From Psychromonas sp. (GTDB taxonomy: Bacteria; Pseudomonadota; Gammaproteobacteria; Enterobacterales; Psychromonadaceae): a DNA stretch of 38,216 nucleotides. Position 1 is the stretch's first letter. Each line of letters begins with the position of its first letter. Location of the stretch: positions 1-38,216 of the forward strand of contig JABXKR010000313.1 of NCBI GenBank assembly GCA_013619145.1, given 5' to 3'. Of this stretch, positions 1 to 38,216 are shown piece by piece. The notes below the pieces were generated by a model, which saw nothing but the letters and a program-made list of their open reading frames with translations, was not told the DNA's origin and did no database searches. The translations under genes were made by a program, and so were the position numbers.

Positions 1-1742
1 CGTGCAATGGCTACTGCAACTGCGTCTTTTTTATTATCAGCAGGTTTTGCTTCGTTATTTTCGGCCGATGCTGTTTTTTTAGCTTTGGCGCGCGCAATAG
101 CGGCTGCAACTGCATCTTTTTTACTGTTTTTATCAACATCGGCTACTGTTGTTGCTGTATTTTCTGAACTTGCCGCTTTTTTAGCTTTAGCGCGGGCAAG
201 TGCTGCTGCGACTAAATCTTCACCACCATTTATCTCTTTTAACTGTTGTTTACGTTTTTCGGCCGCTTCTTTATGTTTTGCCTGGCGTTCTAATTTTGCT
301 TGCGCCAGTCGCGCTTCGCGATTTTCAAATCGAATTCGTGCAATTTCAGTCTTTTTCGCCTCTTGTTTGGCGCTGTTTATTTCCGCTTTTGCGACGCGGT
401 AATATTCAACTAAGGGAATATGGCTAGGGCAAACAAAAGCACATGCACCACATTCAATACAGGAAGAGAGGTTGTACTCATTTAATTTGTTGTGATCTTT
501 ACCTTGTGAGTACCACAAAAGCTGTTGTGGTAATAACTGCGCAGGGCAAACGTGCGCGCACTCACCACAGCGAATACAGGGCATTTCAGGTGGTGAGTCA
601 GGCATCTCCTGCAGGGTCGGGGCAAGAATACAATTACAGGTTTTTGTTACAGGAATATCACCATGGCTGATGGAAAAGCCCATCATCGGACCGCCAATAA
701 TCAGTTTTTGCAGGGGTTCAATATTGTGCCAGTATTTATCTAACAGGTATTGAATTGGAGTGCCGAGACGCACACTGATATTGCCTTTCTTTTGAAAAGC
801 ATCACCCGTTATCGTTACAATACGCGAGATAAGTGGTTTGCCATCAATAACAGCCTCTTTAATCGCAAAAACGGTACCGACATTTTGCATTACAATGCCT
901 AGCTCAGTAGGGTGTTTGCCAAGCGGTGTTTGCTGTCCGCTTATAATCTCAATTAACTGTTTTTCACTGCCCGATGGATAGCGTGTGGCAATGCTGCGAA
1001 TAATTATCTTTGTTTGTGGTGTTTTCTGGCTTTTTTGCAGTGCCAGGTTTAACGCTTCAATCGCTTCAGGTTTATTATCTTCAACTGCAATCACAGTTAA
1101 TGCCGGTTTAAGAATATGCTGCAGAACATGGATTCCGGCAATGATTTCATCGCCATGTTCCTGCATTAAACGATCATCTGCGGTGATATAGGGTTCACAT
1201 TCAACTGCATTGATAATAAGCAGTTTAATGCCCTCTGGGTGCGTTAGCTTTAAATGGCTAGGGAAACCTGCACCGCCTAATCCGACAATGCCCGCATTCT
1301 GAATTTTTTCAACTAAGAGCGGGTTTGCTTGAGTTTTATAATTTTCACACTTTTTATATGCAATGCTTCTATCTAAACCGTCTGTTGCAATTACAACGGA
1401 TAAAACAGGCTGGCCGGACGGATGAAGATCGGTACGTTTTTCTATGGCACTAATAACACCCGAGCTACTTGCATGCTGCACTACCATTGCAGCATATACT
1501 TTCGTTAACGCTTGTCCTTTTAATACCAGATCACCGATTTTAACTAATAGTTCCGGGATGTGACCTTTATGTTCAATAGCAATTACTAAAAAGGGGGGAA
1601 TCCCCGCATCTCTAATAACCGCTTGATTACTTTGCAGCTTATTTTCTTGAGGATGAATGCCGCCATGAAAAGACCACTGCTTTCCTGATGAGATTTCGGC
1701 GAGTTGCTCTTCACTGAGCAGGTTAATAGGTTTTGTTATCAT
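1..1742 (-). CDS. rnfC: Rnf/Rsx electron transport complex subunit C, partial (C-terminus off the left edge)
   Basis: RnfC is the peripheral NADH/FMN- and Fe-S-binding subunit of the membrane Rnf complex, which moves electrons between NADH and ferredoxin-like carriers; in E. coli the homologue (RsxC) helps reduce SoxR. About 580 codons are visible. The protein opens MITKPINLLSEEQL, then FHGGIHPQENK, a flavin/NADH-site motif GLGGAGFPSH near 1255-1285, and VECEPYITADDRL. Two ferredoxin motifs follow: CIRCGECAHVCP (about 545-585) and CIECGACAFVCP (about 428-465). The tail is the Ala/Lys-rich region typical of proteobacterial RnfC, with repeated ARAKAKK modules at about 1-31, 66-117 and 167-212. 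The ATG at 1742 sits one base beyond the rnfB stop, so the two are probably translationally coupled. The ORF is open at base 1. Confidence 0.96.
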   Translation of the reverse strand, partial: MITKPINLLSEEQLAEISSGKQWSFHGGIHPQENKLQSNQAVIRDAGIPPFLVIAIEHKGHIPELLVKIGDLVLKGQALTKVYAAMVVQHASSSGVISAIEKRTDLHPSGQPVLSVVIATDGLDRSIAYKKCENYKTQANPLLVEKIQNAGIVGLGGAGFPSHLKLTHPEGIKLLIINAVECEPYITADDRLMQEHGDEIIAGIHVLQHILKPALTVIAVEDNKPEAIEALNLALQKSQKTPQTKIIIRSIATRYPSGSEKQLIEIISGQQTPLGKHPTELGIVMQNVGTVFAIKEAVIDGKPLISRIVTITGDAFQKKGNISVRLGTPIQYLLDKYWHNIEPLQKLIIGGPMMGFSISHGDIPVTKTCNCILAPTLQEMPDSPPEMPCIRCGECAHVCPAQLLPQQLLWYSQGKDHNKLNEYNLSSCIECGACAFVCPSHIPLVEYYRVAKAEINSAKQEAKKTEIARIRFENREARLAQAKLERQAKHKEAAEKRKQQLKEINGGEDLVAAALARAKAKKAASSENTATTVADVDKNSKKDAVAAAIARAKAKKTASAENNEAKPADNKKDAVAVAIA

Positions 1743-1743
1743 G

Positions 1744-2301
1744 CTAGCGCTCAGTGCTGGTTTTGGTTGGTATAAGGTTAAGATTCCATTGCCAATTTTG
1801 TGTGCTTAAAGCAATCGGGACCATATCAATACAATCAGTCGGGCAAGGTGCAACACAAAGCTCGCAGCCGGTACATTCATCACTGATTACCGTATGCATC
1901 TGTCTGGTTGCTCCTAAAATGGCATCAACAGGGCAGGCTTGAATACACTTAGTGCAGCCGATACATTGATCTTCACGAATAAAGGCCAGTAATTTAGGTT
2001 TCTGTTCACCTTCTAAATCTTGCGGTTCGATGCCCATACGTTCCGCCAGTTGACGCATCACAGCTTCACCACCCGGTGGACATTTATTAATATCCTCACC
2101 GTCGGCAATGGCTTGAGCATAAGGTTTACAACCCGGATAACCACACTGGCCACACTGTGTTTGCGGTAAAATGGCATCTAGTTCTTCAACAATAGGATCG
2201 GCTTTTACTTTAAAACGTAATGAGGAATAGCCTAATATAGAGCCAAAAATAGCACCTAAAATCCCGAGTGTAAAAATGGCGATTGCAATACTGGTTATCA
2301 T
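1744..2301 (-). CDS. rnfB: Rnf/Rsx electron transport complex subunit B (ferredoxin-type)
   Basis: RnfB is the Fe-S electron-relay subunit of Rnf. The 185-aa product begins with a single membrane anchor (residues 1-25). A 4Fe-4S domain follows with C50, C53, C58 and C74 (CGQCGYPGC...KCPPGG), then two classic ferredoxin motifs: C113/C116/C119/C123 ([12 protein letters not shown]) and C143/C146/C149/C153 ([12 protein letters not shown]). Length and domain order match the family. It lies between rnfA (27-bp gap) and rnfC (1-bp gap) on the same strand, in the canonical rnfABC order. Nothing is missing or unusual. Confidence 0.97.
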
Positions 2302-2328
2302 CTAGTTTATTCCGTTTGCTTTAATTTA

Positions 2329-2907
2329 TTACTTAATAAGACCGGTAAAGCCCATAAAGGCAAGTGACATTAAACCTGCGGTGATCATCGCAATCGATGC
2401 GCCCTTAAAAGGAAGCGGTACATCGGAGGTAGCTAAGCGTTCGCGCATTGAAGAAAAAAGCACTAATACCAGAGAGAAACCGATACCCGCACTAAAGCCG
2501 TAAATAATTGATTCGACAAAATCATGATTTTCATTAATGTTAAGCAGTGCTAAACCTAAAATGGCACAGTTGGTAGTGATCAGAGGTAAAAATATACCCA
2601 ATAAACGATATAGAGTAGGACTGGTTTTATGTATCACCATTTCAGTAAACTGCACCACAACCGCGATCACCAGAATAAAGCTTAATGTCTGCAGATACAT
2701 TAACTCAAGCGGGAGTAGCAGATAAGTATTCACAATATACGAAAGTGCTGCGGTTAACGTTAAAACAAAGGTGGTCGCAAATGACATGCCAACAGCGGTT
2801 TCAACTTTATTTGAAACCCCCATAAACGGGCATAAACCTAAAAATTTTACTAATACGAAGTTATTAACCAGCACTGTACCGAAAAACAGTAAAATATAGT
2901 CGCTCAT
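2329..2907 (-). CDS. rnfA: Rnf/Rsx electron transport complex subunit A
   Basis: RnfA is a six-helix integral membrane subunit of the Rnf complex, homologous to NqrE. The 192-aa product starts [20 protein letters not shown] and contains [12 protein letters not shown] and [13 protein letters not shown], the two conserved half-membrane cysteine motifs also seen in NqrD/NqrE that hold an intramembrane Fe-S centre. It is the first gene of the minus-strand rnf operon. The ribosome-binding site is weak (GGA about 10 bases before ATG). NqrE (16990-17598), elsewhere in this window, is its paralogue. The FWLGMCTF-type motif and context distinguish the two. Confidence 0.96.
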
Positions 2908-3118
2908 AAGAATTTAATTCCACTACCAATATAGGTGTATTTTGCGGGCCCGAAAGAGCTCGCTATGATAACAATAAAATAGCAGATAATCAGTGGAAAA
3001 ATAGCAGGATAGGGAGTTATCTTGTTCTGAGTATCAGGCCGAGCCCTGAAATAGCAGTTTCCAAGAGGCTTGGCTGTTATCGAACTGTGAAGTGCATCGT
3101 TTTTATGAGCTAATCTAC

Positions 3119-3140
3119 AGCGATAGTAACTACTATCGCT
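3119..3140. repeat. perfect 22-bp palindrome upstream of rnfA
   Basis: AGCGATAGTA (3119-3128), a 2-bp centre AC, and TACTATCGCT (3131-3140) form a perfect inverted repeat. It lies about 210 bp upstream of rnfA and about 105 bp upstream of the FNR box of nrdD. It could be an operator for a dimeric regulator or an RNA hairpin with a very tight loop. No T-run follows on either strand, so it is not a simple intrinsic terminator. The regulator is unknown. Confidence 0.6.
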
Positions 3141-3243
3141 ATAAATTCCCACTAAAACAGCTTCCTAAAATTGCAACTACAAAAAATAAAAAACGTAATA
3201 AAACAGATGTTTTTTAACACTTAATATTCACCTGAATTGAAAT

Positions 3244-3257
3244 TTGATTTATATCAA
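3244..3257 (+). promoter_or_regulatory. FNR box of the nrdD promoter
   Basis: TTGATTTATATCAA is an exact match to the FNR consensus TTGAT-N4-ATCAA. Its centre (3250.5) lies about 41 bp upstream of the start expected from the -10 hexamer at 3279-3284. This is the class II activator position. FNR, the oxygen-sensing Fe-S regulator, would switch nrdD on under anaerobic conditions, as is known for nrdD in other enterobacteria and relatives. The match is visible in the sequence; the regulation is inferred. Confidence 0.88.
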
Positions 3258-3258
3258 T

Positions 3259-3274
3259 ACTCAACATATAGTGT
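3259..3274 (+). promoter_or_regulatory. NrdR box 1 of the nrdD promoter
   Basis: ACTCAACATATAGTGT resembles the NrdR consensus (ACACWATATATWGTGT); the right half-site is perfect and the left half has two mismatches. It lies between the FNR box and the -10 hexamer. NrdR is the ATP/dATP-sensing repressor of ribonucleotide reductase genes and normally binds two boxes in helical phase. The partner box is 32 bp downstream. Confidence 0.8.
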
Positions 3275-3278
3275 TATG

Positions 3279-3284
3279 TATGAT
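3279..3284 (+). promoter_or_regulatory. -10 hexamer of the nrdD promoter
   Basis: TATGAT matches the sigma-70 -10 element at five of six bases and places the transcription start near 3291. No -35 match is needed if FNR activates from -41.5, which is exactly where the FNR box lies. The start would fall at the left edge of NrdR box 2, so repressor binding would block initiation. Confidence 0.65.
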
Positions 3285-3290
3285 TCGCGT

Positions 3291-3306
3291 CCACAATATA
3301 TTGTGT
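3291..3306 (+). promoter_or_regulatory. NrdR box 2 of the nrdD promoter
   Basis: CCACAATATATTGTGT matches the NrdR consensus at nearly every position; only the first base departs. Its spacing from box 1 is 32 bp start to start, three helical turns, one of the spacings known for paired NrdR boxes. It overlaps the predicted transcription start. Confidence 0.85.
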
Positions 3307-3333
3307 TTTCTGTTTTTTTATTGGAGCCCTGTT

Positions 3334-5451
3334 ATGAAACCTGTTGTTATTAAACGAGATGGTAGCCAAGTCCCTTTTAATGCCCTACGTATCGCTGAAG
3401 CCATTTTAAAAGCATCAGGTGCAGCGCGCTGTAAAGGTGTTGATGCATTTGCTATTGCTAATGAAGTTGAGAGCCAATTACAAGGCCAGGTTGAAGTCGA
3501 TATTCATGATATCCAAGATGCGGTTGAAGTGTGTCTGATGCAAAGCGGTCATACAGAGCTTGCCCGTGTTTATATCGAATATCGTCATGACAGAGATGTG
3601 GCGCGAGAGCGTAAAAGCCAACTTAACAGTGAAATTTATGGTCTGATTGAACAGAGCAATGCTTCACTACTTAATGAAAACGCCAATAAAGACAGTAAAG
3701 TGATTCCGACACAACGTGATTTGCTGGCAGGTATTGTTGCTAAACATTATGCTAAATCACATATTTTACCGCGTGATGTTGTGCGCGCTCATGATAAAGG
3801 TGAACTGCATTATCACGATTTAGATTATGCCCCGTTTTTCCCTATGTTTAACTGTATGTTAATCGATATTAAAGGGATGTTTACCCAAGGTTTTAAAATG
3901 GGTAATGCAGAAATTGAAGAGCCGAAATCAATCTCAACGGCAACAGCAGTTACAGCACAAATTATCGCCCAGGTAGCCAGCCATATTTACGGCGGCACCA
4001 CGATTAACGGCATCGATACTACGCTTGCGCCTTATGTATCTAAAAGTTACCAAAAACATTTAGCAACAGCAGAAGAGTGGGGCATTGCTGAACCGCAAGC
4101 TTATGCAACGCAGCAGACAGAAAAAGAGTGTTTTAATGCATTCCAATCTCTTGAATATGAAGTCAATACACTGCACACAGCAAACGGACAAACACCTTTT
4201 GTGACTTTTGGTTTCGGTTTGGGTACAAGTTGGGAAGCACGTTTAATTCAAGAGTCAATCTTCAAAATTCGTATTGCCGGTTTAGGTAAAAACCGTAAAA
4301 CGGCTATTTTCCCTAAATTAGTGTTTGCGATAAAAGATGGCGTAAACCATAAAAGCACAGATCAAAATTACGATATTAAACAGCTGGCGCTAAAATGTGC
4401 TTCAAAACGTATGTATCCTGATATTTTAAACTTTGATAAAGTGGTTGAAGTGACAGGCTCATTTAAAACGCCAATGGGTTGCCGCAGTTTCTTAGGCACT
4501 TACGAAGAAAACAATGAACTGATCCATGACGGTCGTAATAACCTTGGTGTGGTAAGTCTTAACTTACCTCGCATTGCCTTGGAAGCAGGTGGTGACGAGC
4601 AAGCCTTTTACAAATTATTAGATAGCCGTTTAAATATGGCTAAAAAAGGATTAGATACACGTATTGAACGTTTATCTGAAGTAAAAGCGAGTGTAGCGCC
4701 TATTTTGTATATGGAAGGTGCTTGTGGTGTACGTTTAAAAGCTGATGATTGTGTTGCTGAGATCTTTAAAAATGGCCGTGCTTCTATCTCACTCGGTTAT
4801 ATCGGTTTACATGAAGCAATTAATGCGCTGCACGGCTCTGATGGTCATCTGTTTGATGATAAAGAGAAGCAGGAAAAAGCGATTGCGATGATCCGTTACT
4901 TAAAACAAGCAGTGGATCGTTGGACAAAAGAGACGGGTTACGGCTTTAGCTTATACTCAACACCTTCTGAAAACTTATGTGACCGTTTCTGCCGTTTAGA
5001 TGCAAAACAGTTCGGTGTTTTAGAAGGCGTAACTGACAAAGGTTATTACACCAACAGCTTCCATTTAGATGTTGAAAAATCAGTAAACCCTTACGATAAA
5101 CTGGATTTTGAAATGCCTTACCCTGAAATCGCCACCGGTGGTTTTATCTGTTACGGCGAATATCCAAATATGCAGCATAACCTTAAAGCGTTAGAAGATG
5201 TCTGGGATTACAGTTATTCGCGTGTGCCTTACTACGGCACCAATACGCCAATTGATGAGTGTTATGAGTGTGGCTTTAATGGTGAGTTTGACTGCACCAG
5301 CAAAGGCTTTGTCTGCCCGAGTTGCGGTAATTCTGATTCAGAAAAAGTAGCGGTTACCCGCCGTGTCTGCGGTTATTTAGGCAGCCCGGATGCACGCCCG
5401 TTTAATGAAGGTAAGCAGGAAGAGGTTAAGCGTCGCGTTAAGCACCTTTAG
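3334..5451 (+). CDS. nrdD: anaerobic (class III) ribonucleoside-triphosphate reductase
   Basis: NrdD reduces ribonucleoside triphosphates to dNTPs without oxygen, using a glycyl radical installed by NrdG. The 705-aa product has an N-terminal ATP-cone (VVIKRDGSQVPFNALRI), the catalytic barrel, a C-terminal zinc site (CYECGF ... CPSCGN) and the glycyl-radical loop RRVCGYLGSP with Gly680, one off from E. coli Gly681. The reading frame extends upstream to a TTG at 3244, but that codon is inside the FNR box. The ATG at 3334 follows a GGAG at 3323-3326 and gives the normal family length. nrdG follows after 174 bp. Confidence 0.97.
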   Translation: MKPVVIKRDGSQVPFNALRIAEAILKASGAARCKGVDAFAIANEVESQLQGQVEVDIHDIQDAVEVCLMQSGHTELARVYIEYRHDRDVARERKSQLNSEIYGLIEQSNASLLNENANKDSKVIPTQRDLLAGIVAKHYAKSHILPRDVVRAHDKGELHYHDLDYAPFFPMFNCMLIDIKGMFTQGFKMGNAEIEEPKSISTATAVTAQIIAQVASHIYGGTTINGIDTTLAPYVSKSYQKHLATAEEWGIAEPQAYATQQTEKECFNAFQSLEYEVNTLHTANGQTPFVTFGFGLGTSWEARLIQESIFKIRIAGLGKNRKTAIFPKLVFAIKDGVNHKSTDQNYDIKQLALKCASKRMYPDILNFDKVVEVTGSFKTPMGCRSFLGTYEENNELIHDGRNNLGVVSLNLPRIALEAGGDEQAFYKLLDSRLNMAKKGLDTRIERLSEVKASVAPILYMEGACGVRLKADDCVAEIFKNGRASISLGYIGLHEAINALHGSDGHLFDDKEKQEKAIAMIRYLKQAVDRWTKETGYGFSLYSTPSENLCDRFCRLDAKQFGVLEGVTDKGYYTNSFHLDVEKSVNPYDKLDFEMPYPEIATGGFICYGEYPNMQHNLKALEDVWDYSYSRVPYYGTNTPIDECYECGFNGEFDCTSKGFVCPSCGNSDSEKVAVTRRVCGYLGSPDARPFNEGKQEEVKRRVKHL

Positions 5452-5476
5452 ATTATTGCCATTTCGTCCTATTTTA

Positions 5477-5506
5477 TTGTCAAAAGTGCTCATTTATACT
5501 TATAAA
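5477..5506 (+). promoter_or_regulatory. possible sigma-70 promoter ahead of nrdG
   Basis: TTGTCA (5477-5482), an 18-bp spacer and TATAAA (5501-5506) would start a transcript near 5513, upstream of the hairpin that precedes nrdG. The element lies between two arms of a long inverted repeat, CATTTCGT (5460-5467) and ACGAAATG (5532-5539). This is sequence matching only; nrdG could also be read from the nrdD promoter. Confidence 0.35.
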
Positions 5507-5578
5507 CTGCGCGCTTTTTGCTCAAACTAGAACGAAATGACTGCTATCTGAATAGTTACATTAATCCAATATCTTGTA

Positions 5579-5614
5579 AAAAACACCCCGCATACAGTGG
5601 GGTGTTTTTGTTTT
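5579..5614 (+). terminator. intrinsic terminator / possible attenuator between nrdD and nrdG
   Basis: AAACACCCC (5581-5589) pairs with GGGGTGTTT (5599-5607) around a 9-nt loop and is followed by a T-rich run. It stops only one base before the AGGAG ribosome-binding site of nrdG (5615-5619). GGGG of the 3' arm could alternatively pair with CCCC at 5620-5623, which would loop out that site. It may simply terminate nrdD, or it may set the nrdD:nrdG ratio. Confidence 0.8.
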
Positions 5615-5625
5615 AGGAGCCCCGT

Positions 5626-6102
5626 ATGAATTACAGTAAATATTACCCGATTGATGTCTTAAATGGTGAGGGCACCCGTTGTTCCCTGTTTGTTTCCGGC
5701 TGTATTCATAACTGCAAGGGCTGTTATAACCAGTCCACCTGGTCGCCTGATGCCGGCGAACTGTTTACCGATCAGCTTGCCGAACAAATTATTAAAGATC
5801 TTAACGATACCCGTATTAAACGACAGGGGTTAACCCTGTCGGGTGGCGATCCGCTGCACCCTGCGAATACCGAACAGGTATTAAAGCTTATTAAACGTGT
5901 TAAAGCTGAATGTGCCGGTAAAAATATCTGGATCTGGACTGGCTATCTGTTGGCAGATCTGAATCCTCAACAAAAAGAGATTGTGGATCTGATTGATGTG
6001 TTAATTGACGGCAAGTTTATTCAGGAGTTGGCTGAGCCAAACCTGCAATGGCGCGGCAGTTCTAATCAGGTTGTTCACCGTTTTGATAAAAACTCCAGCT
6101 AA
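5626..6102 (+). CDS. nrdG: anaerobic ribonucleotide reductase activating protein (radical SAM)
   Basis: NrdG cleaves S-adenosylmethionine at a 4Fe-4S cluster to generate the glycyl radical on NrdD. The 158-aa product carries the radical-SAM signature C26-x3-C30-x2-C33 within CIHNCKGCYN, preceded by GEGTRCSLFVSG. It also has the SAM-binding LSGGDPLHP and the WTGY motif. Length matches the family (E. coli 154 aa). The ATG has AGGAG six bases upstream. It lies downstream of its substrate gene nrdD, separated by a hairpin and perhaps its own promoter. Confidence 0.97.
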   Translation: MNYSKYYPIDVLNGEGTRCSLFVSGCIHNCKGCYNQSTWSPDAGELFTDQLAEQIIKDLNDTRIKRQGLTLSGGDPLHPANTEQVLKLIKRVKAECAGKNIWIWTGYLLADLNPQQKEIVDLIDVLIDGKFIQELAEPNLQWRGSSNQVVHRFDKNSS

Positions 6103-6286
6103 ATAATCTCAACTCGGGATAAGAAAATCGATACAGTGCAGCTATTTTTAGCTGCTTCTGCGTTAAATCAGCCAGCTATTGCACTAATTGAGGATGCGGG
6201 CTGTAATGCTTTTTAGATAACAGTTATTGGCCGGATTTTCGTCGTAACTGCTGCGAGTTCACCCTCGAATTATGGTTACTCTGCAG

Positions 6287-6490
6287 TCAGCTTTTTTCTT
6301 CCTCATCATATTGACTTAGAGAGTAATTTGATTTATGTGGATCAATGCCTTGGCTTTCAAACTCTTTCTGAGTGATCTCATCTTCCCGGTATTTGGAACA
6401 ATGCGCACCAATATCATAGCGCTGATAGAGCTTATTATCTCTCTCCACCACTCTCATATCGCTTCCACCTTGGTATAAAACTTTATCCAT
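6287..6490 (-). CDS. small hypothetical protein, 67 aa
   Basis: I do not recognise this family. The predicted product is 67 aa, hydrophilic, rich in Asp/Glu/Lys/Tyr, with no signal peptide or membrane segment, and ends DEEEKS. Three things support it as a real gene: a GGGGA ribosome-binding site eight bases before the ATG, a good promoter just upstream (TTGATC, 17 bp, TATACT on the minus strand, 6527-6555), and no competing gene on either strand. It is divergent from the DUF4344 gene. It could still be a chance frame. Confidence 0.5.
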   Translation of the reverse strand: MDKVLYQGGSDMRVVERDNKLYQRYDIGAHCSKYREDEITQKEFESQGIDPHKSNYSLSQYDEEEKS

Positions 6491-6526
6491 ATTTAAAGTC
6501 CCCGAGTGTTATTGTATAAAGTCAAA

Positions 6527-6555
6527 AGTATATTGATCAGAAAACACCGGATCAA
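6527..6555 (-). promoter_or_regulatory. promoter for the 67-aa gene, with an overlapping dyad
   Basis: On the minus strand TTGATC (6550-6555), a 17-bp spacer and TATACT (6527-6532) make a good sigma-70 promoter with a start near 6520, about 30 nt before the ATG at 6490. TTGATC-N11-GATCAA (6533-6555) forms an inverted repeat that covers the -35 and spacer. That is a natural place for an operator. Confidence 0.5.
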
Positions 6556-6715
6556 ATACTTTATTGGCGATAACCTATACGGTCAATCAGGGCTAAATTG
6601 ATTACTCCGCCTTTGCTGATCAGGTTCTTGACATTCTTAATCAGCATTAGTTGATGAAAATGCTGAGCAGATGACTAGGCTGGCAATGATTTTTTATAGT
6701 TTAAACGGAGTTGCG

Positions 6716-7510
6716 ATGTATTTAATAAGAGTAATGTCAGCCATTATCTGTTCGCTTTTTATAATCACTTCAGCCTGCGCGGAAAACAGGGCGCGTGCTG
6801 TGTACGAAAAACCTGGCAGTGCAATTGAAGCTGTAATAAAAAAAGAGCTTAAAACATCTGACAGCATTGAATCGGTAGTGACATTGATCAATGAAAATTT
6901 TCATCTCTCAGAGCCGCTTGATATTGTCTTTGGTGGTGAAGAGGGCCCGCTTTATGACAGCGAAGAAAACAAAATTCTTATCCCATACTCCTTTGTGCAG
7001 GAGGTGAAGCAGCGATTTATTGCTGCAAACTATTCAGAAACAGGTGTAAGCGCGACTGACGCAACACTGGATGCCTTGATGCATACCTTATTTCATGAGC
7101 TGGCCCACGCACTGGTCTTTATGTATGAACTGCCCGTGGTTGGAAAAGAGGAGGATGCAGCAGACGGGCTTGCCACCGTATTGCTGATTGATCTGTTTGA
7201 GGACGGACAAGAGATATCGATTAGCGCGGCAGACTTGTTTGATTTGGAGAGTGAGGATATAGAGGAGTTTGCAGAAGGAGATTTCTGGGATGAGCACAGC
7301 TTGGATATCCAAAGGTATTACAGTACGCTCTGTTACGTCTATGGCAGCGGTCCTAATAAGTATGCTTACTTATCGAAGCAAGCTGATTTTTCCCAGGAGA
7401 GAGCCGAGCTTTGCATAGAAGAGTATGAAAACAGATCAAAGAGTTGGATTTTATTACTTAAACCATATTTCAAGAATTATGAGGTAAGCCAGACAAGTCG
7501 TTGTAATTGA
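6716..7510 (+). CDS. exported DUF4344-type putative zinc metallopeptidase
   Basis: The 264-aa product begins with a signal peptide (MYLIRVMSAIICSLFIITSA, likely cut after the CA at residues 21-22). It contains the gluzincin-like zinc motif HELAH (H127, E128, H131) followed 15 residues on by GKEEDAADGLA, which supplies a likely third ligand (Glu145 or Glu146). This HELAH...GKEEDAAD pattern is characteristic of DUF4344, a family annotated as putative metallopeptidases with no known substrate. The frame is open from ATG 6671, but ATG 6716 has CGGAG upstream and begins directly with the signal peptide. The C-terminal part (residues 200-264) has cysteines C206, C233 and C263. Its neighbour is another exported zinc peptidase. 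Confidence 0.85.
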   Translation: MYLIRVMSAIICSLFIITSACAENRARAVYEKPGSAIEAVIKKELKTSDSIESVVTLINENFHLSEPLDIVFGGEEGPLYDSEENKILIPYSFVQEVKQRFIAANYSETGVSATDATLDALMHTLFHELAHALVFMYELPVVGKEEDAADGLATVLLIDLFEDGQEISISAADLFDLESEDIEEFAEGDFWDEHSLDIQRYYSTLCYVYGSGPNKYAYLSKQADFSQERAELCIEEYENRSKSWILLLKPYFKNYEVSQTSRCN

Positions 7511-7633
7511 TCCGATCTAGTAGACACCCTAATTTAACAAGGAGATACCTGCATATAAAACAGGGGTAAACTATCGATCCTATACTTAACATTTAGCGCT
7601 AATGAATAATAAGGTCTACTTGGAGGCATAGTT

Positions 7634-8260
7634 ATGAAACGTTTATGGTTAGTATTATTTGTTTTTTGTTCATGTAATCTGGTTGCTGATGACATATCTA
7701 AACTTTATGAAGATAAAGAAAATCTGCAGTACGATGATCTCGTGGTTGATGTTAAAGGGTATAAAGTCCCTACGCAAGCAGCGTTTAAAGGTTGGATTTT
7801 ATTAAATCACGCCGAAGATAAAATACAAGGTATCGCGGATTATTTCCGTGCTGAAGGCATTGAGGTGAGCATGCCGTTGTATTTGATATTATTGCAAGGG
7901 ACCGACTGGGTGATGAATAACACCTCTTTATTTACCCTGCCGAATAAAAAACATCTGCCTGATATGGTTAATACGATTAAATTTATTCAGCAGTATATTG
8001 AACCAGAAATTGGCATTGTTATCCCAGTATCTGGTGAGCGTACCTCTATTTATAACAATAATGCGGGGGGAGCGGCTCGCAGTAAACATCTTAATTTTTG
8101 TGCCTTAGATATGGTGCCTCTTGAAGATATTAATCGCCAGGATTTACATAAAAAACTTAATGCTATCCACAAAAAATACGGCGCTAAATATAAAGTAGGG
8201 TTAGGGTTATATTCTGGTGTGCGCTTTCACATTGATACTTGTGGATACCGTGCCTGGTAA
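7634..8260 (+). CDS. exported M15-family D,D-carboxypeptidase-like protein
   Basis: The 208-aa product has an N-terminal signal sequence (MKRLWLVLFVFCSCNLVA). Its C-terminal half carries the M15 peptidase zinc site: S150-K-H152 ... D159 (SKHLNFCALD) and H199-I-D201 (RFHIDT). The family cuts D-Ala-D-Ala or related cell-wall peptide bonds in the periplasm. The residues are visible; the substrate is inferred. A strong GGAGG lies eight bases before the ATG. It is in the same orientation as the DUF4344 gene, 123 bp downstream, and followed by a 12-bp-stem hairpin. The N-terminal 100 residues have no motif I recognise. Confidence 0.85.
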   Translation: MKRLWLVLFVFCSCNLVADDISKLYEDKENLQYDDLVVDVKGYKVPTQAAFKGWILLNHAEDKIQGIADYFRAEGIEVSMPLYLILLQGTDWVMNNTSLFTLPNKKHLPDMVNTIKFIQQYIEPEIGIVIPVSGERTSIYNNNAGGAARSKHLNFCALDMVPLEDINRQDLHKKLNAIHKKYGAKYKVGLGLYSGVRFHIDTCGYRAW

Positions 8261-8569
8261 GGATAAAACGCTATATATTATGCTATGGAATACCTTTATG
8301 GGTAATAAATACAGGTATTCCATATAATTATTCTGTACATCTATCTGATTTGTGGTGTTGCTTATTACTCAAGTAGAGGAGTGGCTCTCAAAACAGATGA
8401 CTGTGAGCGCTTAACAATTGCTCAAATCAATTATTACCTCACAGCGCTTGTCTTTATTCTTAAGCACTGATTGCACTATGCTCCATGAAATATTAATCTA
8501 CTCCTGATAGGTTGTTTCGGCCGAAAATTAAATTTTTCCTAACTTTATTAAATAAGACTAGACTTAAAG
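8261..8569. other. intergenic region between the M15 gene and clpS
   Basis: No gene is visible in these 309 bp. They contain the hairpin at 8284-8324, a 12-bp palindrome TTTCGGCCGAAA (8515-8526), and a possible clpS promoter, TTGCAC (8471-8476), 17 bp, TAATCT (8494-8499). In E. coli a divergent cspD occupies the position upstream of clpS; it is absent here. Confidence 0.5.
8284..8324 (+). terminator. long hairpin after the M15 gene
   Basis: TATGGAATACCT (8284-8295) and AGGTATTCCATA (8313-8324) are perfectly complementary, a 12-bp stem with a 17-nt loop. It begins 23 bp after the M15 stop. The following bases are AT-rich but lack a clean T-run, so termination efficiency is uncertain. Confidence 0.5.
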
Positions 8570-8896
8570 ATGAGCGATAAAAATCCCCCTCAAACAGGTA
8601 ATGAATCAGCAACGATTGAGCGATCTGAAACAAGACTGGTTCCACCCTCTATGTATAATGTGTTGTTACATAATGATGATTATACGCCGATGGATTTTGT
8701 GATTGATGTGTTGCAGTGCTTTTTCCGCTTAGATAACGAATCTGCAACCGAAGTTATGCTCAATGTTCATTATAAACAGGTCGGTATTTGTGGCACATTT
8801 ACAGCCGAAATAGCAGAAACCAAAGTGGCACAAGTAATGAATTATGCGAAACAAAATGAACATCCTCTACGATGTTCGATGGAAAAAGAATCATAA
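8570..8896 (+). CDS. clpS: ATP-dependent Clp protease adaptor ClpS
   Basis: ClpS binds proteins with destabilising N-terminal residues and hands them to ClpAP. The 108-aa product has the diagnostic core [20 protein letters not shown], followed by VLQCFF, the MLNVHYK pocket segment, [17 protein letters not shown] and a C-terminal [10 protein letters not shown]. The first 25 residues form the variable extension that engages ClpA. It lies 45 bp upstream of clpA in the same direction, the usual arrangement. The ribosome-binding site (TAAAG) is weak. Confidence 0.97.
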
Positions 8897-8941
8897 ATAT
8901 GGCAAAAGTTCGCTCAGTAATTAACTCTCCAGGAGGCGTTT

Positions 8942-11089
8942 ATGTTAGATAAAGCGTTAGAAAACAGTTTAGATTTAGCCTTCCATTTTGCCTTTGAAAA
9001 ATCGCATGAATTTATGACGGTAGAGCACTTGTTGCTTGCTCTATTGGAAAATGATGAAATTAAAACATTATTAACGGCATGCTCTGTTGATCTGGTATCT
9101 CTACATATCGAGATTGTTACATTCTTAGAAAGCATACCTTCAATACCTGAAGTACAAACACAAAAGATTGAAATTCAACCAACTATTGCTTTTGAACGTG
9201 TTTTACAGCGCGCTATTTTTCATGTGCAGTCATCTGGCAGTACCGAAGTATCGGCCGCTAGTGTACTGGTTGCTATTTTTAGTGAGCAGGAATCTCAAGC
9301 AGTCTTTTTCTTGAAAAAAGCACATCTTTCCCGCTTAGATGTGGTCAATTATATTTCTCATGGCATCACTAAGTCGGCGGATTCGGCTCCTGAGTTTTTT
9401 CAGGAGCAAGTAAACAATGAAACTGTTATTGAACAAACAGAAGAGATGCCTTTTACCATCAATTTAAATGAACAGGTCGAGGCTGGCATTATTGATCCGC
9501 TTATTGGACGTGATAAAGAGGTCGAGCGTTGTGTGCAGATTTTATGTCGTCGCCGTAAAAACAATCCGTTATTAGTGGGGGAAGCGGGTGTCGGTAAAAC
9601 GGCTATTGCTGAAGGGCTGGCGTATCGTATCGTTAATAAAAATGTACCTGATGTTATTGAAGATAATATTATTTATTCGCTTGATATGGGCGCGTTGCTG
9701 GCGGGAACAAAATACCGAGGTGAATTTGAGCAGCGTTTTAAAACGGTATTAACTCAACTGGAAGAGCAAGATAATGCCATTTTATTTATTGATGAAATTC
9801 ATACCATTATCGGAGCAGGGGCGGCAACGGGGGGGCAGCTTGATGCGGCCAATTTATTAAAACCATTATTAAGTGGCGGTAAACTACGCTGTATGGGCTC
9901 GACGACTTATAAAGAGTTTGGTCAGATCTTTGAAAAGGAGCATGCATTGGCGCGACGTTTCCAAAAAGTCGATGTGCTTGAACCCTCAATAAAAGAGACC
10001 GGACAAATATTATTAGGTTTACGCTCGCGTTATGAAAAGCATCATCAAGTTCGTTATACCAATAAAGCCTTAATGGCCGCTGCTGAACTTAGTGCAAAAT
10101 ATATTAACGATCGTCATCTTCCTGATAAAGCGATTGATGTGATCGATGAGGCGGGCTCGCAAATGCGTTTACTGCCGCCAAGTAAACGTAAAAAAACCAT
10201 TGGTGTATTAGAAATTGAAAGCATTATAGCTAAAATTGCACGTATCCCACAAAAATCGGTGACCAGTTCAGATAAAGAGTTAAAACCTATTGGCTCATTC
10301 CTTTTTGCCGGGCCGACAGGTGTGGGTAAAACAGAAGTAACACAACAGCTTGCTAAGGCGATGGGGGTGGAGCTTTTACGTTTTGATATGTCAGAATATA
10401 TGGAAAAACATACGGTTTCTCGTCTATTAGGTGCGCCTCCCGGTTATGTCGGCTATGAGCAGGCGGGGTTATTAACTGATGCGGTTGTTAAACATCCTTA
10501 TGCGGTTCTGCTTTTAGATGAAATAGAAAAAGCGCACAGTGATATATACAATATTTTATTGCAAGTTATGGATCACGGTACATTAACTGATAATAATGGC
10601 CGCAAAGCGGATTTCCGAAATATTATTTTGGTGATGACAACCAATGCGGGGGTTCGCGAAACGACTAAACAAAATATTGGTTTTAAAGATCAAAAAGACT
10701 CGCATAAAGTGATGGATGAAATAAATAAACTATTTTCTCCTGAGTTTCGTAACCGTCTGGATAATATTATCTGGTTTAATCATCTTGAATTAGATGTTAT
10801 TTATCAAGTGGTTGATAAATTTATTGTGCAGCTACAAGCGCAATTAGATAAAAAACAGATTTCACTAGAGGTCACTGAAACTGCGCGCAATTGGTTAGCT
10901 GAGCAAGGCTATGATCGTGCGATGGGGGCACGTCCGATGGCTCGTCTGATTCAGGAAAAACTGAAAAAACCACTTGCTAATGAGATCTTATTTGGTGAAT
11001 TACAAAATGGTGGCAGTGTCACAGTTTCGTTTGATAAGCAGAAGCAGGGCATCATCTTTGATTACGCTAAAACGTTAGCATTGAGTTGA
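8942..11089 (+). CDS. clpA: ATP-dependent Clp protease ATP-binding subunit ClpA, with an internal deletion
   Basis: ClpA is the double-ring AAA+ unfoldase that feeds ClpP. The 715-aa product has the N-domain ([14 protein letters not shown]), D1 Walker A GEAGVGKT (K219) and Walker B ILFIDEIH, and D2 Walker A GPTGVGKT (K463) and Walker [11 protein letters not shown]. The ClpP-docking tripeptide is IGF, and the C-terminus is typical ([10 protein letters not shown]). In E. coli the two Walker lysines are K220 and K501, 281 apart; here they are 244 apart, so 37 residues are missing. The gap is at [11 protein letters not shown] (residues 442-452), where E. coli has a linker with LVFGQDKAI, the adenine-pocket element of D2. 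The frame is intact on both sides. AGGAGG precedes the ATG at 8942. Confidence 0.95.
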
Positions 11090-11109
11090 TTGTTTTTATT
11101 TAGTTTTCA

Positions 11110-11154
11110 AAGAGCAATAAAAAACCAGCTTCAAGCTGGTTTTTTATTGCTCTT
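11110..11154. terminator. bidirectional intrinsic terminator between clpA and infA
   Basis: A 22-bp perfect inverted repeat (11110-11131 against 11133-11154) has a core CCAGCTTCAAGCTGG flanked by A-run and T-run. It can terminate clpA on the plus strand and infA on the minus strand. Confidence 0.93.
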
Positions 11155-11195
11155 TTAAGTGTGCTTAAAAGAGTGATATTCAGTGCGCTTAAAAA

Positions 11196-11435
<240 letters not shown>

Positions 11436-11441
11436 TTATAT

Positions 11442-11462
11442 ATACCCAAATTTATTGGGTAT
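11442..11462 (-). promoter_or_regulatory. hairpin in the infA leader
   Basis: ATACCCAA (11442-11449) and TTGGGTAT (11455-11462) form a perfect 8-bp stem with a 5-nt loop, located 27-47 nt upstream of the infA start codon. There is no T-run. It may stabilise the leader or influence translation; this is inferred from structure only. Confidence 0.45.
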
Positions 11463-11546
11463 GGTTGTAATTTCAATCGGCGCATAATGCCAGAATTATC
11501 GAATAGGGTAAAGGATTGTTGCTTATTTATTAAGCCACTTATGGTA

Positions 11547-11576
11547 ATTATAGCAAGTAAATAGCCAGTGAATCAA
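11547..11576 (-). promoter_or_regulatory. sigma-70 promoter for infA
   Basis: On the minus strand TTGATT (11571-11576), an 18-bp spacer and TATAAT (11547-11552) predict a start near 11540, giving an infA leader of about 125 nt. The promoter lies in the bpt-infA gap just after the bpt stop. Confidence 0.6.
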
Positions 11577-11587
11577 AATAGGGCAGT

Positions 11588-12307
11588 TTAATTAAAATTC
11601 AACCACTGCCCATCTATAAATCGCTGGTGGGGATTGAACTGCGTTTTGTAATTCATCTTCTGGCAGTTTTCAATATAGTACCCGAGATATAACCAATCAA
11701 TATCAAATTCCTTGGCTAATTTTAATTGGCTTAATACGGCAAATTTTCCAAGAGAGTAGTCTCGATAATCGGGATCATAAAAACAATAAAAAGCGCTCCA
11801 GGCTTGGTTTTTTTTGCTGTTCACCTGATCTGTAACACTGACCGAAATTAACTTATCTTGATCATAAATTTCAATAAACAGCGTTTTATTCCAGGTCGAT
11901 TTAATAAATCCCTCATATTGATCGGTTGACGCCGGAAACATTGGCCCGTCAGAGTGGATTTGATTGATGTAACGTTGGTACAAGTTGAAATATTGTGTTT
12001 TGGCAACTTCACTTATTTCAATACGGAATTTTTTGTTTTTATTAAACAAACGTCTCTGACTGCGTGACTTTTTAAACTGCTTAATAGAGATGCGTAGTGA
12101 TTGGCAGGCTTGGCAGTGAGCGCAGTGCGGGCGATAAACTTGATCGCCACTACGACGGAAGCCGTTTGCCAGTAAAGTAGGGTAAAAATGCTGTGCATTG
12201 ATTTGCGGTTCAATAAGCATAATCAGTTGCTCTTCATGATCCGCTAAATAGGAACATGGAAATGCTTTTGTGATACCGACATTTAATGAGACTGTTTGAG
12301 TGGACAA
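11588..12307 (-). CDS. bpt: aspartate/glutamate leucyltransferase (Bpt)
   Basis: Bpt transfers leucine from Leu-tRNA to proteins starting with Asp or Glu, creating N-degrons read by ClpS-ClpAP. The 239-aa product has the ATE N-terminal cysteine region (FPCSYL ... YRPHCAHCQACQSLRI). It also has the conserved SDGPMFPAS segment and the C-terminal acyltransferase motifs (LGKFAVLSQ, LYLGYYIENCQKMNYK, FNPHQ). Length fits the family. It is clustered with infA, clpA and clpS, which supports the role. The usual companion aat, for Leu/Phe transfer, is not in the window. Confidence 0.95.
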   Translation of the reverse strand: MSTQTVSLNVGITKAFPCSYLADHEEQLIMLIEPQINAQHFYPTLLANGFRRSGDQVYRPHCAHCQACQSLRISIKQFKKSRSQRRLFNKNKKFRIEISEVAKTQYFNLYQRYINQIHSDGPMFPASTDQYEGFIKSTWNKTLFIEIYDQDKLISVSVTDQVNSKKNQAWSAFYCFYDPDYRDYSLGKFAVLSQLKLAKEFDIDWLYLGYYIENCQKMNYKTQFNPHQRFIDGQWLNFN

Positions 12308-12410
12308 ATTCTACCTATTGCTGTTGCTGGTGATAAATAAACCTTACTAAATAAGTCGGTCTTTGTTACAGTTTTATAGGAAATATTAACATTATCAAAG
12401 GATATTAAAA

Positions 12411-12722
12411 ATGAACGTGCAAACAATAATAGAAAAAAAAATCACAGATAATGTATCGGTTGATTTCTTAAATATTGAAAATGAAAGCTATCGTCATGCT
12501 GTACCTGCAAATTCACAAACACACTTTAAAGTGATATTAGTTAGTGAAACTTTCGAGGGAATGCCGCTGATTGCACGTCACCGTTTAGTGAATAAGCTCT
12601 TAAATGAGGAATTGGCAGGGCCAATTCATGCTCTCGCTTTACATACCTATACCCCAATACAATGGCTTGAAAAAAATAGAACAGCTCCGGATTCAGGTAA
12701 CTGTTTAGGTGGCGGGAAATAA
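12411..12722 (+). CDS. bolA: BolA family protein
   Basis: BolA-type proteins partner with monothiol glutaredoxins in Fe-S and iron handling, and affect morphology in E. coli. The 103-aa product shows the family core: NESYRHAVPANSQTHFKV, then LIARHRLVNKLLNEEL and the IHALALHTYTP motif with its conserved histidine. It lies just upstream of nqrA, as in Vibrio and Shewanella, and divergent from bpt with a 103-bp gap. AAAGGA lies about ten bases before the ATG. A glycine-rich tail (CLGGGK) ends the protein. Confidence 0.93.
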   Translation: MNVQTIIEKKITDNVSVDFLNIENESYRHAVPANSQTHFKVILVSETFEGMPLIARHRLVNKLLNEELAGPIHALALHTYTPIQWLEKNRTAPDSGNCLGGGK

Positions 12723-13035
12723 TAGCATTTTAATAAAAAACGCAATTTAAATACCTTAAATTTTCTGTTTTATAGGTTGGGATAATGCTCTTTTTTTAAA
12801 GAATGTTAAAAAAAAGTATTTATGTAAATTTATTTCACATAAAAATTTGAACTAGAATCACTAACCCTGCTCTTTTCATATAGTAATTTCCCCTTTTATA
12901 ATGGTATTATTCGCGAGAATTTTTTAGTCTGTTTGTTATCTGGTTGTTAAATTTATTAAGCAGTCAGAAAGCTTATAATGTTTTTATGCCGCAAGGCATC
13001 TAACTTTTCTTCCCGTAAACATAGTGCAAGAGAAT
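12723..13035 (+). promoter_or_regulatory. leader and promoter region of the nqr operon
   Basis: No gene is visible in these 313 AT-rich bases. There are two possible sigma-70 promoters: TTTTCA (12873-12878), 18 bp, TATAAT (12897-12902); and a weaker one with TATAAT at 12974-12979. A small hairpin with a GNRA tetraloop, ATGCC-GCAA-GGCAT (12986-12999), lies about 37 nt before the nqrA start. No clear FNR or CRP site was found. Confidence 0.5.
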
Positions 13036-14376
13036 ATGATTACTATAAAAAAAGGACTGGACCTTCCAATTTTAGGAACACCAGAGCAAGTGATTCAGGA
13101 TGGTCCAACCATCACTGAAGTCGCTATACTGGGTGAAGAATATGTGGGAATGCGTCCGTCAATGGCTGTTAAAGCCGGAGACACAGTAAAAAAAGGTCAA
13201 CTTCTTTTTAGTGATAAGAAGAATGCTGGCGTAAAGTTTACCGCTCCAGCGTCTGGTGTAGTTAAAGAGATTAACCGCGGTGCAAAACGAGTTCTGCAGT
13301 CAGTTGTTATTTCTGTTGAAGGTCAGGAGAGTATCTCTTTTCCAAAATATGAAAGCGCGCAGTTGGCAAGCATTGAACGCAGCGAGATTGTCGCAAACTT
13401 GGTTGAATCTGGTGCATGGACAGCGCTACGCACTCGTCCATTTAGTAAAGTGCCTGAAATTGCAGCAGTACCCGCTTCTATCTTTGTCACCGCGATGGAT
13501 ACCAATCCTTTGGCTGCAAATGCCGAATTAATCATCAATGAAAATCAACAAGCATTTAGCGATGGTTTAGCACTGTTATCGCAATTAACTGCGGGCAAAG
13601 TTTATGTTTGTAAAGGTGAGTCAAGCTTACCCAAGTCAACACTGGCAAATGTAGAAGAGAAGCTGTTTTCTGGTGTCCACCCGGCAGGTTTACCTGGTAC
13701 TCATATTCATTTCATTGATCCAGTGTCAATCAGCAAACAGGTATGGTCAATCAATTACCAAGATGTTATTGCATTCGGGTTACTGTTTACCAGTGGTGAG
13801 CTTTATGTCAGTAAAGTTATCTCACTGGCAGGTCCTGCGGTTAAAAAACCGCGTCTATTACGCACGACAATCGGAGCATCAATTGCCCAGTTAACTGCAA
13901 ATGAGTTAATTGCAGGTGAAATTCGCACAATTTCCGGTTCTGTATTATCTGGCACAACAGCAACAGCTGCTCATGCATTTTTAGGACGCTACCATAATCA
14001 GGTGTCAGCGTTAGTTGAAGGTTATGAGAAAGAGTTATTTGGCTGGGGTGTACCTGGTGGTGATAAATTCTCAGTCGCGAAGATATTTATCTCTGCATTA
14101 AATAAAGCAAAACGTTTTGCTTTTACCACTTCAACAGGTGGCAGTAGCCGCGCAATGGTACCAATCGGTCAATATGAACGTGTTATGCCGTTAGATATTT
14201 TACCAACTATGTTATTACGTGATCTCATTGTTGGTGACAGTGATGGGGCGCAAACATTAGGCTGTTTAGAGTTAGATGAAGAAGATTTGGCATTATGTAC
14301 TTATGTTTGCCCTGGCAAGTATGATTACGGCTCAATCTTACGTGATAATCTAAGTAAAATTGAAAAGGAAGGCTAA
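13036..14376 (+). CDS. nqrA: Na+-translocating NADH:quinone reductase subunit A
   Basis: NqrA is the cytoplasmic, quinone-associated subunit of Na+-NQR, the sodium-pumping respiratory entry complex. The product starts [20 protein letters not shown] and continues with [10 protein letters not shown] and [20 protein letters not shown], strongly conserved in the family. The frame is open from GTG 13024. Choosing ATG 13036 gives 446 aa, the same length and N-terminus as the Vibrio protein, although the ribosome-binding site (AAGAG) is close to the ATG. It is the first gene of nqrABCDEF-apbE-nqrM, with nqrB two bases downstream. Confidence 0.97.
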
Positions 14377-14378
14377 GC

Positions 14379-15587
14379 ATGAATCTTAAGCATTTACTTG
14401 AGAAAATGGAGCCGCATTTTGAAGCGGGAGGCCGTTTTGAAAAGGGCTATGCTCTGTTCGAAGCAACGGCAACCTTTTTCTATACCCCTGGACTTGTAAC
14501 TAAAGGGATCACTCATGTACGTGACGGTATTGACCTTAAACGTATGATGATCTTTGTTTGGTTGGCAACTTTTCCTACTATGTTTTTCGGTATGTACAAT
14601 ACTGGTATTCAAGCAAACGAAGCTATTATTGGCGGGTTTTCTGCATTAGATGATTGGCGCGTAGCGATTCTAAATATCCTTGGCGTAACCATGGGATCTG
14701 GTGCCGGATTATTCGATAACCTTCTCTTTGGTGCAATGTACTTTGTTCCAATTTATGCCGTCACATTTATTGTTGGTGGTTTCTGGGAAGTATTATTTGC
14801 AACTGTACGTAAACATGAAGTCAACGAAGGTTTCTTCGTTTCTTCTGTACTGTTCGCATTAATTGTTCCTGCGACGATTCCGCTATGGCAAGTGGCTTTA
14901 GGTATTACCTTTGGTGTGGTTGTTGCTAAAGAGATCTTTGGTGGCACCGGGCGTAACTTCTTAAATCCGGCTTTAGCTGGTCGTGCATTTTTATTCTTTG
15001 CATACCCGACTGATATTTCTGGTGATGCGGTCTGGACTGCGGTAGATGGTTTCTCTGGAGCAACATCTTTAAGTGTTGCTTCACAAGGAGGCTTAGATGC
15101 AATCGCACAATCAGGTTTAACTTGGATGGATGCCTTCCTAGGCAATATGCAAGGTAGTATTGGTGAAGTGTCTACATTGGCTATTTTAATCGGTGGTGCA
15201 TTTATTGTTATTACCGGTATTGCATCATGGCGAATTATTGGCGGTGTGATGATTGGTATGATTGCTATTTCAACACTGTTTAATTTTATCGGTAGTGATA
15301 CCAATAATATGTTTGAACTGCCTTGGTATTGGCATTTTGTGATGGGTGGTTTTGCCTTTGGTATGGTCTTTATGGCAACGGATCCGGTATCAGCATCATT
15401 TACTGATAAAGGTAAGTGGGCGTATGGTATTTTGATTGGTGTGATGGTTGTACTTATCCGAGTTGTCAATCCAGCGTTCCCTGAAGGTATGATGCTGGCA
15501 ATTTTATTTGCTAATCTGTTCGCGCCACTATTTGACTACTTTGTGGTACAAGGAAATATCAAACGGAGGTTGTCTCGTAATGTCTAA
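14379..15587 (+). CDS. nqrB: Na+-translocating NADH:quinone reductase subunit B
   Basis: NqrB is a large membrane subunit that binds riboflavin and a covalent FMN and forms part of the Na+ path. The 402-aa product has about ten hydrophobic segments and the flavinylation motif SGATS, with Thr229 as the predicted FMN-phosphothreonine site. It also has [19 protein letters not shown] and [15 protein letters not shown], typical of NqrB/RnfD. The N-terminus ([18 protein letters not shown]) is canonical. It overlaps nqrC by 8 bp. ApbE, encoded downstream, would attach the FMN. Confidence 0.97.
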
Positions 15588-16359
15588 TCAACAAGAAACA
15601 TTCGCCAAAACAATATGGGTGGTACTAGCTGTATGTCTAGTCTGCTCAATTATTGTAGCAGGGTCTGCAGTTGGCTTACGCTCAACACAGTTAGCCAATA
15701 AAGAAAAAGACAAGCAGAGTAATATTCTTGCAGTTGCGGGTTTAGAAACCGATAAAACGATTGCTGAAATATTTGCAACTAATATTCAAACCAAGTTAGT
15801 TGATTTATCAACGGGTAATTTTGTTGAAAATATTGATGCTGCAAGCTACGACCAACGTAAGGCAGCTAAAGATCCTGCAAAAAGTATAAAACTGAGTGCA
15901 GAGCAGAATGTAGCTAAAATAGGTCGTCGTGCCAATCTTGCGACTGTTTACTTAGTATCTGATGATGATGGTCAACTGCAACGTATTATTTTACCTGTTC
16001 ATGGTGCTGGTTTATGGTCAACTATGTATGCTTTTGTAGCAATCAAAGCAGATGGTAATACTATCGAAGCATTAACTTATTATGATCAAGGTGAAACTCC
16101 CGGGCTAGGTGGCGAAGTTGAGAATTCTCGCTGGCGTTCACTTTGGGCCGGTAAGCAACTTTTTGATGCACAAGGTAAACCTGCAATTAAAGTTATTAAA
16201 GGCCACGCATCTGCTGATTCAAAACATGAAATTGATGGTCTGTCTGGTGCAACGCTTACCAGTGTCGGTGTAGAGCATACATTTACGTTTTGGTTAGGCA
16301 AGCAGGGTTTTGGAACGTTTCTTAGCAAAGTTCGAGAAGGAGCGCTAAACAATGGCTAA
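15580..16359 (+). CDS. nqrC: Na+-translocating NADH:quinone reductase subunit C
   Basis: NqrC carries the second covalent FMN on a periplasmic domain held by a transmembrane helix. The 259-aa product starts [16 protein letters not shown] and has a membrane anchor at residues 11-33. It ends with the flavinylation motif [10 protein letters not shown], in which Thr225 matches the known FMN threonine of Vibrio NqrC. A longer frame opens at 15508, but the ATG at 15580 has GGAGG nine bases upstream and gives the family length. It overlaps nqrB by 8 bp and nqrD by 8 bp. Confidence 0.97.
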
Positions 16360-16984
16360 ATCAAATGAATTAAAAGCGGTATTAACATCGCCAGTTGTCA
16401 GTAATAACCCAATTGCACTGCAAATCTTGGGTGTATGTTCGGCATTAGCGGTAACAAGTACATTAGAAACTGCATTTGTTATGACGATGGCAGTAATATT
16501 TGTAACTGCGTTTTCTAATCTGTTTATCTCAATGATTCGTAACCATATTCCAAATAGTGTGCGAATCATTGTACAGATGGCAATTATTGCATCATTAGTA
16601 ATCGTTGTTGACCAAGTATTAAAAGCATATGCTTTTGCTATCTCTAAACAGTTATCTGTTTATGTTGGTTTGATTATTACGAACTGTATTGTAATGGGAC
16701 GTGCGGAAGCATTCGCAATGAAAAACAGACCATTCCCAAGCTTTATGGATGGTATTGGTAACGGTTTAGGTTACGGTTTCATTCTTATTCTTGTTGGCGG
16801 TTTCCGTGAGTTATTTGGTTCCGGTGCACTGTTTGGTATCGAAATTTTACCATTAACCTCGAATGGCGGTTGGTACCAAAGTAATGGTCTGTTACTGCTT
16901 CCTCCGAGTGCGTTCTTTATCATTGGTGGCCTTATTTGGGTTATTCGAACCTTTAAACCTGAACAAGTTGAGCCAAAGGAGTAA
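16352..16984 (+). CDS. nqrD: Na+-translocating NADH:quinone reductase subunit D
   Basis: NqrD is a six-helix membrane subunit which, with NqrE, holds an intramembrane Fe-S centre. The 210-aa product has the hallmarks [17 protein letters not shown] and [17 protein letters not shown], the two cysteine-bearing half-helices, plus the GFRELFGSG motif. It is homologous to RnfE. It begins inside the end of nqrC (8-bp overlap) and nqrE follows after 5 bp. A GAAGGAG ribosome-binding site lies within nqrC. Confidence 0.97.
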
Positions 16985-16989
16985 TTTAA

Positions 16990-17598
16990 ATGGAACATTA
17001 TCTTAGTTTATTTGTGCGTTCTATTTTCATTGAAAATATGGCACTCGCTTTCTTCCTTGGTATGTGTACATTCCTGGCTGTTTCTAAGAAAGTTAAAACG
17101 TCAATGGGTTTGGGGGTTGCGGTTATTGTTGTACTGGGGATCTCAGTACCTGTTAACCAGATCATCTACTTTAATCTGTTAGCGCCTGGTGCATTGGCGT
17201 GGGCTGGCCTTCCTGAAGCAGATCTCAGCTTCTTAGGGTTTATCACCTTTATTGGTGTGATTGCTGCATTAGTACAAATATTGGAAATGGTGTTAGATAA
17301 ATACTTTCCAGCTTTGTATCAGGCATTGGGGATTTTCCTGCCACTTATCACTGTTAACTGTGCCATTTTTGGTGGCGTAGCCTTTATGGTACAGCGTGAA
17401 TATGATTTAGTTGAATCGGCTATTTACGGTATTGGTAGTGGTGTTGGTTGGACATTGGCAATTGTTGCATTAGCGGGTATCCGTGAAAAAATGAAATATT
17501 CAGACGTGCCTGATGGTTTGCGTGGATTGGGTATTACATTTGTAACGGCTGGATTAATGGCATTAGGTTTTATGTCATTCTCTGGTATTCAACTGTAA
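16990..17598 (+). CDS. nqrE: Na+-translocating NADH:quinone reductase subunit E
   Basis: NqrE is the membrane partner of NqrD and a paralogue of RnfA (2329-2907 here). The 202-aa product has [36 protein letters not shown] and [14 protein letters not shown], containing the conserved cysteines. The pair lets the reader compare RnfA and NqrE within one genome. It ends 66 bp before nqrF. A hairpin fills that gap. Confidence 0.97.
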
Positions 17599-17628
17599 TT
17601 CTTGCTCTCTTAGGTTAAATGTAATTTC

Positions 17629-17644
17629 GGGGGCTAAGTCCCCC
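17629..17644 (+). promoter_or_regulatory. G/C hairpin between nqrE and nqrF
   Basis: GGGGG (17629-17633), loop CTAAGT, CCCCC (17640-17644). The stem is followed by TCAAAAC, not a T-run, so it is unlikely to be an intrinsic terminator. It may mark an mRNA processing or stability boundary in the operon, or slow ribosomes before nqrF. It starts 30 bp after the nqrE stop. Confidence 0.5.
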
Positions 17645-17664
17645 TCAAAACAAGGAAAAAGTCG

Positions 17665-18885
17665 ATGGAAATATTTCTCGGCGTTGCCATGTTTACCATT
17701 ATCGTTCTTGCTTTGGTTGTTATTATTTTGGCAGCAAAAGCAAAACTGGTAAGCACAGGTGATATCACAATCTCTGTTAATGATGATGCAGATAAAAGCA
17801 TCACTACACAAGCTGGTGACAAACTACTTGGCGCACTTGCAAATGCGGGTGTTTTTATCTCTTCTGCCTGTGGTGGTGGCGGTACATGTGGCCAGTGTCG
17901 CGTTAAAGTAAAATCAGGTGGTGGTGATATTCTACCGACAGAGCTTGATCATATTACTAAGCGTGAAGCTAAAGAGGGTGAGCGTTTAGCATGTCAAGTT
18001 AGTGTTAAAGAAGACATGAGTATCGAATTACCTGAAGAGATCTTTGGTGTTAAAAAGTGGGAATGTACTGTTATCTCTAACGATAACCAGGCAACCTTTA
18101 TCAAAGAGCTTAAGCTGCAAATCCCTGATGGTGAATCAGTGCCGTTTAAAGCTGGTGGTTACATTCAAATTGAAGCGCCAGCTCACCATGTTAAATACAG
18201 TGATTTCGATATCGAAGAGCAATATCGTGGTGATTGGGAGCATTTTGGATTCTTTAATTTAGAATCAAAAGTGAATGATGAGACGATCCGTGCATATTCT
18301 ATGGCAAACTACCCGGATGAAGCAGGATTAATCTTGCTTAATGTCCGTATCGCCACACCTCCTCCGCGCGATCTGTCATTACCCTGTGGCAAAATGTCTT
18401 CATATATATTTAACCTGAAAGAAGGTGATAAGGTCACCATTTCCGGGCCATTTGGCGAGTTCTTTGCTAAAGAGACTGAAAATGAGATGGTATTTGTTGG
18501 TGGTGGTGCCGGTATGGCGCCGATGCGCTCTCATATCTTTGATCAGTTCCGCCGTTTAAAAACTAAACGTAAAGCGAGTTTCTGGTACGGCGCGCGTTCA
18601 AAACGTGAAATGTTCTATGTGGAAGATTTTGACAGTATCGCAGCTGAAAATGAAAACTTTCAATGGCATGTTGCTTTAAGTGATCCGCAACCTGAAGATA
18701 ATTGGGATGGTTACACCGGTTTTATTCATAACGTGTTATATGAGCACTATTTGCGTGATCATGAAGCACCAGAAGATTGTGAATACTACATGTGTGGTCC
18801 TCCAGTGATGAATGCGGCTGTTATTGCAATGCTTAAAGACTTAGGCGTTGAAGATGAAAATATCATGCTTGATGATTTTGGTTGA
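17665..18885 (+). CDS. nqrF: Na+-translocating NADH:quinone reductase subunit F (NADH dehydrogenase)
   Basis: NqrF takes hydride from NADH. The 406-aa product has an N-terminal membrane anchor (residues 3-24) and a 2Fe-2S domain with C69, C75, C78 and C110 ([10 protein letters not shown] ... LACQ), each one residue off the Vibrio numbering. Next come the FAD-binding RAYSMANYP and the NADH domain [14 protein letters not shown] and [10 protein letters not shown]. It ends DDFG, as expected. AAGGA precedes the ATG. The 3' end abuts apbE with a 5-bp gap, or a 4-bp overlap if apbE uses an upstream TTG. Confidence 0.98.
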
Positions 18886-18890
18886 TATTG

Positions 18891-19922
18891 ATGATTAAAC
18901 CATTAATTAAATGGCTAGCCCTAATCGGGCTGGCCTTTTTTGTTTCATCATGTGCTAAAACTGAGTCAAAGGTTTTGCATATTCAGGGACAAACAATGGG
19001 CACATATTATCAAGTTAAATATGTGCTATCTGCTAACCAGCAAAGTAAGGCAAGCTTGTCTATTGACGCGTTACAAGCACAGATTGATCAACGACTGGAG
19101 TTAGTAAATGATCAGATGTCGACCTACCGTGTTGATTCTGAATTATCTCGCTTTAATCAAGCTCAAGAATCGTTAATTGTGTCTGATGCAACGCGTTATG
19201 TTGTTGAGTCTTCACTAACTTTGTTTAAACAAACAGATGGTGCCTTTGATATTACCGTGGGCCCCCTAGTTAACCTTTGGGGCTTTGGTCCTGATAAAAA
19301 GCCAAATAAAGTACCTTCTGAGCAGCTGATTGCTGCAAAACGCAAAATGGTCGGTAGTCAGTACTTATCTGTCAATGCAAACAGGTTGATTAAGTCGATA
19401 CCTGAGCTGTATCTGGATCTATCTTCGATAGCGAAAGGTTATGGCGTTGATGTGATTGCTGAGTATTTACAACAATTGGGCATCAATAGCTACCTTGTGG
19501 ATATTGGCGGGGAGTTACGTGTTAATGGTTTTAAACCAGCTAATAAGCAATGGACTTTGGCTATTGAGCGTCCTGTAGCAGGGCAAAACGTACAACGTTT
19601 AATACATATTGGAAATAATGCGATTGCCACCTCGGGTGATTACCGTAATTATTTTGAATCTGATGGTATTCGTTATTCGCATACTATTGATCCTAAAACT
19701 GGAAAACCGATTAATCATAAATTAGTTTCAGTTACTGTGATTAATAAAAGCAGTATGCTCGCAGATGGTTTAGCTACTGCAATTACTGTGCTTGGTCCTG
19801 AAGCGGGACTGCTATTTGCCAAAAAACAGCAGATACCTGCGTTTTTATTAGTTAAAGAGGGCGATGATTTTATCGAATATTATACCTCTGAGTTTGAACC
19901 TTATTTCCTTGAGGAAAAATAA
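18891..19922 (+). CDS. apbE: FAD:protein FMN transferase ApbE
   Basis: ApbE transfers FMN from FAD to threonines of NqrB and NqrC in the periplasm. The 343-aa product is a predicted lipoprotein (lipobox VSSC near residue 22). It has the family motifs MGTYYQVKY, DGAFDITVGPLVNLWGFGP, DLSSIAKGYGVD, LVDIGGE and YSHTIDPKTGKP. The frame opens at TTG 18882, overlapping the nqrF stop; ATG 18891 is preferred, but neither has a clear ribosome-binding site. The position at the end of the nqr operon fits its substrates. Its stop overlaps the nqrM start (TAATG). Confidence 0.96.
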   Translation: MIKPLIKWLALIGLAFFVSSCAKTESKVLHIQGQTMGTYYQVKYVLSANQQSKASLSIDALQAQIDQRLELVNDQMSTYRVDSELSRFNQAQESLIVSDATRYVVESSLTLFKQTDGAFDITVGPLVNLWGFGPDKKPNKVPSEQLIAAKRKMVGSQYLSVNANRLIKSIPELYLDLSSIAKGYGVDVIAEYLQQLGINSYLVDIGGELRVNGFKPANKQWTLAIERPVAGQNVQRLIHIGNNAIATSGDYRNYFESDGIRYSHTIDPKTGKPINHKLVSVTVINKSSMLADGLATAITVLGPEAGLLFAKKQQIPAFLLVKEGDDFIEYYTSEFEPYFLEEK

Positions 19923-20146
19923 TGATCTATTTTATTGCGACTTTTGTTGTTTTTTTAGTTGTGATCGTGGCAATGGCAATTGGTTATATTTTTAATAAAA
20001 AAACAATCGGAGGCAGTTGCGGCGGGCTTGCTTCTGTGGGCATTGACAAAGAGTGTGACTGTCCTGAGCCTTGTGATAATCGCAAAAAAAAGAATCAAGA
20101 AGCAGAGCGCGCTGAAAAACTAAAAAGCGAAGAGCGTATTCTTTAA
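19922..20146 (+). CDS. nqrM: Na+-NQR maturation protein NqrM
   Basis: NqrM (formerly DUF539) is a small membrane protein needed to assemble Na+-NQR, probably delivering iron to the NqrD/NqrE site. The 74-aa product has one N-terminal transmembrane helix (residues 1-24). It then has GGSCGGLASVGIDKECDCPEPCD, with four conserved cysteines, and a charged coiled tail. It starts by 1-bp overlap with apbE and is the last gene of the operon, followed directly by a terminator. Confidence 0.96.
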   Translation: MIYFIATFVVFLVVIVAMAIGYIFNKKTIGGSCGGLASVGIDKECDCPEPCDNRKKKNQEAERAEKLKSEERIL

Positions 20147-20154
20147 GTAACTAT

Positions 20155-20181
20155 AAAAAATGGGGATTATCCCCATTTTTT
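20155..20181. terminator. bidirectional terminator between nqrM and the YaiI gene
   Basis: AAAAATGGGG (20156-20165), loop ATTAT, CCCCATTTTT (20171-20180). The symmetric A/T flanks let it work on both strands. It overlaps the stop codon of the minus-strand gene. Confidence 0.92.
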
Positions 20182-20629
20182 ATTTTTTACTCTTTTGTAA
20201 CCAACGATCTAATGCATTGGCAAATGTTTGTTTTTCTTTATCGCCAAACTTATTTGGTCCTCCACTAATCTGCCCTATACTTCGCAGCTCTTCTGCAAAA
20301 TTACGCATGGCCAAGCGTTGACGAATATTCTCTTCTGTATAAAGTTCTCCGCGAGGGTTAAGAGCAGTAATACCTTTTTCTACAATTTCAGCCGCTAATG
20401 GAATATCCTGAGTTATCACTAAATCGTTTAGTTCAACATGTTGACTGATATAGTTATCAGCCACGTCAAAACCTTGAGCAACCCGTACTGTTTTAACGAG
20501 GGGCCGTGTTGGCACTGGTAAAGGACTATTGGCGACAAAAACAAGTGCTGTATCTGTGCGTTGACTCGCCCGTAGAACCATCTCTCTTACTGCCACAGGG
20601 CATGCATCTGCATCAATCCAAATTGTCAT
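20180..20629 (-). CDS. yaiI: UPF0178 / YaiI family protein
   Basis: The 149-aa product matches the DUF188 (YaiI/YqxD) family, small PIN-like-fold proteins with conserved acidic residues and no settled biochemical role. Visible hallmarks are the N-terminal MTIWIDADACPVAVREM, the central ADNYISQHV and LVITQDIPLAAE (paired acidic residues), NPRGELYTEENI, and the C-terminal GGPNKFGDKEKQTFANALDRWL. Length is normal. GGAAAA precedes the ATG. It is convergent with the nqr operon and shares its terminator. Confidence 0.93.
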   Translation of the reverse strand: MTIWIDADACPVAVREMVLRASQRTDTALVFVANSPLPVPTRPLVKTVRVAQGFDVADNYISQHVELNDLVITQDIPLAAEIVEKGITALNPRGELYTEENIRQRLAMRNFAEELRSIGQISGGPNKFGDKEKQTFANALDRWLQKSKK

Positions 20630-20943
20630 CTTTTTTCCTTGCGCTATAGATAGCCTGTAAATATAACATTTAAGATATTAGTCTGGCTGATATTTGTTAG
20701 ATCAATTTTAAATTCAGATAAAGAGGGGATTTTTTTTGCAAAAAGTTTATTTTTTTATCAAATAGAAGTTGACAGCTATTTAAAGCCGTATATAATCTTT
20801 ACCAGCTTGAAAGTTCGTTTTATATTTATGTACAATGTTCCGTATTATGTACCGAATCCTATACTTCATAAGTAATAGCAACACTTCTAGCCAAATGCCT
20901 TGATTTACAAGGTTAAATTACTCAAATTTAATAGGATATTATT
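20630..20943 (+). promoter_or_regulatory. promoter and long leader of the cold-shock gene
   Basis: No gene lies in these 314 bp. TTGACA (20769-20774), 16 bp, TATAAT (20791-20796) is a consensus sigma-70 promoter preceded by A/T tracts like an UP element. The predicted start near 20803 leaves a leader of about 140 nt, comparable to the long structured leaders of cspA-family mRNAs. A hairpin CCTTG-ATTTA-CAAGG (20898-20912) and an AGGAT ribosome-binding site (20933-20937) follow. I did not find a convincing cold box. Confidence 0.75.
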
Positions 20944-21150
20944 ATGTCTACAACTACTGGTACAGTAAAATGGTTCAACGAATCTAAAGGTTTTGGTTTC
21001 ATCGAGCAAGAAAATGGTCCTGACGTTTTCGCACATTTCTCTGCAATCGCAAGCACTGGTTTCAAAACTCTTGCTGAAGGCCAAAAAGTACAGTTCACTG
21101 TAACTCAAGGTCAAAAAGGTCCTCAAGCAGAAAACATCGTAGCTCTTTAA
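20944..21150 (+). CDS. cold-shock protein, CspA family
   Basis: CspA-type proteins are single cold-shock domains that bind single-stranded RNA/DNA and melt RNA structure. The 68-aa product starts [20 protein letters not shown], contains RNP1 (KGFGFIEQ) and RNP2 (VFAHFSAI), and ends [10 protein letters not shown]. Its long leader suggests post-transcriptional, possibly temperature-dependent control. I cannot say which paralogue (A, C, E and so on) it corresponds to. An intrinsic terminator follows. Confidence 0.96.
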
Positions 21151-21196
21151 TATTGCTTCGATGAGCTTTAATTAGCTCATTCTGATTGAACAAGAG

Positions 21197-21221
21197 GGTA
21201 AGTCAATGACTTACCTTTTTT
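21197..21221 (+). terminator. intrinsic terminator of the cold-shock gene
   Basis: GGTAAGTC (21197-21204), loop AAT, GACTTACC (21208-21215), then six T. A smaller hairpin, GAGCT-TTAATT-AGCTC, lies just before it at about 21163-21179. Confidence 0.92.
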
Positions 21222-21362
21222 ATGCCTGTAAGAAAATTCCTGATAGTTTAAATTCATATTTTACTCCGCTTTCCCCCTAATTTTGCCCTTATTTTATGTG
21301 ATCTGTATTTTGTGTATAATGCACAAAATTAATGAAATATTTTAGCTGCCTGGAGAAATAAA

Positions 21363-21947
21363 ATGCGTTTGTGTGATACCCATATCGAAGAATATTTAGA
21401 TGCAGGGAAGCTAGTCATCACCCCTAGGCCACCACAATCAGCCATTTCCGGTGTTAGCGTTGATATCCGCTTAGGTAATGAATTTCGCGTGTTTAGTGAG
21501 CATACAACACCTTATATTGACCTTTCCGGTCCTAAAAATGAGGTTTCAGCGGCGCTCGATAAAGTGATGAGTGACGTGATTGTCATTAAAGAAAGTGATG
21601 CCTTCTTTCTGCATCCTGGTGAACTGGCGTTAGCCGTTACTTACGAAGATGTAACTTTACCTTCTGATATTGTTGGTTGGTTAGACGGCCGTTCTTCACT
21701 TGCTCGTTTAGGCTTAATGGTTCATGTGACCGCACATAGAATCGATCCGGGCTGGTCGGGTAAAATCGTTTTAGAGTTTTATAATAGTGGTAAATTACCA
21801 CTGGCATTACGTCCTAAAATGACCATCGGTGCGTTGAATTTTGAGCTGCTATCTGCGCCGGCGGCAAGACCATATAACAAGCGTACCAACGCTAAATATC
21901 AAGAGCAGCAAGGTGCTGTCGCAAGCCGAATTAACCAGGACGGTTAA
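21363..21947 (+). CDS. dcd: dCTP deaminase
   Basis: Dcd converts dCTP to dUTP, feeding dUTPase and thymidylate synthesis. The 194-aa product (E. coli 193) begins [19 protein letters not shown] and has [13 protein letters not shown], the active-site [24 protein letters not shown] region and GKIVLEFYN. It also has the C-terminal [24 protein letters not shown] lies eight bases before the ATG. It is transcribed toward the histidine kinase gene and ends 16 bp from it. Confidence 0.97.
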
Positions 21948-21974
21948 TTTTAAAACAGGTTCTCTATCCTGGTT
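21929..21974. terminator. overlapping dyads between convergent dcd and the kinase gene
   Basis: Two alternative stems exist: AATTAACC (21929-21936) with GGTTAATT (21942-21949), and AACCAGGA (21933-21940) with TCCTGGTT (21967-21974). They share bases, so only one can form at a time. The first is followed by TTAAAAC, a poor T-run. They probably form the convergent terminator. Confidence 0.5.
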
Positions 21975-23574
21975 GTGAAATCCATACTTCCCTGTTTCTT
22001 TGCGATAGTGGTAAAACAACGGTAAAGGTACTGCCTTTACCGATCTCACTGCTGACTTTTAATTCTCCATTATGCTGATGAATTATTGAATAGCTAATAG
22101 ATAAACCAAGCCCTGTTCCTTTACCTAGTGCCTTGGTGGTGTAAAAAGGGGTGAAAATATCATCTAATTTATCTTCCTCTATACCTGATCCCGTATCAGA
22201 TACTTCAATATATAGCTTCCCCTGTTTATCATGTGCTTTGATGAAAACTACTTTTGCTTCACTGTGCTCAACTGCATCTTTTGCGTTTATTAGTAAATTA
22301 ACCAATACCTGTTCTATTTGTATCTTATTACAAAAAATTGCAGGCAGTGAGGAGGGTAAGACCTGTCTTAATTCAATATTTTCTTGTTTGTACTGGTTAA
22401 TGATAATATTGATAACGCTATCGAAAATATCTGCAGGCTGCTCATTACTATAATTGTTTAACTCACTATCACGGCCAAAGCTTCCAACCTGTTTTACTAT
22501 TTTTTCAATCCTATCTACCTGCGATAAAATTGCATGAAAGCTCTTTTCAACGAGTTGGTAGTTTTCTTTTATTAAGTTGTCATTACATAAGTCAGCGTGA
22601 ATACAGATAACTTGTAAGGGTTGGTTAATCTCATGTGCAATACCGGTCGCTATCTCTCCTAATGAAGAGAGTTTGTTGGACTGTATTAATTTTGATTTGT
22701 TGGCTTTTACATCTTTATTCACTCGTTGTAACTGTTTTTGCTGCCTGGTTATTTGTTGTTTTAACTGTTTATTGCGCAGCAGTAGATAAGCGAGTAGAGC
22801 CAGTAATATGGATGCAGATAAACCTGTATATGCAATATATTGATACAATTTGTGCTGATGATTTGACCACACCATTAATTTCCAGTTATGAGCAAAGATC
22901 GGAATAGAAAATTGTTCGTTAACTTGGTTGATAGGAACAATTTTCGGTAAGATAGAAAATATGGTAATACCATTTTCAGATAGAGAAAATGGATGATCCA
23001 GTTGGAATGTGCGTACTTGATGAGTTAACAGTTTACTTAGGTTGAATGAGACTTCTAAATAGGCAAATAATCCTTGCTTTATAAAGATCGGGATGTGTAA
23101 ATAAACCGCAGTTTCATTGTTTTTTAAGGCAAAAGGCGGGCTCATAAATAGTCTATTAATTTCTAGCCTGCTGAGGCTCGTAGGTAAGTAACTGCGGTAC
23201 TTTGCTTGCTGTGTTGTTTCGATTTTATTTTCAAAACTAACATAATTCTGTTCGGCAATGGTTAAACGCTTTTGCTCTGTGAAATCGTAAATTTTTATTT
23301 CGTTAATATAGGGATTCAGGCGCTTTATATTGTTTATATCTGCTATCCAACGGTTATTTATTTCAGCAATTGAATGCCAACCTTGCGCGGTTATGTGTAA
23401 TTGTTCTGCGTAGCTTGTAAGCTGTTGTTGGATGTTGTGACTAATTGTTTGGCTTTCTGCGTTTACATCTTGGTGGAGTGCGTCAAGCTCTTTTTCTTGA
23501 TAATGTAAGCTCACAAGATAAGTAAAAAATAAACAAATAAGAAAGACGAAAATACTATATAGATTCGATTTCAA
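21964..23574 (-). CDS. membrane sensor histidine kinase, orphan
   Basis: The 536-aa product has a transmembrane helix at residues 6-24, a roughly 220-residue periplasmic sensor region, a second helix at 246-267, a coiled coil (268-305) and a kinase core. The H-box is GIAHEINQPL (His314), the N-box EQVLVNLLINAKDA (Asn430), G1 DTGSGI (460-465) and G2 GKGTGLGLS (484-492). The HEINQPL form resembles NtrB/DctB-type kinases whose partners are often sigma-54 activators, but no response regulator is adjacent. The start is TTG at 23574, supported by AAGGA six bases upstream; no ATG fits. Ligand and partner are unknown. Confidence 0.92.
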   Translation of the reverse strand: MKSNLYSIFVFLICLFFTYLVSLHYQEKELDALHQDVNAESQTISHNIQQQLTSYAEQLHITAQGWHSIAEINNRWIADINNIKRLNPYINEIKIYDFTEQKRLTIAEQNYVSFENKIETTQQAKYRSYLPTSLSRLEINRLFMSPPFALKNNETAVYLHIPIFIKQGLFAYLEVSFNLSKLLTHQVRTFQLDHPFSLSENGITIFSILPKIVPINQVNEQFSIPIFAHNWKLMVWSNHQHKLYQYIAYTGLSASILLALLAYLLLRNKQLKQQITRQQKQLQRVNKDVKANKSKLIQSNKLSSLGEIATGIAHEINQPLQVICIHADLCNDNLIKENYQLVEKSFHAILSQVDRIEKIVKQVGSFGRDSELNNYSNEQPADIFDSVINIIINQYKQENIELRQVLPSSLPAIFCNKIQIEQVLVNLLINAKDAVEHSEAKVVFIKAHDKQGKLYIEVSDTGSGIEEDKLDDIFTPFYTTKALGKGTGLGLSISYSIIHQHNGELKVSSEIGKGSTFTVVLPLSQRNREVWISQPG

Positions 23575-23691
23575 CTTAGTTCCTTATCTCTGTATAATAT
23601 TAAGACTAACCAATTTATGCATAATACTTTAAAAATAATCAAATTATTTAATGCAAACTAACGTTTTAAAAAAATAACTCAAGGAATTAAG

Positions 23692-24918
23692 ATGTCAGAG
23701 CAAGGTTTTACAACAAAGATAGTGCATTCGGACCGTTTATTAAATTTAGAATATGGCGCTGTTCATGCTCCAATCCATAATTCCGTCCCATATGGTTTTG
23801 ACGATGTACAAGGTTTGATTGATGTTTTTCAAGGCCAGCCAGGTCATGCTTATGCGCGTCAATCAACGCCAACAACTGATGCCCTGCAACATAAAATTTG
23901 CCAAATGGACAATGGTTATGCAAGTTTAGTTTTTGCCTCGGGGATGGCTGCTATTGTAACCACTTTTTTAACGTTATTAAAATCAGGCGATCATCTGATT
24001 TGCAGTCGTTTTTTATTCGGTAATACCAACAGTGTTATGGGGACGCTGCAAAGCTACGGTATTGAAATAACATTAGTTGATGCGACCAATATAGACGAAG
24101 TAAAAGCAGCAAAACAAGCTAATACACGTATGGTTTTTGTTGAAACGATTGCTAACCCTGTTACACAAATTAGTGCATTGGAAGAGATTGGTGAATTTTG
24201 TGAAACTGAAAAGCTAGTTTATGTTATCGATAATACGCTGACTTCAAGTTTCCTGTTTGATGCAACAAAAGTAAAAGTCAGCTTGATTGTTACTTCGCTT
24301 TCAAAATATGTTGCAGGACACGGTAATGCGCTAGGCGGCTCTGTTACTGACAGTGGTTTGTTTGATTGGCAAACATATCCAAATATTTTTTCTGGATACC
24401 GTAAAGGTGACAGTAAAATGTGGGGCATTAACCAAATCAAGAAAAAAGGACTACGTGATATGGGCGGTTGTATGAGCTCACAAACAGCTCACCTTATTTC
24501 TGTTGGTAGTGAAACCATGGAGTTACGTATGGAGCGTCAATGTAATAACGCATTAGCGCTAGCTGAATTTTTAGAGCAGCACCCTAAAGTTGCAAAAGTT
24601 TATTACCCAGGTTTAGAAAGTCACCCACAATATGACGTTGCTAAACGTTTATTTAAGAAATTCGGTGCGATTTTAAGTTTTGATCTAATCGAAGGTGAAG
24701 ATTGTTGTGAGCTGCTTAATAAATTGAATATCGTTATCAATGCAACGCATCTTGGTGATAACCGTACATTAGCTTTACCCGTTGCACCTACAATTTATGG
24801 TGAAATGGGCTTAGAAGTTCGTCAAAAAATGGGTATCAGTGAAACTATGGTTCGTTGTTCAATCGGTATTGAAAATACAGAAGATCTCTTAGCCGATTTT
24901 AAACAGGCACTTGCTTAA
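23692..24918 (+). CDS. Cys/Met metabolism PLP-dependent enzyme (trans-sulfuration family)
   Basis: The 408-aa product belongs to the cystathionine gamma-synthase / methionine gamma-lyase fold family. The PLP Schiff-base lysine is K205 in TSLSKYVAGHGNALGG, with D180 (YVIDNT) to hold the pyridine nitrogen, and the substrate/PLP segment YARQSTPTTDALQ. FASGMAAI is the usual phosphate-binding loop. The enzyme could act on O-acyl-homoserine, cystathionine or methionine; sequence alone does not tell me which. The YARQ-STPT variation from the common YSR-NPT pattern is noticeable. AAGGA precedes the ATG. It stands alone with its own terminator, with no met gene next to it. Confidence 0.9.
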   Translation: MSEQGFTTKIVHSDRLLNLEYGAVHAPIHNSVPYGFDDVQGLIDVFQGQPGHAYARQSTPTTDALQHKICQMDNGYASLVFASGMAAIVTTFLTLLKSGDHLICSRFLFGNTNSVMGTLQSYGIEITLVDATNIDEVKAAKQANTRMVFVETIANPVTQISALEEIGEFCETEKLVYVIDNTLTSSFLFDATKVKVSLIVTSLSKYVAGHGNALGGSVTDSGLFDWQTYPNIFSGYRKGDSKMWGINQIKKKGLRDMGGCMSSQTAHLISVGSETMELRMERQCNNALALAEFLEQHPKVAKVYYPGLESHPQYDVAKRLFKKFGAILSFDLIEGEDCCELLNKLNIVINATHLGDNRTLALPVAPTIYGEMGLEVRQKMGISETMVRCSIGIENTEDLLADFKQALA

Positions 24919-24935
24919 TTCAAGTTAGTAACCGT

Positions 24936-24965
24936 AAAAAAAAGAGACCTTGCGTCTCTTTTTTT
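24936..24965 (+). terminator. intrinsic terminator after the PLP enzyme gene
   Basis: A-run, then GAGAC (24944-24948), loop CTTGC, GTCTC (24954-24958), then seven T. It ends 15 bp before the start of the next small gene. Confidence 0.9.
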
Positions 24966-24979
24966 GTTTGCGAGCATCT

Positions 24980-25339
24980 ATGAAAAAAATAATGGCTATT
25001 TTTTTATTGTTTTATATTTCAACCTCAGTTGCTGAAGCGATCACGGATCATGAATTAAAAATAGTCGGCCGATCGTTAGCTAACTATGAATTATGCAGTG
25101 ATATCTCTTCTGAATTAGAGGATAAGGCGATGTTTCATTATTACAGGGAAATGTATAACGATAGTCTGCGTGATATAAAAGCTTATCAAACAATACAGCG
25201 CGAGATCATTATTAACGAACAGCAAAAAAGTGCGATTAAACTAGCTAAAATAGACAGGAAAAATTTTGGGGAATTCTGTTTAAGCCGTTTTGATCTTTTA
25301 TCCAGAAAAATGCAGGAGAAGAAGTTAGTAGGTAAATAA
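24980..25339 (+). CDS. small exported hypothetical protein, 119 aa
   Basis: I do not recognise this family. The product has a clear signal peptide (MKKIMAIFLLFYISTSVAEA) and a mature part of about 99 residues that is strongly helical and charged. It has two cysteines (in YELCSDI and GEFCLSR) that could form a disulfide, suggesting a periplasmic protein. The frame opens earlier, inside the terminator, but ATG 24980 starts at the signal peptide. The ribosome-binding site is weak (GCGAG). It lies between the PLP-enzyme terminator and a convergent RRM gene. Confidence 0.65.
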   Translation: MKKIMAIFLLFYISTSVAEAITDHELKIVGRSLANYELCSDISSELEDKAMFHYYREMYNDSLRDIKAYQTIQREIIINEQQKSAIKLAKIDRKNFGEFCLSRFDLLSRKMQEKKLVGK

Positions 25340-25340
25340 A

Positions 25341-25362
25341 TGCCGTTACGATAGCAACGGCA
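25341..25362. terminator. hairpin between convergent genes
   Basis: TGCCGTT (25341-25347) pairs with AACGGCA (25356-25362), loop ACGATAGC. It begins just after the 119-aa gene stop and lies 17 bp from the RRM gene stop. A/T-rich flanks rather than a pure T-run suggest a moderate bidirectional terminator. Confidence 0.6.
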
Positions 25363-25378
25363 TCCATTTAATTAATAA

Positions 25379-25783
25379 TTAAAATTCGTCATCTGATTTT
25401 TTGATTGTGCCGTAAATATTTAAGGTATTATCTTCATTACTTTTTATTTCTACTGGCACCTTAACTTCTTGTTTAGGTGTTGATTTTGGGGCTTTGGCCA
25501 TTGTTGTTTTGGGTGCCTCAGCAACAGCTTCAGCGTTTTCTTTTTTCGCTTCAGCTTTTTTTACGCGAATAATATTACCCGCTAATTTGTAGCCGTTTAA
25601 CGTTTTCATTGCCGTTTTTGCTTCACCTGCTTTTGGCATTTCCACAAAACCAAACCCTTTTGATTTACCTGTGGCTTTATCTAATACCAGAGCGCATGAC
25701 TGTACGGTTCCATGTTCGACAAATAAGCTTTTTAATTTTTCTTCAGTTGTTGCAGTTGCGAGGTTACGTACTAGTAATTTCAT
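25379..25783 (-). CDS. RRM-domain RNA-binding protein
   Basis: The 134-aa product begins with a complete RNA recognition motif (residues 1-75): RNP2 LLVRNL, RNP1 KGFGFVEM with the aromatic residues that stack on RNA. A low-complexity Ala/Lys/Glu/Pro tail follows (76-134). Such single-RRM proteins occur in cyanobacteria and many marine gammaproteobacteria, and some are cold-induced. Role and targets here are unknown. It is monocistronic, with a 236-bp gap to prfC that includes its leader. Confidence 0.92.
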   Translation of the reverse strand: MKLLVRNLATATTEEKLKSLFVEHGTVQSCALVLDKATGKSKGFGFVEMPKAGEAKTAMKTLNGYKLAGNIIRVKKAEAKKENAEAVAEAPKTTMAKAPKSTPKQEVKVPVEIKSNEDNTLNIYGTIKKSDDEF

Positions 25784-26019
25784 GGGGCACCATTTTGATA
25801 TTAAATAATTTCGAGTCGGTTATATTAACAGGTATTTATCTTTATTTCTGTTTGTTATCAACAGATGCGGATAAAAGTCAGTTTTAAAGGCTATGTTCGC
25901 TGTGTGCAGAAGAATGAGGGGGGGATAATCTTCATTTGCAAGTGGTTTGGCAATTTGCAAAATGTTACAATGTACGACTCGCTTTATAAGCAGACTAAAT
26001 CTATTTGGAAAATCATATA

Positions 26020-27606
26020 ATGGCAGACGCTAAGTTTTTAGAAGCCGTCAACAGCAGACGTACCTTCGCTATCATCTCTCACCCGGATGCGGGTAAAACA
26101 ACCATCACTGAGAAAGTACTTTTATTTGGTAACGCGCTGCAAAAAGCGGGTACCGTGAAAGGTAAAAAATCGGGTCAGCATGCAAAATCAGACTGGATGG
26201 AGATGGAAAAAGAGCGTGGTATCTCTATTACAACTTCTGTTATGCAGTTTCCATATAATAATGGTTTAGTTAATCTCCTTGATACACCGGGGCATGAAGA
26301 TTTCTCTGAAGATACTTACCGTACTTTAACCGCGGTTGATTCCTGTTTAATGGTTATTGACTCTGCAAAAGGTGTGGAGAAACGTACTATTAAATTAATG
26401 GAAGTTACCCGCTTACGTGATACGCCAATTATTACCTTTATGAACAAATGTGATCGTGATATTCGCGATCCAATTGATTTGATGGATGAAGTGGAAGATG
26501 TATTAAATATCGCTTGTGCACCGATAACTTGGCCAATTGGTATGGGTAAGGAGTTTAAAGGTATTTATCATCTGCTACGTGATGAAGTGATTTTATATTC
26601 ATCAGGTCAAGGTCATACCATTCAGGATAGCCGCATTATTAAAGGGCTTGATAACCCTGAGCTTGATGAAGCACTGCCAGATTATGCAGAAGAATTACGT
26701 GAAGAGATGGAATTGGTATTAGGTGCATCCCATGAATTTGATCTGGAGCTGTTTTTAAAAGGTGAATTAACACCTGTTTACTTTGGTACGGCATTGGGTA
26801 ATTTCGGAGTTGATCATGTGTTAGACGGCCTTGTTGAATGGGCACCAAAACCACTTTCACGCGTTGCACGACAGCGTGTTGTTGAGCCAACAGAAGAATC
26901 GTTTTCCGGTTTTATTTTTAAAATTCAAGCGAATATGGATCCAAAACATCGCGATCGCATCGCCTTTATGCGTGTTTGTTCAGGAAAATATGAAAAAGGC
27001 ATGAAAATGCGTCATGTACGTACTGGAAAAATGGTCAGTATTTCTGATGCGGTTACCTTTATGGCAGGAGATCGTACTGCTGCAGAGGAAGCTTATCCTG
27101 GTGATATTATTGGTTTACATAACCATGGTACGATTCAAATTGGTGATGCTTTTACCAGCAATGAAGAGCTGAAATTTACCGGTATCCCTAACTTTGCACC
27201 GGAGCTGTTCCGTCGTATCCGTTTAAAAGATCCACTGAAACAGAAACAGTTATTAAAAGGTCTTATGCAGCTTTCTGAAGAGGGGGCCGTGCAAGTCTTT
27301 AGGCCACTGCGTAGCAATGATCTGATTGTTGGTGCGGTTGGTGTGCTACAGTTTGAGGTGGTTGTACAGCGCCTTAAATCTGAATATAAAGTTGAAGCGC
27401 TGTATGAAGGTATTAGTGTTGCCACCGCTTTATGGGTCGATAGTGATGATCCTCTTAAATTCGCAGAGTTTGAGAAAAAAGCGTACGATAATTTAGCATT
27501 AGATGGCAGTAATAACCTAACTTATGTTGCGCCAACTATGATCAACTTAAACCTTGCGATTGAACGTTACCCAGCGGTTAATTTTAGAAAAACACGCGAG
27601 CATTAA
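26020..27606 (+). CDS. prfC: peptide chain release factor 3
   Basis: RF3 is a GTPase that recycles RF1/RF2 after termination. The 528-aa product (E. coli 529) has G1 [10 protein letters not shown]2 [12 protein letters not shown]3 DTPGHEDF and G4 NKCD in the first 145 residues, then domains II and III with [25 protein letters not shown] at 26005 extends the frame by five codons, but the ATG at 26020 ([20 protein letters not shown]) fits the family. Only TTGGAA lies upstream as a weak ribosome-binding site. A strong hairpin follows the gene. Confidence 0.97.
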
Positions 27607-27624
27607 CTGCAACGTTTCTTATTT

Positions 27625-27656
27625 CGGGCATAAATACAAGTTTGTATTTATGCCCG
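27625..27656 (+). terminator. 15-bp perfect hairpin after prfC
   Basis: CGGGCATAAATACAA (27625-27639) and TTGTATTTATGCCCG (27642-27656) are perfectly complementary with only GT between, so the real loop is probably AAGTTT. No T-run follows, so it is not a classical intrinsic terminator. It lies 18 bp after the prfC stop and 87 bp before the TatD-type gene. Confidence 0.6.
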
Positions 27657-27743
27657 ACTTCCTACCAGGCTTGCTGATTTTTCATCTTGAAGTAACATGG
27701 GTATTAATATACTTTTTACTGGCTCTAAGCCCTAGGTGAACAG

Positions 27744-28517
27744 ATGTTTATTGATAGTCACTGCCATTTAGATTTTCCCTGTTTTACTGTGCAACGTGAT
27801 CTACTTTTGCAGCAGCTACAGGAAAAAAAAATTACCAATATTATTATTCCCGCGACACAAAAAAGCAGTTGGAGCGCTATTCAGAAGTTATGTTTGAATC
27901 ATGCGCAGTTATATTATGGGCTGGGAATTCACCCGCATTTTCTTGATAATTTCCACCAAGATGATTTTCAGGTGTTAGAGCTGTTACTTAAAAGTAGTGA
28001 AAAGCAATGTGTGGCAGTAGGGGAGATAGGTTTAGATAAATATGCCGACGCTGATTTACAGCTTCAAGAAACTGTTTTTATTAGACAATTACAACTAGCA
28101 GAAAAGTTTGATTTGCCTATTATCCTGCATGTGGTTAAAAAGCAAAGTAGGGTGCTGCAAATATTAAAAACGCAAAAATTCACTCAGGGTGGTGTATATC
28201 ATGCATTCTCGGGTAGCTATGAAGTTGCCATGGAATTCATTAAACTAGGTTTCAAGTTTGGTATTGGCGCTGTGGTAACTTATCCAAATTCCACAAAAAC
28301 TAAACAAACGATTAGCCGCTTACCTATTGAATCTTTATTATTAGAAACTGATGCGCCAGATATGCCGCTTTATCAGCAGCAACAAAAGTACAATTCCCCG
28401 CTTAATTTATTGACCATTTTTGAGTCATTAGCATTGTTACGAAATGAGTCTAAAAGTTGTTTAGCTACGCAACTTATTAAAAATACTAAGACCATTTTTT
28501 CCTTAAATAATGACTAA
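27744..28517 (+). CDS. yjjV: TatD-family metal-dependent hydrolase (YjjV-like)
   Basis: TatD-family proteins are TIM-barrel metal-dependent nucleases/hydrolases. The 257-aa product shows metal ligands in DSHCHLD (H6, H8), the bridging glutamate in VGEIGLD, histidines in PIILHVVK and YHAFSGS, and the final aspartate in LLETDAPDMP. The HAFSGS form and length (E. coli YjjV 259 aa) favour YjjV over TatD or YcfH. yjjV and prfC also lie in the same region in E. coli. A short AGGTG precedes the ATG. The symbol is given by similarity. Confidence 0.9.
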   Translation: MFIDSHCHLDFPCFTVQRDLLLQQLQEKKITNIIIPATQKSSWSAIQKLCLNHAQLYYGLGIHPHFLDNFHQDDFQVLELLLKSSEKQCVAVGEIGLDKYADADLQLQETVFIRQLQLAEKFDLPIILHVVKKQSRVLQILKTQKFTQGGVYHAFSGSYEVAMEFIKLGFKFGIGAVVTYPNSTKTKQTISRLPIESLLLETDAPDMPLYQQQQKYNSPLNLLTIFESLALLRNESKSCLATQLIKNTKTIFSLNND

Positions 28518-28587
28518 TGGTCAAAATAAGCGTAGAATAATCGCCTTTTTCAAGTACAACTTCTAGCGAATATAAAGGTGATTTTTA

Positions 28588-29067
28588 ATGGTTATATATC
28601 CAATGACAGCCAAAGGCGCAGGAATATTACGATCTGAACTCGAGCAATTAAAAACAGTGAAACGCCCTGAGATTGTTAACGCAATTGCCGAAGCGCGTGA
28701 ACACGGTGATTTAAAAGAAAATGCGGAATACCATGCAGCCCGTGAGCAACAAGGTTTTTGTGAAGGTCGTATCCAAGATATCGAAGCTAAATTATCAAAT
28801 GCTCAAATTATTGATGTCAGCAAACTATCCAATAACGGAAAAGTTATTTTTGGTACAACTGTAACAATTGTCAATATTGATACCGATGAAGAAGTCACTT
28901 ATCGTATTGTGGGTGATGATGAAGCCAATATTAAGGATAATTTAATTTCGGTTAGTTCACCTATTGCGCGTGGTTTAATTGGTAAAATGGTAGATGACGA
29001 AATTGCGATTGAGACTCCGGGTGGCACAATTGAATATGAAATTATTAATGTGCAATATGTTGCATAA
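28588..29067 (+). CDS. greA: transcription elongation factor GreA
   Basis: GreA inserts a coiled coil into the RNA polymerase secondary channel and stimulates cleavage of backtracked transcripts. The 159-aa product has the coiled coil with the acidic tip [20 protein letters not shown], then [10 protein letters not shown], and the C-terminal FKBP-like domain ([24 protein letters not shown]). It is close to the E. coli protein throughout. AAGGTG lies about nine bases before the ATG. It shares a terminator with the convergent yhbY. Confidence 0.98.
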
Positions 29068-29084
29068 TATTTAATTAGCCCCAT

Positions 29085-29113
29085 AAAAAAACCCAGTTGA
29101 ACTGGGTTTTTTT
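29085..29113. terminator. bidirectional terminator between greA and yhbY
   Basis: AAAAAAACCCAG (29085-29096), loop TTGAA, CTGGGTTTTTTT (29102-29113). It is symmetric and serves both strands. On the minus strand a decayed copy of the yhbY 3' end leads directly into it. Confidence 0.93.
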
Positions 29114-29163
29114 ATTTGCGCTTTGACGGAATAAAACCACTATGTGGTTAATACTCGTTGATA
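29110..29163 (-). pseudogene. decayed in-frame copy of the yhbY 3' end
   Basis: Bases 29111-29140 match 29201-29230 within yhbY at an offset of exactly 90 bp with few mismatches, and similarity continues weakly to about 29163. Read in the yhbY frame past its TAG stop, the copy gives STSINHIVVLFRQSANKK against ITKIGHIVVLFRPSENKK in the real protein, 13 of 18 identical. There is no start codon, so it is a remnant of a partial tandem duplication. Confidence 0.75.
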
Positions 29164-29176
29164 CAACCGGCAATAA

Positions 29177-29473
29177 CTATTTACGTGGCAGTTCAATCTT
29201 TTTATTTTCGCTTGGACGGAATAAGACCACAATATGACCAATTTTGGTGATATTAAGTGCTTCTGTCTCACGTACAATGGCATCAATGATTAATTGTTTC
29301 ATTTCACGATCATCGGTCGCAATTTTAACTTTAATTAACTCGTGGAAGTTAAGTGCATTCTCAATTTCAGCGAGAACACCTTCTGTTAAGCCATTTTGAC
29401 CAAGTTGTACAATAGGTTTAAGACTATGAGCAAGGCCTTTTAAGTGCTGCTTTTGTTTATTTGATAATTTCAT
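29177..29473 (-). CDS. yhbY: ribosome-associated RNA-binding protein YhbY (CRM domain)
   Basis: YhbY is a single CRM-domain protein associated with pre-50S particles. The 98-aa product starts MKLSNKQKQHLKGLAHSLKP and carries the GxxG-type loop (GQNG). It also has LTEGVLAEIENAL and HELIKVKIATDDREMK, and ends IELPRK, as in E. coli (97 aa). The frame extends to 29509, but the internal ATG at 29473 matches the conserved N-terminus. It is divergent from rlmE, the standard arrangement. A remnant of its own 3' end lies just downstream. Confidence 0.96.
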   Translation of the reverse strand: MKLSNKQKQHLKGLAHSLKPIVQLGQNGLTEGVLAEIENALNFHELIKVKIATDDREMKQLIIDAIVRETEALNITKIGHIVVLFRPSENKKIELPRK

Positions 29474-29606
29474 ACAAATTTCTTTCATTAAGGGTTGAAA
29501 ACAGGACATTCTACCCTTAATTAATAACCTTTACTATTTTGATTGTTATTTATCCTGTTTATTCATTACAAATGATTGGATAGTGGCAATATCGAGGAAC
29601 AAATTA

Positions 29607-30278
29607 ATGGGTAAAAAAGTCAATTCGGGCGAATCTAAACCTGGCGTATTGAAAAAAAGTAGTTCGTCAAGTTCTAAACGCTGGATGCAAGAGCATGTAA
29701 ATGATTTTTATGTAAAAGAAGCGAATAAAAAAGGGTTGCGTTCACGTGCTGTTTTTAAGCTTGAAGAGATCAATAATAAAGATAAATTGATTCGTTCAGG
29801 AATGACAGTGGTTGATCTTGGCGCGGCTCCGGGTAGTTGGTCACAGTGGGCTGTTGATACCGTGGGGTTAAATGGTAAAGTCATTGCCTGTGATATTTTG
29901 CCGATGGACTCAATTGCTGGTGTTGATTTTTTACAGGGGGATTTCCGTGAGGAAGCTGTCTTAGATGCTTTATTAAATCGAATTGGTGATCATAAAGTTG
30001 ACGTGGTGCTTTCCGATATGGCCCCTAATATGAGCGGTAATGCCGCTATGGATCAACCTAAATCAATGTATTTAGTCGAGCTTGCTCTTGATATGTGTCG
30101 CTCTGTTTTAGTCAAAGATGGAAGTTTTATTGTTAAAGTATTTATGGGGGCTGACTTTGATGCATTTATGCTGGAAGTGCGCAAAATGTTTAAAACAGTC
30201 AAAACCCGCAAACCTGACTCCTCGCGCGCACGTTCGCGTGAAGTATATTTAGTAGCGACGGGTTTTAAACAGCAATAA
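29607..30278 (+). CDS. rlmE: 23S rRNA (uridine-2'-O)-methyltransferase RlmE
   Basis: RlmE (FtsJ/RrmJ) 2'-O-methylates U2552 of 23S rRNA in the 50S subunit. The 223-aa product has the SAM motif [24 protein letters not shown], and the catalytic Lys-Asp-Lys-Glu set spread through [24 protein letters not shown] and [10 protein letters not shown]. The start chosen is ATG 29607 with GAGGA eight bases upstream; a GTG at 29583 is in frame but lacks support. The N-terminus has a Ser/Lys-rich extension ([17 protein letters not shown]) longer than in E. coli. Its last eleven codons are copied in the tandem array that follows. Confidence 0.97.
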
Positions 30279-30662
30279 TGTATCTTCTAGCTATTAATAA
30301 TGGCTTTTGCGATTAACTGTGTTGGTTAATTATATTTACTAGCGACAGGTTTTAAACTGCATTAATGTATCTACTCGCTTGTAGATGTGGCTATTAAATG
30401 ACTTTTACGATTAACTGTGTTGGTTAATTATATTTACTAGCGACAGGTTTTAAACTGCATTAATGTATCTACTCGCTTGTAGATGTGGCTATTAAATGAC
30501 TTTTTCGATTAACTGTGTTGGTTAATCATATTTACTAGCGACAGGTTTTAAACTGCAATAATGTATCTACTAGCATGTAGATCTAGCTATTAATAATGAC
30601 TTTTGCGATTAACTGTGTTCGCAAATTATATTTACTAGCGACAGGTTTTAAACTGTAGTAAT
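30244..30662 (+). repeat. tandem array of ~98-bp units derived from the rlmE 3' end
   Basis: Unit starts are 30244, 30331, 30429, 30527 and 30627 (partial); unit lengths are 87, 98, 98, 100 and about 36 bp. The first unit includes the last codons and stop of rlmE. Units 2 and 3 differ by one base. Each opens TATATTTACTAGCGACAGG and contains a GATTAACTGTGTT block. Units 2-4 carry an extra 11-13 bp relative to unit 1 (in unit 4, CTAGCATGTAGAT followed by another CTAG). The dyad ATTAAC-N7-GTTAAT in units 1-3 is replaced in unit 4 by TTTGCGA-N10-TCGCAAA. There are no spacers, so this is not CRISPR. The array fills most of the rlmE-ftsH gap, which is short in E. coli. Confidence 0.95.
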
Positions 30663-30703
30663 CTACAATCTAAATTTTTATTTCTTAACATGAGGTTTAC
30701 ATC

Positions 30704-32623
30704 TTGAACGATATGGCAAAGAACCTGATATTGTGGTTAGTCATCGCAGTAGTATTGATGTCTCTATTCCAAGGTTTTGGAACAGATGAAACAAAACAAT
30801 CCCAAATCGATTACACATCATTCGTCAAAGAAGTTAGCCAAGGGCAGATTCAACAAGTCCAAATTAACGGACAAGAGGTCAAGGGTGTAAGAAGTAATCA
30901 AAGCCGTTTTGTTACTTATATTCCAGCACCAGATCTGGATCTGTTAAACGATCTGATAAAAAACAACGTACTAGTAGAAGGTACACCACCCGAAGAAACA
31001 AGTTTCTTAGCCTCTATTTTTGTTTCTTGGTTCCCTATGTTGCTATTAATTGGCGTGTGGATTTTCTTCATGCGGAATATGCAAGGTGGCGGTAAAGGTG
31101 GGGCAATGTCATTTGGTAAAAGTAAAGCCAAGCTGATGGGTGAAGACCAGATAAAAACAACTTTTACTGATGTCGCAGGTTGTGATGAAGCGAAAGAAGA
31201 TGTTAAGGAGCTTGTTGATTACTTAAAAGATTCAACAAAATTCCAAAGACTGGGAGGCCGAATTCCGACTGGTGTATTGTTAGTTGGTCCACCGGGAACA
31301 GGTAAAACACTACTGGCTAAAGCGATTGCTGGTGAAGCAAAAGTACCTTTCTTTGCTATTTCAGGCTCTGATTTTGTTGAAATGTTTGTTGGTGTTGGTG
31401 CATCTCGTGTGCGTGATATGTTTGAGCAGGCAAAAAAATCAGCACCTTGTATCATTTTTATTGATGAAATTGATGCTGTTGGTCGCAAACGTGGCTCAGG
31501 TGTCGGTGGTGGTAATGATGAGCGAGAGCAAACATTAAACCAATTGTTAGTAGAGATGGATGGTTTTGAAGGTAATGAGGGTATTATCGTGATTGCTGCG
31601 ACTAACCGTCCTGATGTGCTTGATGCTGCTTTATTACGACCGGGTCGTTTTGATCGCCAAGTGGTGGTTTCTCTACCAGACGTTCGTGGACGTGAACAGA
31701 TTCTAAATGTTCATATGCGTAAAGTGCCACTTGCCGATGATGTGCAAGCTAGTATTATTGCGCGTGGTACTCCTGGGTTTTCTGGTGCAGACCTTGCAAA
31801 CTTAGTTAATGAAGCTGCTCTTTTTGCCGCTCGTGGAAATAAACGCACTGTTGATAAACTGGATTTTGAACAGGCACGAGATAAGATCTTAATGGGTGCA
31901 GAACGTCGTAGTTTAGTGATGCGTGAAGAAGATAAAGAATCAACCGCTTATCATGAAGCTGGGCATGCAATTGTGGCTAAATTAGTGCCGAAGCATCATC
32001 CTATTCATAAGGTAACGATTATTCCTCGTGGTCGCGCTTTAGGTGTGACGCAATTTTTGCCTGAAGGTGATCAGATCAGTCAAAATCGCATTGAATTAGA
32101 AAGCAGTATTTCTGTTGCATACGGTGGGCGAATTGCGGAAGAGCTTATCTATGGTCTTGATAAAGTATCTACCGGTGCTTCTCAAGATATTAAACAAGCA
32201 TCATCAATTGCCCGTGCAATGGTCACTGAGTGGGGATTCTCTGAAAAATTAGGCCCTATTTTATTAACAGCTGATGAAAATACACTGCGCTCTAATGTTG
32301 TTTCGCATGAAACTGGTAAAATTATTGATGATGAAGTTAAATCCTTTATTGAGAAAAATTACCAACGTGCCGAAAAAATATTAACCGATAATCTCGACAT
32401 ATTGCATGCAATGAAAGATGCGTTAATGAAATATGAAACGATTGATAGCAATCAGGTTGATGACTTAATGGCTCGAATTGAAGTGCGCCCACCATCAGAT
32501 TGGGATGATGAAGACGAGACTAAAAGTGAAGCAACTGAAGAAAAAACTGAAACGGTTATTGATAGTCGCGAAGAAGCATCAGCAGTTGATATTGAAACTG
32601 AAGAAAAAAAAGACGATAAATAA
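30704..32623 (+). CDS. ftsH: ATP-dependent zinc metalloprotease FtsH
   Basis: FtsH is a membrane-anchored AAA+ protease that degrades SecY, LpxC, sigma-32 and other substrates. The 639-aa product has two N-terminal membrane helices (about 7-25 and 100-122), Walker A GPPGTGKT (195-202), Walker B IIFIDEID and the SRH region ([20 protein letters not shown]). The zinc site is HEAGH (417-421). The GAGG site at 30692-30695 is eight bases from TTG 30704 but seventeen from ATG 30713, so the TTG start ([11 protein letters not shown]) is preferred. The C-terminal tail is acidic and variable. It follows the repeat array and has a strong terminator. Confidence 0.97.
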
Positions 32624-32653
32624 TAAACCAGGAGTTTATTAAATTTATCATTT

Positions 32654-32680
32654 AAAAACCTAAGCTTGCTTAGGTTTTTT
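32654..32680 (+). terminator. intrinsic terminator after ftsH
   Basis: AAAAACCTAAGC (32654-32665), TT, GCTTAGGTTTTT (32668-32679), followed by more T. It may allow partial readthrough to folP, which starts 47 bp later. Confidence 0.9.
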
Positions 32681-32719
32681 ATTATCTCCTCTTTTATTAT
32701 CTGCTCTTTTATTATTGAG
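32678..32719 (+). repeat. 15-bp direct repeat, about 2.7 copies, before folP
   Basis: TTTATTATCTCCTCT (32678-32692), TTTATTATCTGCTCT (32693-32707) and a partial third TTTATTATTGAG (32708-32719). The first two copies differ by one base. They run from the ftsH terminator T-run to the ribosome-binding region of folP. Confidence 0.8.
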
Positions 32720-32726
32720 AGAAAAA

Positions 32727-33560
32727 ATGCAACTGCGTAGTAGAAATAAAGTTTTAGATTTAACGTCACCTAAAGTGATGGGAATTTTAAATGTAACACC
32801 CGACTCATTTTCTGACGGTGGTTTTTTTGCCAATATTGATAATGCCTTAAAACAAGCCGCAAAAATGGTTGAGCAAGGTGCGACTATTATTGATATTGGT
32901 GGCGAGTCAACACGACCTGGCGCCGATGATGTTTCAGTTCAGAATGAACTCGATCGTGTTATTCCGATCATTGAAAAGATCAATAGCAACTTAGATTGCT
33001 GGATCTCTATTGATACAAGTAAAGCAAAAGTGATGCAGGAAGCAGTTAATGCGGGCGCAGATCTAATTAATGATATACGCGCATTGAGTGAAGAAGGTGC
33101 GTTAGAGGTGGCTGCAAAGGCAAATGTACCTGTCTGTTTAATGCATATGCAAGGTGCACCTCGCACCATGCAAAGTGCGCCTGAATATGGCAACCTGCTT
33201 GAAGAGGTAAAACACTTTTTATTACGACGCGCTGATATTTGTATCAATGCAGGTATAAAAAAAGAAAATATTATTTTAGATCTCGGATTTGGTTTTGGTA
33301 AGCAGATTAAACATAATTTTCAATTATTAGCAGCAACTAAACAGTTTGTTACATTGGGATATCCTGTGTTGACCGGCGTTTCGAGAAAATCAATGTTTGG
33401 TCAATTATTAAATCGTGATATAAATAGCCGTCTTGCAGGGAGTCTCGCGGGCGCTTTAATAGCTGTTCAGCAGGGATCGCAAATTATTAGAGTACATGAT
33501 GTCGCGGAAACGGTTGATGTCATCAAAGTTTTACAAGAAGTAAACTCATTCAAAGAATAA
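32727..33560 (+). CDS. folP: dihydropteroate synthase
   Basis: FolP condenses p-aminobenzoate with hydroxymethyl-dihydropterin diphosphate in folate synthesis and is the sulfonamide target. The 277-aa product has the signatures GILNVTPDSFSDGG and DIGGESTRPGA, then DTSKAKVM, LMHMQGAPRTMQ, DLGFGFGKQ and GVSRKSM. The frame opens at TTG 32715; ATG 32727 gives the normal N-terminus with GAGAG upstream. It lies in the conserved ftsH-folP-glmM order. Confidence 0.97.
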   Translation: MQLRSRNKVLDLTSPKVMGILNVTPDSFSDGGFFANIDNALKQAAKMVEQGATIIDIGGESTRPGADDVSVQNELDRVIPIIEKINSNLDCWISIDTSKAKVMQEAVNAGADLINDIRALSEEGALEVAAKANVPVCLMHMQGAPRTMQSAPEYGNLLEEVKHFLLRRADICINAGIKKENIILDLGFGFGKQIKHNFQLLAATKQFVTLGYPVLTGVSRKSMFGQLLNRDINSRLAGSLAGALIAVQQGSQIIRVHDVAETVDVIKVLQEVNSFKE

Positions 33561-33583
33561 ATTTTTAAAAAATTGAGAAAACT

Positions 33584-34915
33584 ATGAAGAAGAAATATTT
33601 TGGAACTGATGGTATTCGCGGCAAAGTCGGTGCCTCTTTAATTACACCTGAATTTGCCTTAAAACTGGGCTGGGCGGCAGGACGAGTTCTTGCTAAATCG
33701 GGTTCAAAAAAAGTGTTAATCGGTAAAGATCCGCGTATCTCTGGTTATATGCTAGAGGCTGCATTACAAGCGGGACTCACCGCTGCTGGTTTACGACCAG
33801 TATTGATGGGGCCTATGCCAACACCTGCTGTTGCTTATCTAACACGTACTTTCCGTGCGACTGCGGGTATTGTGATTAGTGCTTCTCATAATCCATATTA
33901 TGATAATGGTATTAAGTTTTTCTCTGATCAAGGTACAAAATTATCGGAAAAAATTGAGCTTGAAATTGAAGCCGAGATTGATAAAGAACTTAAATGTGTT
34001 GATTCAAGTGAGTTAGGTAAAGCCTCTCGAATTGATGATGCAGCGGGCCGTTACATTGAATTTTGTAAAAGTACTTTCCCATCTAAATACAATTTAAGAG
34101 GTTTAAAAATTGTTGTCGATTGTGCAAATGGTGCAACCTACCATATTGCGCCATTAGTGATTAATGAACTTGGCGCAAAAGTTATTTCAATGGGGGTTGA
34201 GCCAAATGGCGTTAATATCAATTTGAATTGCGGTGCAACTAGTATGCAGGCACTCTCTGAGCGAGTTGTTAAAGAGAAAGCTGATTTTGGTATCGCTTTT
34301 GATGGTGATGGCGATCGCGTGATGATGGTTGATCACACTGGTTATATTTTAGATGGTGACGAGTTACTGTATATTATTGCCCGTGATAAATTGCGTACAG
34401 GTACACTTAAAGGTGGTGCAGTAGGCACTAAAATGTCAAATCTAGGTTTAGAGCAAGCTTTAAAAACTTTAGGTATTCCATTTGAGCGCTCAGATGTGGG
34501 CGATCGTCATGTTATGGAATTAATGAAGAAAAATGGTTGGTCGATCGGTGCGGAAAATTCTGGCCATGTTATCTGCTCAGATCATTTAGCAACCGGTGAT
34601 GGTATTGTTTCCGGTCTGCAAGTGATCAGTGCGATGCAGGGCAGCCGTATGACACTAAATGATTTACGACAAGGTATGAAAAAATATCCGCAAATATTAG
34701 TAAATGTACGTTTTAATAATGAAATCGATCCGCTGCAAGATAAAGATGTAATGTCTGAATTTGAACGTATTGAACAGTTATTGGGAGATCGTGGTCGTGT
34801 ACTATTACGTAAATCAGGTACTGAGCCAGTATTTAGAGTAATGGTAGAAGCGGATGAAGCAGAAGATGTTGTCCGTGGTTATGCGCAAGCTATTGCTGAT
34901 AAAGTAAAAACGTAA
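33584..34915 (+). CDS. glmM: phosphoglucosamine mutase
   Basis: GlmM interconverts glucosamine-6-phosphate and glucosamine-1-phosphate on the way to UDP-GlcNAc. The 443-aa product starts [16 protein letters not shown] and has the phosphoserine loop [13 protein letters not shown] (Ser101), the Mg2+ loop DGDGDRVMM, the sugar loop GAENSGHVI and the phosphate loop [14 protein letters not shown]. It lies 23 bp downstream of folP and is the last gene of the cluster. Confidence 0.98.
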
Positions 34916-35021
34916 AGAACAGAAGTGAAATAAAGCACAAGTGGAATTGCAACTCTTTGTATGAATTTTGAGCGGTTGAGTGATGAATTGCTGAAAAGAG
35001 ATAAATTGTCTGTATATTCTC

Positions 35022-35050
35022 TTGTGGTTTTCTTGTCTTTTGGGTAATAT
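35022..35050 (+). promoter_or_regulatory. probable sigma-70 promoter for secG
   Basis: TTGTGG (35022-35027), exactly 17 bp, TAATAT (35045-35050), with a start near 35057, about 54 nt before the secG ATG. It lies in the 195-bp glmM-secG gap. It would also transcribe the downstream tRNA-Leu. Confidence 0.55.
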
Positions 35051-35110
35051 TCGCCCGCTTCTTTAATGGAGCATAAAGAAGTTTTTCTGGAAAAAATTAG
35101 GTATATTCTT

Positions 35111-35434
35111 ATGTATGAGATGCTGTTAGTTGTTTATTTAATTGTTGCAATTATTTTAGTTGGATTTGTATTAATTCAACAAGGTAAAGGTGCTGGTATG
35201 GGGGCATCATTTGGCTCGGGCGCTTCAAATACAGTATTTGGTGCAAGCGGTGCGGGCAACTTTATGACGCGCACAACGGCTGTCCTTGCTGTTATGTTTT
35301 TTGTCTTAAGCCTAGTGTTAGGTAACCTTTCAACGAATAAAGTATCGGCGGATGAAGCATTTTCTGATCTGACTGTTGATGAAGTTGTTGAGCAGCCTGT
35401 TGAAGTAGATACTTCAGACCAAATCCCAGAATAA
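35111..35434 (+). CDS. secG: preprotein translocase subunit SecG
   Basis: SecG is the two-helix accessory subunit of the SecYEG channel. The 107-aa product starts MYEMLLVVYLIVAIILVGFV and has the conserved QQGKGAGMGASFGSGASNTV and GNFMTRTTAVLA, a second helix and an acidic tail. An ATG at 35066 is in frame, but the family begins MYE and that upstream ATG has no ribosome-binding site; AGGT precedes 35111. It is followed directly by tRNA-Leu, as in E. coli. Confidence 0.96.
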   Translation: MYEMLLVVYLIVAIILVGFVLIQQGKGAGMGASFGSGASNTVFGASGAGNFMTRTTAVLAVMFFVLSLVLGNLSTNKVSADEAFSDLTVDEVVEQPVEVDTSDQIPE

Positions 35435-35453
35435 GCTACATAATCTAAATTAC

Positions 35454-35538
35454 GCGGATATGGTGGAATTGGTAGACACGTAGCCTTGAGGGGGCTATGA
35501 CTTCGGTCGTGAGAGTTCAAGTCTCTCTATCCGCACCA
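35454..35538 (+). tRNA. tRNA-Leu (anticodon GAG)
   Basis: Class II tRNA of 85 nt including encoded CCA. The acceptor stem GCGGATA (35454-35460) pairs with TATCCGC (35528-35534), followed by discriminator A and CCA (35536-35538). The anticodon stem TAGCC/GGCTA encloses TTGAGGG with GAG at 35478-35480. The long variable arm follows (around TGACTTCGGTC), and the T-arm is GAGAGTTCAAGTCTCTC. It reads CUC/CUU leucine codons. It has the same position after secG as E. coli leuU. Confidence 0.96.
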
Positions 35539-35566
35539 ATTGTTTTGCTATTGTTGATAATAGCGA

Positions 35567-35595
35567 TTGCTTAGAAATAGTTAAGTCGTTATAAT
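35567..35595 (+). promoter_or_regulatory. sigma-70 promoter for the rimP-nusA-infB leader or a small RNA
   Basis: TTGCTT (35567-35572), 17 bp, TATAAT (35590-35595). The predicted start is near 35602, just ahead of the first of three hairpins. The hexamers and spacing are good. Confidence 0.65.
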
Positions 35596-35601
35596 CAACG
35601 G

Positions 35602-35685
35602 CATTCGATACTCTTGTTAGAAAAGAGTATCATGTCCGATTTTTCGGACAAATGAATGAAGCTCCAATTTATTGGGGCTTTTTTG
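35602..35685 (+). ncRNA. candidate small RNA / attenuated leader, ~84 nt
   Basis: From the predicted start near 35602 the RNA would fold into hairpin 1, GATACTCTT/AAGAGTATC (35607-35631, 9 bp, 7-nt loop); hairpin 2, TGTCCGA/TCGGACA (35633-35650, TTTT loop); and hairpin 3, AGCTCCAA/TTGGGGCT (35660-35679) with a six-T tail, an intrinsic terminator. A good promoter lies directly upstream. It could be a free-standing sRNA or the prematurely terminated leader of rimP-nusA-infB. No known RNA family is recognised. Confidence 0.5.
35660..35685 (+). terminator. intrinsic terminator downstream of tRNA-Leu / candidate sRNA
   Basis: AGCTCCAA (35660-35667), loop TTTA, TTGGGGCT (35672-35679) with one G-T wobble, then TTTTTT. 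It lies 128 bp before rimP. Confidence 0.88.
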
Positions 35686-35771
35686 TTATTTAGGAAGTTG
35701 AAATTTACTTTTCAGCTTTACGACATGACAATTTATTTTTGTTTTTAACAAACATAAGTTGTTAATTAAAT

Positions 35772-35792
35772 AGGGCTATATGCCCTTTTTTT
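35772..35792 (+). terminator. intrinsic terminator / attenuator immediately before rimP
   Basis: AGGGC (35772-35776), loop TATAT, GCCCT (35782-35786), then a T-run to 35792. It ends 20 bp before the rimP start codon, so any rimP-nusA-infB transcript must read through it. The E. coli nusA operon is likewise preceded by leader terminators and subject to NusA autoregulation; the parallel is inferred. Confidence 0.82.
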
Positions 35793-35812
35793 GTTTCTGA
35801 AAGGGGATAGGT

Positions 35813-36271
35813 TTGGCAAGTTTAGAAGAACGTTTAACAGCAATGTTTAAACCAAATGTTGAAGATCTTGGCTATCAATTAGTCGGTATTGAATATATTC
35901 GCGCAGGCAAACATTCAACATTGCGCGTTTATATTGATCAAGAAGCAGGCATTTTAGTTGATGACTGTGCAGCGGTAAGCCGTGAAATTAGCGCACTAAT
36001 GGATGTTGAAGATCCAATTACTAATGAGTACACACTTGAAGTTTCATCTCCAGGTTTAGAACGTCCTCTTTTTTCTGCCGAACAATATGCAGCATTTATA
36101 GGCTCCGAGGTAAAAGTGCAATTAAGAATGCCGATTCAAAATCGTCGTAGATGGAAAGGTATTATCTCGTCAGTTGACGGTGAAATAATTTGTGTAAACG
36201 TTGATGGTACAGAAGAGCGTTTTGCACTGAGTAATATCCAAAAAGCGAATATTGTTCCAAAATTTGATTAA
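35813..36271 (+). CDS. rimP: ribosome maturation factor RimP
   Basis: RimP assists 30S subunit maturation. The 152-aa product matches the family throughout: [61 protein letters not shown] and [15 protein letters not shown]. The start is TTG at 35813, supported by AAGGGG about seven bases upstream. The first in-frame ATG (codon 11) would remove conserved sequence. It is the first gene of rimP-nusA-infB, with nusA 14 bp downstream. Confidence 0.97.
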
Positions 36272-36285
36272 TTAAGGCGATACAG

Positions 36286-37785
36286 ATGAATAAAGAGATT
36301 TTACTTGTCGTAGAGGCAGTATCTAACGAAAAAGGTCTTCCACGTGAGGCTATTTTTGAAGCATTAGAAAGCGCGCTATCGATTGCAACTAAGAAGAAAT
36401 ATGAAAACGATATTGAAGTACGCGTAGATATTGATCGTGAAACGGGTCAATTTGACACATTTCGCCGCTGGTTAGTGCTCGAGAAAGATGCTGAAATGGA
36501 AAATCCATGTCAAGAGATGACTTTCGAAGCGGCTGAATATGATAACCCTGAGATTAAAGTGGGTGAATATATTGAAGATGAAATTGAATCGGTAACATTT
36601 GACCGTATTACTACACAGACTGCGAAACAGGTTATTGTACAAAAAGTACGTGAAGCTGAACGGGCACAAGTTGTTGAGCAATATGCAGAGCAAGAAGGTG
36701 AATTAATCACGGGTGTGGTTAAACGCATGAATCGTGACAATATTCTGCTTGATTTAGGCGGTAACGCTGAAGCTGTTATTTTCCGTGATGAGATGTTACC
36801 ACGTGAAAACTTCCGCCCGGGTGACCGTCTGCGTGGTCTTCTATTTGCAGTTCGTCCTGAAGCGCGTGGCGCACAGTTATTTATGACACGTACTCAACCG
36901 GAAATGCTGACTGAGCTATTCCGTTTGGAAGTGCCGGAAATCGCTGAAGAGATGATTGACCTAATGGGGGCCGCTCGTGATCCTGGTTCTCGTGCAAAGA
37001 TTGCTGTTAAATCAAATGATCAACGCATTGATCCGATTGGTGCATGTGTCGGTATGCGTGGTGCTCGAGTTCAAGCTGTTTCTGGTGAGTTAGGTGGTGA
37101 ACGTGTAGATATTATTCTGTGGGATGAAAACCCTGCACAATTTGCAATCAATGCAATGGCGCCAGCTGAAGTGGCATCAATTGTTGTTGATGAAGATACA
37201 CACAGCATGGATATTGCGGTAGAAGAAGATAACTTAGCACAAGCAATTGGCCGTAACGGTCAAAACATTCGTCTAGCATCGCAACTAACCGGTTGGGAGC
37301 TGAATGTAATGACGGTTGCTGAATTGAAAGCGAAGCATCAGGCAGAAGCTGACAATGTGATTGGCCTGTTTACACAAGCGCTGGAAATAGATGAAGATTT
37401 TGCTGGTGTATTAGTTGATGAGGGTTTCAGCTCTTTAGAAGAGATTGCTTACGTTCCAATCAATGAACTATTAGAAATTGACGGGCTAGACGAAGATGCT
37501 GTCGAAGAACTGCGTACTCGTGCCAAAGATATATTAGCAACTAAAGCACTTGCGCAAGAAGAAAGCTTAGAGGGAGCCAAGCCTGCTGACGATCTATTAG
37601 CACTTGAAGGTCTAGAAGGGCACTTAGCGTTTGTACTTGCAAGTAAAGGTGTTATTACACTTGAAGATCTTGCTGAACAAGCTGTTGATGATTTACTTGA
37701 AATTGAAGAACTGAACGAAGAAAAAGCAGGGGAGCTGATTATGGCTGCTCGTAACATCTGTTGGTTCAGTGACGATGCTGAATAA
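36286..37785 (+). CDS. nusA: transcription termination/antitermination factor NusA
   Basis: NusA binds RNA polymerase and nascent RNA and modulates pausing, termination and antitermination. The 499-aa product has the N-terminal polymerase-binding domain (1-130), an S1 domain (about 135-200, [19 protein letters not shown]), and KH1/KH2 (about 230-345, [20 protein letters not shown] and [15 protein letters not shown]). Two acidic C-terminal repeats follow (about 365-420 and 440-495). Length is close to E. coli (495 aa). AAGGCGA precedes the ATG. It may autoregulate through the leader terminators. Confidence 0.98.
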
Positions 37786-37807
37786 GCGTCAGATAGGAGA
37801 AAAAATT

Positions 37808-38216
37808 ATGTCAGATATTTTATTAAAAGACCTTGCTAAAGATTTGAATAAGTCGGAAGAAGTGTTGGTTAAACAGTTCGCAGATGCTGGTATTAAAAAA
37901 ATTGCATCAGATAAAGTTAGCTTAAAAGAGAAAGAGACGTTAACTACGTTTTTGCAAAAGCAACATGGCGGCGAAACTAAAAAGAAAATGACCCTGCAAC
38001 GTAAAACCAAAACTACGTTAAATGTTAAAGGTCAAAGTGCCGCTGTGAATGTTGAAGTTCGCAAAAAACGTACTTATGTAAAACGTACGGATAGCGAAAC
38101 TCAAGCACTAAAAGAAGCTGAACTAGCGGTTCAAAAAGCAGAAGAAGCGAAATTACAAGCTGAAATTGAAGCGAAGAAATTAGCTGCAGAAAAAGTGCAA
38201 GCAGAAAAATTAGTAG
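37808..38216 (+). CDS. infB: translation initiation factor IF-2, N-terminal part (runs off the right edge)
   Basis: IF-2 is the GTPase that delivers fMet-tRNA to the 30S subunit. The visible 136 codons comprise the IF2 N-terminal helical domain (MSDILLKDLAKDLNKSEEVL, QFADAGI, VSLKEKETLTTFLQKQHG), then KKKMTLQRKTKTTLNVKG and the start of the Lys/Glu/Ala-rich linker, which is normally long and repetitive. The G domain lies beyond the window. TAGGAG precedes the ATG, 22 bp after nusA. The frame is open to the last base. Confidence 0.96.
   Translation, partial: MSDILLKDLAKDLNKSEEVLVKQFADAGIKKIASDKVSLKEKETLTTFLQKQHGGETKKKMTLQRKTKTTLNVKGQSAAVNVEVRKKRTYVKRTDSETQALKEAELAVQKAEEAKLQAEIEAKKLAAEKVQAEKLV

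Follow-up and report, generated by a model that had tools for sequence, protein, structure and literature searches.

The end of rlmE carries a conserved element that spans the stop codon and that, in all 12 of the Psychromonas loci in which this gene end has been duplicated, is retained as a noncoding copy beside ftsH. This element is more important than the tandem array that fills the rlmE-ftsH gap of the window, the whole stretch of 38,216 nucleotides of Psychromonas sp. DNA analysed here; the array itself is an ordinary kind of feature. We think it probable that the rlmE end and the first bases past its stop form a cis-element of ftsH, most likely a core promoter, that has been split by tandem duplication.

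Some ~35 bp at the end of rlmE, together with ~6 bp past the stop, would also serve ftsH as a cis-acting element, in all likelihood a core promoter whose -10 box, of the TAnnnT form, ends 37-39 nt before the ftsH start (TTG), and promoter activity would depend on TAGTAATCT within the 38-nt element (Table 1). In the ancestral state a single piece of DNA would do both jobs, and the rlmE end would be held to VATGFKL-TAG-TAnnCT. Upon tandem duplication the upstream copy would take over the coding end and drift, and the ftsH-proximal copy would shed its coding role and be kept by selection as a pure cis-element. In the window the duplicated stretch, together with an added spacer of ~60-70 bp, would have been amplified to four units and a partial one, presumably by slippage or unequal crossing-over.

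Organization of the array in the window

Table 1. Features of the rlmE-ftsH region of the window
Feature	Position	Strand	Remarks
rlmE (23S rRNA 2'-O-methyltransferase) CDS	29607..30278	+	derived, freed 3' end, QQ-TAA
Unit 1, 87 bp	30244..30330	+	actual rlmE tail and spacer; without ATCTAC/GTAGAT dyad
Unit 2, 98 bp	30331..30428	+	relic tail YLLATGFKLH*
Unit 3, 98 bp	30429..30526	+	relic tail YLLATGFKLH*; 1 base different from unit 2
Unit 4, 100 bp	30527..30626	+	relic tail YLLATGFKLQ*; dyad TTTGCGA/TCGCAAA at 30602-30625
Partial fifth unit	from 30627	+	relic tail YLLATGFKL*
ftsH-proximal copy	30628..30665	+	ancestral end of rlmE with the conserved 38-nt element (TAGCGAC...TTTTAAACTGTAGTAATCTA); noncoding in the window; kept in 12/12 duplicated Psychromonas loci
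Candidate -35 hexamer TAGCGA	30636..30641	+	putative; 17-nt spacer; weak match (3/6)
Candidate -10 hexamer TAATCT	30659..30664	+	putative; TAnnnT form
ftsH leader	30666..30703	+	Shine-Dalgarno-like GAGG at 30692-30695; identical in P. antarctica
ftsH (ATP-dependent membrane protease)	30704..32623	+	TTG start, or ATG 9 nt later as in the E. coli record

The gap between rlmE and ftsH in the window is 425 bp long and is filled by the units, the first of which starts inside rlmE. Tandem Repeats Finder reports two arrays in the window, one of them the rlmE-ftsH array, which is arranged head to tail with a score of 620, 3.8 copies, a period of 98 and 92% matches. The original prediction had described an array that consists of copies of the rlmE end, was built up by tandem duplication and had a recent step at its middle units. 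This description holds, including the sizes of the four units and the partial fifth. Units 2 and 3 do differ by a single base (1 mismatch in 98 bases). Units 1 and 4 are the more diverged ones, as had been claimed: unit 1 aligns to the other units with 13-15 gap columns, and unit 4 differs from unit 2 by 10 mismatches and 2 gap columns. The relic tail had been given as YLLATGFK plus stop; the tail is present in the later units, but the stop comes after one or two more codons, and across all units the tail reads YL(V/L)ATGFK. The described switch of dyad is likewise found, with ATTAAC/GTTAAT in units 1-3 (7-bp arms in unit 3) and TTTGCGA/TCGCAAA in its place in unit 4. A second dyad, ATCTAC/GTAGAT, absent from the original prediction, is present in units 2-4. 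The unit 4 hairpin lies at the same place as that at 30507-30527 and has a different right arm, which looks as if it had been copied from its own left arm by quasi-palindrome correction.

Two sequences, CAATAATG and TATTAATAATG, are common to units 1 and 4 and are missing from units 2 and 3. Given these shared sequences and the near-identity of units 2 and 3, the array is as expected if its middle had been copied last. Since the genome (G000, with the window on contig 86) is a draft of 3.95 Mb in 336 contigs and is 85.6% complete, the exact copy number rests on one assembly.

Position of the ancestral rlmE end

The gap was compared in the 22 of 24 Psychromonas genomes in which rlmE was found. 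Ten of these have a gap of 45-53 bp, with an rlmE that ends VATGFKL-TAG and is followed by TAATCT or TAACCT; the KL-TAG ending is also the commonest form outside Psychromonas. The remaining 12 have a gap of 94-425 bp and an rlmE that ends otherwise (KG, KA, KP, KE, QQ or SV), and all 12 have a noncoding copy of the VATGFKL-TAG-TARTCT end before ftsH. In P. antarctica, the neighbour of the window in the DNA tree (support 93/89, not starred), the single-copy rlmE end runs into a 38-nt leader identical to that after the last copy in the window. Because this single-copy end continues into the same leader, it is the last copy in the window that holds the ancestral end of rlmE (ATGFKL-TAG-TAATCT), whereas the stop that rlmE uses today (QQ-TAA) lies in a derived copy. 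The origin from the rlmE end put forward in the original prediction therefore stands in that the array is built from this end, but the ancestral end sits in the last copy and not in the first. The TAGTA core is found in the last copy only; the four upstream copies read CATTA or CAATA.

A conserved motif at the rlmE stop

The motif [AGT]TAGTAnn[CG]T was found in the rlmE end or the gap at 93 of 107 loci, against 0.0038 expected per locus from its density in the flanks. Loci L034-L036, which repeat L006, L005 and L010, were dropped before counting. At 76 loci the motif overlaps the rlmE stop (TAG and the next six bases), and at 16 it lies separately in the gap, namely in 12 Psychromonas, 3 Aliivibrio and 1 Enterobacter; L099, whose gap of 690 is a parsing artefact in which a stop precedes the start codon, is not included among the displaced loci. 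The distances that follow are counted to the ftsH TTG, and 9 has to be added where an ATG 9 nt further on exists and is the start. The motif lies 36-40 nt from ftsH at the 16 displaced loci, though their gaps span 76-425 nt, and in the 12 duplicated Psychromonas the noncoding copy lies 37-39 nt before the start at any gap length from 94 to 425 bp. At the 76 overlapping loci the distance is 31-47 nt in 61 and 49-179 nt in 15. The strict motif is missing from 14 of the 107 loci, and a relaxed form is missing within 75 nt of ftsH in 15. By eye, a displaced relic is seen at two Colwellia loci (L042 and L100) in the variant form TAGTAAATTA, and TATCCT is the variant of E. coli and Kosakonia; all of these stand outside the motif count.

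Across the order, TAGTAnnnT lies 25-50 nt before a conserved ftsH start in at least 170 of 394 genomes and in 31 of 115 genera, and a reversed-pattern control gave one match, in G174. A Shine-Dalgarno pattern was meant as the denominator for this count; it matched just 36 of the 394 genomes and is unusable as such because its spacing varies.

Constraint on the ftsH-proximal copy and drift of the coding tail

When the 12 duplicated species are compared in 10-nt intervals placed relative to the motif, identity is 0.27-0.36 within the spacer, rises to 0.58-0.97 in the element and is 0.45-0.62 beyond it. The 38 nt of the noncoding copies reach an identity of 0.829, whereas third positions of those rlmE and ftsH codons that share their first two bases reach 0.581, and the element has the higher value in 66 of 66 species pairs, which are not independent of one another. 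The coding tail behaves differently in the two groups of species: in the last six rlmE codons (LVATGF), identity at third positions is 0.867 in the 10 overlapping species, versus 0.676 elsewhere, and 0.439 in the 12 duplicated species, versus 0.581 elsewhere. The value of 0.867 in overlapping as opposed to 0.439 in duplicated species therefore shows that the coding end is released once a second copy takes the other role. By these counts, the ftsH-proximal copy is kept under constraint while the freed coding tails drift.

This bears on a simpler explanation, according to which tandem duplication in an AT-rich gap has recently thrown up both the array and the noncoding copies as by-products, without selection. 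The single base that separates units 2 and 3 is in keeping with neutral slippage, as is the tendency of this gap to duplicate. In Psychromonas sp. CD1 (L010, 2190-2345) the element and the ftsH leader form a perfect 78-bp duplication in two copies, so that the ribosome-site region occurs twice; this is a fresh step of the duplication process. The G005 genome, a single 4.6-Mb contig, has a 46-bp array of 4.4 copies of an unrelated unit in the gap (L025, 2170-2371), and Shewanella hanedai has a 46-bp array of 2.3 copies there (L056, 10683-10789). Among 106 loci, four tandem arrays fall in 8.3 kb of gap versus 46 in 1,598 kb elsewhere, a comparison that is biased in that arrays lengthen the gap and the remainder is mostly coding. 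What neutral slippage leaves unexplained is that the copy adjacent to ftsH is retained in 12 of 12 species, at an identity of 0.829 when the spacer is at about 0.3 and third positions are at 0.581. As an account of the whole we hold it to be possible but doubtful; as the source of the extra copies in the window neutral slippage may be correct.

By eye, L024, the sister of L025, has a single stretch of the kind that is repeated there, and the S. hanedai array looks as if it were built from the KL end of rlmE and the leader.

A candidate promoter of ftsH

That the constrained element would be a promoter is favoured because TAnnnT keeps the key -10 bases, because a start site at its position would give a short leader and because E. 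coli has TTGAAA-16-TATCCT at this place. The TAnnnT form retains the three most important bases of a -10 box (T1, A2 and T6); the window has TAATCT, and TAnn(C/G)T is found in 93 of the 107 loci. The E. coli hexamers lie 40 nt upstream of the aligned TTG, which E. coli also has, and 49 nt upstream of the ATG, 9 nt further on, at which ftsH begins in the E. coli record. Promoters that lie inside the end of an upstream operon gene are a known kind, of the sigma-70 type. The Psychromonas element resembles them in its TAnnnT box 37-39 nt before the next start, and differs in its poor -35 hexamer, in a conserved stretch between the boxes and in the unusual conserved TAG that precedes the -10 box. 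The stretch between the proposed hexamers is conserved as strongly as the hexamers, and for this reason the element is unlike an ordinary promoter. A scan for consensus promoters made no call at the element itself, including its TAGCGA -35 hexamer, and called two other sites on the plus strand, both TTGCGA-18-TATATT. The four upstream copies in the window still read TAnnnT (TAATGT) at the same offset, and the last copy is therefore not set apart by this box alone. We infer both the promoter nature of the element and its action on ftsH from sequence.

The operon of rlmE and ftsH in E. coli (rrmJ-hflB), which has a heat-shock promoter, has the same gene order. According to the portion available of one source, the E. 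coli genes are transcribed from promoters upstream of rlmE, one of them a heat shock promoter, and no internal promoter is mentioned in that portion (PMC9927249); the Psychromonas element, in contrast, lies between the genes. ftsH is described as RpoH-dependent in a second source (PMC8745692). A mapped ftsH start site or an internal promoter was not found in the open-access literature searched, as far as the text of these sources was available.

Further promoter-like sequences occur in the array. On the plus strand, TTGCGA-18-TATATT is present at 30307-30336 in unit 1 and at 30603-30632 in unit 4, and in those units only; it is a possible array-born promoter, and its second occurrence ends just within the upstream edge of the element. 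On the minus strand, between 30242 and 30652, TTTAAA-16-TATAAT or a one-base variant of it faces rlmE in each of the five copies; these pairs derive from the tail sequence and may be due to chance.

The conserved element could also act in the mRNA and not as DNA, as a processing site, in translational coupling or as a structure of the ftsH leader, and duplication would split it alike. An RNA role would suit the near-fixed distance of the element before the ftsH ribosome site at the displaced loci and the stretch between the boxes that is as conserved as the boxes, and the whole stretch 30240-30720 folds somewhat better than its shuffles (z -2.16; 3 of 100 shuffles as good). Set against this, RNAalifold found 0 pairs over 20 of 29 loci, in an alignment whose leader part is poor, Rfam gave no matching family with E up to 5, and the folding of single units is hardly better than that of shuffled sequences (z -0.14 to -1.96). 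We regard an RNA role as unlikely, and as less likely than a promoter role. The original prediction held that the array would alter readthrough or mRNA processing before ftsH; such an effect may exist, with single units folding weakly and the whole stretch somewhat better than shuffles. A conserved structured RNA or riboswitch-like leader was rejected on the RNAalifold and Rfam results. To the eye, the KL codons of Vibrionaceae and Shewanella seemed able to pair with the sequence ahead of the ribosome site, but RNAalifold gave no pair in common, and this candidate led no further.

A terminator-like hairpin (30222-30241; 7 pairs, 5 of them G-C) with a T-rich tail lies in the rlmE end just before unit 1. 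Between 30150 and 30760 there are 3 terminator-like sites versus 0.3 expected. The hairpin could be relevant to readthrough into ftsH.

Gain and loss of the duplication

The original prediction allowed that unit number may vary between strains; in this comparison, with one genome per species, copy number differs between species: P. antarctica has no array, and sp. CD1, G005 and S. hanedai have arrays of other units. In the DNA tree a single clade of the 12 duplicated species is rejected (AU p 0.0016), as is a single clade of the 10 single-copy species (AU p 0.0010); these p values are only a guide, because the two groups were defined with a first tree already at hand. P. antarctica falls within the duplicated group in the DNA trees, and the fewest state changes on the tree are 3, with the outgroups coded as single. 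These rejections and the three state changes together therefore indicate either repeated gain of the duplication or its loss in P. antarctica. In the protein tree the branching order is different, and the nine-species single-copy clade lies inside the duplicated species.

The window array is similar to intergenic tandem repeats (VNTRs) in its head-to-tail units of ~98 bp, its near-identical middle units and a copy number that differs between species. It differs from them in that its unit carries the end of the neighbouring gene and in that one copy is tied to the conserved element of the next gene.

Implications for overlapping coding and control sequences

FtsH is an essential membrane protease in E. 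coli (PMC8831704). Tentatively, and with more doubt than conviction, we speculate that an undescribed cis-element of ftsH over the rlmE stop dictates the last residues of rlmE and its TAG in many genera of the order, that Psychromonas, Aliivibrio and perhaps Colwellia and Enterobacteriaceae, with their variant motifs, have escaped this by duplicating the gene end, and that the array in the window consists of evolving, re-spaced and partly decayed copies that tune ftsH. A conserved ftsH element over the rlmE stop that is split by duplication in several lineages was not found in the open-access literature searched, within the parts of it that were accessible. If the element is a promoter of its own, the rlmE end would be under a double constraint and ftsH could be expressed apart from the promoters upstream of the operon. 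The duplications would then be a natural experiment in which a coding end has been parted from an overlapping control element more than once. As they separate the coding end from the control element, the cost of such overlaps would be measurable. The genome with the array would represent a species in which the distance between rlmE and ftsH and the copy number may be changing now.

Spacer origin, mobile elements and assembly

For about 60-70 bp of the unit, no match could be detected in rlmE, in the leader or over the first 900 nt of ftsH. Local alignment of the spacers on both strands to 120 nt of upstream rlmE sequence, the whole of rlmE, the leader with 60 nt and 900 nt of ftsH gave a lowest p of 0.063 in 24 comparisons, each with 1000 mononucleotide shuffles; the third 'spacer' in this set was a double unit, as the unit starting CATATTT was missed by the core pattern. 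Because the spacer has no detected source, plain duplication of the gene end and leader does not cover the whole unit.

Integration into the 3' ends of genes with duplication of the att site is a known system, and the gap could be the scar of such a site-specific event, in which an insertion in the rlmE 3' end gave it a new end, left the old end as a distal att and then decayed. The layout is that of an integrated element, with a replaced gene end, a foreign-looking spacer and the ancestral end downstream, so that a gene end is followed by a second copy of that end, and the spacer is without a detected source in rlmE, the leader or early ftsH. Unlike the known system, however, the rlmE-ftsH locus showed neither a long insert nor a second site: 425 bp is the largest gap in the 106 loci (L099 left out), and a search of 24 Psychromonas genomes for the element core with three or fewer mismatches found no copy away from rlmE-ftsH, with 22 genomes matching there and two nowhere. 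There was no match in plasmids or phages and no exact match of the element core in viral contigs, and the piece duplicated in sp. CD1 includes the leader, which is not how an att site behaves. We consider an integration scar very improbable and reject a mobile-element origin on the lack of a long insert and of a second site in the loci and collections searched. A search for a relative of RlmE in viral contigs found none.

A dispersed repeat of the REP, ERIC or MITE type, which would have contradicted the origin from the rlmE end, was rejected as well: a 301-bp array query matched three places in the genome, all inside the array. A 98-bp stretch of the array compared with the 24 Psychromonas genomes gave, outside the rlmE-ftsH locus, only matches of 20-34 bases with E of 0.005 or worse.

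An assembly artefact, conceivable in a draft genome with an array of ~420 bp that may exceed the read length, is extremely unlikely and was rejected, as the units differ by defined changes and related gaps, one of them in the single-contig genome G005, also hold displaced elements and an array.

Downstream of this region, a 15-bp tandem repeat, TTTTATTATCTCCTC, is present in 2.6 copies at 32677-32715, immediately downstream of ftsH and ahead of the ORF that follows at 32715.
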